Below, one piece after another: positions 1 through 45,984 of a stretch of 45,984 bases of DNA. The DNA is taken from assembly GCF_014879935.1 (NCBI RefSeq), contig NZ_JACSRD010000100.1, positions 1-45,984 of the forward strand. The letters are read 5' to 3'. The translations under genes were made by a program, and so were the position numbers. Numbering within the stretch: position 1 is the first letter of the stretch; every line of letters begins with the position of its first letter. This DNA is from Prosthecobacter sp. Its GTDB lineage: Bacteria; Verrucomicrobiota; Verrucomicrobiia; Verrucomicrobiales; Verrucomicrobiaceae. The notes below the pieces were generated by a model that was not told where the DNA came from, did no database searches, and worked only from the letters and a program-made list of their open reading frames with translations.

Positions 1-4
1 TCCG

Positions 5-37
5 TCGTCGGCAGCGTCAGATGTGTATAAGAGACAG
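5..37 (+). other. Nextera (Tn5) library adapter, not genomic
   Basis: These 33 bases match the Illumina Nextera read-1 transposase adapter as I know it, including the 19-base Tn5 mosaic end that finishes in AGATGTGTATAAGAGACAG at base 37. It sits at the very edge of the contig, as untrimmed adapter does. Conceptual translations across it give the familiar artefact peptide beginning MCIRD. Bases 1-4 are probably also non-genomic. The first reliable genomic base is therefore about 38. Confidence 0.97.
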
Positions 38-45
38 ATATAGGC

Positions 46-651
46 ATGCTGCCAGAAACCAAAAAGCGCGAGGTGCTGAACCTGGCGCAAAAGCGCCTTG
101 TCCGCACAAGGGATCTGGAAGCGCGTGGGGTGTCGCGAATGCAGTTGCGGAAGCTTGTGGATCAAGGAGTGCTTCAAAAAGCACAGCGTGGACTCTACAC
201 AGCTCCGAATGCGCATATGGACGCCCATGTTTCCCTGGCTGAGGTGGCAGTCCGCTCACCCAAGGCGGTGATCTGCCTGCTCTCGGCCCTCCGCTTCCAT
301 GAACTCACCACGGAGAACCCCGTGAATGTGTATGTCATGCTGCCCGTGGGTGTCCAGCGACCTCGGATGTCGAATCCCCGGCTTGAGGTCTTCTGGGCGT
401 CTCCCAATGCGTATCATGCTGGCATCGAGGAACACCTCATCTCCGGAGTGAAGGTCAGGATCACAAGTCCGGCCAAGACCGTAGTCGATTGTTTCAAATA
501 CCGCAGCAAGGTCGGCATCAACGTGGCCGTCGAAGCCCTGCGGGATGCCTGGCGAAAGAAAAAGGCTAGTGCCGATGAGCTTTGGAAGATCGCTCGTCTC
601 TGCCGGATGACGAACATCATGCGCCCCTACTTTGAAAGCATTGTGGCATGA
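46..651 (+). CDS. abiEi: AbiEi-family antitoxin of a type IV TA system
   Basis: This 201-residue protein is the expected length for an AbiEi antitoxin. Residues about 5-50 form a winged-helix DNA-binding domain (pattern LVRTRDLEARGVSR, then a wing QRGLYT), and the rest resembles the family's C-terminal antitoxin domain with an SPAKTVVDCF motif near residue 140. Family members repress their own operon and neutralise AbiEii without forming a stable complex. The stop overlaps the AbiEii start by four bases (ATGA at 648-651), which suggests translational coupling. The ATG lies only eight bases after the adapter, so the promoter is missing from this contig and a start further upstream cannot be excluded. 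Confidence 0.88.
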   Translation: MLPETKKREVLNLAQKRLVRTRDLEARGVSRMQLRKLVDQGVLQKAQRGLYTAPNAHMDAHVSLAEVAVRSPKAVICLLSALRFHELTTENPVNVYVMLPVGVQRPRMSNPRLEVFWASPNAYHAGIEEHLISGVKVRITSPAKTVVDCFKYRSKVGINVAVEALRDAWRKKKASADELWKIARLCRMTNIMRPYFESIVA

Positions 652-1568
652 ACAAAAAGGGCGCGCTCACCAACGTCGCGGCCTCCGTCCGTGACCGGCT
701 GAAAAAGATCTCCGTCGAGACCGGGCAGGATTTCAATACCTTGCTCACCCGGTATGCCATCGAACGGTTGCTGTTCCGTCTGGCAGCCTCAAAGCACCGG
801 CAACGATTTGTGCTCAAAGGTGCCATACTGTTCGCCCTCTGGCAGGAGACCCCTCATCGGGTGACGCGTGACCTCGACCTCCTTGGCTTTGGTGAGTCTT
901 CCATTGATGAGTTGATCGAAGTCTTCCGGGAGATCTGTGGGCAAAAAGTGACTGACGATGGCCTGGTCTTTGATTCTGCCTCAGTAATGGCTGAACCCAT
1001 TCGATCCCAGGAACTGTATGCAGGCGTCCGGGTGACGGTTCATGGCAAGATTGGCAACGCACGAACTCCGTTGCAGATCGACGTGGGATTTGGTGACGCC
1101 ACAGCCGTCAAACCGGAGGAGGTGGAATTTCCCAGCCTGCTGGACATGCCGACTCCGAAGCTTCGTGCGTATCGCATGGCAACCGCCCTCGCCGAAAAAT
1201 TCGAGGCAGCCGTGACACTCGGCATCCTGAACTCACGAATGAAGGATTATTACGACTTCTGGTTCCTGGCGAGTCATCACAGGTTCGATGGACAAGAGTT
1301 GGCAGACTCCATTCGTGCCACCTTCGACAGACGTGGCAGCAGCCTGCCATCCGATACGCCCATCGGCTTCAGTGACTCGTTTTGGTCCGACCCGAGCCGG
1401 CAGGTGATATGGAAAGCATTCTGGAAGAAGTCCGTCAAAACAGAACCAGCACTTTCACTTGATCAGGTTGTCCAGTTTGCCGCTTCATTCTTGCTCCCGC
1501 CCGCATCTGCCGCCGCCAAGAAGTCCAAGTTTAAACTTCACTGGAAGCCGGGAGGACCGTGGGAGTGA
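648..1568 (+). CDS. abiEii: AbiEii nucleotidyltransferase toxin
   Basis: This 306-residue protein belongs to the AbiEii/AbiGii nucleotidyltransferase family. Visible motifs are FVLKGAILFALW (about 54-65), the catalytic pair in TRDLDLLG (D75 and D77) and the later family signature RMKDYYDFWFL near residue 200. AbiEii toxins are GTP-binding transferases of the DNA polymerase beta-like fold that stop growth, and the pair gives abortive infection against phages in the characterised cases. The C-terminal 30 residues are lysine-rich. It overlaps its antitoxin gene by four bases and forms a two-gene operon. Location inside a mobile element suggests stabilisation of the element, anti-phage defence, or both. 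Confidence 0.9.
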   Translation: MNKKGALTNVAASVRDRLKKISVETGQDFNTLLTRYAIERLLFRLAASKHRQRFVLKGAILFALWQETPHRVTRDLDLLGFGESSIDELIEVFREICGQKVTDDGLVFDSASVMAEPIRSQELYAGVRVTVHGKIGNARTPLQIDVGFGDATAVKPEEVEFPSLLDMPTPKLRAYRMATALAEKFEAAVTLGILNSRMKDYYDFWFLASHHRFDGQELADSIRATFDRRGSSLPSDTPIGFSDSFWSDPSRQVIWKAFWKKSVKTEPALSLDQVVQFAASFLLPPASAAAKKSKFKLHWKPGGPWE

Positions 1569-1625
1569 GCCGCTTTCAGAACGAACTTTCGGCTCAATTT
1601 GCAAATGAGCGGTTGTAAGGAATGG

Positions 1626-1726
1626 ATGCAGCTTCTGCATCGACAACTGCGACTAAAACCGAATTTCAAAATTCCCCCATCATTTTGAAATGCGCGACAA
1701 TTCGCGAAATACGCAGCGTTTTTTTT
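1626..1726 (+). terminator. Cluster of inverted repeats ending in a T-run, possible abiE terminator
   Basis: Three perfect inverted repeats lie just downstream of the toxin gene: a 6-bp stem with 3-nt loop (1626-1640), a 10-bp stem atttcaaaat/attttgaaat with 9-nt spacer (1663-1672 and 1682-1691), and a 5-bp CGCGA/TCGCG stem with 4-nt loop (1693-1706). An eight-T run follows at 1719-1726. The last stem is 12 nt from the T-run, so this is not a textbook intrinsic terminator; the AT-rich 10-bp palindrome could instead be an operator. Confidence 0.4.
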
Positions 1727-2056
1727 AGCCGGGGGAAGTGCAGGTAATACTCCCGGTAGAACTACCCGCCAGCGCGCGCCAATTTCGACTGTTATGGTGC
1801 CCTCATCAGGGAACTGTCGATAATTTTGGTTTTCCAAAAATTGAGGTTCTCACCAGCTGTATCCAAGGCATGCGCCACGATAAGCAGGAGAGCACCGTGA
1901 GGTTTCACTACCGACAGTAAAGGCCACGAAGTTGATAGGGAATAAATTCTCTTTCGGATGCCCCCATTTTTGCCCTCAAAAGCGCCCGTTTTGATTAGCT
2001 TTTCAAAATTGGGGTGAAGAGCGACAATCGAAAACCGCAGCTTGTGTATTCATAAT
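1727..2056. other. Non-coding stretch between abiE and the Bro-N gene
   Basis: I see no convincing gene here. An open frame of 60 codons exists on the plus strand (1738-1920) but has no recognisable motif or ribosome binding site. Bases 1755-1766 form a small palindrome (ggtag aa ctacc). Bases 1944-2040 are AT-richer. The region lies downstream of converging gene sets, so it mostly holds transcript ends. Confidence 0.5.
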
Positions 2057-2578
2057 TTACGCTGGCAGGTCCCATTCATCAAGATCGTCTGCCGGAGCGT
2101 CATAGCGCAACCAATTTGAATGCAGACTACGAAGCAGGTTTCTGAAGAACTCACGCTGTTCAGTATCAAACCCCTCTCCTGGTCCAGGCATGTTATATAT
2201 GAGGTTGCCACCTTCATGATTGAACGTGCGCCCAACATCGTTCAGGCGACCAAGGCAAAGCAGTTTGTAAAAGCCGGACTCGCTGATGACGCAATACCTA
2301 CTGGTTCGTTCTTCCGAGTCAGTCCATACTGCCGTAGTTCGTTGCGTGCGAGCAAACAGATGCTGGTTCCAACGAGGGGCTTCCTTGAGGCCCAACGCGT
2401 TTAATACATCCTCGCGCAAATACCAAGTCTCTTCCCCTTCCAGAATGGCTCGAATCCGCGAGCCAAAAAATGGCATGATGATGAAGCGTGGTCGGTGGAG
2501 ATGCAAAGATGGTGGCCGAATACGGCGATGTCTGGGCGACGAGGATGAGGGAGTGTTGAATTTCATTTTTGGTTTCAT
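2057..2578 (-). CDS. Bro-N domain protein (phage antirepressor-like)
   Basis: The protein is 173 residues from the chosen ATG at 2578. After a basic, proline- and serine-rich stretch of about 33 residues, residues about 35-110 match the Bro-N domain of phage antirepressors: a WYLREDVLNALG helix and the ISESGFYKLLCLGR signature. Bro-N domains bind DNA and are common in phage and virus regulators. No C-terminal KilA-C or ANT domain follows; the protein ends in an acidic tail. An in-frame start at 2665 would overlap the replicase gene by 53 bases; starting at 2578 leaves a 34-base gap and seems more natural. ATGs at 2566 and 2476 are also possible. It is the last gene of the minus-strand series and is likely a regulator. 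Confidence 0.75.
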   Translation of the reverse strand: MKPKMKFNTPSSSSPRHRRIRPPSLHLHRPRFIIMPFFGSRIRAILEGEETWYLREDVLNALGLKEAPRWNQHLFARTQRTTAVWTDSEERTSRYCVISESGFYKLLCLGRLNDVGRTFNHEGGNLIYNMPGPGEGFDTEQREFFRNLLRSLHSNWLRYDAPADDLDEWDLPA

Positions 2579-2612
2579 GTTTGTCAGCTTGTAAATTGGT
2601 TTGATGGGCTGG

Positions 2613-5600
2613 CTATTTTTCCGCCCAGGTCTCGATGGTTTTGACCTCCACTGTGATGTGGACATCAGGGAAGAGCTTCTTCATCTCTTCCACCATGATT
2701 TGTTCGACCATGGCTTCGACAGTCTCCGCCTCTTGGTCAGGAGCTTCGACAAGGATTTCATCGTGAATGCAACTGACGATCCTGCTTCCTGTAGGCAACT
2801 CCGTATGGAGGCGGCAAAGCGCGCGCTTGAGGCCGTCTGCAGCGGAACCTTGAACCGGCGTGTTCAGAAGCGATGAGTATCGCTTCCACCAGTTCTCCCG
2901 ACCTGAGGGTAGTAGTCTTCTCCTGCCGAGAATAGTCCGCACTTCCTCTGCACTGTTCGCTGCATCTGCCTGACGGGATTGCCAGTTGGCGAAGTGAGGA
3001 TATGCATTCAAAAAAGCGCTGCGGTAAGACTCGGCCTGCTCCCTGGTCAAAGTAACCCCGTAGCTTTTCCGTGCGTATTCAACCAACCCCTCGGCTCGTT
3101 GTCCGAAGAGCAGACCAAAGTTCACGGCTTTTGCGAGCTGACGTTCTTCTTTTCCAATCAGGAGCTTATCTTTGTTGAGCACAAGTGAAGCAGTTTGGAC
3201 GTGGAGATCAGTGCCAGCCGCGAATGCAACGATCATTCTCATCTCCTTTGACAAGGCCGCAGCCACCCTCAGCTCGATCTGGGAGTAATCACCACCAATA
3301 AGTTTATGCCCCTTCTTTGCCCGGATGCACGATCGCAACTCTCCGCGAGGAATGTTTTGCATGTTGGGATTGCTGCTACTGAAACGACCTGTTCGTGCCT
3401 TCAGAGGGTCGAAGGATGCATGAACACGCCCATCGGCTTCGATGTGATCCAACAAAGCGTCACAAGCCTCGACCGATTTTTTGGACCGGCGGTAGCGAAC
3501 AAGTTTGGACGCCACTGGATCATTGATTTGGCTCAAGGTGTCTTCTTTTGTGTCCTTAATCGCGTAGCCCCGTTGGCCCAAGACCGCCTTCACCTGCTGA
3601 GGGCTGTCAGGATTGAATGAAGATCCGGCGAGCTTGCCAAGTTCTTGCTCTTCTGCACTTGCATCCTGCTGGTAACGGTCACGGAGTGATTTAGCGTGCT
3701 CAATATCAACCTCAATGCCTTCGTTCTGTAAGGATACAGCCACCAATAGTGTGGACATTTCGAGATCAGCGGTGTCCTGCAGACTAGCCGCACGCAAACT
3801 GGCCTTGAGTTCATCTGCGAGTCTCACCAAATGCACCACATCCCGGGCAGCGTAGTCCAGTTGCTCCGGTGCAAGCGCGCCGCTCCAATCGGAAGCTCCG
3901 TGTTCTTTTTGGATCCTTACGTTGAGCACCCTATCCAGCACGGAGGCCAGATCGTGCGCAGGTGCGTCATCCCCGGCGTGGAGGATGCGGGATGCCGTCA
4001 TCGTGCAAAATACGGATGAAGCTGTGAATCCGTAACGCTTCGCCAGGAACGAGAGGTCGAAGCGAAGATTGTGGCCGATCAGGTGGCAATGCCGCAGCAC
4101 CTCCAGAACTGGCCCTATCGAAGCATTGACGGCTTGCAGGTCGATTACATAAACATTGTCATCAACGGCCAACTGGAGCAGCCTGATGTCACCTTTCCTT
4201 GGGTCAAGAGCATCGCCCTTCTCCTTTCCAAAAGTTTCAATGTCCAAGGCAACAGCTTTTTCCGGTGCACTACGCAAGGCTGCTTCGGCCAACGCCAAGC
4301 CGTCCTGCGTATGAACGTATGTATAATTCAGAATGGAGCCTGCAACTTCGCAAACATTGCAAACCTCAAACTGACGCGTTGATGGGGGATCACCCTCCGA
4401 AGCATGGTGAGACGAGGAAGGACACCCCGTTCCCTCTGTGCCGACCGCTGAAGCATCCTGATTGCATGTTTGCGAGGTTTGCGAGGTTTGCATCGACGGG
4501 CTGACTGGCTCTGGCCCATCCTGATTTTCCTTGGCCCGCACAAAAGCGAACTTTTTGCGATGTGGGTCCGAGGCATCAATTCGCATCTCAATTCCGGACA
4601 ACTCTCGCCCATCAAAACGTGCCAGAATCTTGCCCAGTTTGGTCTGGTCGTCCCTGTTGTCGAGCTTCAGGTAGGGAAAAGGCCATTCTTCTCCGGTCCG
4701 CATGATTTCGTACAGTTGGGTCTTGTTGATGGGTGCATTTCCAAACCGTTCGTGCGCTGAGAGGTAAACCCTCCGCATATCTTCCGTGTCGCGATCGCCA
4801 ATTTGTGTCTTGATGTCTGGTGGTCGTATGCAGGGATCACCAAGTTCGCATGCTGTCATGATACCGCCCACTATCCTGCTCCATGTTGGAAATGAGGCAA
4901 AAGGAGTTGGACCTTCAGGTCTTCCCATCTCTTGCCACCTCTTTAAAAGCGCAAAGAGAGCTCCTAGCAATCTGGGCCGGTTGCCTCTGACCCACTGTTG
5001 AAGATTGGGATGCCTGAATGTTCTGGCGTTCGGGTTTTCCCCGGGATAGCGAAGGCGTATAAAGATCGCTCGCGCATCAAGGTCAACGGTAAGCGTTGCC
5101 CCCACGTTCATTGACAATGAGTATTCAGCCTCATTGGGCAGCTCCAATTCGCGGGAGTGTCCAAGGCAGCGGTCTTTCCACAGCAGTGAAGCATCGGTAG
5201 CCGCTTCCAGGGAGGGGTAGTTGATGTGGCCCCGGAGGTTGGCTATATGGAAAAACGGATTTCCTGTCCGAAGTGCTGATGTGATGCGTTTTCGCATCTC
5301 GGCGTCACCATCCTTTTCCAACGGCGGAGCTACTGCGCCTTCGCCTGTGTAAAGGGTTGATACCATCATGGCTATGGTGTCCTTGCCAAGCCGTGGTTGG
5401 TTCGCCAGCATGATGAAGACCGGTGTTTTCTCCCACCGCATAAGCCCTCGGCAGAAAGGGGTGAGCAACCGGCTGATCGCTGATGTTTTGGAGAGCTCAT
5501 CGTGCCAAGGAAACCCACCCGACTCAGCATCACCCATTAGATCGTGGATGATTGTCAAGGCTTCGTCATAACTGACCTGCGCGATTTGCGGAGCTTTCGG

Positions 5601-7055
5601 GTCAAGGTACGTCTGATGCCGGGGATCATAGCCATGCCTTGGAAACTCAATGCCCCCATCTTCTCCTTGCACCGGTATGGGAACCTGAAGAACGCGGCCT
5701 ATGGTAGGAAGTTTGTCCTTCAGCGAGTGCGACTCCAACAAGGTGGATGCGATATCCATGGACATTGATTTTGGCACGAACCGCGACTCTCCGTCCCTCG
5801 CCGGCTTATGAATGCCAAACTCGATGTGTTCCTCGAATGCCGTGATGGCAGCCCTCGGAGTCAGTTGCTGGAGCTTGGTCCTGGATCCACTCGTGGGATG
5901 TGAGCGGATCTGAACAACCTCCTCCCCGCGCACATAGTAGCCAGACAAGCACGATAGCTCCTTTGTAACGTCCCGCACAAACAGCCTCAAGGGTTGCCCT
6001 TCACCAGGAAGAATCACGCGAGGTCGGTATCGCTCGCCGCAACAGTCGTCGATAAGATCGGGGTGGCTGGCGTCGAATGCAGCGATGGCCTCCGGTAGTT
6101 TCCGAGATTCACAATGCGCATGTGAGCAGTGGAAGGCAGCACGTCGCCCCTCATTTCCCTCAAATACTACAGTCGAACTGTCGTCGGGAGACCATTTCAG
6201 GCCCCCGTCCCCGTGCTCTTCGCAAAAGGGACACCTCACGGTGTGCTTCTTTTCAGGCCCCCCAAGCGCTTTGCCGTATTTCCCTGCCCGCGTGAACACC
6301 TCGACAATGTCGAGTGTTCGCAGGTCTCCCTTGTGGTTCCTCTGAAGTTGTTCCCATGCAAGCTCGATGTCATGTCCATGATCTTGAGCTTGGTGCGGAA
6401 GTTCAAAGCCAAACACATCCTGAAGAGTTTTCCACGAAATGACCCAGGGCTCACCGCACCCCACCCACTCGTAAACAAAACCGCACTCCCGCCGTGATGG
6501 AGGGACAGTGATGTGCATGCCCGACAAGAACAGTTCCGCGCCTACGGCACCGGGCAGAATCGAACGAAGTGGTGTGCCTCTTGGCGTGCCATCGGGTTTG
6601 AGTATGGTGGGCAGGTCCGGGCATCGGAAATAGACGTGCCGCCCGCCGCGTGTCGAGACGTTGAGCGCCCCCCTCAACTCGGGTCGTGAATCGGCCCAAC
6701 CCCGTGCGCTTGCGCCCTTGTCCACCTTACTGTCGAGATCCACAACGACATGCTGTGGCGGAAGAAGAATCGCTACATTGTGCGGATTCACACCACCCCA
6801 GTAGCGGTGCTGCGTTGCGCTGTCGCTCCAGTCGGGCTGGAGGTCGCGGTAACCTTTGATGGCGGGTACCTTTCCATCCTGTCGACCAGGTCCTGAACCG
6901 GGAGGATGCAAAGGGAAGACTGTGATGCCCATGTCGGCATAAATCTCCGCCGCTTCCAGTGGGCTGGTCGGAAAGCTTGAGGGGATGAGAATTCTTGGGC
7001 TATCCTGCTGCTTGGAGACCCCTTGCGATTTATCTGAATTGGTGTAAATTTTCAT
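2613..7055 (-). CDS. Fused primase-polymerase / helicase / 3'-5' exonuclease / family A DNA polymerase
   Basis: This 1480-residue protein combines several replication activities. Residues about 33-220 are a Prim-Pol (archaeo-eukaryotic primase) domain, with catalytic acidic residues in VVVDLDSK (D106, D108) and the histidine of GGRHVYF (H140). Cysteines 275, 278, 310 and 315 form a zinc motif. Residues about 480-760 resemble phage/plasmid primase-helicase ATPases, but the Walker A is unusual (QPRLGKDT, near 552-559). Residues about 923-1088 are a DnaQ-like exonuclease with D938, E940, D1000 and a YAARD motif. Residues about 1093-1480 are the Pol I core: motif A GGDYSQIELR, the O-helix RQLAKAVNFGLLFG, motif C CIHDE. 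No 5'-3' exonuclease domain is present. The ATG at 7055 begins the conserved part; an in-frame ATG at 7256 would overlap the HTH gene. It probably replicates the element. Confidence 0.9.
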   Translation of the reverse strand: MKIYTNSDKSQGVSKQQDSPRILIPSSFPTSPLEAAEIYADMGITVFPLHPPGSGPGRQDGKVPAIKGYRDLQPDWSDSATQHRYWGGVNPHNVAILLPPQHVVVDLDSKVDKGASARGWADSRPELRGALNVSTRGGRHVYFRCPDLPTILKPDGTPRGTPLRSILPGAVGAELFLSGMHITVPPSRRECGFVYEWVGCGEPWVISWKTLQDVFGFELPHQAQDHGHDIELAWEQLQRNHKGDLRTLDIVEVFTRAGKYGKALGGPEKKHTVRCPFCEEHGDGGLKWSPDDSSTVVFEGNEGRRAAFHCSHAHCESRKLPEAIAAFDASHPDLIDDCCGERYRPRVILPGEGQPLRLFVRDVTKELSCLSGYYVRGEEVVQIRSHPTSGSRTKLQQLTPRAAITAFEEHIEFGIHKPARDGESRFVPKSMSMDIASTLLESHSLKDKLPTIGRVLQVPIPVQGEDGGIEFPRHGYDPRHQTYLDPKAPQIAQVSYDEALTIIHDLMGDAESGGFPWHDELSKTSAISRLLTPFCRGLMRWEKTPVFIMLANQPRLGKDTIAMMVSTLYTGEGAVAPPLEKDGDAEMRKRITSALRTGNPFFHIANLRGHINYPSLEAATDASLLWKDRCLGHSRELELPNEAEYSLSMNVGATLTVDLDARAIFIRLRYPGENPNARTFRHPNLQQWVRGNRPRLLGALFALLKRWQEMGRPEGPTPFASFPTWSRIVGGIMTACELGDPCIRPPDIKTQIGDRDTEDMRRVYLSAHERFGNAPINKTQLYEIMRTGEEWPFPYLKLDNRDDQTKLGKILARFDGRELSGIEMRIDASDPHRKKFAFVRAKENQDGPEPVSPSMQTSQTSQTCNQDASAVGTEGTGCPSSSHHASEGDPPSTRQFEVCNVCEVAGSILNYTYVHTQDGLALAEAALRSAPEKAVALDIETFGKEKGDALDPRKGDIRLLQLAVDDNVYVIDLQAVNASIGPVLEVLRHCHLIGHNLRFDLSFLAKRYGFTASSVFCTMTASRILHAGDDAPAHDLASVLDRVLNVRIQKEHGASDWSGALAPEQLDYAARDVVHLVRLADELKASLRAASLQDTADLEMSTLLVAVSLQNEGIEVDIEHAKSLRDRYQQDASAEEQELGKLAGSSFNPDSPQQVKAVLGQRGYAIKDTKEDTLSQINDPVASKLVRYRRSKKSVEACDALLDHIEADGRVHASFDPLKARTGRFSSSNPNMQNIPRGELRSCIRAKKGHKLIGGDYSQIELRVAAALSKEMRMIVAFAAGTDLHVQTASLVLNKDKLLIGKEERQLAKAVNFGLLFGQRAEGLVEYARKSYGVTLTREQAESYRSAFLNAYPHFANWQSRQADAANSAEEVRTILGRRRLLPSGRENWWKRYSSLLNTPVQGSAADGLKRALCRLHTELPTGSRIVSCIHDEILVEAPDQEAETVEAMVEQIMVEEMKKLFPDVHITVEVKTIETWAEK

Positions 7056-7071
7056 CGTTTGAAGTAGGAAT

Positions 7072-7104
7072 GGGGCGCGTTTTGCTGACCGGCGGGCGCG
7101 CCCC
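7072..7104 (-). promoter_or_regulatory. GC-rich hairpin in the leader of the replicase gene
   Basis: A perfect 8-bp inverted repeat (ggggcgcg at 7072-7079, cgcgcccc at 7097-7104) with a 17-nt loop lies between the HTH gene stop (7111) and the replicase start (7055). Its near arm ends 16 bases before the ATG. On the plus strand it is followed by a T-run (7106-7112), which looks like an intrinsic terminator, but no plus-strand gene leads into it. On the minus-strand message it would be a stable leader hairpin that could restrain translation of the large replicase or attenuate read-through. Confidence 0.5.
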
Positions 7105-7110
7105 GTTTTT

Positions 7111-7542
7111 TTATTGGGCGGAACTGGTTGGCGTGGATTTTTGAGCGAGGTCCGACTCGGAAAGGTCCGTGGCTGCTTGAGCGTGCAGGTGTTCGATGAG
7201 GCTGCGAAGATGGATAAGTCTTTGTCCTCGAGTTGCTCCCCGTCGTCGCAGGACAACAGATTTTACAGGGGCTCGTGCTGGCAGTATGAGTTCGCAAATG
7301 GCAGACCTTGAAAGACCTGTCCACGGACAGCGCGTTCCTGACTTTGGGAGACGCACGAACTCGGGCAGAAAGCGTGCGATGTCGAAGTCCTCTTTGAGTG
7401 GGAGTAACCTCGGTATTCGGATGAGTTCCGGCCCAACATTTGATGTTAACGGCAATGAGAGAGAGGCGACGGAAGGCTCGGGCAGATGGGCTGCCGTCAT
7501 CGTCGCGAAACGTCGTTGGTGATCTTGGATTTTCTGAAACAT
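7111..7542 (-). CDS. Small HTH / excisionase-like DNA-binding protein
   Basis: This 143-residue protein has a central segment (about 65-122) of the pattern LPKSGTRCPWTGLSRSAICEL, then SVVLRRRGATRGQRLIHLRSL. This resembles small helix-turn-helix proteins of the AlpA/excisionase kind that I associate with integrated elements in Verrucomicrobiota, where a 'GLSRS' recognition helix is followed by an 'RG.RLI' wing. Its position between integrase and replicase genes fits a recombination directionality factor or a replication regulator. The C-terminal 25 residues are low-complexity. An alternative start is the ATG at 7500. The match is by eye only; the exact family is unproved. Confidence 0.65.
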   Translation of the reverse strand: MFQKIQDHQRRFATMTAAHLPEPSVASLSLPLTSNVGPELIRIPRLLPLKEDFDIARFLPEFVRLPKSGTRCPWTGLSRSAICELILPARAPVKSVVLRRRGATRGQRLIHLRSLIEHLHAQAATDLSESDLAQKSTPTSSAQ

Positions 7543-7615
7543 GGCGACGCTATCGTGCCTGAACCACCGCCCGAAGCACGGGTCATCGTCGCCTGGTGAA
7601 ATTAACCCACGCGGA

Positions 7616-7642
7616 TGGAACCCCCGTAGAATAAGGGTTCCA
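7616..7642. promoter_or_regulatory. 8-bp inverted repeat, possible operator
   Basis: A perfect inverted repeat tggaaccc / gggttcca (7616-7623 and 7635-7642) with an 11-nt spacer lies between the 308-residue gene (stop at 7662) and the HTH gene (start at 7542). The centre-to-centre spacing of about 19 bases would suit a dimeric HTH repressor, perhaps the HTH protein itself. There is no T-run after it on the minus strand, so a terminator is less likely. Confidence 0.35.
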
Positions 7643-7661
7643 GCTCACTGACCATCCTGCA

Positions 7662-8588
7662 CTATTTTTTTCTCACGACTATTTGGTAGCCGTTCGGTTG
7701 GAACGAGGGGGCTGGATAAGCCTTCCCGTGAAGTGAGGTGAATACGCTTCCTTTTATCTCATATCCGTTGATGGACAAGACTCCCGCCTGTGCGTGAGCG
7801 GCAGTTATTGGCGTCTGACTACTACGCTTAAACCTCTTTCCTCTGAGGCGGTTGTTGACCGCCTCCTGAGTCATATTGGTTCGAGGGGGAAGAGCTTTGC
7901 ATGCCTGAAAAATGGCCGGTCTTTCCATCAACCAGAGCGGACAGTGGGGGTTCGTCCAATTGGCTGCCATGATCCACCTTTGGTCATCAACACCAAGCCT
8001 ATCGGCTCGCGTTTCAGCGTTTTTGAAGTCCTCTGCCAGTCGCTTCAAAAACTTGGAGCCACCGCTGCCTATTCCGTCAGCCAGAAACTCACTTACTTTT
8101 TCACTGCTGATCTGAATGCCGGGATCTTCGATCAACAGTGCCCGATAAAGCGCCTTGTTCATAGCCCCATCCTCGTCCTTCAAATATCTCATGGCTTGGT
8201 TTGTGGCACAGTCGAAAAGAATGCCGCGAGCCGACCGACGAGCCTCCACATACTGCTGTTCAATGTCCTTCACTCCAGATGCTTTCATGATCTCGATGAG
8301 ATCCTCCTGGATAGAATCAGGCGGGCGCATAGAACTAAGGTTGTAGAATAGCCGCTCACCGGCGTGACGCAGCAGAACGGCGATGGGATGATCTTGAAAC
8401 GGAGGGCGAACTTCGAGCGTCCCAGGAAGATCGTCGGCAAACAGTTCTCTAAAATATCCGATGTTCTTCTTCGCGACCGTCACAGACCTTGATTCCGGCG
8501 ATGTGTTCGTCGGTGTGGCTTTCTTCGCTTTGGATCTAGAGCGCTTAGCCTTCGTTGGTGGCTTCTTGCCTGTCGGCTTTTTCCTCAT
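7662..8588 (-). CDS. Unknown basic protein of the integrated element
   Basis: I do not recognise this 308-residue protein. The first 35 residues are very rich in lysine, arginine, threonine and proline, suggesting nucleic-acid binding or a disordered tail. The rest is mixed alpha-helical in character with motifs such as MRPPDSIQEDLIEIMKASGV and NWTNPHCPLWLMERPAI. No signal peptide or membrane segment is apparent. It sits 36 bases downstream of the integrase gene and 119 bases upstream of the HTH gene on the same strand, so it probably belongs to the same transcription unit. It could be an accessory protein of integration or replication; this is position-based inference only. Confidence 0.6.
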   Translation of the reverse strand: MRKKPTGKKPPTKAKRSRSKAKKATPTNTSPESRSVTVAKKNIGYFRELFADDLPGTLEVRPPFQDHPIAVLLRHAGERLFYNLSSMRPPDSIQEDLIEIMKASGVKDIEQQYVEARRSARGILFDCATNQAMRYLKDEDGAMNKALYRALLIEDPGIQISSEKVSEFLADGIGSGGSKFLKRLAEDFKNAETRADRLGVDDQRWIMAANWTNPHCPLWLMERPAIFQACKALPPRTNMTQEAVNNRLRGKRFKRSSQTPITAAHAQAGVLSINGYEIKGSVFTSLHGKAYPAPSFQPNGYQIVVRKK

Positions 8589-8624
8589 GGCGAAATCATC
8601 AGCAGGGTGTTCAACAAAGTGGTG

Positions 8625-9773
8625 TTACACTGTCACATCAGGCAGCGCACTCGCCGCCTTCTTCAGGGCCTCGCTGCCAACGTGAGTGTAGTGTTCCGAC
8701 ATCTGCTCGCTGTCATGCCCGATCAGTTCCTGAACCACGGCATGAGGGACGCCGGCTTCCTTAAGCAGCGTGACAGCGGTGTGACGCAAGCTGTGGAAAG
8801 ACAACTGGGCACCGGTCTTGGCTCCTGTGCGGCCATTCTTCTCCTTCTCTTTCTTGTGGCTCACCTTGTCGCGCAGCCCTGCTGCCGCCAGCAGGTTGGC
8901 GAACTGGTTGCTCAGAGTGCTCGTCTTGTAGTTCTTATTCAACGTGGCAGCAGCACGAGGATGGATGGGGCCGGTGCCAGTATCCTTCTTGCGTAGCAAC
9001 TTCAGATGGGAGAGCAGAGGCGAAGCAATGGGGATGATCATGCGTCGTCCTGTCTTGGCCGTCTCGAAGCGCATTTCAACCTTCTCCAGGTTCACCTGTG
9101 CCCAAGTGAAGGCAGCCACATCCGAGAGTCTCTGTCCTGTGTAGAGAGCAAACAAAATCATCGAGCGCCATTCATCGTCAGCTTGAGCCAGCACACTGCG
9201 AATCTCCTCCTGCGTGAATGGCCTGCGCTCAAAGCCCCCCTTCTTTTTGACCCGCTCCACAAACTCGGCCGGATTCTCTGCGATCAGAGTGTCCCTCCGT
9301 GCCGTCTTGAACATCATTCGGGCGCACTTGATGTGATGGTTGGTGCTCGTGGAAGACAGGGTGGAGGCGAGAGCCTTTCTGTAGCCGATTAAATCGCCTC
9401 TAGTCACCAAGGAGATCTCTTGGTCTGCTCGCTCTCCGAGGAAATCCAACAGCTTCGTGGTGGATGTCCCGTAGAAGTGCATGGTCGCAGGCTTCGTTTC
9501 GTCTTTTTTCTCGGCCAGCCAGTTTTTCACATGCTCCCGGACAGTCACAGACTTCAAATCCTCTCCAGTGATCTCCCGGTGCAGATCTTGGAGGACGGTG
9601 CGCACCTGGCTAAACGTCCGGCGTTTCCGGGCAGCTTGCTCATACTGCTCCGCCAGCTTCTCGGCCTTCCTGCGGTTCGTCTCTTTCGTGGAGCGCTTTT
9701 TTCGCCTCCCATCAAGGTCCGTGAAGCACGCCGTCCAGTAGGGCGAGTTGGGGTGTTTCCAGACAGAGGCCAT
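8625..9773 (-). CDS. Tyrosine recombinase / integrase
   Basis: The protein is 382 residues from the ATG at 9773 (MASVWKHPNSPYW), a start typical of this integrase group; the open frame continues upstream to 9911 but only across the attachment region. Residues about 1-50 are an arm-binding-like domain, about 75-160 a SAM-like core-binding domain, and about 180-375 the catalytic domain. The active-site set is complete: R215 (TGQRLSD), K240, H327 and R330 (HSLRH), H353 (GHDS) and the nucleophile Y362 (EHYTH). It would integrate and excise the element at the tRNA-Gly site whose 3' fragment begins 141 bases from its start codon. Confidence 0.95.
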   Translation of the reverse strand: MASVWKHPNSPYWTACFTDLDGRRKKRSTKETNRRKAEKLAEQYEQAARKRRTFSQVRTVLQDLHREITGEDLKSVTVREHVKNWLAEKKDETKPATMHFYGTSTTKLLDFLGERADQEISLVTRGDLIGYRKALASTLSSTSTNHHIKCARMMFKTARRDTLIAENPAEFVERVKKKGGFERRPFTQEEIRSVLAQADDEWRSMILFALYTGQRLSDVAAFTWAQVNLEKVEMRFETAKTGRRMIIPIASPLLSHLKLLRKKDTGTGPIHPRAAATLNKNYKTSTLSNQFANLLAAAGLRDKVSHKKEKEKNGRTGAKTGAQLSFHSLRHTAVTLLKEAGVPHAVVQELIGHDSEQMSEHYTHVGSEALKKAASALPDVTV

Positions 9774-9913
9774 AACCGAAAAAAGTAAGAACAGGAGTAA
9801 GAACATCCAACCTTGTTTCGGGATGTCCAGCGAAATTCGGAAATCGCGCTCTTCCTTGTAAATCAAGGGTTTCAGACGTTCCCAAACATCCCCAAACAAC
9901 CGCCTGGGCAAAC
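9774..9913. other. Attachment-region DNA between integrase and tRNA fragment
   Basis: This stretch lies between the integrase start and the tRNA-Gly fragment and has no gene. It contains a 5-bp palindrome ccttg-taaat-caagg (9854-9868) and a tandem pair of near-identical 10-mers (cccaaacatc at 9881-9890, cccaaacaac at 9891-9900). Short repeats in this position are what one expects of integrase arm sites or an excisionase site, and the integrase promoter must also be here. The specific roles are inferred. Confidence 0.4.
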
Positions 9914-9941
9914 GTGGGTTCGATTCCCATCACCCGCTCCA
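9914..9941 (+). other. att site: 3' fragment of tRNA-Gly
   Basis: The bases read as a T-arm (stem GTGGG, loop TTCGATT, stem CCCAT), then the 3' acceptor strand CACCCGC, discriminator T and CCA. Acceptor ending CCCGC with U73-CCA is characteristic of bacterial tRNA-Gly. The matching 5' acceptor strand GCGGGTG and the D and anticodon arms are absent upstream, so this is not a functional tRNA but the copy left by site-specific integration. Confidence 0.85.
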
Positions 9942-9994
9942 CGGCCCTGACAGCCGTGTCTCATGGCGGACGAGGCCCGTTCCCGGCCAGCCCT

Positions 9995-10150
9995 TCATTT
10001 TCCCATCAAAATGAAGATGCCTGCAACCACCGCCAGCACAGGCACCAGGATGCTCAGGACACCGAGGCTGATGTCAAAAGCTCCAATGAGCCCGATCACG
10101 ATGAGATAGATGCCGAGCAGCAGCATGCCGCGATTCTTGGTGATGTTCAT
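9995..10150 (-). CDS. Small membrane protein, 51 residues
   Basis: The minus strand encodes a 51-residue protein starting MNITKNRGMLLLGIYLIVIG and ending in ILMGK. It is almost entirely two hydrophobic helices (about 9-25 and 29-49) joined by an acidic turn (FDIS). A good ribosome binding site (aaaggga) ends eight bases before the ATG at 10150. It follows the 70-residue membrane protein gene by 48 bases on the same strand, so the two probably form an operon. The function is unknown; similar tiny membrane proteins are widespread, and the length and start are convincing despite the size. Confidence 0.75.
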   Translation of the reverse strand: MNITKNRGMLLLGIYLIVIGLIGAFDISLGVLSILVPVLAVVAGIFILMGK

Positions 10151-10198
10151 GGTCTGGTTCCCTTTCTGAATGAGTGAGGTTGAGACGGACGGCGCGGC

Positions 10199-10411
10199 TT
10201 ACTTGGCACGCACCAGCAGCACGACGCCGGCGATGATTGCCACCGCGCCCACGACAGGCGGCAGCGGAATCGTGTGTTTCTCTTCGGCGGTGACTTGGAT
10301 GGGCCCGAGGTCAACGGCCTTCTCTCTCGTCGTGTAGGAGATGCCTTGGTAAATCAGGGCGACCACGCCGAGTACTATCAGGACGATCGCAAGAAGGGTG
10401 GGTGATTTCAT
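10199..10411 (-). CDS. Small membrane protein, DUF3185-like
   Basis: This 70-residue protein starts MKSPTLLAIVLIVLGVVAL at 10411. It has a first membrane helix (about 5-24), a conserved-looking middle (SYTTREKAVDLGPIQVTAEE, then HTIPLPP) and a second helix (about 50-67). The middle strongly recalls a conserved family of small bacterial inner-membrane proteins, probably the DUF3185 group, whose role is unknown. The reading frame extends upstream to 10582 but would overlap the FAD oxidoreductase gene, and that extension is low-complexity arginine-rich sequence typical of a shadow frame. Confidence 0.75.
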   Translation of the reverse strand: MKSPTLLAIVLIVLGVVALIYQGISYTTREKAVDLGPIQVTAEEKHTIPLPPVVGAVAIIAGVVLLVRAK

Positions 10412-10523
10412 AAGCGAGGGGAGCAGAAGTGAGATTGCGCTCCTACCCCTTGATCGTCCTTCGCCCTGAAAACGGTTCCCTGATAATGCGGAAAACCCGC
10501 GCCTGCCCCGCGCCGATTTCACT

Positions 10524-12380
10524 TCAGCGGGCGAACATGCGCAGCAACGTCTCGCCTCGGGTGCGCTTCGACACCTCCACACCCGACTGCCCGGCCTCGC
10601 GCACTTTTTTCATGACATCCATCGGCTTCAGCGTGCCTTCACGCAACGCAGCCAGCCCTTCCTCCCAGACCGCGAGGACGCTTTCTGTCAGCGGCTCGTC
10701 GAGGCGGGCATCGTAATCGGCAAAAAAGCCCTTCGTGGCAAAATACTGCGCTGCGGCGACTCGCGGATGATCGGAGGAAACGTCCACGTCATTGAAAAAG
10801 CTCAGCATCACATGACTCGCGGCGATTTTGCGCAGAAGCACGTCGGGATCGAGTGCCGCTGGCGTGACTTTGTTTTGAATCGCGAGAGCGGCGGCGTGTC
10901 CGGCGGATTCGCAGAGGTTCATCCACGTTGGCTCCAGTCGAATCGTGCCCCACGCGACGTGCGTGCTGCTCAGGCACACAGGCACGAGCAGATTGTCCAC
11001 GCCTCGAGGTAAAATGGCCCGATACGGCACCTGCCCGGGAAAGGTCTCCACATCGAGCATCATCTTGCCTTCCTCCAGCGCACCGTCGATGCGGCGCGGC
11101 GTGCAGGCATGCGTGTCGAGATACCACTCCGTCACGCCGATGCTGTCCTCATTCACGGGCGCACGCTCCAGGCCGTTGGCAAGCATCGCGTCATGCTGCG
11201 TGAAGATATAGCGCCCGGTGATGCGCCGCGCCTCGCGCACATAAAACTCATGCGGACGATGCCCGTTGTCGGTGAACTCATCCTTCGCCAGCCCAAACTC
11301 ACGCCACGACTTCTGCCGCGCTGGCTCCACGGATGGATCATTCTGCAAAAAGTACAGCAGCGCCATGGTCGTGTCCCAAAACGCATTCATGATCTTCTGC
11401 CGCCCGGTCCAATCGGCCTCCACATAGTCCGTCTGCAATCCAACGAGCTGCGGACGATTCCAGCCGCGCTTCGAGTTCGGGATCGGCGACACGATGGAGC
11501 CGTGTTCGAGCAGTTTGAGCTTCTCTGGATCGTAGTTCGCCGGCTTTTCGACCGGCAGCCGGTTTGCCGGATCAGAGCTGAGGATCGTGCGGTAGTTGAA
11601 TGCCTGCACAAAGCCATCCGCCTCGCCCGTGCTTTCTGGATGCTTGATGCTCTGAAAGCCGCTGAATTTCCGCAGCTTGAGCTGGTGATGCAGCTCCGCC
11701 GCCCGCGCCATCTCCGGCGTCGGAGCCGCCTTCACTGGCGACATGAAAATTACGCCCGCGTGCGGCTCATTGAACTCAGTCCGCGCCTCACGCCCCAGCC
11801 GATACCGCACCTTCGCCATCGCCGCGAGATCACCCTCGTAACTGCAATCCGCGAAAACCTTCGCCTGCACCTCAATGGCTTCCACATTGCCCCACAGGCT
11901 CATGAAGCTCGCGGATTGAATCAAAGCTCCCTCACGCTTTACACCGCCCAGCACACGATGAGTGATCAAGCGGATGCGTTTTTCCTTCGTCACCAGCTCG
12001 GTGAGAATCTTCTCCGCCACCTTCGGCTCAAACTTCCCGTTCGTGTGCCCGCTCTTTCCGGGCAAGGCATCGCGATACTGCCGCGAGTCTTCGCCATAGG
12101 TCTTGCGGTAGTGATCAAAGATCGCCTGCCTCACCTCATCATAAATCGGCGCCCGTTTTCCCTCCCACAGCGTGTCCCACACGCCGAGTCCATTCGCGAG
12201 GATGCCGCCGAGATGATCATTGTGATTCACCAGCACGACATTCAGCCCCTCGCGCGCCGCCCGCACCGCCATCGCGATGCCGCCAGGCGTGGCTTCATAG
12301 ATGCACAGGTCCGCCTGGAGCGTCTCTGCATGAACAGAAGCCGCCACGGCAACCATGAATCCGAGAAAGACAGCCTTCAT
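10524..12380 (-). CDS. Exported FAD-dependent oxidoreductase
   Basis: This 618-residue protein has a signal peptide (about 1-18, ending VHA-E) and a Rossmann FAD-binding start (DLCIYEATPGGIAMAVRAA) followed by the HLGGILANG motif of the 'FAD-dependent oxidoreductase' family (FAD_oxidored) common in Planctomycetota and Verrucomicrobiota. The family's substrates are largely unknown. The glycine motif is altered: the two residues before TPGG are EA, where both paralogues in this window have GG. It is the last gene of a four-gene operon, one base after the sialidase-like gene stop. It is clearly paralogous to the C-terminal half of the fusion protein at 21855-25346, sharing for example an LNE/EPHAGVI-type segment and a C-terminal TRG motif. 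Confidence 0.88.
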   Translation of the reverse strand: MKAVFLGFMVAVAASVHAETLQADLCIYEATPGGIAMAVRAAREGLNVVLVNHNDHLGGILANGLGVWDTLWEGKRAPIYDEVRQAIFDHYRKTYGEDSRQYRDALPGKSGHTNGKFEPKVAEKILTELVTKEKRIRLITHRVLGGVKREGALIQSASFMSLWGNVEAIEVQAKVFADCSYEGDLAAMAKVRYRLGREARTEFNEPHAGVIFMSPVKAAPTPEMARAAELHHQLKLRKFSGFQSIKHPESTGEADGFVQAFNYRTILSSDPANRLPVEKPANYDPEKLKLLEHGSIVSPIPNSKRGWNRPQLVGLQTDYVEADWTGRQKIMNAFWDTTMALLYFLQNDPSVEPARQKSWREFGLAKDEFTDNGHRPHEFYVREARRITGRYIFTQHDAMLANGLERAPVNEDSIGVTEWYLDTHACTPRRIDGALEEGKMMLDVETFPGQVPYRAILPRGVDNLLVPVCLSSTHVAWGTIRLEPTWMNLCESAGHAAALAIQNKVTPAALDPDVLLRKIAASHVMLSFFNDVDVSSDHPRVAAAQYFATKGFFADYDARLDEPLTESVLAVWEEGLAALREGTLKPMDVMKKVREAGQSGVEVSKRTRGETLLRMFAR

Positions 12381-12381
12381 G

Positions 12382-13608
12382 TTACTCCTCAGGCTCCGGT
12401 GTGAGTTTCAGCGCGAGGCTGCGGAAGTTCTTCACGCGATGAAACGTCGCGTGATCGGCATCGTGCTGGTTCGGTGCGTTGATGCTGCTGCGCGCGATGA
12501 TCGCGAGGTCATCGCCATCAATGACAGGCCGCGCATACATGAAGGACTGCGAGATTTTGCCCGCCTGCGCCACGCAGCCGGCTTGAAACCAGTTCAGGCC
12601 ATCGACGCTGTATTGCAGCATGAGGAAGCGCCGGTCGTTGCCGCCGAGGCCACTGGCGTAACGCACATTGCCGCGCTTTTCGCCCTCGCGGAACCAGTCG
12701 AACGCGCCTTGTCCATCGACGACGAGATTGGCCGTGGCCCAGAACAGCTTCGATGTCTCATCGTAGAGGATGCAGAACTTCAACTGCCCGCCCGGCATCG
12801 GGTGAAACTGCGTAAACTTCAGCTCGATGGGTCCGCCCTTGTCCTCAAAGTCGAGCACGGCAGCGAGTCCGGCGGTGGACTGGCGTTTCGGCTTCACCGT
12901 CATCATCACGCGCAGCTTGCCCCGCACCTCGATGACATTGGGCTCCAGATACTGGCTGCTGAGCTTGTCGAACTGCGGATTCGTCATCATCTCTGGCACA
13001 CCGGGAAACGGCACCGGCTCGGACAAGCGCCATGCCTTCGGATTCATCGGATCGCCGGTCAAATCGCCCGCGATGACACGCGGCCCGCGTTTGCTGCCGA
13101 GCGCGAGATCATCCGTGGCCCAGTAAAGCCGGTCCGCCCTCTGCACCATGCCCGTGTGGCAGTTCCAGAAGTGCCCTTCAAACAACGTCACCGGCTCCGA
13201 CCACGTCTTGCCGCCATCCGTGCTCTTCAAAAGCAGCAGATCGTCATTGCGGACCCTCGTGCCGCCTTTGTTCGCGAAGAGATACAACGCACCTCCATGC
13301 ACCCACGGCGCAGCGGAGTAATACGGCAACTCCGACACCTGCGCCCAGCTCTGCCCGCCATCGCCACTGCGCAGAATGTGTGTGCGACTCTGCGTGGCAC
13401 GCCGCTCCTTGCTCCATTCTTCACGAGGCACCACCGGCACCACCGCGAGCAGCGACCCATCATCGAGCCTCACGAGCCCCGGCCCTTCCACATAGCGTTC
13501 AGGATCAGGATTGTGAAACACGATGCGATAATCCTGCGCCAGCGGTTTCGCCTGCGCATGAATGAGTAGCGGAGTGAGCAGCAGGCAGGCGATAAGGAGC
13601 GGCTTCAT
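12382..13608 (-). CDS. Exported sialidase-like (BNR/Asp-box) protein
   Basis: This 408-residue protein has a signal peptide (about 1-20, LLLTPLLIHAQA) and a beta-propeller with two clear Asp boxes, SGDGGQSW (81-88) and STDGGKTW (129-136). Such folds include exo-alpha-sialidases and other exported glycosidases or lyases, and many proteins annotated 'exo-alpha-sialidase' lack proof of that activity. I cannot assign the catalytic arginine triad by eye. The start codon lies three bases after the upstream gene's stop, and the stop is one base before the FAD oxidoreductase start. The same two activities are fused in one protein at 21855-25346. Confidence 0.85.
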   Translation of the reverse strand: MKPLLIACLLLTPLLIHAQAKPLAQDYRIVFHNPDPERYVEGPGLVRLDDGSLLAVVPVVPREEWSKERRATQSRTHILRSGDGGQSWAQVSELPYYSAAPWVHGGALYLFANKGGTRVRNDDLLLLKSTDGGKTWSEPVTLFEGHFWNCHTGMVQRADRLYWATDDLALGSKRGPRVIAGDLTGDPMNPKAWRLSEPVPFPGVPEMMTNPQFDKLSSQYLEPNVIEVRGKLRVMMTVKPKRQSTAGLAAVLDFEDKGGPIELKFTQFHPMPGGQLKFCILYDETSKLFWATANLVVDGQGAFDWFREGEKRGNVRYASGLGGNDRRFLMLQYSVDGLNWFQAGCVAQAGKISQSFMYARPVIDGDDLAIIARSSINAPNQHDADHATFHRVKNFRSLALKLTPEPEE

Positions 13609-13611
13609 GAG

Positions 13612-15144
13612 TCAATCAATCACATAGCTGAACAGGTCTCCATTCGAGAGATGAAACCGCAAACGAATAGGCGTGCTCGCAGGAAGAGCCATCTTATCTT
13701 TCCAGCGGACGGCCAGCTTCACGCCATCCTGTTTTTCGATGAGGCTGGATGCTTTGTCGTAGCCCTCGATCACCTTCCCGTCGGCATCCAGCACCTCCAC
13801 GGCGAGGCTGCCGCTTTTGACATCCGCATTGACCGTGAGCTGGCTGCCTTCAGGGACAAAATCATGCGTTTCGATGCTCCCTAGCTTGCCCTTGGCCTGC
13901 AACGAAGCCAGTCCGTCGATCCGCCAGGCGGCACGGGCGATGGACTGCTCCTTTTCCGGTGCCAGACCACCGTGCGGCGTGGTGGCGGCGGTGTAATACA
14001 TCCACATCTCATCGCCGACGATCACGGGCGCGTTGCACAGGCCAAAAATGCTGCCGGCATCATAGGCATGAGGCCCCAGCGGAATCACGGGACTGCGATC
14101 CGAGCAGCGGTGCCAATGCCGGCCATCGCGGCTGGTGACGAGCTGGACATCGATGATGCCAGTGGCGGATCTTTTGCGGCCATTCACCTCGTCATTGCCG
14201 AACAAGGCGGACGGCGGCTCGACACGTCGGAAATGCGTGACAAAGCCCAACCATTGGCCCGCATAAGGAAAGGCGGAAAGGTTGTAGTATTCCGAGTAAG
14301 TGCCGCCCTTCAGCTTGCGCGTCGCTTTGTTGTCCACCTCATCGGCCACCACCACGGGATGCGGCTCGGACCAGTGCTTCATGTCCTTGCTCACCGAGAG
14401 AAAAATGTGGCGGATGCCGATTACCCGCGGATCGCCCTGGCGCTTGTGAAAGGCGAGGTATTCGCCCGTCACCGGGTCCTGCGAGAGCGTGATGGTGTCG
14501 CAGCCGAGCAGGATGGGCTCGGGATCCACCTTCCAACGCAGGCCATCGGCCGAATGAGCCGCGTAATACAGGCGCTGCGTTTTGTCCCGATACCAGTCCA
14601 CCATCTCAAACTTGCCCTTGAGCCGCTGCAGCTTGGCGTCGTCCACTCCGGTGCTCGCATTGCCAACCGCCTTGAAGCGCTTCGCCGGGTCCGTCTCAAA
14701 CTTGTCCTCAATGATGCTGGGACTGTGCAGACGCAGATCCGTTTCATTCGTCGCCCCCTTCACATTCAAGACCGGTCGCTCCCAGCGAATGCCGTCGCTG
14801 GAGGTGGCGTAAAGCACACTGCCAGCATCGGCATACCACATTCGGAAGGAGCCGGACTTCTCATCACGCAGCACTGTTCCGTAAATGTTCACCCGCTTGT
14901 CGATGATGCCGCTCTCAGCCCTCACTTCCCAAGGCATTTCAGCCGTGAGCACAGGGTGCTCGAGTTTCTTCGCCGGGTGGATGACGCGCGTGACTCCTTG
15001 CTTGCTGCGAATCATGACGCTGTCCACCATGAGCTGTTTTTCACCCTTCTTCAAAACCGGCGCAGGCGGACGCTTGAGCGCGGCTTCCTGCGAGAGCAAC
15101 GGCGCGGCTAGCATCAGTGCGCCGAGATAAAGAATGTGTTTCAT
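13612..15144 (-). CDS. Exported beta-propeller glycosidase-like protein
   Basis: This 510-residue protein has a signal peptide (MKHILYLGALMLAAPLLS). The body shows repeated propeller-type strands of the pattern FRMWYADAGSVLYATSSDGI and IFLSVSKDMKHWSEP, as in five-bladed GH32/GH43-like and related secreted proteins of this phylum. A final segment (about 410-510) looks like a separate beta-sandwich with the phrase LRFHLSNGDLFSY. Catalytic residues cannot be assigned from sequence reading. The start overlaps the stop of the beta-helix gene (ATGA at 15141-15144), which indicates coupling within the four-gene operon. A role in cleaving or binding glycans outside the cytoplasm is inferred. Confidence 0.75.
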   Translation of the reverse strand: MKHILYLGALMLAAPLLSQEAALKRPPAPVLKKGEKQLMVDSVMIRSKQGVTRVIHPAKKLEHPVLTAEMPWEVRAESGIIDKRVNIYGTVLRDEKSGSFRMWYADAGSVLYATSSDGIRWERPVLNVKGATNETDLRLHSPSIIEDKFETDPAKRFKAVGNASTGVDDAKLQRLKGKFEMVDWYRDKTQRLYYAAHSADGLRWKVDPEPILLGCDTITLSQDPVTGEYLAFHKRQGDPRVIGIRHIFLSVSKDMKHWSEPHPVVVADEVDNKATRKLKGGTYSEYYNLSAFPYAGQWLGFVTHFRRVEPPSALFGNDEVNGRKRSATGIIDVQLVTSRDGRHWHRCSDRSPVIPLGPHAYDAGSIFGLCNAPVIVGDEMWMYYTAATTPHGGLAPEKEQSIARAAWRIDGLASLQAKGKLGSIETHDFVPEGSQLTVNADVKSGSLAVEVLDADGKVIEGYDKASSLIEKQDGVKLAVRWKDKMALPASTPIRLRFHLSNGDLFSYVID

Positions 15145-16691
15145 GGCTTGTTGGATGGCTTCTTCACGAGATTGCCGCTCAGGATGGTTTCCGTGCCGTC
15201 GTCGATGATGGGAGAGGTGGTGATGTTTCCCATCAAGAGATTCGCTTTCGCATCAGCAGCGACCTTCAACGTGCCCTGGGTGTGCGTGTTGCTGTCCCAG
15301 ATCCACTCGCTGGCATTCAGCGTGATGGAGCCGGCATGTCGTAGCAGATTGCCGCGCACCACCACCATGCTCGAAGCCATCGTGGCCGCAGGCGCGGAGA
15401 AGAGGGTGCCGTTGCAGAGGTTGTCTGCGAAGAGAATGTCCTGCAGCGTCGTCTTTGCGGGGTTCCGCCTGTCCATGAACTCGATGTCTCCGTCAAAGGT
15501 GTTCCCCGTGATAACAATCCCCGTGTAGGAGCAGGACAGCGCCTCGGCCTGCGTCTGGAGACGGACCGTGCATCGCGATGCCGCATTCTGGTTGCGAAAG
15601 ACATTCCCGGTGACGACGACATCCGAAACCGTCGAGTGCAGCGGCAAGGGTTCGGTGCGGAAGAGGAGGCAGGAGTTCGCCGGGTTTTTCTTCATGTCCG
15701 GCGCTGGCTCGACGTGGTTGCCACTGACGCGGATGTGATGCGATCCCTGCGTGATGTTGATGCCGGTCCGCGTGAAATACACCGTGTTGCCGCGAATCTG
15801 CACATTGCGGCTGCCGAAGATGACCTGCGGGCCATCGACGACATTGACGATGTGATTGTCCGCGATAAGGCCGCCTTTGCACTCGGCGAGTTCGACCGCC
15901 TTGTTCCCGCAGGTGTCGATGTAGTTGTTGTGAACCTGCCAGTTCTTGAACTGCGCAGCCATGCGGTCGGCGTCGAAGTAGCCCGTGCGCATCATTTCCT
16001 TGTCCGTCGCCGCTTTCTTGGCATCCGCGGCCGGAATGACATGCTTGGCGAGATAGATCGCCGTTGCCGCCTTGGTGCAGCCCGCCGCCTGCTTCGCATC
16101 ATAAATCCAGCAATGGCGGACGGTGATGTTGTCGCAGGACAGCAGCAGCGATTCCTTTTCATCCAGTCGCGCATTGAAACCCATGATCGAGCCGCCGCCG
16201 ATGGCCTTGTCATGGCCCGTGTAGCGCAGGTGCTCGATCACCACATTGTGCGCCGGCACCTTGCTGGTCCCGATGCGCACGGGGAAATAGCGCAGGTCAT
16301 TCGGAGGCGTTTTCGGATCGAGATAGATGTGCGTCGCGTAACCCTGGCCGCGCAGGGTGACATTGCTCTTGATGATCACCGTCTCGTCATCCGCATGCCG
16401 CGAAAGCTTGAAATCCCCCGCACCGAGCAACACCACTCCGCCACCCGCTGAAGCCACCTTGTCGATCGCCTCTTGCAGGATGGAATCAGCGATGGCATCA
16501 GGACCTGGAGCTGACACCCGCAGCTCAAATCCGCTGGCCGAAGCTGGAGCTTTTGCTGGCTCAGTCGGACCTGCGGCATGGGGGGCCCGGCCCGACAAGT
16601 TGGGGAGTTCAGCAGCGCGAAGAGCCGGCCTCTCGCCAAACGGTGAGAGGCGAAGGAAAAGCAGGACGAGTAAACAGCAGCGATGGAGCAT
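15141..16691 (-). CDS. Exported right-handed beta-helix protein
   Basis: The protein is 516 residues from the ATG at 16691 (MLHRCCLLVLLFLR), which opens a plausible signal peptide; an upstream in-frame ATG at 16721 would lengthen it by 10. Residues about 65-115 match the start of pectate-lyase-type beta-helices (LQEAIDKVASAGGGVVLLG, then SNVTLRGQG), and the rest carries repeated rungs with N-rich turns such as NNYIDTCGNKAVE and ISGN/VSGNHV types. The fold is shared by pectate lyases, alginate epimerases and other polysaccharide-active enzymes. It is the first gene of the four-gene exported operon, with its promoter in the 145-base divergent region before the plus-strand gene at 16837. Confidence 0.85.
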   Translation of the reverse strand: MLHRCCLLVLLFLRLSPFGERPALRAAELPNLSGRAPHAAGPTEPAKAPASASGFELRVSAPGPDAIADSILQEAIDKVASAGGGVVLLGAGDFKLSRHADDETVIIKSNVTLRGQGYATHIYLDPKTPPNDLRYFPVRIGTSKVPAHNVVIEHLRYTGHDKAIGGGSIMGFNARLDEKESLLLSCDNITVRHCWIYDAKQAAGCTKAATAIYLAKHVIPAADAKKAATDKEMMRTGYFDADRMAAQFKNWQVHNNYIDTCGNKAVELAECKGGLIADNHIVNVVDGPQVIFGSRNVQIRGNTVYFTRTGINITQGSHHIRVSGNHVEPAPDMKKNPANSCLLFRTEPLPLHSTVSDVVVTGNVFRNQNAASRCTVRLQTQAEALSCSYTGIVITGNTFDGDIEFMDRRNPAKTTLQDILFADNLCNGTLFSAPAATMASSMVVVRGNLLRHAGSITLNASEWIWDSNTHTQGTLKVAADAKANLLMGNITTSPIIDDGTETILSGNLVKKPSNKP

Positions 16692-16794
16692 GGGCAGAGA
16701 GCCTGGGCGAAGATTGCCCATTACACGATCTCAAAGTCACCCGGCTTGCTGGTTAGTGTGGCAGACCACTCGCCGCAGCTTCAAAAAACCATGC

Positions 16795-16822
16795 TTGGCA
16801 GCTCAACCTGCTCCGCTATCCT
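16795..16822 (+). promoter_or_regulatory. Possible sigma-70-like promoter
   Basis: TTGGCA (16795-16800) and TATCCT (16817-16822) are separated by 16 bases and lie 14 bases before the ATG at 16837, which would give a very short or absent leader. No ribosome binding site is visible, consistent with near-leaderless translation. The consensus match is moderate, so confidence is low. Confidence 0.3.
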
Positions 16823-16836
16823 CCGTCCTACCACAC

Positions 16837-17457
16837 ATGGACCTTCTCTCCTACCAGCGCACCGTCTTCGGTTTCCACGGCTGTGACAAACGCGTGGCCG
16901 ATGCCGTCCTCACCGGCAAGGCCAAGCTCAGCGCCAGCGAGAACACCTACGACTGGCTCGCCCGTGGCATCTACTTCTGGGAGCACGGCCCAATGCGAGC
17001 GCTTGAGTGGGCCATCCAGCAGTCCAAGCGCAAAAACAGCCACATCAAGGAGCCTGCCGTCATCGGCGCGGTGATCCAGCTCGGCACCTGCTTTGATCTG
17101 CTGGATGTGAGATTCACAAGGGAACTCGCACGCTACGCCGCCAGCTTGGAGCAGATGATGGAGAGCAAGGGCCAGTCCTTGCCACGCAATCAACGCATTG
17201 GCATCCGTGACGGCGACTGGCTGCGGCGGGAGCGCGACTGCTTCGTCCTGAAGTATGCCATTCCCGCCGTTGAGGTTGACTGGGGATGCCAGTTCGACTC
17301 CGTGCGAGGTGTGTTCCAGGAAGGCGCACCAGCGTTCAAGGGCGCGGGCATCAAGCTCAAATCCCATATCCAGATCGCCGTCCGTGATCCGCGGGCCATC
17401 ATTGGCTATTTCCTTCCAGACTCATCCATGCTACAAACTTCTTTAAGCACACCATGA
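16837..17457 (+). CDS. Unknown protein with ADP-ribosyltransferase-like N-terminus
   Basis: This 206-residue protein is not one I can name. Its N-terminus reads FGFHGCD (H14) and then YDWLARGIYFWE (Y46) followed by MRALEWA, an arrangement like that of DUF3990 and related ART-fold proteins, where an HG motif precedes a G(F/I)Y motif and an A-x-x-WA helix. The C-terminal half has FDSVRGVFQEG, then SHIQIAVRDPRAIIGYFLP, which I recall from conserved hypothetical proteins. No signal peptide is present, so it should be cytoplasmic. The frame is open far upstream, but that part is antisense to the beta-helix gene. It overlaps the next small gene by four bases. An ART-type toxin is possible but unproved. 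Confidence 0.7.
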   Translation: MDLLSYQRTVFGFHGCDKRVADAVLTGKAKLSASENTYDWLARGIYFWEHGPMRALEWAIQQSKRKNSHIKEPAVIGAVIQLGTCFDLLDVRFTRELARYAASLEQMMESKGQSLPRNQRIGIRDGDWLRRERDCFVLKYAIPAVEVDWGCQFDSVRGVFQEGAPAFKGAGIKLKSHIQIAVRDPRAIIGYFLPDSSMLQTSLSTP

Positions 17458-17705
17458 ACAAGCGCCGCTCCTCATCCTCTCGCACCATGGCCAGGACAAG
17501 AACCGCCGCTCCCGCGCGGACGCTGGGGTTCCCTTACCTCACGCCCGCCGAAATGGAGCGCCGCTCTGCCGAAGGTTGCGCCCGCCGCCTTCGCATGTCC
17601 CCGGCCAAACAGCGTCAGATGCTCATTGAGATGGAGATTCTCAACCCCGACGGCACGCTCAACCGCCCCAAGATGGACCATGTGCCGTATGGTCCGCAGG
17701 ACTGA
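17454..17705 (+). CDS. Small unknown protein, first of two paralogues
   Basis: This 83-residue basic protein starts at the ATG that overlaps the previous stop (ATGA, 17454-17457). Its second half reads SPAKQRQMLIEM, then NPDGTLNRPKMDHVPYGPQ. The same layout (PxKKQ, N-x-D-G-T, M-D-H-V-P-x-G-P) recurs in the next gene, so the two are tandem paralogues. An internal ATG at 17487 would drop an arginine- and serine-rich leader of 11 residues. No known domain is recognised. Coupling to the ART-like gene suggests a joint function, for example as an immunity or antitoxin partner, but this is inference. Confidence 0.65.
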   Translation: MNKRRSSSSRTMARTRTAAPARTLGFPYLTPAEMERRSAEGCARRLRMSPAKQRQMLIEMEILNPDGTLNRPKMDHVPYGPQD

Positions 17706-17721
17706 CGGCCCGCTCTCGGCG

Positions 17722-17922
17722 ATGAAACCGAAACGCCCATCCGACCCCATGCGTCTCAGCGAGAAGGACTTCTCCGCCCGCATCACGGCTTATCTGAAGA
17801 AGTTCGACGCCCTGCCCAGAAAGAAGCAGAAGGCCGAGATGATCAAGTTCGGCTGGTTCAACGCCGATGGCACCGTGCCCGTGTATCCCATGGACCATGT
17901 GCCGCTCGGACCGAGGGAGTAG
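17722..17922 (+). CDS. Small unknown protein, second of two paralogues
   Basis: This 66-residue protein starts MKPKRPSDPMRLSEKDF at 17722, 16 bases after the previous stop. Residues about 35-66 repeat the neighbour's motif: LPRKKQKAEM, then FNADGT and PMDHVPLGPRE at the C-terminus. The frame is open upstream to 17626, but that part overlaps the preceding gene. A short predicted helix (SARITAYLKKFDAL) precedes the motif. Tandem duplication next to the ART-like gene, with strong conservation of the C-terminal tail, argues for selection on that tail, such as binding to a common partner. Confidence 0.65.
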   Translation: MKPKRPSDPMRLSEKDFSARITAYLKKFDALPRKKQKAEMIKFGWFNADGTVPVYPMDHVPLGPRE

Positions 17923-17939
17923 GCGGCCCAAGAAACGTC

Positions 17940-18110
17940 ACCTACAGCCGCTCGACGATCTACGCGCCCCAGCCCTCCACCTTCTGTGCCCGCAAAATCT
18001 CCTGCCCGATGTGCCAGTAGAGCAGAATCAACTCCCGGTTCACCGACACCGCCGCCTTCACCTGCGCAGCTCGGACTCGGATGGTCAACTCGCAGCAGGC
18101 AAGGGCACTG
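17940..18110 (-). pseudogene. Decayed N-terminal fragment of a DUF1016 (YhcG-type) nuclease
   Basis: Reading the minus strand from about 18110, one frame gives TIRVRAAQVKAAVSVNREL, then LLYWHIGQEILRAQ, then GWGA, a stop, IVERL and a second stop. This is the characteristic N-terminus of DUF1016 PDDEXK-nuclease family proteins (R..A...VN..LI.LYW.IG..I......GWG.K.V..L). The first stop (TAG) replaces the family's usual lysine codon. No nuclease domain follows. It is a dead remnant within the 257-base gap between the small paralogue and the vWA gene and shows repeated turnover of defence-related genes here. Confidence 0.75.
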
Positions 18111-18179
18111 CTAGAGCATCGTTCTTGATCGAAGCACACGACTGGCTAAACTGGAAAAAGCAACAAGTGAACAAACCTT

Positions 18180-18908
18180 ATGAGCGAACAGATTGATCAA
18201 AAAATAGCAGTCGGCTTCGGCCATGACGAAGGCGACATTCATGGTAACGCTGACCGACGTTGCCCAACGGTTCTATTGCTTGATGTCTCGGGTTCGATGT
18301 CTGGCAAGCCGCTGGAGGAGCTTCAAGCTGGGCTGACACAATACATTGATGAGGTGGCCGCTGACAGTCTGGCAAAACGTCGCCTTGAAATTGCAATCGT
18401 GACTTTTGGCGGAACGGTTCAAGTGGTCCAAGAATTTGCCACACCTGACAGAGTGTTGATTCCGACGCTTTCAGCCAGTGGAGACACACCAATGGGCCAA
18501 GCAATTGTGGCTGGGTTGGACTTGCTGAAAGACCGAAGAATCGAATTGAGCCGCCAAGCCGTTCCTCAATACAAGCCTTGGGTTTTCTTGATCACAGACG
18601 GAGGTCCAACGGACGATGGACGGGAAATTTGGCATGAGGGAGTTCGCCGCCTCCGAGAGAGCAGAAACAATCGAGCACAGTTCTTCGCTGTTGCTGTGGA
18701 GGGCGCGAATATGGAAAAGCTCAAACAGCTATGTGATGAGACGCGCCCCGCAGATGAGGAGGCACGACCACCGCTGAAACTTCAAGGAGTTCGATTCAGA
18801 GAACTTTTCCAGTGGATTACCCAATCACAGAAGGCCATCACACAATCCAATCCTGGTGACAAGGTTAGCTTCCCTTCGATCTCGGGTTGGGCAGCAGGAC
18901 AATCATAA
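18180..18908 (+). CDS. TerY-like vWA domain protein (TerY-P triad)
   Basis: This 242-residue protein is almost wholly a von Willebrand A domain. The metal-ion site is intact: DVSGSMSG (D35, S37, S39), the threonine in GDTPMGQAI and the aspartate in ITDGGPTDD. No signal peptide or membrane helix is seen, so it is cytoplasmic, as in TerY proteins linked to tellurite and stress-response systems. It begins a three-gene set with a PP2C phosphatase and a kinase. That order is the 'TerY-P triad' described by Anantharaman, Iyer and Aravind for Ter-dependent systems and proposed to act in stress or phage response. The phosphatase gene starts seven bases after its stop. Confidence 0.88.
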   Translation: MSEQIDQKIAVGFGHDEGDIHGNADRRCPTVLLLDVSGSMSGKPLEELQAGLTQYIDEVAADSLAKRRLEIAIVTFGGTVQVVQEFATPDRVLIPTLSASGDTPMGQAIVAGLDLLKDRRIELSRQAVPQYKPWVFLITDGGPTDDGREIWHEGVRRLRESRNNRAQFFAVAVEGANMEKLKQLCDETRPADEEARPPLKLQGVRFRELFQWITQSQKAITQSNPGDKVSFPSISGWAAGQS

Positions 18909-18914
18909 TGCTCA

Positions 18915-18928
18915 ATGAACATCGCAAC
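18915..18928 (+). repeat. 14-base direct repeat at the phosphatase start (copy 1)
   Basis: The 14 bases atgaacatcgcaac form the first codons of the phosphatase gene and recur exactly at 19679-19692 by the kinase start. Both copies are preceded within ten bases by ATGCTC at a gene junction. Confidence 0.7.
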
Positions 18929-19682
18929 AAATCTATGGAGTTGCGCTGGTCACAGCATTGCAGGTGGCGCACACATCCAGGCTGGCCTGCCATGTCAGGA
19001 CTTCTTTTCACTCACGAGTGTTGTAGATGGCCGTCGTGTGGTAGCGCTCGCAGACGGTGCAGGCAGTGCCAAATGCTGCAAAACGGGTGCGAGACTGGCG
19101 GTTGAAACAATCATCAGCGCCATCGCCAGCCACCCTGGCAGCTTGAAGGACATAACGGATGTCGCGGCCCTTGAATTCGGCAGGCAGGTGCGCCATGAAC
19201 TTATCGAGAAAAGCAAAGCCGATGGAAATGAGATCGGTGACTACGCCTGCACGCTGTTGGCTGCGGCATTTGAGGATGATTGCAGCTACTTCTGGCAGGT
19301 CGGCGATGGAGCCTGGATTGTCGAGACAACACAAGGGATCGAATGTGCCACTTGGCCCTACAAGGGAGAATTCAACAATCAGACAGCTTTCATCACATCT
19401 GATAATTGGGAATCTAAGTGGACGCCCGCCATCTTTGAAGATGCCGTTGCTGCTTTAGGTTTCACTGATGGCATGGAGATGTTTTGCCTGGATGCTGCCG
19501 TACGGAAACCTCATCTTCCTTTCGTTGAGAGGATTTTTTCTGCGCTACGAAGTCAGCCCTCTGAATCAGAGATTGCCCTGAGAATCGAGCAAATGCTCAC
19601 TTCGCCGGTGATTACCGAACGCGAAGATGACGATTTGACCTTGGTGTTAGTTTGGAAGAATTCGGCCAATGCTCCTGGATGA
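18915..19682 (+). CDS. PP2C-family protein phosphatase (TerY-P triad)
   Basis: This 255-residue protein has the PP2C_2-type layout: an N-terminal GHSIAGGAHIQ and PCQDFF segment, metal-binding aspartates in VALADGAGSAKCC and WQVGDGAWIV, then GFTDGMEMF and a closing REDDDLTLVLVW. Such phosphatases are manganese- or magnesium-dependent Ser/Thr phosphatases. It would reverse phosphorylation by the downstream kinase, possibly on the vWA protein. The start chosen gives MNIATNLWSC; an ATG at 18908 lies in another frame. It overlaps the kinase gene by 14 bases. Confidence 0.88.
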   Translation: MNIATNLWSCAGHSIAGGAHIQAGLPCQDFFSLTSVVDGRRVVALADGAGSAKCCKTGARLAVETIISAIASHPGSLKDITDVAALEFGRQVRHELIEKSKADGNEIGDYACTLLAAAFEDDCSYFWQVGDGAWIVETTQGIECATWPYKGEFNNQTAFITSDNWESKWTPAIFEDAVAALGFTDGMEMFCLDAAVRKPHLPFVERIFSALRSQPSESEIALRIEQMLTSPVITEREDDDLTLVLVWKNSANAPG

Positions 19683-21807
19683 ACATCGCAACCGTATCGT
19701 TCTTGGCGAACGCGTTGGAAGCCCGGGCGGCGAGGGCACAACTCATGCCGTTGTTGGCCGTAGCGACATGGTCGCAAAGATATACCATGCGCATCGGCTG
19801 CCAGATCGGCATCAGTGCGAGAAGTTAAGGATCCAAACGGCCGCACAACTGCCTCATGTTCGGAAGATTGCCGCATGGCCTCAAAAGCTGATTTTCAGTG
19901 ACGGGAAAGCCGTGGGCTTTCTCATGCCGAGAATCTCGGGAAAAAGCATTCACCTCCTATACCGACCGGATGATCGAAACCATCACTTCCCCAAGGCCAC
20001 CTGGCAAAGTCTGATTGATGTCGCAAGGAACGTGGCTGCCGCATTCCACTGCTTGCATCAACACGACGTGATCATGGGCGATGTGAACGAGACCAACGTG
20101 TTCGTTACTGCCGAAACCGGCGAAGTGCGGTTCATTGATTGTGACTCCTTCCAAATTCAAGGGGCGAACGGGCAAGTCTTTCCCTGCTCGGTGTTCACAG
20201 CCGGTTGGGCTCCACCGGAATTGATAGAAGCTCCATCGCTCATTTCTCGACGCACGGTGCAGCATGATTTGTTCGGCCTTGCCGTGATGATATTTCATCT
20301 CCTTTTCATGGGCAAGCACCCATTCGCGGGGGTTCCGCCCGACCACCTTTTGGAGAATTCACCCTCGCTGGAAGACCTCATTAAGCAGGCAATATTTCCA
20401 TACTCGCAAAGCAGGCGTGGAAGCTTCAAGCCCCCACCAAAATTTCTGACGCTCCAAGCCCTTCCAGATGGAGTCGCCAACTTGTTTGAGCGCGCCTTCC
20501 TCACGAGAGTTCGCCCCTCAGCAGACGAGTGGTGCCGTGAACTGGAACGGATCGAGTTAAAGAAATGCCAGTGGGGGCATGTCTTCTACAGACGACTGAA
20601 TGAATGCCCTTGGTGTGCGATTTGGAATCATGGCGGCGGAAACTTCTTTGTGGTCATCACAAGCGGTGACGGTTCGGGATCATCCCTGACCGAAGTCGAA
20701 AAGCTCCTTTCGGCTGTAGAGGCTGCGTCTTTCCCAACCACCGCGAACCTCTGGGCGAGTCTTGAAAAGAAGGAAGCGTTCACTTTAGCTGTTCCTGCAT
20801 TGTCATCGCTGAATGTGCCATCCCTTCAAGCCGCACCGTTCCCAACGATTCCGAAGGAGCGAATGGGTTTTGTTGGCGGCGTTTTTGTGCTGTTGATAAG
20901 CGTGGTGATGATGCTCGTCGCACCTCCGGCCTTTTTTGTTTGGATTATCGGGATCGTTTGGGGCTGGTCGTTGATCGCGCCAGGGACGGCGAACCCTGCC
21001 TACAATCAGGAGATCGAGAAGCGGAAGAATGCGCCAGCTCAAATGACGGCTGACCTCGAAAGCCTGCTGCAATACATGCAGCAGCTTTCCACTCGGAGTT
21101 TGGGAGATTTTAGAGATGAGAGGAAAAAAGCTGCCCAGCGGGTCTCTTCCATGTTCGATCAAGAGAAGCGCAATTTTGATGTTCAGATAAGCCTCGTGCG
21201 ACAAGAACTGAGAAATCTTCGCGATGAGACAAAGAGCCTCCCAAAGCTGAGGGATTCGCTGCGCCGTCAGTTTGCCGAAAAGGCCCAACTCGAAGCACAC
21301 TTGCGTAGTGTGCGGGTCCCAAGTCACGGCATTCCTCAAATCGGCCCTGTCCGCTATAACACACTGGTATCCTATGGCATTTTTACTGCATGGGATGTGA
21401 GGCACATGCGAGGTGTGCCAGGACTGGGGCAAGGAGCCGCAGAGTTACGAGACTGGCTGCGGCGAATTGAAGGGCGGTTCCATTTCAATTCATCTGCACC
21501 CCTGCCTTCCGCGGCTGAGCAGGAAGTCCGCAAGAGCGTCCAAGCAAAGGAGCAGGAAATTCTCAAATTGTATCAAAAGCTCCGTGCTCGCTGGATCACC
21601 CTTCAACAATCGGCTGACGGGAATCGTGTTCACGGAGTTCTGGGTGAAGCAGTAGCTAAAGAGGCTCGGAATCTTGATGCGTTGGTCACGAAGACAAAAA
21701 AGGATTACGAGGACATGCGGCTTAAGCTGGAAGAACAGGTCAAGCTGTATGCACAAGCGATAGCTGACGCTCAAGTGTGCCCACAACCAGTCAAGAAGTG
21801 GAATTGA
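19669..21807 (+). CDS. Membrane-anchored kinase with zinc motif and HhH-like domain (TerY-P triad)
   Basis: This 712-residue protein starts with an atypical kinase domain (1-290): a glycine-rich loop GSPGGEGTTHAV, lysine K37 (VAKIY), the catalytic loop IMGDVNETN (D138, N143) in place of HRD, and FIDCDSFQI (D157/D159) in place of DFG. This variant is typical of TerY-P kinases. A zinc site follows (C300, H304, C313, C316). Residues about 399-440 form one or two membrane helices, 445-545 a coiled coil, and 555-600 a helix-hairpin-helix-like segment (YGIFTAWDVRHMRGVPGLGQ) suggesting nucleic-acid contact; a second coiled coil ends the protein. It overlaps the phosphatase gene by 14 bases. It probably phosphorylates a triad partner. 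Confidence 0.85.
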   Translation: MLLDEHRNRIVLGERVGSPGGEGTTHAVVGRSDMVAKIYHAHRLPDRHQCEKLRIQTAAQLPHVRKIAAWPQKLIFSDGKAVGFLMPRISGKSIHLLYRPDDRNHHFPKATWQSLIDVARNVAAAFHCLHQHDVIMGDVNETNVFVTAETGEVRFIDCDSFQIQGANGQVFPCSVFTAGWAPPELIEAPSLISRRTVQHDLFGLAVMIFHLLFMGKHPFAGVPPDHLLENSPSLEDLIKQAIFPYSQSRRGSFKPPPKFLTLQALPDGVANLFERAFLTRVRPSADEWCRELERIELKKCQWGHVFYRRLNECPWCAIWNHGGGNFFVVITSGDGSGSSLTEVEKLLSAVEAASFPTTANLWASLEKKEAFTLAVPALSSLNVPSLQAAPFPTIPKERMGFVGGVFVLLISVVMMLVAPPAFFVWIIGIVWGWSLIAPGTANPAYNQEIEKRKNAPAQMTADLESLLQYMQQLSTRSLGDFRDERKKAAQRVSSMFDQEKRNFDVQISLVRQELRNLRDETKSLPKLRDSLRRQFAEKAQLEAHLRSVRVPSHGIPQIGPVRYNTLVSYGIFTAWDVRHMRGVPGLGQGAAELRDWLRRIEGRFHFNSSAPLPSAAEQEVRKSVQAKEQEILKLYQKLRARWITLQQSADGNRVHGVLGEAVAKEARNLDALVTKTKKDYEDMRLKLEEQVKLYAQAIADAQVCPQPVKKWN
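19679..19692 (+). repeat. 14-base direct repeat at the kinase start (copy 2)
   Basis: This is the second exact copy of atgaacatcgcaac. Here it lies ten bases inside the kinase gene and is read in another frame (D-E-H-R-N), while the copy at 18915 is read as M-N-I-A-T. Confidence 0.7.
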
Positions 21808-21854
21808 GCGTTCATTCCCGACTGAAGTCGCAAAAGGTGCTTCTCTAAGATGCC

Positions 21855-24800
21855 CTATGGCGATAGCGTCTTCCATATGGTGACGAGAGCCACACCCCGC
21901 GTCTCCTTCATGGCCGTAGAATTCTGCGCTTCAGCCACATTCATAGCCCTCGAGAGCTTCATCGGCTCCAGCCTGCCTTTTTGGAGATCGGCGAGGCCTT
22001 TCTCCCAAGCGGCCTTCACGGCCGCGGTGAGCGGTTCATCGAGTTTGGCATCGTAGCTCGCCAAGAAGCCCTTCGTGCCGAAATACTGGGCTGCGGCCAC
22101 TTGGGGTGCATCGGAGGTGACATCGACATCGTTGAAGAACGAGACCATCACGCGGCTGGAGGCGAGTTTTCGGATCAAAGCATCGGAATCGAGCTTTCCA
22201 GGGGTCGTTTTGCCTTTCACCGCGAGCGCAGCGGCAAATCCGGCGCTTTCGCCGAGTTGCATCCAGACGGGTTCGAGGCGGATGCTGCCCCAGCCGACGT
22301 GGGAGGCGCTGATGGCGACGGGGACGAGGAGGTTATCGACTTCGTTGGTCAGAATCGAGCGATACGGCACCTGCGCGGGGCGGGATTCTTCGCCGAGGAA
22401 GAGAATGCCGTCGGTGTTGCCGCCGGGTGCCTTGCGCGGCAGGCAGGCGACGGAATCGACCGGCCAATCGGTCATCGCGATGCTGTCGGCGTGGATTGGT
22501 GTGCGGGCGATGCCTGCGGCGACGACGTTGTCCTGCTCTTTGAAGACATAACGCCCCACAAGCCGCCGCGCTTCGCGGACGTAGATTTCATACGGCGCAT
22601 GGCCGTTGTCGGGGAACTCATCGGCAGCGAGACCGTAGTTCGCGAACTGCTTGCGCTCCTTTTCTGGAGCCTCGGGATCATTTTGCACCCACCAGAGACG
22701 CATGAGCATGGCGTCGAGGTAACGCTTTGAAATCGCCTCACGCGTGGGCCAATCGGCACCGGGATACTCGTTCTGCGGGCCGATGAGGCGTCCGCCGTTC
22801 CACGCGACCTTCTTGTTTGGCAGGTTCGGCACGAAGCCGCCGCCGATGGCCTGCTTGGCGATGGCGAGATCGAAGTTCGCGGGCTTTTCGCCCCTGATCC
22901 GGTTCGATGGTTCTCGTGTGAGAATGAGGCGGTAGTTGTAGGCCATCACGCTGCCATCGGCCTCGCCGCTTTGCGGCCCTTCGACGATGTCGGCGGTGGC
23001 ATGACTGTTGTAGCGGATGTTCAGCGTGCCTTCATCGGCGGCTTTGGGGAAACCGCGCTGACCGGGTTCCTTGTGGCGTTCCTGCGTGTAGATGACGCCA
23101 GCATGCTTCTCGCCGTATTGCGCACGGGATTCGCGGCCGATTTGAGTCTTCACACCGGCCACGGCCATCAAATCGCCCTCATACATGCCGTCAGCGAAAA
23201 TCTTGCCGCTCACCGTGATCGCTTTCTCGCCATGCATCGGCTTGAGCGTCACGCTTTGGATCAAAGCGCCCTCGCGCTGCGCTTGAGTGACGATGTGACC
23301 GAGCAACACGGTCAGTGTCTTTTGCTTCGCGACCATCTCGTTGAAAAGCATCTCCGCGATGCGCGGCTCGATCTTCGGACGGTCGATGTGCGCACGGCTC
23401 GTCTTGCTCGGCATCGAGACGATGTACTGCGGTGAGTTCTCGCCGTAAGTTTTCGCGTAATACTGAGCCGCGCCCGTGATCATCTCGCCATAGATCGGCG
23501 AGCGCAGGCCGTCATACGGTGCCTCCCAGCCGCCTGCGCCGCTGGTGGAGAAGCCGCCGAGATGCTGCGTGTGATTCACCAGCAGCACGCTCAAGCCCTC
23601 ACGCGCCGCACGCACCGCGCAGGCGATGCCGCCCGGCGTGCCACCGATGACGACGAGGTCATACGACTTGCCATCCACATCCGAGGGTTTCGCCGCGCTC
23701 TTCAAAAGCATCGGTGGCGGAATTGTCACCGGGGTGGCCTCGCTCGCCTTGGTTGCCGGGAAACCGGCATCCGTTCGCGTGTTGCGTTCCGCGATGGCCT
23801 CGGCCTCCGGCACGAGTTGCAGACCATCGACGACCACATAGCCATCCGCACCTGCGTTGGAGATCTCGATGCTGCACGACTTGCCTTTGGCAAAGGCGAA
23901 CACACCCAGCGAACGCGGTATGCCATCTTCCAGGCACGCCTCGCGTTGATTTTGCGTCACCGTTCTCTCACCGTCAGCACCGCGAATGGTGATCTGCGCC
24001 TTCTGGGCGCGATTCGTGGCATGCACGTAAAGCAAGCGCACCTCGTATTTGCCGTTGCTTGGGATCTCCGGCGTGAACTTGGCCACCGCGTCCGACTTCT
24101 TGGCCCGATCATCATGACGATACGAAGCACCGACGAGCGCCGGGAGTTTGTCGGCCACTTTCCATGCGCCAGTGTATTCCGCCGCATCGTCATCGAGCAC
24201 GATGCCTGCCGATTTGCGTTCCACCGAGGTCGGCGTGGTTTTTTCGGCCTTGTCCGTCTCCGCGAGCGTGAATCTTGTGTTCACCACTGAGTTCTGCTCC
24301 GGCCCTTCGCGATACTTGATGTAGGTCGTCGCGACGAGCGTGCCATCCGGCAGCAGTTCCAGGCCCGGATAGCCGCAATCGCTGGCTTTGTAGCTGCGCA
24401 ACAGCTTGATTTTGTATTCGCCGTCCTTGCCGCTGACGATGTCCTCGTAGCGACCCACCCACGCGACGAAGTGATTCTTTGTCGGACTCTTCAAGCCGGT
24501 GTCGCGGAAGGCGATCACGAGCCGCCGATCCTTCGTATACACCGCTTTGTGCCGATCACCGTGCAAACCGACCGGCAACGCCTTCACCTCAGACCACGTT
24601 TTGCCCTCGTCATCGCTCGTGATGAAGTGCGCAGGTTCCGTGCGGATGTTTTCGCGCATCATGCACAGCAGTTGTTTGCCGTCCGGCGAACGAATCACCT
24701 CCGGCTCACAGGGCTTCAAATCGCCGAGATCAACGAGGATGCGCCACGGGCTCCACGTCAGCCCACCGTCGAGCGACTCGCTCTGCGTGACGACATTCGA

Positions 24801-25346
24801 CCGCTTGTCCTTCGTTTCACCGGGCCGTCGGATGTTCGAGAGGCCGATGAGCTTCTTGCCACCCTCCACCGGCATGATCGTGCAAAAAGGCATCACACAC
24901 ACGAGGCCGTTGCTCTGCATCGGCGACCACGTTTTGCCTTCATCGGTGGAAACCGACTGCTGCATCGTGCCATCCGGCCCCTGACCCGCATACACGATGA
25001 GCCGCGCCACACCCTGCGGATCGGTGAGGCGATAGATCGCCGGGCAGTTTTTCACCTTCCACCAGTTCTCCGGCACCGGCAGCTCCTCGCTCCATGTCTT
25101 GCCGCCATCATCGCTGCGCTTCAGAGGCCCCGCCGTGCCGCCATGCCCATGCGTCCACACGCAGAACATCGTTTTGCCATCCGGCATCAGCAGCGTCGTC
25201 GGATGGCCTTGATAGACCTCTGCCGTGCCTTGGGAGATGATGACGTGGCGCTGCGTGTCTTGAGAAAGATCGACGACAGGCAATGGTTCCGCTGCGAGCG
25301 AAATCAGGGCCGGGAGAAAGACAGCGAGTGTCCGATAAAGGTTCAT
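21855..25346 (-). CDS. Exported fusion: sialidase-like / golvesin-like / FAD oxidoreductase
   Basis: This 1163-residue protein has a signal peptide (about 1-19). Residues 25-365 are a sialidase-type propeller with four Asp boxes: SDDGGKTW (78-85), STDEGKTW (133-140), SLDGGLTW (191-198) and SDDEGKTW (244-251). Residues about 380-515 match the golvesin C-terminal / xanthan-lyase-associated domain (VLDDDAAEYTGAW, then GKYEVRLLYVHATNRA and YVVVDGLQLV), probably carbohydrate-binding. Residues about 560-1163 are an FAD oxidoreductase with the intact motif DLVVIGGTPGGIA and HLGGFSTSG. The single continuous frame with no disruption argues for a real fusion. The separate genes at 12382-13608 and 10524-12380 are its unfused counterparts. 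It converges with the triad and diverges from the gene at 25487. Confidence 0.9.
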   Translation of the reverse strand: MNLYRTLAVFLPALISLAAEPLPVVDLSQDTQRHVIISQGTAEVYQGHPTTLLMPDGKTMFCVWTHGHGGTAGPLKRSDDGGKTWSEELPVPENWWKVKNCPAIYRLTDPQGVARLIVYAGQGPDGTMQQSVSTDEGKTWSPMQSNGLVCVMPFCTIMPVEGGKKLIGLSNIRRPGETKDKRSNVVTQSESLDGGLTWSPWRILVDLGDLKPCEPEVIRSPDGKQLLCMMRENIRTEPAHFITSDDEGKTWSEVKALPVGLHGDRHKAVYTKDRRLVIAFRDTGLKSPTKNHFVAWVGRYEDIVSGKDGEYKIKLLRSYKASDCGYPGLELLPDGTLVATTYIKYREGPEQNSVVNTRFTLAETDKAEKTTPTSVERKSAGIVLDDDAAEYTGAWKVADKLPALVGASYRHDDRAKKSDAVAKFTPEIPSNGKYEVRLLYVHATNRAQKAQITIRGADGERTVTQNQREACLEDGIPRSLGVFAFAKGKSCSIEISNAGADGYVVVDGLQLVPEAEAIAERNTRTDAGFPATKASEATPVTIPPPMLLKSAAKPSDVDGKSYDLVVIGGTPGGIACAVRAAREGLSVLLVNHTQHLGGFSTSGAGGWEAPYDGLRSPIYGEMITGAAQYYAKTYGENSPQYIVSMPSKTSRAHIDRPKIEPRIAEMLFNEMVAKQKTLTVLLGHIVTQAQREGALIQSVTLKPMHGEKAITVSGKIFADGMYEGDLMAVAGVKTQIGRESRAQYGEKHAGVIYTQERHKEPGQRGFPKAADEGTLNIRYNSHATADIVEGPQSGEADGSVMAYNYRLILTREPSNRIRGEKPANFDLAIAKQAIGGGFVPNLPNKKVAWNGGRLIGPQNEYPGADWPTREAISKRYLDAMLMRLWWVQNDPEAPEKERKQFANYGLAADEFPDNGHAPYEIYVREARRLVGRYVFKEQDNVVAAGIARTPIHADSIAMTDWPVDSVACLPRKAPGGNTDGILFLGEESRPAQVPYRSILTNEVDNLLVPVAISASHVGWGSIRLEPVWMQLGESAGFAAALAVKGKTTPGKLDSDALIRKLASSRVMVSFFNDVDVTSDAPQVAAAQYFGTKGFLASYDAKLDEPLTAAVKAAWEKGLADLQKGRLEPMKLSRAMNVAEAQNSTAMKETRGVALVTIWKTLSP

Positions 25347-25486
25347 TTACGGACAACGAGCATGTGAAACGAGGCTTGCTGGACAATTCAGCTTACCAAG
25401 GTGTGGCTTCGCCCGGGGAAATCGCAAAATCTTGTAACGAGACGGCATCGCCAGGTGTGACGGGAGGATGAATTCTTCTCGTTCAC
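25347..25486. promoter_or_regulatory. Divergent promoter region
   Basis: These 140 bases separate the fusion gene (minus strand) from the first giant-protein gene (plus strand) and must carry promoters for both. A purine-rich gggagga at 25462-25468 is too far (18 bases) from the ATG at 25487 to be an ideal ribosome binding site. I see no strong consensus promoter or palindrome. Confidence 0.4.
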
Positions 25487-28400
25487 ATGTCACGCCTCTC
25501 TTGTTTTCGTCGTTTCGTGCCCGTCATCACTTTGCTGCTGACGGGGCACACCGTGGCCGGTGCCGCCCAGTTGCAGGCAATGCTTTTACCGGCAGGCTGC
25601 GGATGGACAAACAGTGTGGATGATCCGGTTTTGGAGAAGGAGCTGGAGTTCAGCGAGGACGCGGCGGGTTCGGGGACATGGACGAGCACGAACCAGTTCG
25701 CGATCTATCTGGCGGAGGAATCGAAGCCTGTCTTCATCAAGGCGAGCAAGGTTCACTACGATGAGAGCTCCGGCGTCTTCACGCTGGATGCCACCGATGC
25801 GATCTCTGAGAACACGCCGCTGCTGGCGCATCTCAATGCGGTGTCGTTGGATTTGGAAAACGCCCAGGGTAAGACGAAGCGCTCGAATGCCTTTCTCTAC
25901 AACAGCGTGACGGCGAGTGATGCGCACCCGACGATCACGAAGGGCTCGGATGGCTCGGCGAAGCTGAATGTGACGCTGACGCTCGCTGGCGGGGCTTACG
26001 CGGCGCATTTCCCTTACAACGTGGGGATTTCCCATGGCGGAGGATCGGTCCGGGTGAGCTCGGACGCGGTGGTGTCGTCTCAAAGCGAACTCACCGGCGT
26101 GAACGCGGTCTCGATCAGCTACACCAAGGGCTGTGCGGGATGCGATGAGCCGGTGGGCGGGCCGCCCTCGGGCAGCTACAGCCTGACGCCGACCGGTGGC
26201 AATGCGATCGTCACGGCGGATGGCGGGCTTTGGATTCCTGGGACGCTGAATGCAGAGGCTGCGCTTCAGTGGGGCTACCTGCCAGCAAGTGCCGACTATG
26301 CGCACCGGCTGGTAGGCTTCTTTGAAACGGGGACGATGGTGGTGGCGGGGTCGTGCATGCCGGGCACGGCGCAGTCGTCGCCAGAGGATCTGGCGTGTGC
26401 GCTGCACCTCACGGGTTTTCGCAATCAGGCGGGCACGCTGGTGGCGGAGCGGCCGGGCTCGCAGGCGTATGCGAATGGGGATGGCGACTACGCGGGGATG
26501 AACCTGCGCTGCCCGGCGGGATCGGTGATGCAGGCGGTGAGCATCCTCGGCGGGGCGGAATCGGACGTGTACGCTCTGACTTCCCGCAGCAAGTATGTGG
26601 TGCGGGCGGGCGGGGTTTCCGGCAGGCACAATGCGGTGGACACGGGCGTGCCATTGGTGGTGCCGGTATATGGTTACGACTGCCAGTTCAGCAGCTTCGG
26701 CCTGGCGTTTTTGGACAACTCGAACACGGACACCTTCTCCGGGCGGCTGCTGCCTTCGCGGGTGGCGGGCACGCTGTATGTGCCGAGGCCGTCGGACATC
26801 ACGATCCCGTTTGAGAAGCTGAACTTCAACTGTGTGGGCGGTGTGACGGAGTTCACGCCACCGGCGAGCTATACAGGCGACACGTTGCTGGCCTGGGGCA
26901 TGGAGTTTGCGGCATCGCGGATCCGTTTCAAAGAAGGCGCCGGGGCGGAGTGCGGCACCGGGGATGCGCGGTTGTTTGTGAGCCTGAAGGCGAGGGCGTC
27001 CTTTGTGCCGCAGATGCTGTTCGCGGAGCTGGGTTTTGAGAAAAACGGTCCGCTGAGCCGGCCGATGGATGACATGAGCAACCCGGGGCGCTTTCCGCTG
27101 CCCTTGCAGTTCACGCTGCCGGGGCCGAACGGCACGTCTTTCGAGCTGACTGCCTGCGAGGGGGCTTATCTGAATCATCTGCCTGCGGGAGCGGACCACG
27201 GCGGCTACTTCAATCTGGCGGCGACGGTGAATGTGCCGTTCTTTGAGGACATCCCGGTGCATCTGCATGTGACCGCCCGGTCGCTGGGCACAGGCACGGA
27301 CCCGGCGCAGCTCTACCTGATGGGCGGCTGGCCGAATGGAGGTTTTCGCGATGCGGATGGCGGGCACTTCTTCGATCGCGAGATCGCCGACGCTGGGAAC
27401 ACCGGCGTGCCTGCGGGGATAAATCGAGATGCCTATCGCACGGTGGGCCATGACGGCGCGAATGGTCCGTATCTGCCACGAGCACTGCAAACCTGGATCG
27501 GCGGCACGAATTTCGATCTGCCGCTGAAGTGGAACGCCTCACGGCATATCTTTGAAGGCGTCGATCCGGTGCAGCAGTCGCTCTCAGTGATCAAAGATGC
27601 CGAGTGCCGGGTGACCTTCATCACGCCGCAGGACACGGAGATCAAATTCGGCAAGGAGTACACCCTCATCCCACGCATCTCCCTGGCAAACATAGGCTTC
27701 GATGCCCTGGCGGATGGTCTGGGCGTGAATGCATCGCTGGAGGATGCCATGGACGCGGTGGCGGCCAAGCTGACCTCCGGCGTGAACGCGTTGAAGCGTG
27801 TGTCCTCCGAGCAGGCGGAGACCTTCATGGGCGCGGCATTGGAGCAGGAGCTCGGTGGCGCGGCCTTCACGAACCTGCTGAATGCCATGCAGAACGCTGG
27901 CGCTGGCGGGGATGTACAGGACGTGCTGGATGTGGTGGACGCACATCTCTCCACCGCAGGCGATGGCGGTGCCATGACGCAGAAGCTCTTCGCCTCCATC
28001 GGCTTGAAAAACGATGTCACCCCCGCCGTGCTGACCGCGAGTGCCGGTGACATTCAAAAGGGGCTGGATGCCATCGCGGGCCTCGTGGAGGACGGGGGCG
28101 GCCTGCTGAACTCGGAGGTGACGCGGAGCCTGCTCCAGAGCCTCGTGGGAGCTTTTGCGCCGGAGTTTGCGGATGCGTTCAGCGGAGCGGACTTCAGCGG
28201 GGCCTTCGGGGATGCGCAGGCGGCGCTGGGCCAGATCACGGACGCGCTCAAAATCGTCAAAGACCGGCTGCAGGAGATCAAGGACGCCATGGAAGGCGGC
28301 GAGTTCTCCCAGGAGCTGAAGGATCTGGCCACGGCCGCCCGGCCGGACATCATCGCGGCGTGGGACGCGGCACGGGTGCGCATCCGCCAGCGTGTGGAGC

Positions 28401-29548
28401 TGGCGATGGCGCGTGGCGGCGGCGTGCGTGACTTCACGGATGCGGAGTGGCGGCAGATCATCCTGCGCGAGCTGATGGACGCGGCGGTGACGACCACGGA
28501 CTACACAGGCCGCGTGCAGGCGACGATGCGCCAGCGTGTGAGCATGGCGGAGTCCGCCTGGCGGCAGGTGCTGGACGATCTCCTGGCGCAGTTCAACGGC
28601 ATGCTGGTGAAGATCATCACACGCTCGATGCCCGGTTTTGACTCCGCCTTCACCGACGCGCTCGAAGGCCTGATGGCGACGGCGGCGGTGGACGGCTACG
28701 CGCACATGCGCGGCGATTCGCTGGCGGAGCTGCGGGTGAACTCCAACCTCAAGATCACCATGGGGAAGGACATGACCTTCAGCGGTTACTTCCTCGTGCG
28801 AGACATGCGGGTGACCAGTCCGGCGGCCACTGGAGGTGCGACGGCTCCGGCGGATTATTACCTCGTGGAGGCTGGCACGGAAAAGATGCCGCTGGACTGG
28901 ACGGGCCTCGGCAAGGACGTCACCGGCACGATCCGCATCAAGCTGGCCTTTGATACCAATGAGGACTTCATCGGCTTTGGCGGCGGTGTGGAGTTGGACG
29001 GCAAAATGGACAACGGAGGCGTCACCATCAACAAGATGACGGGTTCGTTCATGGCCTCGACGATGGAGCAGTATGTGAGCGCCGCAGCGGACATGGACAT
29101 GGGCAGCGCCGGGCTGAAAGGCGGCTTCTTTGCCGGCAGGACTCGCTCGCTGGAGCCGCTGGCCATGATTGATCCCTTCGTGGCGGACTTCCTGGGCCAG
29201 CCGAGCCCCACCTTCACCGGTTACTTCCAATACGCTGAGGGCCGTGTGCCGCTGGTGGACTACTCCTGCGCCTTCCGGGTATCCGCAGGCCTCGGCGTGG
29301 GGTTCTTTGCCTTCCTGGAGGGGCCGACCCTCGGCGGACGCATCCATGCGGAGGTGAAGGGCGAGGCGCTCTGCACCCTCTCGGTAAAGGGAGATGTGGA
29401 CATGGTGGGCCGCATGACGCCGGACGGCTTCAGCTATCGCGGTCACGGCCGCATCCGTGGAAAAGCGGGCTGGTGCCCGTGCTGCGTGCGCTTCCGCAAG
29501 AGCGTGACCTTTGAATGCCTCAACCAGCGCTGGAACGCGGACTACTGA
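25487..29548 (+). CDS. Giant exported protein of unknown function (1353 residues)
   Basis: I do not recognise this protein. It has a signal peptide (MSRLSCFRRFVPVITLLLTG, cleaved near residue 25). Residues about 30-700 look beta-rich with paired cysteines (CAGC near residue 209). Residues about 735-1075 switch to long amphipathic helices rich in alanine and glutamate, and residues about 1075-1353 return to beta-strand repeats with glycine-rich turns before a cysteine cluster (WCPCC) and the C-terminus NQRWNADY. No sorting tag or membrane anchor is visible. It is 22 bases upstream of the next giant-protein gene, so the three form an operon. A surface or secreted structural role is likely but not shown. 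Confidence 0.75.
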   Translation: MSRLSCFRRFVPVITLLLTGHTVAGAAQLQAMLLPAGCGWTNSVDDPVLEKELEFSEDAAGSGTWTSTNQFAIYLAEESKPVFIKASKVHYDESSGVFTLDATDAISENTPLLAHLNAVSLDLENAQGKTKRSNAFLYNSVTASDAHPTITKGSDGSAKLNVTLTLAGGAYAAHFPYNVGISHGGGSVRVSSDAVVSSQSELTGVNAVSISYTKGCAGCDEPVGGPPSGSYSLTPTGGNAIVTADGGLWIPGTLNAEAALQWGYLPASADYAHRLVGFFETGTMVVAGSCMPGTAQSSPEDLACALHLTGFRNQAGTLVAERPGSQAYANGDGDYAGMNLRCPAGSVMQAVSILGGAESDVYALTSRSKYVVRAGGVSGRHNAVDTGVPLVVPVYGYDCQFSSFGLAFLDNSNTDTFSGRLLPSRVAGTLYVPRPSDITIPFEKLNFNCVGGVTEFTPPASYTGDTLLAWGMEFAASRIRFKEGAGAECGTGDARLFVSLKARASFVPQMLFAELGFEKNGPLSRPMDDMSNPGRFPLPLQFTLPGPNGTSFELTACEGAYLNHLPAGADHGGYFNLAATVNVPFFEDIPVHLHVTARSLGTGTDPAQLYLMGGWPNGGFRDADGGHFFDREIADAGNTGVPAGINRDAYRTVGHDGANGPYLPRALQTWIGGTNFDLPLKWNASRHIFEGVDPVQQSLSVIKDAECRVTFITPQDTEIKFGKEYTLIPRISLANIGFDALADGLGVNASLEDAMDAVAAKLTSGVNALKRVSSEQAETFMGAALEQELGGAAFTNLLNAMQNAGAGGDVQDVLDVVDAHLSTAGDGGAMTQKLFASIGLKNDVTPAVLTASAGDIQKGLDAIAGLVEDGGGLLNSEVTRSLLQSLVGAFAPEFADAFSGADFSGAFGDAQAALGQITDALKIVKDRLQEIKDAMEGGEFSQELKDLATAARPDIIAAWDAARVRIRQRVELAMARGGGVRDFTDAEWRQIILRELMDAAVTTTDYTGRVQATMRQRVSMAESAWRQVLDDLLAQFNGMLVKIITRSMPGFDSAFTDALEGLMATAAVDGYAHMRGDSLAELRVNSNLKITMGKDMTFSGYFLVRDMRVTSPAATGGATAPADYYLVEAGTEKMPLDWTGLGKDVTGTIRIKLAFDTNEDFIGFGGGVELDGKMDNGGVTINKMTGSFMASTMEQYVSAAADMDMGSAGLKGGFFAGRTRSLEPLAMIDPFVADFLGQPSPTFTGYFQYAEGRVPLVDYSCAFRVSAGLGVGFFAFLEGPTLGGRIHAEVKGEALCTLSVKGDVDMVGRMTPDGFSYRGHGRIRGKAGWCPCCVRFRKSVTFECLNQRWNADY

Positions 29549-29570
29549 GCCCCTCACCCACCTTCTTGTC

Positions 29571-32500
29571 ATGAATTCGAACACTCGCAGGAACCTTCCA
29601 TGGAGATCTGGGCTGGCGGCTCTGCTACTGGCTACCGGTCTGGCGGTCGCGGCGGAGACAAATCTCTCCAAAGCCGTGCTCTTTGGCGGCACCACCATCA
29701 CCACCGGCGGGCGGAACTGGTCCTACCTGCTTTGGCAGCCGGGGGACGAGGCGCTGCTCAGCACGAAGACGCTGGCCATCTATCGCAAATCAGGCGATGC
29801 AGCCTCCGTGCAGCCCTACCAGCGGGAGTCGGTCATCGGCCCGGCCTGGGATCTGCGCATGGTGACGGCGGTGCTGGGCCGGGCGCAAAATGTGGGGGAG
29901 GACCTCGGTGCCTTGGAGAGTGCCCTTCAGGAAAACTTCCGCCAGGTGTTGCCTCCCGGCGGCACCCAGCTCGCGGAAAAGGTGCTCTTCTGCGTGCAGG
30001 CCTCTTTGGACAAGGAGGAGCTGCGGGAGAACCTGAAGCTGCTCGCACGTCGTCATCCGGGCCTCGGGCTCGTGCTGGGTCGTGCTTATGTGGGCGAACT
30101 GCCGGCAGCGGGTCAGGTGACGTATGAACTGCGGGAGTTTGACCCCGCCAGCAGCACGGATCTGGGCGTCATCGGCCGTGTCACGCTCACCGCCGGGCAG
30201 GTCGTGCCGCTGCCGCAGCCAGATCCGCCTTTCAAACTGCTGCCGCTGGTGCGTGAGGGCGCGGGAGACACCACGCGCAAGGAGGCCCGCAAGCGCCACT
30301 TGTCCGTCGATCTGCGCTGGGGCACCCCGGATGATCTGCGGGTGAAGTCCCTGCTCCAGTTCGGCTTCAATGTGTATCGCGTGGAGAAAGCCTACGCCGA
30401 GTCCAAGGGCCTCGCTCCCCAGACCACGGCGGCCACGCTGCTGGCTCACATGGCCGCCGCACCGGGTCAGGTAGCACGGGTGAACCGCCTGCCGGTGCTC
30501 CCAGATGGCGAACTGACGAATGCGGATGCCTGGAAGGCCGCGGACACCACCACCAGCTTCTTCACGGATGACAACGACCGTTTCGGCGGCGGCACGCCGT
30601 TCCAGGACGGCCAGCAGTTCTACTACTACATCGCCGCTCGTGATGTCCTTGGGCGCGATGGCGAGCTCTCGCTCGGCACGCTCGTCACCGTGTGCGGCTG
30701 GATGCCGCCGTTTCCGCCGGAGGACCTGCGGGTGGAGCCGCTCTACGACTACAACACGGTCACCAAGACCGGCCACCAGCACTTCCGCCTGCGCTGGTTG
30801 CCTGCGGAGCCGGGAGAAGGCATCGGCGCCATCGCCGGGTATCACGTCTATCGCTGGCAGAGCGTCGAGCAGATGCAGCACTTCGCCCCGATGGTGCAGT
30901 CGGATGGCCTGATCCACGCGCCCGTGGGTGACCCGGTGCCCGTGGGCACGGGACGCATCGCCTTCGTGCCGCATGTGGGTGCCACCCTGCGGTATGTGTA
31001 TGAGGACACTGGTGCCAAAGCACCCGTCACGCCCACCAATGCCGGCCAGCCCTGGGTTTACAGCGTCCGTGCCGTGGACAATGGCGTGTGCGGCCCCAAC
31101 ATCTCCGAGAACTCCGCCCCCAGCGTCGGCCATCTGCCGAATCTGGGCCTCATCGATCCACCCATCGGCACGGTGAACGTGAAACGCTTCACGGCGTCAC
31201 TCGTGGCGAAGCCGCTTCAGGGCTCGGTCATCATCCCGCCTGAATATCCCGCCGGGAACGTGCGCTACGTCATCTTCCAATGCACCAGCACTGCCGCGCC
31301 CCTGGTGGAAAGCGTGGAGTTTTATGACGCCAGCCAGCACTTTGTCGGCTCGGCCCCCATGAACGGCCAGGTGGCCTCCATCACGGTGCCAGTGCCGATT
31401 GTGAACGCCGCAGGCGGAGACAAGCTCTGGTGCCGCGCCCGACTGCGGGTCGGCATCACCACGGCGAAGGAACCCAGTCTCGCCATGCCCGCGAATGTCG
31501 GCAGCACCATGACCATCGTGCCGTGGGAGCTCACGGTGGCGTCGGTGGATGTGCCCGCCGGGGCGGATGATCACGTCGTTCACCACGTCGGGCCGGGGTT
31601 GGATGGAAAGACGCTCGTCGGGCCGGAGATCGACTTGATGTGCGGGGCCGAGGGCAAGCGCTACCGCCTCTACCGCCGCGTCAACGAAGGCCCGCTCACG
31701 CTCATTCACCAGGGCACAAGGCCGGTGAACAACGAAAACGTCACCCTGCTGGACAAGAACCCGCCCGCGCACAGCGCCCGGCTTTGCTACTACGCGCAGG
31801 TGGATGACCTGCACGGCCATTTCTCGCCGCTGGCGCTCATCAAGTGCCTCGAATCCCGCTCCGGCAGCCTGCCGCAGGTGCAGCTCAAGCCCATCACCTC
31901 CACCACCACGGACGGGAACGCCCCGGCGATGCGGCTGGACTGGGTGTGCCCGCCGCACGGTGTGGAGCGCTTTGAGGTCTGGCTGGCCAAGGAGGCCTCA
32001 AATCCACCCGCAGCCGCCGGAAACCAGCTTTCCGCCAATCTGCGCCCCAACCTCCCGCCCTACGGCAGCACCGGCGATTTCAGCATTCCCATGGGCGCGT
32101 ATGAAACGCCGCGCGTGGCTGTCGTCCAGGTGGCCACCGGCCCTTCGGATAAGTTCACCGCCACCATCCCTATTGAGGAAAACCGGAACTATCTCGTGGC
32201 TGTCCGTGCCGTGGGTCCCGGGCCGTTTGTCGATGTCATGGAGCCCACGGACCCTGCTGACGCGGTGGAGGGCCGCCCAGCCGGTGAGTTCAGCGAGATG
32301 CTACTGCATCGCTGGGTCTCCGCCTCCGAGCCGCAGCCGGTCGTCCCGCAGGGAGACCTGGCCTGGCCTGCGCGACCGCTGGCTCCCGTGCTGCCAAACT
32401 CCGAAGGCCTGGAGGCCAAGTATGACGAGGTGATCAACCAATCCATGAGCCAGGTGCGCGTGGGGCCGCGGGTGAAGATCGGCGAGTGGGGAGTCCTCAC

Positions 32501-32981
32501 CCACACCACCTGGGGCGGAGCCCGAAGAAGTGGCTCCGTGCTCACCAGCTACCTCCACGGCCATGTGAACCCGCTGGACTACGTGACCAAAAAGTATGGC
32601 CTCATGGGCTCAAACACGACCGGGATGCTCGGCGACTTCACCGACCGCGTCACGCCCCTGCCCTGTGCGCTTTACCGCCGTCGTCTGCCAAATGGCGAGA
32701 TCGTGCAGGTCACGCCCCTGATCGAGGACATCGCCTACAGCCACGAACCCGCTGGCCCGGCTCCTGAAAACCAGCCGCACACCATCATCCATGATCCGTG
32801 GGTCATGGCCCTGCTGCCGCGCTCGGGTGATGAGCTGAAGGGCAGCCTCTGGATCGTGGACCGCCATCCCGTCGTGAAGGACGCCCAATACCAATACTAC
32901 GTCGTCTTTTACAACAAAACGACCCACGAGGTCCGCGCCGTGATCCCCACGAACACCGTCACCATCTCACCGCCGCCATGA
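29571..32981 (+). CDS. Giant exported protein with FN3-like modules (1136 residues)
   Basis: The start at 29571 gives a clean signal peptide (MNSNTRRNLPWRSGLAALLL, cleavage near VAAE); the frame is open 60 bases earlier but overlaps the previous gene. The body contains at least four fibronectin type III-like modules, recognised by repeated Y-x-V-Y-R and paired 'YYxxA/VRAVD' strands: GFNVYR (near 264), GYHVYR (near 423), KRYRLYRR (near 697) and VERFEVWL (near 797). The sequence after residue 930 is unassigned and ends in YYVVFYNKTTHEVRAV. It overlaps the next gene by four bases (ATGA at 32978-32981). No enzymatic motif is seen, so a scaffold or binding role is inferred. Confidence 0.75.
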   Translation: MNSNTRRNLPWRSGLAALLLATGLAVAAETNLSKAVLFGGTTITTGGRNWSYLLWQPGDEALLSTKTLAIYRKSGDAASVQPYQRESVIGPAWDLRMVTAVLGRAQNVGEDLGALESALQENFRQVLPPGGTQLAEKVLFCVQASLDKEELRENLKLLARRHPGLGLVLGRAYVGELPAAGQVTYELREFDPASSTDLGVIGRVTLTAGQVVPLPQPDPPFKLLPLVREGAGDTTRKEARKRHLSVDLRWGTPDDLRVKSLLQFGFNVYRVEKAYAESKGLAPQTTAATLLAHMAAAPGQVARVNRLPVLPDGELTNADAWKAADTTTSFFTDDNDRFGGGTPFQDGQQFYYYIAARDVLGRDGELSLGTLVTVCGWMPPFPPEDLRVEPLYDYNTVTKTGHQHFRLRWLPAEPGEGIGAIAGYHVYRWQSVEQMQHFAPMVQSDGLIHAPVGDPVPVGTGRIAFVPHVGATLRYVYEDTGAKAPVTPTNAGQPWVYSVRAVDNGVCGPNISENSAPSVGHLPNLGLIDPPIGTVNVKRFTASLVAKPLQGSVIIPPEYPAGNVRYVIFQCTSTAAPLVESVEFYDASQHFVGSAPMNGQVASITVPVPIVNAAGGDKLWCRARLRVGITTAKEPSLAMPANVGSTMTIVPWELTVASVDVPAGADDHVVHHVGPGLDGKTLVGPEIDLMCGAEGKRYRLYRRVNEGPLTLIHQGTRPVNNENVTLLDKNPPAHSARLCYYAQVDDLHGHFSPLALIKCLESRSGSLPQVQLKPITSTTTDGNAPAMRLDWVCPPHGVERFEVWLAKEASNPPAAAGNQLSANLRPNLPPYGSTGDFSIPMGAYETPRVAVVQVATGPSDKFTATIPIEENRNYLVAVRAVGPGPFVDVMEPTDPADAVEGRPAGEFSEMLLHRWVSASEPQPVVPQGDLAWPARPLAPVLPNSEGLEAKYDEVINQSMSQVRVGPRVKIGEWGVLTHTTWGGARRSGSVLTSYLHGHVNPLDYVTKKYGLMGSNTTGMLGDFTDRVTPLPCALYRRRLPNGEIVQVTPLIEDIAYSHEPAGPAPENQPHTIIHDPWVMALLPRSGDELKGSLWIVDRHPVVKDAQYQYYVVFYNKTTHEVRAVIPTNTVTISPPP

Positions 32982-35900
32982 AAACCTCCGTTTTGCCTCT
33001 TCCTCGCGGTTTCCTGCTCCTGCTGTGCGTGTTGCTGCCGCGCATCTGCCCGGCTCCACCCATCCCGGTGTGCCCGGATTGCGGCCAAACCTACGACAAC
33101 GGCCCCGATGGCAGTCTCACGGGCGAATTTGCCGCCAATACCGACTTCAACGGCGATGGCCGCGTGGACTTCCTGGTGCTGGACAAGGCCACCGGAGCCT
33201 GGCGCATGGCGCTGGCGAATGCGGCGGGTGCCGGGTTCACCTTCGGCGAGGTGCAGTCCGCCGGCATGACGGGCATCAGCGGCATGGCGGTGGGAAATTT
33301 CCTCGACGTGAACCATCCCGCCCTCGGTGTGGCCTCGCCAACGGCCAACCGGATGCATCTGCTCGCGATGAACGAGGAAGCACCGCAGCCGGTCGTCGTC
33401 ACGCTGCCCTCGGCTGGTCCGGCAGTGGTCGGCCCGCTGGATGTGCCCGGCGCGGTGAACAATGCCCTCGAAGAGGTGAACCTGGCCTGCGACCTCGGCA
33501 TTTCAGGCAACTACCCGCGCCACATCCTGCGCCAGGATGCCGGCGGTGCTTGGACTCCCTCCGGCAGCACGACGATGACGCGGCGGCCGCTGCGCCTCAG
33601 CCGTATCCTGGCCACGGCAGACACCCGGGCGCTCGGAGCCATCCTGGCGGACGGCACTGGCAGCCGCTTTGAGCTGTGGACCGCTGGCACGGATGCGCTC
33701 ACGACCTCCGCCAGCGTCACCGGCCTGCCTGCGAACTGCCGCTTCACCAGCGGTCCGCTGGAGACCACGGCCACGGATGTGGTCTTTTATGTGCGTGGTA
33801 GCTCCACGGTCCGCACCAGCCGCATCTCCTCCTTCATCTGGGGCCTCTACACGATGAGCGCCCCGGCTTCATGGAGCTTTTCCAAGCCCGTGCAGTCCAT
33901 CTACACGCTCTCGCGTGGTGCGGAGACGGAGTTGCTCGTGCTCTTCACGGATCAAAGTGCCCAAATCCAGACTTTCACCGCCGCAGGAGGCTTTTCGCCC
34001 CAGCAATCGCTCCCCGTGACCGGTCTCGGCGTCTCCGGCGCGGTGCCGCTGCATGACGCGGGCTTCATTGCCCTCTCGCCGGCCTCGGGAGACAGCAGCG
34101 GCCTCTCTGGCATCGCGCGTCGCTTCCAGCATGATGGCAGCGGCTATGTGCAGACCTGGCAGGGCACGCTGCCGGTGGTGAATGCCACGCAGCTCGCCGG
34201 GAACGTGCTGTTTTATGACAAACACCCGCTCGCCGACAGCAGCGCCCGCTTGCTCAGCGCCGAACGCGCCCGCCACTGGAGCAGCAACGCCGTGGCGCAG
34301 GGCGATGGCAGCATCAACGTCACCGCCGAGGCTTATCAGAGCGCCAACGGCGGCCTCGGCGATCCGCGCATCATAGGGCGCTTTCCACCGCCACCGCCGA
34401 AGATCCCCATCACGAACCAAATCACCGCCGATCTCTCCTTTTTCACCCTGGATGCCACGCTCGGCACCACGGGCGACGAAGTCAGCGCCGATCCGCCCGG
34501 CGGCGACTACGACACCAGCGTGCAGGTGACCCTCAGCGCCCGCAATGGCACCACCACGCTTTACTGGCGCACCTCTCCCACCTCCGCCTTCCAAAGCGGA
34601 GCGCAGCCTTCGCCCTTCGTCACGGACACCACGCTGGAGTTCTACGGCCGCGCCGCAGATGGCACGCTCACCCCGCGCCAGACTGCCAGCTACACCTTCC
34701 GCCGCACCCCGGAGGATCAGGACAGCGATGGCGATGGCGTGCCGGACTTCGTCGAGCGTGCGCTGGGCCTCGACCCCGATGGCTCGCTCACAGAAAACGG
34801 CACGCCCAGCGACTACGATGGCGATGGCTTCAGCGATCTGGATGAAATCCTCGCCGGAGGCACTGCCGATCCCGCCAATCCAGCCGCGAAACCCGCCGAA
34901 ACGGCACGAACCGCTGCGGGCGACACACTTGCGCTCACCATCATCCCGCGTGGCAACCGCGTGAATGCCGCAGGTGGCATCATCGGCACGGGAGCCGCCG
35001 CCGTTGGCACCGAGGTGCGGGTGCATGACACCACCGGCGTCCTGCTCGGCACAGGCACCGTGGAAGTCATCAGTGGCGAGCGCCGCTGCGATCTCGTCTG
35101 CACCGGCATCCATGACCGCCAGCGCATCCTCATCGTCAGCACGCAGCCGATCTTCACGCTTCCAGCCGCCGTTGGTGAACCCAGCCCAGCCGGGCGCGAA
35201 ACCTTCGGCGTGGTGCGCGTGCCTGCCGTGGTGCCCACCGCCTTCACCTTCAGCTACAATGCCACCACTGATGCCGCTGCGGAGGCGCAGCGCTGGATCA
35301 CCGCCCGCCGTGCCGCCGCCCCGCCGCAGCGTCCTGCCCAGGAGGTGACCATCGACCACCGCACCACGGCCCGGCTCGTGATGCTGGAGCGCTTCCTACA
35401 TGATCTCGGCCCCATGCACGGCGTGTTTTTCAACGGCACGCTCACGCCTTTCCGGGATCTCGACATGCTCCCGGCGGATCAAAAAGGCCTGTCCTTTGCC
35501 GCCATGGAAGCACTGGCCGCCGCGCCCACCTTTTGGTCCAGCACCACGGACATCCGCGCCTGGCGCATCGCCGATCTCGTCGCGCACATCGACTCCATCC
35601 TCGTGGACACCGCCGCTGATCCGCTCAAAGCCGTGCTGGATGTGGCGGAGGACATCTACCGCATCAGCGCCACCTACAACAACGCCAACCCCGGCCACTA
35701 CCGCCCGCCGTTCGACGTGCTGCGGGAGTTTGTCTCCCATGGCATGCTCGATGCCACCTATGCCACGCTCAGCACCGTGCCGGAAGCGAGACGCATGAGC
35801 GTGATGGCTGGCATGTATGCCATCACCTTTGCCGCCCCAACGCGGCCAGTGTTTCAGGGCACGGGCACGCCGCACCTGCCCGCGGTCGATGAAACGCTGC

Positions 35901-36511
35901 ACACCACCTTCCGCAGCGGCACGGATTGGAACCTCGTGAAGCCGAACGGCTCCCAATGGCTCTTTCCGGGCAGCTTTGGCCTCACCGCCAGCACGCAGGT
36001 GGAGGTCACCGCCTTTGCGGACATGGGCAGCACGGCCGGGCGGGAGAATCTGGAGGTCATCGCAGCCCGCGTGACCAGCTTCGACCTCGGTGCGCCTGTC
36101 GATCTCGATGGTAATCTGCTCGCCGATGCCTGGGAGCGCTATTTCCTCGGCTCCACCGGTTTTGACCCGCTCTCGCGTGCCCCCGGCTCCGCGCACTCGC
36201 TGCTCCAGGAATACCTCCTCGGCAGTGATCCCGACCTCACCAACGACCAGCCCGCCTACCCGCCCGTGGACCTCCTCATCTCCGGCCTGGAAGTAACGCC
36301 AGACGCCGGGCCAGGCATCGACCTGCGCTGGAGGTTCCCCGCCGGCTACGGCGGCTACTTCCGCTTCGGCATCCAGGAGTCGGCAGACCTGAGCAGCTTC
36401 GGCGAAAGCGGCCGCGAAGGCACCGAAGCCACGCCCGGTGAGTTTTCGCTCAACATCCCCCGCGGCACCGCGATGAGGAAGTTCTTCCGCGTGGTCACGC
36501 GACTGCGTTGA
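32978..36511 (+). CDS. Giant exported protein with FG-GAP, CHB_HEX and calcium repeats (1177 residues)
   Basis: A signal peptide (about 1-27, LLLLCVLLPRICPAP) is followed by CPDCGQ and an FG-GAP-like calcium loop DFNGDGRVDFLVLD (about 56-69). Residues about 500-576 resemble the C-terminal domain of chitobiase/beta-hexosaminidase (PPGGDYDTSVQVTLSA, then LYWRT and LEFYGRAADG). Residues 580-635 carry thrombospondin type 3-like loops (DQDSDGDGVPDFVERALGLD and DYDGDGFSDLDE). A helical region follows to about 950. The C-terminus (FRFGIQESADLSSFGE, then FFRVVTRLR) is the 'StdL..W...FYR' ending common in exported verrucomicrobial proteins. It is the last gene of the three-gene operon and likely acts at the cell surface. 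Confidence 0.8.
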   Translation: MKTSVLPLPRGFLLLLCVLLPRICPAPPIPVCPDCGQTYDNGPDGSLTGEFAANTDFNGDGRVDFLVLDKATGAWRMALANAAGAGFTFGEVQSAGMTGISGMAVGNFLDVNHPALGVASPTANRMHLLAMNEEAPQPVVVTLPSAGPAVVGPLDVPGAVNNALEEVNLACDLGISGNYPRHILRQDAGGAWTPSGSTTMTRRPLRLSRILATADTRALGAILADGTGSRFELWTAGTDALTTSASVTGLPANCRFTSGPLETTATDVVFYVRGSSTVRTSRISSFIWGLYTMSAPASWSFSKPVQSIYTLSRGAETELLVLFTDQSAQIQTFTAAGGFSPQQSLPVTGLGVSGAVPLHDAGFIALSPASGDSSGLSGIARRFQHDGSGYVQTWQGTLPVVNATQLAGNVLFYDKHPLADSSARLLSAERARHWSSNAVAQGDGSINVTAEAYQSANGGLGDPRIIGRFPPPPPKIPITNQITADLSFFTLDATLGTTGDEVSADPPGGDYDTSVQVTLSARNGTTTLYWRTSPTSAFQSGAQPSPFVTDTTLEFYGRAADGTLTPRQTASYTFRRTPEDQDSDGDGVPDFVERALGLDPDGSLTENGTPSDYDGDGFSDLDEILAGGTADPANPAAKPAETARTAAGDTLALTIIPRGNRVNAAGGIIGTGAAAVGTEVRVHDTTGVLLGTGTVEVISGERRCDLVCTGIHDRQRILIVSTQPIFTLPAAVGEPSPAGRETFGVVRVPAVVPTAFTFSYNATTDAAAEAQRWITARRAAAPPQRPAQEVTIDHRTTARLVMLERFLHDLGPMHGVFFNGTLTPFRDLDMLPADQKGLSFAAMEALAAAPTFWSSTTDIRAWRIADLVAHIDSILVDTAADPLKAVLDVAEDIYRISATYNNANPGHYRPPFDVLREFVSHGMLDATYATLSTVPEARRMSVMAGMYAITFAAPTRPVFQGTGTPHLPAVDETLHTTFRSGTDWNLVKPNGSQWLFPGSFGLTASTQVEVTAFADMGSTAGRENLEVIAARVTSFDLGAPVDLDGNLLADAWERYFLGSTGFDPLSRAPGSAHSLLQEYLLGSDPDLTNDQPAYPPVDLLISGLEVTPDAGPGIDLRWRFPAGYGGYFRFGIQESADLSSFGESGREGTEATPGEFSLNIPRGTAMRKFFRVVTRLR

Positions 36512-36552
36512 GGCCGATTGAAAAGAGAACCGATGCCACTTAGAATCTGACC

Positions 36553-36777
36553 ATGACGAGCATCTTTGACTCCATCGTGCGCGACCTTCGCGAAATGCCA
36601 GCCACCAAGCTGGTGGAAGTCTCGCGTTACATCCACTCGCTGCATCCCAGCAACGAAAACGCCAGCCGTCAGCGTGCCGCCATCCTGGCCACCGCTGGCT
36701 GCATGACAGGCCAGGAAGGCGAGGACTTTGAGCGTGCCGTGCGTGAAACTGCCGACCGCATTGATGCCCATGAATGA
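36553..36777 (+). CDS. Antitoxin partner of a VapBC-like system
   Basis: This 74-residue acidic, helical protein (MTSIFDSIVRDLREMPATKL) sits directly before a PIN-domain toxin, overlapping it by eight bases. Size, charge and order fit an antitoxin, but I do not see a clear AbrB, MetJ/Arc or Phd fold. The first 35 residues resemble the 'l..L.p..l.ev..fI..L' motif of DUF2281-like antitoxins. It follows the giant-protein operon by 41 bases and has no clear ribosome binding site. Confidence 0.75.
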   Translation: MTSIFDSIVRDLREMPATKLVEVSRYIHSLHPSNENASRQRAAILATAGCMTGQEGEDFERAVRETADRIDAHE

Positions 36778-37162
36778 CGACATCCGTTTGCTGGACAGCA
36801 GCGTGGTGATCCGCCACTTTCGCCAAGGCGGGGAGATCAGTTCACGACTTGCCGCACTCTCCGAACGTTACCTTCCCAGCATCGCCCTTGGCGAGCTTTA
36901 CGACGGAGCATATCGCTCCGCACGACCCGCCAAACATCTGGCCCAAATCGACGAGTTTCTTGGCGGTGTCACCCTCGTCAACGTCGATGATGAAACAGCG
37001 AAGTATTATGCGCAGATCAGTGCGAGCCTCGCTGCAAAAGGCCAGCCCATCCCGCTCAATGACATGTGGATCGCCGCATGTGCGATGCATCTGGGCCTGA
37101 CCGTGGCCACTACGGACGCGCACTACCAGCGCATCGACGGGCTGAACCACGAGATGTGGTAA
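36770..37162 (+). CDS. vapC: PIN-domain toxin (VapC-like ribonuclease)
   Basis: The protein is 130 residues from the ATG at 36770, which overlaps the antitoxin stop. All four acidic PIN residues are visible: D9 (LLDSSVVI), E42 (ALGELYDG), D98 (PLNDMWIAA) and D116 (ATTDAHY). VapC toxins are magnesium-dependent RNases that cut tRNA or rRNA. The frame is open upstream to 36728, but that start would be buried in the antitoxin gene. The pair is a small independent toxin-antitoxin cassette between the giant-protein operon and the sigma-kinase pair. Confidence 0.92.
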   Translation: MNDDIRLLDSSVVIRHFRQGGEISSRLAALSERYLPSIALGELYDGAYRSARPAKHLAQIDEFLGGVTLVNVDDETAKYYAQISASLAAKGQPIPLNDMWIAACAMHLGLTVATTDAHYQRIDGLNHEMW

Positions 37163-37267
37163 CTGGGCATAAACGGGATGTGGAGGATGTGGAGCCGAGC
37201 CTTGCTCTCTTCGCTTGGCATGCACGAATCAAGGAGCATTCACTTTTGCCGCACCGTCACCCACGCT

Positions 37268-38029
37268 ATGGTTGCGGGCATCATGGCCGCCACCACCGCC
37301 GCAGGCTCGTCCCAGCTCCCAGCCACCCGCTGGAGTGTGCTGCTGGATGCCCGCAGCGCGGATGCGACGACGCGGCAAAAGGCGCTGGATGCCTTCTGCC
37401 GCATGTATTGGATGCCTTTTTACGCCTTCCTGCGGCGTCGCGGCCATAGCCCGGAGGACGCGGAGGATCTCACGCAGAGCTTCTTTGCCCGCATGCTCTC
37501 CGGGGACCGTCTGGAAAACATCAGCACCGATGGCAGCAAGGGCCGCCTGAGGTCCTACCTGCTCACCGCGCTGGGGAATTTCGCCGCGAAGCAGTGGACC
37601 CGCCAGGCTCCGCAGCGCCACGCGGGCATCGAGCCGCTTGTCTCGCTGGATTCCGAGGCTGCGGAGGCCGCCTATCTCAGCGAACCGGCGGACCACGCCA
37701 CGCCGGAGCGGCTCTTTGAGAAGCGTTGGGCCATGGCCTGGCTCGACCTGTGCATCAAACGCCTGCGCGAGGAGTATGAGGCCGCGGGCAAAGGTGCGCT
37801 CTTCGATGCGCTGAAGCCCACGCTGGCTCTCACCGGGGCACAGACCTCTTTCCAAACCATCGCGGAGGCCACGGGCATGAGCGAGGGCGCGGCCCGCGTG
37901 GCTGCCCACCGCCTGCGCCAGCACCTGCGGGCCATTTTGGAGGAGGAAGTGGCCCAGACGGTGCAAAACCCAGCCGATGTGGCGGACGAGATGCGCTACC
38001 TGATGACGGTGGTGGCCGAGGGCGCCTGA
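37268..38029 (+). CDS. ECF-type RNA polymerase sigma factor
   Basis: From the ATG at 37268 the protein is 253 residues; 37283 is an equally good start, and the upstream extension to 37178 lacks family features. Region 2 (about 30-75: FCRMYWMPFYAFLRRRGHSP, then EDAEDLTQSFFARML) and region 4 (about 195-240: TSFQTIAEATGMSEGAARVAAHRL) fit the ECF factors of Planctomycetota and Verrucomicrobiota that begin with an 'ATRWS' motif (PATRWSVLLDA, near residue 17). A 23-base gap separates it from a large Ser/Thr kinase gene, the usual pairing for this class, in which phosphorylation signalling is thought to replace a classic anti-sigma factor. No zinc-finger anti-sigma gene is nearby. Confidence 0.88.
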   Translation: MVAGIMAATTAAGSSQLPATRWSVLLDARSADATTRQKALDAFCRMYWMPFYAFLRRRGHSPEDAEDLTQSFFARMLSGDRLENISTDGSKGRLRSYLLTALGNFAAKQWTRQAPQRHAGIEPLVSLDSEAAEAAYLSEPADHATPERLFEKRWAMAWLDLCIKRLREEYEAAGKGALFDALKPTLALTGAQTSFQTIAEATGMSEGAARVAAHRLRQHLRAILEEEVAQTVQNPADVADEMRYLMTVVAEGA

Positions 38030-38052
38030 GAGACCTGCAAAACATCCCGCGC

Positions 38053-41000
38053 ATGTCCACCCAAGCTGCCACCGTCGCGTCCGCCATCTGCCCCACCTGT
38101 GGAAAGCCGCTGCCGGCGGATGCTCGGGAGCAATTGTGCCCCGCCTGTGTGGCCGCGAGGATGTTTGAGTCCGTCTTTTCCGATGTGGCGGAGACAGACG
38201 AGACGTCGGTGGGCTTTGGCGACAACGGCACGCGCTGCATCGGCCCCTACGAGCTGCGGGACAGGCTCGGCGAAGGTGGTTTTGGCGAGGTTTTCAAAGC
38301 GGAGCAGCTCCGCCCCGTGCGCCGCATCGTGGCGCTGAAGGTGCTGAAGCCCGGCATGGACACACGGCAGGTGATCGCCCGCTTCGAGGCCGAACGGCAG
38401 GCCCTGGCGCTGATGGATCACCCCGGCATCGCGCGGGTTTTTGACGCCGGTGCCACGGAGGAGGGCCGGCCCTACTTTGTGATGGAGTATGTGCCCGGCC
38501 AGGCGCTCTCCACCTTCTGCGAGGAGCATCATCCAGCGCTGCGTGACCGGCTGCTCATCTTCCTCCAGGTCTGCGATGCCGTGCATCATGCGCATCAAAA
38601 AGGCGTCATTCATCGCGACCTGAAGCCCTCAAACATCATCGTGGTGCGTGGTGAGCAGGGTGGTGAGCCCGTGGTGAAGCTGATCGACTTCGGCATCGCC
38701 CGCGCTCTTTCCCAAACGCTGACGGAGCGCACGCTGCTGACCCGCTTTCATCATGTGCTCGGCACGCCGGAATACATGAGCCCGGAGCAGGCCGTGTCCG
38801 GCGGCGTGGATGTGGATGTGCGCAGCGATGTGTATTCGCTCGGCGTGGTGCTTTACGAGCTGCTGACCGGCACCACGCCCTTTCGCCCGACACTGGGCAC
38901 GCCCGTGAGCGAGGCCGAGCTGCTGCGCCGCCAGCGCGAAGAGGACCCGCCGCGCCCCTCCACCCGCGTCGGCACCTCGGAGGGGCCGGCCACCAGCCGT
39001 GTGGCCCTCGTTTTGCGCAAAAACGCCGCCCGCAGCCTGCGTGGCGAGCTCGACTGGATCGTGCTGAAGGCCCTGATGAAGGAGCGTGACCGCCGCTACG
39101 CCTCCGCAGGTGCCCTGGCCGAGGATGTGCGCGCCTACCTGGAGCACCGGCCCGTCACCGCCCGGCCGCCGAGCACGCTTTATCAGTTGGTGAAATTCAC
39201 CCGCAGGCATCGCGCCATGGCCGCGGGCATCATTTTGACCGCCAGCTCCCTCATCGCCGCCGCCTTCGTCAGCCAGCGCATGGCGGTGAAGGCAGAAACA
39301 GCCCGTGCCGAAGCCGAATCTGCCCAGCAGCGGATGCGGGAGGTGTACAGCCAGGCCGACTTCCGCATGGCGGAGGAACTCATGGCCAGTGAGCGTGCCA
39401 GCGATGCCGTGGCGCACCTCTGCCGCTCCCTGCGCACGAATCCCGCGAACACCGCAGCCGCCACGCGCCTCATCGCCACCCTGGCCTCTGTTTCCACGCC
39501 ACAGGTGCTCCGCGCCCCCTTGCAGCATCCCACCACGGTGATGGCCATGCGCATGACGAAGGACGAGCAGCACATCGTCACCCATTGCAGCGATGGCCAC
39601 CTCTGGCTCTGGACGACCCCTTTTGGCAACGAGCCGCGTCTGAAGCTGCCCTTTCCCTACATCGAGGCCCTGGACCTCAGCCCCGACGGCCAATGGCTCG
39701 GCGGCATGGCCACCACGAACCGCCTCACCGTCTGGCGCATCGCCGATGGCCAAAAGCAGCTCCATCTCGATGCCGCGCTGCCCGGCAATGACGCCCGCTG
39801 GCCCGCCCTGGCCTTCATGGCGGATCAAGTCATCGCCGCGAACGCCTCCGGCCATCTTGCGGCCTGGGATCTGGCCTCTGGCAAACAGCGCTGGATGGTC
39901 AAAACGGCCGATTGGCTGCAAAGAGCCCCCGGTGGACTGCCGAGCCTTCGCGTCACCAAAATCGCCGTCTGCCCGGCTGGCTCCGGCCGGATCGCCGCAG
40001 GCCTCAATGATGCCCGGATCGTCCTGCTGGATGCCTCGGGCAGCCTGCTGGCCCTCCTGAACGTCGTGCGCGACAAATTGCCAAACGGCATCACGCAGCT
40101 CGTCTGGTCGCCCGATGGCACCCAGCTCGCCCTCGGCACCGCCCGGGGCAATGTGGCCCTCTGGGATGTGGCCAAAAACACCGCCATCGGCCGCACGCCG
40201 CGCCATGTGCGCGAGGTCCACGCCATCCGCTTCAGTCCGGATGGATTGCGCTTTGCCACCGCCTCCTACGACAACACTGCCCGCGTCTTCAGCACCCGCT
40301 CCGGCGAGGCGCTCTCCGAGTTCCTGCTGCATGGCGATGACCTCTACGACGCCGTCTTCAGCCCGGACGGCCAGACGCTCGCCACCGCCTCGCGGGACAT
40401 GCTCGTGCGCCTCTGGGCCTGGAACTCCGATCCCTCAGTGAGCCAGCCCGTGCCGCTGGCCCACACCCGCAGCCCGAATGCCATCGTCTTCGCCGATCAG
40501 GGCCGCACGCTCATCACCTCCGCCCGCGATGGTCTCGTGCGCTTCTGGGACCTGCGCCGCACTTTGGGACCAGAAGCCGCCGTGCATCGCCTGCGCCAGA
40601 GCCTCATTCCCGCCAAAGCCGCCCGCGCGAGGCTGTTCCCAGCCGCTGGCAGCCAGACGACGGCCACCGGCACCAGTCTCCGCGCCGCGCAGCACCTGCA
40701 CGATCAGGCGGACAAGCCCTGGCACCAGCACGCCGGCGGCGATCCCGCCCGCCTCGCCGTTTCGGGCGATGACAGCACCCTGGTTTCCTGGAACGGCGCA
40801 GATTTGCAGGCGTGGCAGGTGAAAACCGGGGCCGCTTTGGGCCCGCCGATCGAATTGCCCGCCCGCATCCAGACCGCCGCACTCTCTCACGATGGCACCC
40901 TGGCCCTCCTCGGCCATGAAAACGGCCTCCTCACCCTCCTGCAAACCGCCTCGGGCAAAACGCTCGCCAGCCGGGCCGGACATCGCGGCCGGGTGAATCG

Positions 41001-41814
41001 CGTGCTGCTGAATCCCGCCGACACCCAGGCCATCACCGCAGGCGATGACGCCACCGCGCAGGTCTGGTGGCTGCCCATCTTCAAGCCCGCCGGCCCGCCC
41101 ATGCGCCACGAGGCCGCCATCCAGCACCTCGTGCTCAGTGTCGATGGCAAACGCCTCGCCACCGGCTCCCTCGACAACACCGCCCGCGTCTGGGAAACCG
41201 CCACCGGAGCCCCCGTGACTGCTCCTTTGCGCCATGGTGACCGTGCCATGGAGGACACCGGCATCCTCGTGGCCCTCACGCCCGATGCGCGGCACCTCGT
41301 CACCACTGGCTCTCACGATCTCACCGCCCGCGTCTGGGACATCGCGACGGGCCGCGAACAAATCACGCCGCTCTACCTCAACGCCCGCGGACGTTCCCTC
41401 GCCATCAATGGTGACGGCTCCTGGTTCGCCGTAGGCGACGACGCCGGAGCCACCCGCGTGGGCGAACTCGCCACCGGCCGCCTTTTGCTCCATCTGCCCG
41501 CCAGCGGCCTCATTGATGCTGTCGCTTTCCATTCCGACAGCAACCGCCTCCTCGGCCTGCGCACCGGAGGCCCGCCGATCCTGTGGAATCTGCCCCGCCT
41601 CACCGCGCCACTGCCCGAATGGTTCCTTCGGTTCGCCGAAACGTGGTTCGGCCGCCGCTTCAACGATCAGAACGTCCTCGAATCCGTGCCCTACGCCCAC
41701 TTTGAGCAAGCCCGCGCAGCGGCCCGCCAGCCTCCGCCCGACACAGACAAAACAATCGCCGCCTGGGCCGCCTGGCTCACCTCCGATCCTGCGAAGAATT
41801 TGCTGCCGCCGTGA
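38053..41814 (+). CDS. Membrane Ser/Thr protein kinase with WD40 repeats
   Basis: This 1253-residue protein starts with a zinc-ribbon-like CPTCGKPL...CPAC (13-32). The Hanks-type kinase domain (about 66-375) is complete: GEGGFGEV (73-80), K96, HRDLKPSN (187-194), DFGIA (212-216) and GTPEYMSPEQA. One membrane helix lies near 388-410 (AAGIILTASSLIAAAFVSQR). The outer part is a WD40 propeller (about 475-1210) with strands such as ARVFSTRSGEA, VRFWDLRR, ARVWETATGA and ARVWDIATGR. The layout suggests a receptor-like kinase controlling the sigma factor encoded just upstream. Stop codons here and in the FAD gene converge 22 bases apart. Confidence 0.93.
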   Translation: MSTQAATVASAICPTCGKPLPADAREQLCPACVAARMFESVFSDVAETDETSVGFGDNGTRCIGPYELRDRLGEGGFGEVFKAEQLRPVRRIVALKVLKPGMDTRQVIARFEAERQALALMDHPGIARVFDAGATEEGRPYFVMEYVPGQALSTFCEEHHPALRDRLLIFLQVCDAVHHAHQKGVIHRDLKPSNIIVVRGEQGGEPVVKLIDFGIARALSQTLTERTLLTRFHHVLGTPEYMSPEQAVSGGVDVDVRSDVYSLGVVLYELLTGTTPFRPTLGTPVSEAELLRRQREEDPPRPSTRVGTSEGPATSRVALVLRKNAARSLRGELDWIVLKALMKERDRRYASAGALAEDVRAYLEHRPVTARPPSTLYQLVKFTRRHRAMAAGIILTASSLIAAAFVSQRMAVKAETARAEAESAQQRMREVYSQADFRMAEELMASERASDAVAHLCRSLRTNPANTAAATRLIATLASVSTPQVLRAPLQHPTTVMAMRMTKDEQHIVTHCSDGHLWLWTTPFGNEPRLKLPFPYIEALDLSPDGQWLGGMATTNRLTVWRIADGQKQLHLDAALPGNDARWPALAFMADQVIAANASGHLAAWDLASGKQRWMVKTADWLQRAPGGLPSLRVTKIAVCPAGSGRIAAGLNDARIVLLDASGSLLALLNVVRDKLPNGITQLVWSPDGTQLALGTARGNVALWDVAKNTAIGRTPRHVREVHAIRFSPDGLRFATASYDNTARVFSTRSGEALSEFLLHGDDLYDAVFSPDGQTLATASRDMLVRLWAWNSDPSVSQPVPLAHTRSPNAIVFADQGRTLITSARDGLVRFWDLRRTLGPEAAVHRLRQSLIPAKAARARLFPAAGSQTTATGTSLRAAQHLHDQADKPWHQHAGGDPARLAVSGDDSTLVSWNGADLQAWQVKTGAALGPPIELPARIQTAALSHDGTLALLGHENGLLTLLQTASGKTLASRAGHRGRVNRVLLNPADTQAITAGDDATAQVWWLPIFKPAGPPMRHEAAIQHLVLSVDGKRLATGSLDNTARVWETATGAPVTAPLRHGDRAMEDTGILVALTPDARHLVTTGSHDLTARVWDIATGREQITPLYLNARGRSLAINGDGSWFAVGDDAGATRVGELATGRLLLHLPASGLIDAVAFHSDSNRLLGLRTGGPPILWNLPRLTAPLPEWFLRFAETWFGRRFNDQNVLESVPYAHFEQARAAARQPPPDTDKTIAAWAAWLTSDPAKNLLPP

Positions 41815-41836
41815 GCGTCATCAGACCCGGCTGCAG

Positions 41837-43510
41837 TCAGCGGTGCCACACCAGCACTTGGCCGTCCTTTTCCAACCGCAGTTTCAGCTTCGCATAGTCC
41901 ACATCCTGCACCGAGACACCCTCCTCAATCGCCTGCACCGCGGCCGTCGCTGCGCTCTGACTGGTACACATGAAAACAGGCTCCATGCGAATGCTGCTGA
42001 AGGCTGTGTGGCTGGCGCTGAGTGCGAAGGTGACGAGCAGATTCTCGCACTCGCTCTTCTTCGGCAGGATGGCGTCGTAGCCGATCGGATAAGGCGGCGC
42101 TCCATCGCGTCCTCCGGCTGTCTTGCCCTCGCGCGTCACCACGCCGTCCTTCACGATGCGGCGGATCTCGTGCGTGTCCGTGCCGTAGCTGCCGAGGCTG
42201 ACGCATTTCGGCGCAACCTTCAGGCCAAACGTGTGATGCTCCGTCAGCACGAGGTCGCTGACCATGCGCCGGGCCTCACGCACATAGATTTGATGAGGCC
42301 AGCCGCCGTTGTCGGTGAACTCGTCCTTCGGCAGACCGAAGCGCTGCATGTCCTTGCGCACCTTTTCCGGCACGCGTGAGTCGGTGGCGAGGAAGTGCAG
42401 CAGGCCGCGATGGTAGTTCTCATGCTGCTTCGCGATCTTCTCGCGCTCGGCATACGAGGCCTCCGGCCAGGCCCACGAAGCACCGGGCAGGTTCCCGCCG
42501 AAGGTGGCCGTGTTGAAATCCCACTTGTCATTCGGCAGCGGATCGTGCTTGGAAAACCAGCGCAGGTCCATGTCGTCGCCGTTGGCGATGCAGGCCTCGA
42601 TGAATCGCACCACGATCTCGTAGCGTTTGGGATCATAGTCCGACGGTGGCGTGATGGGAATCATGTTCGCCGGGTTCGTCGTCAGGCAGAGCCTGTAGCA
42701 GTAGGCCTGGACTCCTGGAGCAGGATCACCGGGCGTGCCTGGCTCGCCTTCATTGATCAATGGCAGCAGTCCGCTCTTTGGATCACCTTTCACGACATAA
42801 GGATCGAGCGGAAAGTCGCGATCCCACGCGCCGAGGCCATTTTTCAGGCGTCCAGTCGGCCCCGGCTGCTCAAACCCGGTGCGCGGCAGAAACCTCTCAT
42901 TGTAATGAATGCCGTTGTAGGTCTCGCCATACTTCGCGTTGCCCTCGCGCATGATCGTGTAGCTCACACCGGCCTTCGCCATCAAATCGCCCTCGTAGGT
43001 GCAGTCGATGAACATCTTCGCGCGAAACACGGTGCCATCTTCCGTCACGAATTCGGTGATACGCGCACCCTCTTTCTTCACAGACGCCAAGCGTGCCATG
43101 ACATGCACCTTCACGCCCGCTTCCTTCGCCATGTCAGTGAAGACCTGCTCCGCCTTGTGTGGTTCGATGGCATACGCCCCGCCCGTGGCCGGCCCGCCGC
43201 CCTTGCTCTCGAACGGCTTGTCCCACGCCAGTGTCACGCCCACCGTGGCTGCCAGCTTGGTGAAATACTCACGCGCGATGCCGCCAACGGAACGCGGATC
43301 GCCAATGTCCACCGCACTGAGCCCGCCGCTCGTCATCCCGCCGAGATGCCGTCCCGGCTCCGCAATCACCACCGACTTCCCCATCCGGGCCGCCTGCACC
43401 GCCGCCGCCACGCCACCGGAGGTGCCGCCATAGACACACACGTCCGATTCCACCACCGCGGCAGCGGCAAGTGACGACAGGAGGGCAAGGGCGGACAGAA
43501 GAGTCTTCAT
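41837..43510 (-). CDS. Exported FAD-dependent oxidoreductase (third paralogue)
   Basis: The ATG at 43510 gives a 557-residue protein with a signal peptide (MKTLLSALALLSSLAAAAVV); a start at 43537 adds nine residues before it and is less likely. The FAD motif is SDVCVYGGTSGGVAAAV, then HLGGMTSGGLS and IDCTYEGDLMAKAG. The family is the same FAD_oxidored type as the genes at 10524 and 21855, but it is more distant: the loop after HLGGMTSGG differs and there is an extra segment with AYAIEPHKAEQ. It follows the glycosidase-like gene by 45 bases on the same strand, so again an FAD oxidoreductase is paired with an exported carbohydrate-related protein. Confidence 0.88.
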   Translation of the reverse strand: MKTLLSALALLSSLAAAAVVESDVCVYGGTSGGVAAAVQAARMGKSVVIAEPGRHLGGMTSGGLSAVDIGDPRSVGGIAREYFTKLAATVGVTLAWDKPFESKGGGPATGGAYAIEPHKAEQVFTDMAKEAGVKVHVMARLASVKKEGARITEFVTEDGTVFRAKMFIDCTYEGDLMAKAGVSYTIMREGNAKYGETYNGIHYNERFLPRTGFEQPGPTGRLKNGLGAWDRDFPLDPYVVKGDPKSGLLPLINEGEPGTPGDPAPGVQAYCYRLCLTTNPANMIPITPPSDYDPKRYEIVVRFIEACIANGDDMDLRWFSKHDPLPNDKWDFNTATFGGNLPGASWAWPEASYAEREKIAKQHENYHRGLLHFLATDSRVPEKVRKDMQRFGLPKDEFTDNGGWPHQIYVREARRMVSDLVLTEHHTFGLKVAPKCVSLGSYGTDTHEIRRIVKDGVVTREGKTAGGRDGAPPYPIGYDAILPKKSECENLLVTFALSASHTAFSSIRMEPVFMCTSQSAATAAVQAIEEGVSVQDVDYAKLKLRLEKDGQVLVWHR

Positions 43511-43555
43511 GAGGTTGGTCGGTTTGAGACGAACCAACCGCGCCTGCCTTGCTGG

Positions 43556-45139
43556 TCAAGGCGTGTGACCACTCGCCAGATCGACAAAGATCACGGAGCA
43601 TGGATCTCCCGAGGTTTGCGTGACTTCGAGGCTATTTTTGCCTTCGCGCAGCATGGGGGCCGGAATCTGCCATGCGCGCAGTTCCTCCGGCTTGCCCAGC
43701 ATGGAGGGATAGGGCACGGCAAAGGGCTCGGAAACGTCATTGGTCGCAGAGAGCGGCTCTCCATTGAAAACGGCGGTCCACTCGCTGCCCGCGAGGCTCC
43801 TGTCGGTTTGAATCCGGACTCGGGCTTCACCGCGAGGCGCGGCAAGATCGAAGTTGAACTTCGCGGGCTTGTTCAGCTCGATTTTGCGTGGCACTGGCAG
43901 CGGTCTGGCGCCCGGCGAACGCCACCCGGAGGCTATGAACCAGTGCTGTGGCTCCTTCGCCAGCGTTTGCGGTTCTCGCAGAGCCTTCAGTGCCTCAAAC
44001 GGAGGCTCACCGAACTCGCCGCGGCCTTCGCCTCGGCCGTGCGGGCGATAGTAGGCGAAGTTGAAGAGGCTGATGCCATCGGCACCGCGACCATACGCGA
44101 GATGCGCGCTCGTGTGCAAATGCTCGCGGGTGGCACGGCGGAAGGGAAACACGTCGTAACCGGCCTGCACTTTGTCGCCTTTCCAGATCGTGTGACAGAG
44201 TTCGAAGTAGAGCGTCGCACCGGTGGTCATTTTCCGAATCGCGGCGAGATCGTGCTGCTGGGTGGTGAAGTAGTGCGCGGAGGCGTTCACCATGTCGAGA
44301 CCGGTGGCGACGAGAGCTTTGAGATCGAGACCGAGTTCGTCCAAAGCGGGCAAGTAGCACGGAACACGGGCGCAGAGCCATTTTTTCGGCCCGAGGAGCT
44401 TTCGCACGTCTTGGACGAAGTTCGTCATGATGACGCGTCGTTGCTCGATGGGCGTTTCGGGGCGGAAGTAGCTGTAAAAGCGCAGGAAATCGAGTTCGAG
44501 GCCGTCGAGGTCGTAGTTCTCGATGAGCTCGCGGAGCATGGCGAGCTTTTGCGCCCGCACTTCGGGCTCCGCCCAGTTCAAAACGAGGTCTGCACCGCGC
44601 AGCGAGCCCGGCTTGATGCGGTGCTCGGAATGCTCGGCATACCAGCGGGTGACGCTCATGCCGATGCTGCTGCCCGGCTTGTCACCGGGCTTCGGATCGA
44701 CGAACTCCTTGTGATGCGCGTCGTTCATTCGCAGCGAGACGAAAGCCGCTTGTCCCTTGGAGCGGCAGCGGTCGATGAAGCGTTGCACGATGTCGCCACC
44801 ATTCAGCACGAACTGGCTGAACGAATCCGGTTTCTGCCCATAGCGCTGTTTGATCCACGCAAAGTGCTCTTTCAGGTCGATCACTTTGCTCGGCCACAGC
44901 GGCACCACGCCGAGCCCCGGCTGGAGAAAGTGCGCATCCACCAAGCCAGCGACCTCATCAATTGACGCATCGAGCATCTCCGGCCGAAACGGCTCCCGGG
45001 CGGCATGAAAGGGACTCACGCACGAGGTGATATTCGTGAGGTCATTGCTGTAGATCACCCGAAACGGCGCTTTGCGCGGCGCATCCACCGCCAGCAGCGG
45101 CGTGGCGGCGAGAGTGTGGATGAAATGGCGGCGCTTCAT
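43556..45139 (-). CDS. Exported TIM-barrel glycosidase-like protein
   Basis: This 527-residue protein begins MKRRHFIHTLAATPLLAV, a Tat-like twin-arginine signal. Residues about 30-390 resemble a TIM-barrel of the GHL10-like (family 10-like glycosyl hydrolase) group, with the strand YDLDGLELDFLRFYSY and a later strand ISLFNFAYYRPHG. Acidic residues in LDGLELD are candidate catalytic residues. The last 120 residues look like a beta-sandwich (RKIELNKPAKFNFDLAAP, then NSLEVTQTSG). It is the first gene of a two-gene operon with the FAD oxidoreductase. Substrate unknown; a glycan from the environment or the cell envelope is likely. Confidence 0.75.
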   Translation of the reverse strand: MKRRHFIHTLAATPLLAVDAPRKAPFRVIYSNDLTNITSCVSPFHAAREPFRPEMLDASIDEVAGLVDAHFLQPGLGVVPLWPSKVIDLKEHFAWIKQRYGQKPDSFSQFVLNGGDIVQRFIDRCRSKGQAAFVSLRMNDAHHKEFVDPKPGDKPGSSIGMSVTRWYAEHSEHRIKPGSLRGADLVLNWAEPEVRAQKLAMLRELIENYDLDGLELDFLRFYSYFRPETPIEQRRVIMTNFVQDVRKLLGPKKWLCARVPCYLPALDELGLDLKALVATGLDMVNASAHYFTTQQHDLAAIRKMTTGATLYFELCHTIWKGDKVQAGYDVFPFRRATREHLHTSAHLAYGRGADGISLFNFAYYRPHGRGEGRGEFGEPPFEALKALREPQTLAKEPQHWFIASGWRSPGARPLPVPRKIELNKPAKFNFDLAAPRGEARVRIQTDRSLAGSEWTAVFNGEPLSATNDVSEPFAVPYPSMLGKPEELRAWQIPAPMLREGKNSLEVTQTSGDPCSVIFVDLASGHTP

Positions 45140-45140
45140 G

Positions 45141-45220
45141 GGGTGAGTTGGAGTCCAGGCTTTAGCCGACGGTTTGGGGTGTGCGGGAGGTCATTGATCG
45201 GCTAAAGCCTGGACTCCAAC
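45141..45220. repeat. REP-like palindromic repeat, copy 1
   Basis: Two perfect 23-base inverted arms (45147-45169 and 45198-45220, core ggctttagccga / tcggctaaagcc) flank a 28-base spacer. The element lies between the transposase gene (downstream end at 45235) and the glycosidase-like gene start (45139). A similar element on the other side of the transposase (45850-45923) shares most of its sequence in the same orientation. Confidence 0.85.
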
Positions 45221-45234
45221 GTCGGAATTCGCGA

Positions 45235-45840
45235 TCACATTCCTGGATCGTCCCAGCCAGAGCCGTAGCGGTCGATCGGGTAGGTCTTCCACAGGCGCTC
45301 TGCTTCGTCGCGGTTGGTTTCGGAGAGAAAATCAGACGCGCTGGACCAAGGCCAATCCGTCCACTTTTCGACGTAGCCGTGTTTCACGGGGTTGTGATGG
45401 ATGTAATTCACCGTGGCGTGGAAGTGGTCCGTGCTCTTCATCACGGTTTCGACGGCGTTGCACCAGACTTGGCGGCCCCTCGTGTTTTCCTGACCGTTCC
45501 ATTCGAAGGAGCAGCGGCCGTGAAGCCGGCCGAGTCGCTTGAGAAGCATGTTCACCTCGGAAGTGCAGACGAGCGCGTGATAGTGATTCGGCAGCACCAC
45601 CGAGGCAGCGATGCCAATGCTGTGCTCCTGGAGAGCGTCGAGCCACGCTGCGGCGAACGCATTCATGCGCTCCACCGTGTGACCGATATGCGGCCGATGC
45701 TCATAGCAGGCGGCGGTGATCAAGTAATGCCGCTGACCGCTATCGAGATGAGGCGGGCTGTGCGGCGGACGCTTCATCTGCCGACGCCAAGCGAGCGTTG
45801 CGACACGCTCTTCCTCATTGAGTTTTCGCCAGCGATACAT
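45235..45840 (-). CDS. REP-associated tyrosine transposase (RAYT, Y1/IS200-like)
   Basis: This 201-residue protein has the HUH nuclease motif PNHYHAL (H86, H88) and a likely catalytic tyrosine Y146 in VNYIHHNPVKHGYV, followed by the family motif WPWSSASDF. This is the single-domain Y1 group called RAYT, which acts on palindromic REP sequences. Both flanks carry such a palindrome within about 15 bases. The frame is intact, so it may be active. RAYTs are usually single-copy chromosomal genes that drive REP spread rather than autonomous insertion sequences. Confidence 0.93.
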   Translation of the reverse strand: MYRWRKLNEEERVATLAWRRQMKRPPHSPPHLDSGQRHYLITAACYEHRPHIGHTVERMNAFAAAWLDALQEHSIGIAASVVLPNHYHALVCTSEVNMLLKRLGRLHGRCSFEWNGQENTRGRQVWCNAVETVMKSTDHFHATVNYIHHNPVKHGYVEKWTDWPWSSASDFLSETNRDEAERLWKTYPIDRYGSGWDDPGM

Positions 45841-45849
45841 GGGTCGAAT

Positions 45850-45923
45850 GGGTGAGTTGGAGTCTAGGCTTTAGCCGACGGTTTGGCACGTTCGGGATGT
45901 CATTGATCGGCTAAAGCCTAGGC
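45850..45923. repeat. REP-like palindromic repeat, copy 2
   Basis: This copy begins with the same gggtgagttggagt as copy 1 and has perfect 15-base arms (45864-45878 and 45907-45921, ctaggctttagccga / tcggctaaagcctag). One base in each arm differs from copy 1 (ccagg to ctagg, and cctgg to cctag), a compensated change that keeps the pairing. The right arm lacks the outer actccaac present in copy 1, so it is slightly shorter. Confidence 0.85.
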
Positions 45924-45984
45924 AGTGTTTTAAAACCTCAAAAGGCGAGAGAAAGAAGTTGTACTCACGGGTTGGATAACGGAT

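Follow-up and report, generated by a model that had tools for sequence, protein, structure and literature searches.

Plasmodium PREX unites a primase, a helicase, an exonuclease and a Pol A in one reading frame, with a primase-helicase of another type than that of the protein described here; the chains of ORF904, NrS-1, SaPI5 and D5/E5 are not known to contain an exonuclease or a Pol A. PREX, a eukaryotic enzyme of apicoplast replication and repair, is proteolytically processed, as cited in the accessible text of PMC7689252. The same text describes the Pol of the Aquificae virus OS3173, a chain of 1606 aa in which Pol A and a 3'-5' exonuclease are fused to an N-terminal helicase/primase-like region. 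In the lactococcal phage 1706, GP55 (1317 aa) combines an SF3 helicase, an AEP, a proofreading exonuclease and a DNA polymerase, and all four activities have been assayed (PMC12205980, accessible part). Smaller combinations have also been reported: AEP-helicase fusions are described as common in mobile elements in the accessible text of PMC5862659, and the TV-Pol/D5 fusion of a mobile element (Sputnik V13) combines a D5-like helicase with a Pol A-related domain (PMC2579912). The word exonuclease is absent from the accessible part of the latter paper, as are "fused" and "fusion" from that of the paper on polymerase swapping (PMC11348598).

By sequence, P0001, a chain of 1480 residues encoded by a mobile element, joins a predicted primase to a ring-type ATPase-like domain, a proofreading exonuclease and a DNA polymerase. 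It is encoded in the window, that is, the whole stretch of 45,984 nt of Prosthecobacter sp. DNA that was analyzed. The first-pass annotation had regarded the presence of all these parts in one chain as unusual, a view to be corrected, with the four-in-one replicase GP55 (a Pol B enzyme) and the Pol A polyproteins of Aquificae viruses and PREX already in print. All-in-one replicases are already known; what is new is the combination found in P0001, together with an altered ATPase site. In the literature search, with subscription papers mostly outside its range, no chain with AEP, SF3, exonuclease and Pol A was recognized from the title or the start of the abstract among the matches listed. The comparison suggests repeated origins of all-in-one replicases, both with Pol A and with Pol B.

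Each of the described systems differs from P0001 in at least one part. ORF904 of pRN1, the NrS-1 polymerase, the SaPI5 primase-helicase and D5/E5 share an AEP and/or an SF3-type fold with P0001. In GP55, the polymerase is a Pol B and not a Pol A, the helicase precedes the primase, and conserved Walker A and B motifs are reported (PMC12205980, accessible part). GP55 was rejected as a homologue of P0001, given this difference in the polymerase and a BLASTP comparison without significant similarity (best E 0.63). The ATPase of OS3173 Pol differs from that of P0001 in being of the DUF927 type, with consensus Walker A and B motifs, and the accessible part of its published description does not mention a Prim-Pol (PMC7689252). 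DUF927 had no match in P0001 (E up to 1) or in 28 family members (E up to 0.01), and membership in the DUF927-type Pol A polyproteins was therefore rejected. TV-Pol is described as a minimal polymerase for which self-priming is proposed, with no AEP in the fusion (PMC2579912, accessible part). By sequence, the PREX polymerase is among the closest solved structures to the Pol A of P0001, behind 8jrb.

Pas55 of the Actinoplanes phage phiAsp2 (1415 aa) has a homologous ATPase-like part followed by Pol A, as in P0001, but carries DUF3854 instead of Prim-Pol, and its Walker A motif reads GKN, with DE at Walker B. The DUF3854 domain of Pas55 is presumably TOPRIM-like. DEDD exonuclease motifs were seen in Pas55 only by eye, with no Pfam exonuclease match. 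Pas55 is covered completely or almost completely by three IMG/VR relatives (72–79% identity), and the two of these that were scanned show matches to DUF3854 and Pol A. These differences suggest that the primase part was exchanged on a shared ATPase-polymerase chassis.

The fusion gene and its catalytic domains

The gene lies at positions 2613..7055, the coordinates given in the first-pass annotation, on the minus strand, which had not been stated there; the domain coordinates below refer to this strand. Translation starts at an ATG at 7055 and ends at a stop codon at 2613–2615, and the 1480 residues form a continuous frame, as had been claimed, within an enclosing open frame of 1549. The plus-strand reading of the same interval contains stops throughout. 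In NCBIfam, the chain best matches a model named "bifunctional 3'-5' exonuclease/DNA polymerase", without reaching its cut-off. Relatives were collected in two ways: a profile of the ATPase part, run against a single genome of each species, yielded 38 loci, and a search of viral contigs with an alignment of the same part added eight loci from IMG/VR, 46 in all. The conservation alignment comprises 38 rows, including the window, after loci with frames of less than 1000 aa were left out.

The N-terminal Prim-Pol (AEP) domain (residues 38–198; 6462..6944) is predicted from a match to Pfam PF09250 (E 5e-11; 43.6 bits versus a cut-off of 22.8), from the fold and from conservation. An AlphaFold model of residues 22–880 was built with 38 sequences (mean pLDDT 83.5, pTM 0.56). 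In this model, residues 8–201, corresponding to P0001 residues 29–222, align with the ORF904 PrimPol over 171 residues (Z 13.8, rmsd 3.1; Foldseek, VIA-align), so that the AEP fold, singled out for checking in the annotation, is predicted. Residues D106, D108, H140 and E174, which we take to be the AEP motif positions (DxD, H, acidic), are nearly invariant among the 29 to 36 of the 38 rows with a letter there. The sole departures are H140K in loci L040 and L051 and E174K in L040, and in both of these loci another primase domain is present. Further along the chain, all six residues of a putative zinc-binding motif, C275..H281..C310-x-H312-x-H314-C315 (6111..6233), are identical in all 37 rows with a letter at these positions, from which we infer that the motif may bind zinc.

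The C-terminal part of the chain corresponds to a 3'-5' exonuclease (residues 911–1087; 3795..4325; Pfam E 3e-24) and a family A DNA polymerase (residues 1120–1479; 2619..3698; Pfam DNA_pol_A E 2e-80), both also indicated by conservation. We take D938, E940, N996, D1000, Y1068 and D1072 to be the DEDDy motif residues of the exonuclease, and D1256, R1305, K1309, F1313, H1431, D1432 and E1433 to be the residues of polymerase motifs A, B and C. The Klenow layout, with Pol A motifs A, B and C and the DEDDy exonuclease residues, is present. Again with 29 to 36 of the 38 rows carrying a letter, the only departures are at K1309 and F1313 in L033, a locus with a broken frame, and E1433Q in L058. Checked by position and by conservation across the relatives, the AEP, exonuclease and Pol A motifs are thus intact in one chain, in agreement with the annotation. 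The segment linking the exonuclease to the ring part (about residues 845–905; 4341..4523) is poorly conserved and of low confidence, with pLDDT values below 50 over model residues 823–859, that is, P0001 residues 844–880, where the model ends.

Predicted fold and putative nucleotide-binding site of the central domain

The middle part of P0001 had no Pfam match, no NCBIfam match and no significant match to a PDB sequence. Profile searches, one with the ATPase part and one with the N-terminal two thirds, also retrieved no significant PDB sequence, the top of the latter search being ORF904 at E 0.19. Three PHROGs models matched the middle part, two with no known function and a third labeled DNA polymerase/primase. 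A fold was assigned from the AlphaFold model and PDB comparison: model residues 321–819 resemble the SaPI5 primase-helicase (7ola, Z 15.5), vaccinia D5 (8apl, Z 12.9), NrS-1 (6k9c, Z 12.8) and MPOX E5 (Z 12.8), with Foldseek E values of 7e-8 to 2e-5 for the SF3/D5 matches. Because these matches are on top and MCM chains rank below them, with Z about 11, the modeled domain (residues 342–840; 4536..6032) can safely be placed in the AAA+ class, and its assignment as SF3/D5-like is likely.

The putative nucleotide-binding site of this domain is altered at both Walker motifs. The Walker A motif, N552-QPRL-G557-K558-D559 (5379..5402), is atypical in that Asp replaces Ser/Thr, and at the Walker B position, H603-I-A605-N606 (5238..5249), which the model places at the end of a beta-strand, the acid is absent. 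Walker A ends with GKD in all 38 rows, and none has the GK[ST] of SF3/D5 proteins. Likewise, all 38 rows lack the Walker B acid, with A in 37 of them and G in one, giving the pattern H-x-[A/G]-N. None of the 38 rows departs from K558, N650, D658 or R662, and K558 and D559 stay fixed among varying adjacent positions. We know of no other P-loop layout that combines GKD with the absence of a Walker B acid.

The two alterations occur together in a broader set. Rows with a gap at the scored residues were left out of both counts that follow. Among 46 distinct motif combinations, 27 of the 28 with GKD carry N after A, G or S, the remaining one having T-D; in the 18 combinations without GKD, the acid position is occupied by D (16), E (1) or Q (1). 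In the tree set, 51 of 51 GKD rows lack the acid at position 605, and 17 of 18 other rows have it. Three of five phage relatives of the domain are without the Walker A lysine and have kept the acid. The trees excluded matches with fewer than 180 filled columns, L001 and L004–L019; 15 of the last 16 represent the same DNA as kept loci, L008 being the one that does not. On the tree, the co-occurrence of GKD with an absent acid comes down to about two independent changes (sign test, p 0.5), and an AU test rejects a single clade of all GKD rows (p 7e-63) on a tree that is unsure owing to long branches.

These data bear on a tentative reading in which an active SF3-like ring with a rewired metal site, the acid having moved to D559, would drive a chain that primes, copies and proofreads, with the primase exchanged on a shared chassis. 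The carboxylate of the Walker B aspartate would now follow the Walker A lysine, with A, G or S at the old site, and the primase modules would be Prim-Pol or BT4734-like, or DUF3854 in the phage relatives. The Walker A and B positions differ together, yet on the tree this amounts to only about two changes, and we therefore put the moved acid forward as a conjecture that is more likely wrong than right. If the altered site works, it would be a test case for a P-loop motor that moves its metal-binding acid.

Related ATPase-like parts also occur outside the fusion. A separate group of ten proteins with frames of 547–953 aa (L086–L091, L093–L095 and L097) contains such a part, with GKG in seven and GKT in three; no Pol A motif was present in the frames examined.

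A probable division of labor between P0001 and a separate helicase

In the reading that we consider probable, P0001 is a phage-derived single-chain replicase in which priming falls to Prim-Pol, copying to Pol A and proofreading to the exonuclease, with the ring serving either as a platform that binds nucleotide or as an atypical motor. The N-terminal Prim-Pol would make primers on a single-stranded template, which would be handed via the flexible linker to the C-terminal Pol A and extended there, and the exonuclease, located between Prim-Pol and Pol A, would proofread. Judging from its fold and the invariant K558, the SF3/D5-like domain would most likely assemble the chain into an oligomer around the DNA, and it may bind nucleotide. 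With GKD and no Walker B acid, this ring part would be either an atypical motor or mainly a structural platform. Unwinding of the fork would probably be done, or shared, by a separate helicase, a Pif1/Dda-like SF1 enzyme in many relatives. A compact enzyme that primes, copies and proofreads would be of practical interest for DNA amplification.

Genes for a Pif1/Dda-like helicase are present in 27 of the 46 loci, and lie upstream of the fusion in 23 of the 36 loci with at least 1.5 kb of upstream sequence; the other 13 of these 36 had no Pif1-like helicase match. In L028, for example, the gene matches PIF1 (E 1e-25) and the Dda-like phrog_325 (E 4e-63). Walker A and B patterns were found in 22 of the 27 copies, and the remaining five are partial ORFs without that region. 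Of the 23 upstream genes, 22 end within about 0.5 kb of the fusion frame or overlap it, and in L051 a paralogue lies between the two genes. This paralogue (L051 5916–7298) is a second, free-standing, degenerate ATPase part directly upstream of the fusion gene, with a frame of 461 aa that has GKD but T-D. The relatives' Pif1-like helicase had no match in the window; a search of the window's genome, run without a positive control and thus showing little, also yielded no match. The idea of an outsourced helicase therefore rests on the relatives.

The first-pass annotation had proposed that the protein would prime, unwind, copy and proofread. Sequence supports priming, copying and proofreading, three of the four GP55-type activities; the helicase activity is doubtful, given the missing canonical Walker A Ser/Thr and Walker B acid in every aligned row and the separate helicase genes, most of them with both Walker motifs. 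P0001 might nevertheless be a true four-in-one replicase, in which the SF3-like ring is a working helicase for the same chain, as in GP55. The SF3/D5 fold, the invariance of K558, the sensor N650, D658 and R662, the absence from the window of the kind of helicase found in the relatives, and the GP55 precedent itself (PMC12205980, accessible part) speak for this possibility. We nonetheless rate it clearly below the platform or atypical-motor reading, since in all 38 rows the residue after the Walker A lysine is not Ser/Thr and the Walker B acid is absent, and nearly two thirds of the eligible relatives have a separate helicase gene upstream.

Less likely still is a dead pseudo-ATPase, a central domain whose only task would be to keep the enzyme parts together, with no role for nucleotides. 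The canonical metal-binding residues are gone, and the loss of the Walker A lysine in the phage relatives noted above points in the same direction. However, a dead site should drift, and K558 and D559 are invariant among variable neighbors; the conservation of K558, N650, D658 and R662 likewise argues against a dead ATPase. If the site should be inactive after all, a primase-polymerase would be able to dispense with its own motor and rely on a different helicase.

Genomic context and spread of the fusion family

The annotation had placed the gene in an integrated element with its own integrase, and this is borne out. A tyrosine integrase (8625..9911, minus strand; Pfam PF00589, 2e-21; phrog_1, 3e-55) adjoins a 31-bp att repeat (9912..9942, plus strand), the probable right border, which is identical to the 3' end of an intact tRNA-Gly(CCC). 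Such a pairing of integrase and tRNA-derived att repeat is the arrangement of a tRNA-targeting element. The contig ends inside the element, and the intact tRNA-Gly is located on a separate contig, C147. Positions 1–37 of the window are presumably Nextera adapter sequence, so that the contig probably opens with non-genomic bases and the element is truncated at this point. Between the integrase and the fusion gene lie genes on the minus strand for a 308-aa protein (7662..8588), for which Pfam, PHROGs, NCBIfam and PADLOC gave no noteworthy match, and, next to the fusion gene, for a small 143-aa ORF (7111..7542) with no family match. Directly downstream of the replicase gene, a Bro-N/antirepressor-like protein is encoded (2057..2665, minus strand; phrog_9976, 2e-8; PF02498, 2e-4, below the Pfam cut-off), and an AbiEi/AbiEii toxin-antitoxin pair (46–651 and 648–1568, plus strand), identified by family matches, is probable cargo. 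No phage structural gene was seen among the scanned ORFs of the 9.9-kb element part (Pfam, PHROGs). On C147 (G000:C147, about 40,600–54,800, L073), genes resembling by eye those for a sigma factor, a protein kinase, a DnaK-like and a ClpB-like protein lie to the right of the tRNA-Gly, followed by ImmA-like and PIN-like genes, also by eye; this cluster might form the opposite flank of the island that holds the element.

In the relatives, the gene neighborhood looks like a phage early-replication block. In addition to the helicase genes, a PD-(D/E)XK nuclease gene is found in 15 of the 46 loci, a small gene downstream that weakly matches a sigma factor in 17, and a terminase small subunit gene beside L062. 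The model phrog_2, which we take to represent the large terminase subunit, matches four of the eight IMG/VR records weakly (27.4 bits or less) and also matches 11 of 14 control genomes. The neighborhood resembles the block of helicase, nuclease and Pol A polyprotein genes of Aquificae viruses (PMC7689252, accessible part). It is very improbable that P0001 is a defense or repair protein carried as cargo instead of a replicase, an explanation to which the AbiE pair nearby and a match of the polymerase part to the PADLOC model for RT-associated Pol A (E 1.5e-39) might point: this match is limited to the generic Pol A part (residues 1090–1471), and the relatives reside in phage-type neighborhoods, eight of them in IMG/VR contigs.

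The frames of the 46 loci are uninterrupted through Pol A in 27 cases, run off the contig C-terminally in 12 and N-terminally in one, and are broken in six. An assembly or frameshift artefact that fused two or more genes, which the apparent adapter at the contig start and the six broken frames might suggest and of which the annotation had named the frameshift as a possible refutation, is practically excluded for the family by the 27 uninterrupted frames; the recurrence of the fusion in relatives shows that it is not a chance frame.

A set of full-length fusions thus exists; the annotation had asked for a monophyletic one in integrated elements. In nine of 288 genomes of the order, besides the window's own, 10 places align with the query as a single stretch over more than 97% of its length, at 38–46% identity. 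Eight of the nine near-full-length places with an available locus are on the same contigs as loci of the profile scan; the two sets overlap, and their counts must not be added. Two further fusions were found in genomes related only at the phylum level, and 22 of 387 genomes of a phylum-level set match the ATPase profile at E 1e-6. All but one of the 38 genome loci are labeled Verrucomicrobiota; the exception, L039, is labeled Planctomycetota, yet is nested among the others in the tree. When viral contigs were searched, the single P0001 sequence had no match, but the ATPase-part alignment did. Three other ATPase parts, each used as a single-protein query, had no match, and a fourth retrieved two near copies of itself.

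Among the 28 full-length members, including the window, Pfam Pol A and exonuclease matches are present in all 28, Prim-Pol in 25 and BT4734-like_N in two. One of the uninterrupted frames, L047, is without the N-terminal AEP, its alignment starting at query residue 171. By sequence, the BT4734-like members are L040 and L051, and they belong to separate supported subclades of the tree, so that the primase part was probably exchanged within the family. With L040, L047 and L051 left out, the pairwise distances of AEP and Pol A are correlated with r 0.88 (25 rows); for the ATPase part and Pol A, r is 0.50 (28 rows). This only moderate correlation is a hint that the ATPase segment partly has its own history and may have been exchanged between lineages, and a single fusion event is not proved. 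L058, L056 and L020 form a divergent subgroup with a GN motif, in which the ATPase part is far from the rest, yet Pol A (L018, the same contig as L058, and L020) is 46% identical to that of the window, which also suggests an exchange of the ATPase segment.
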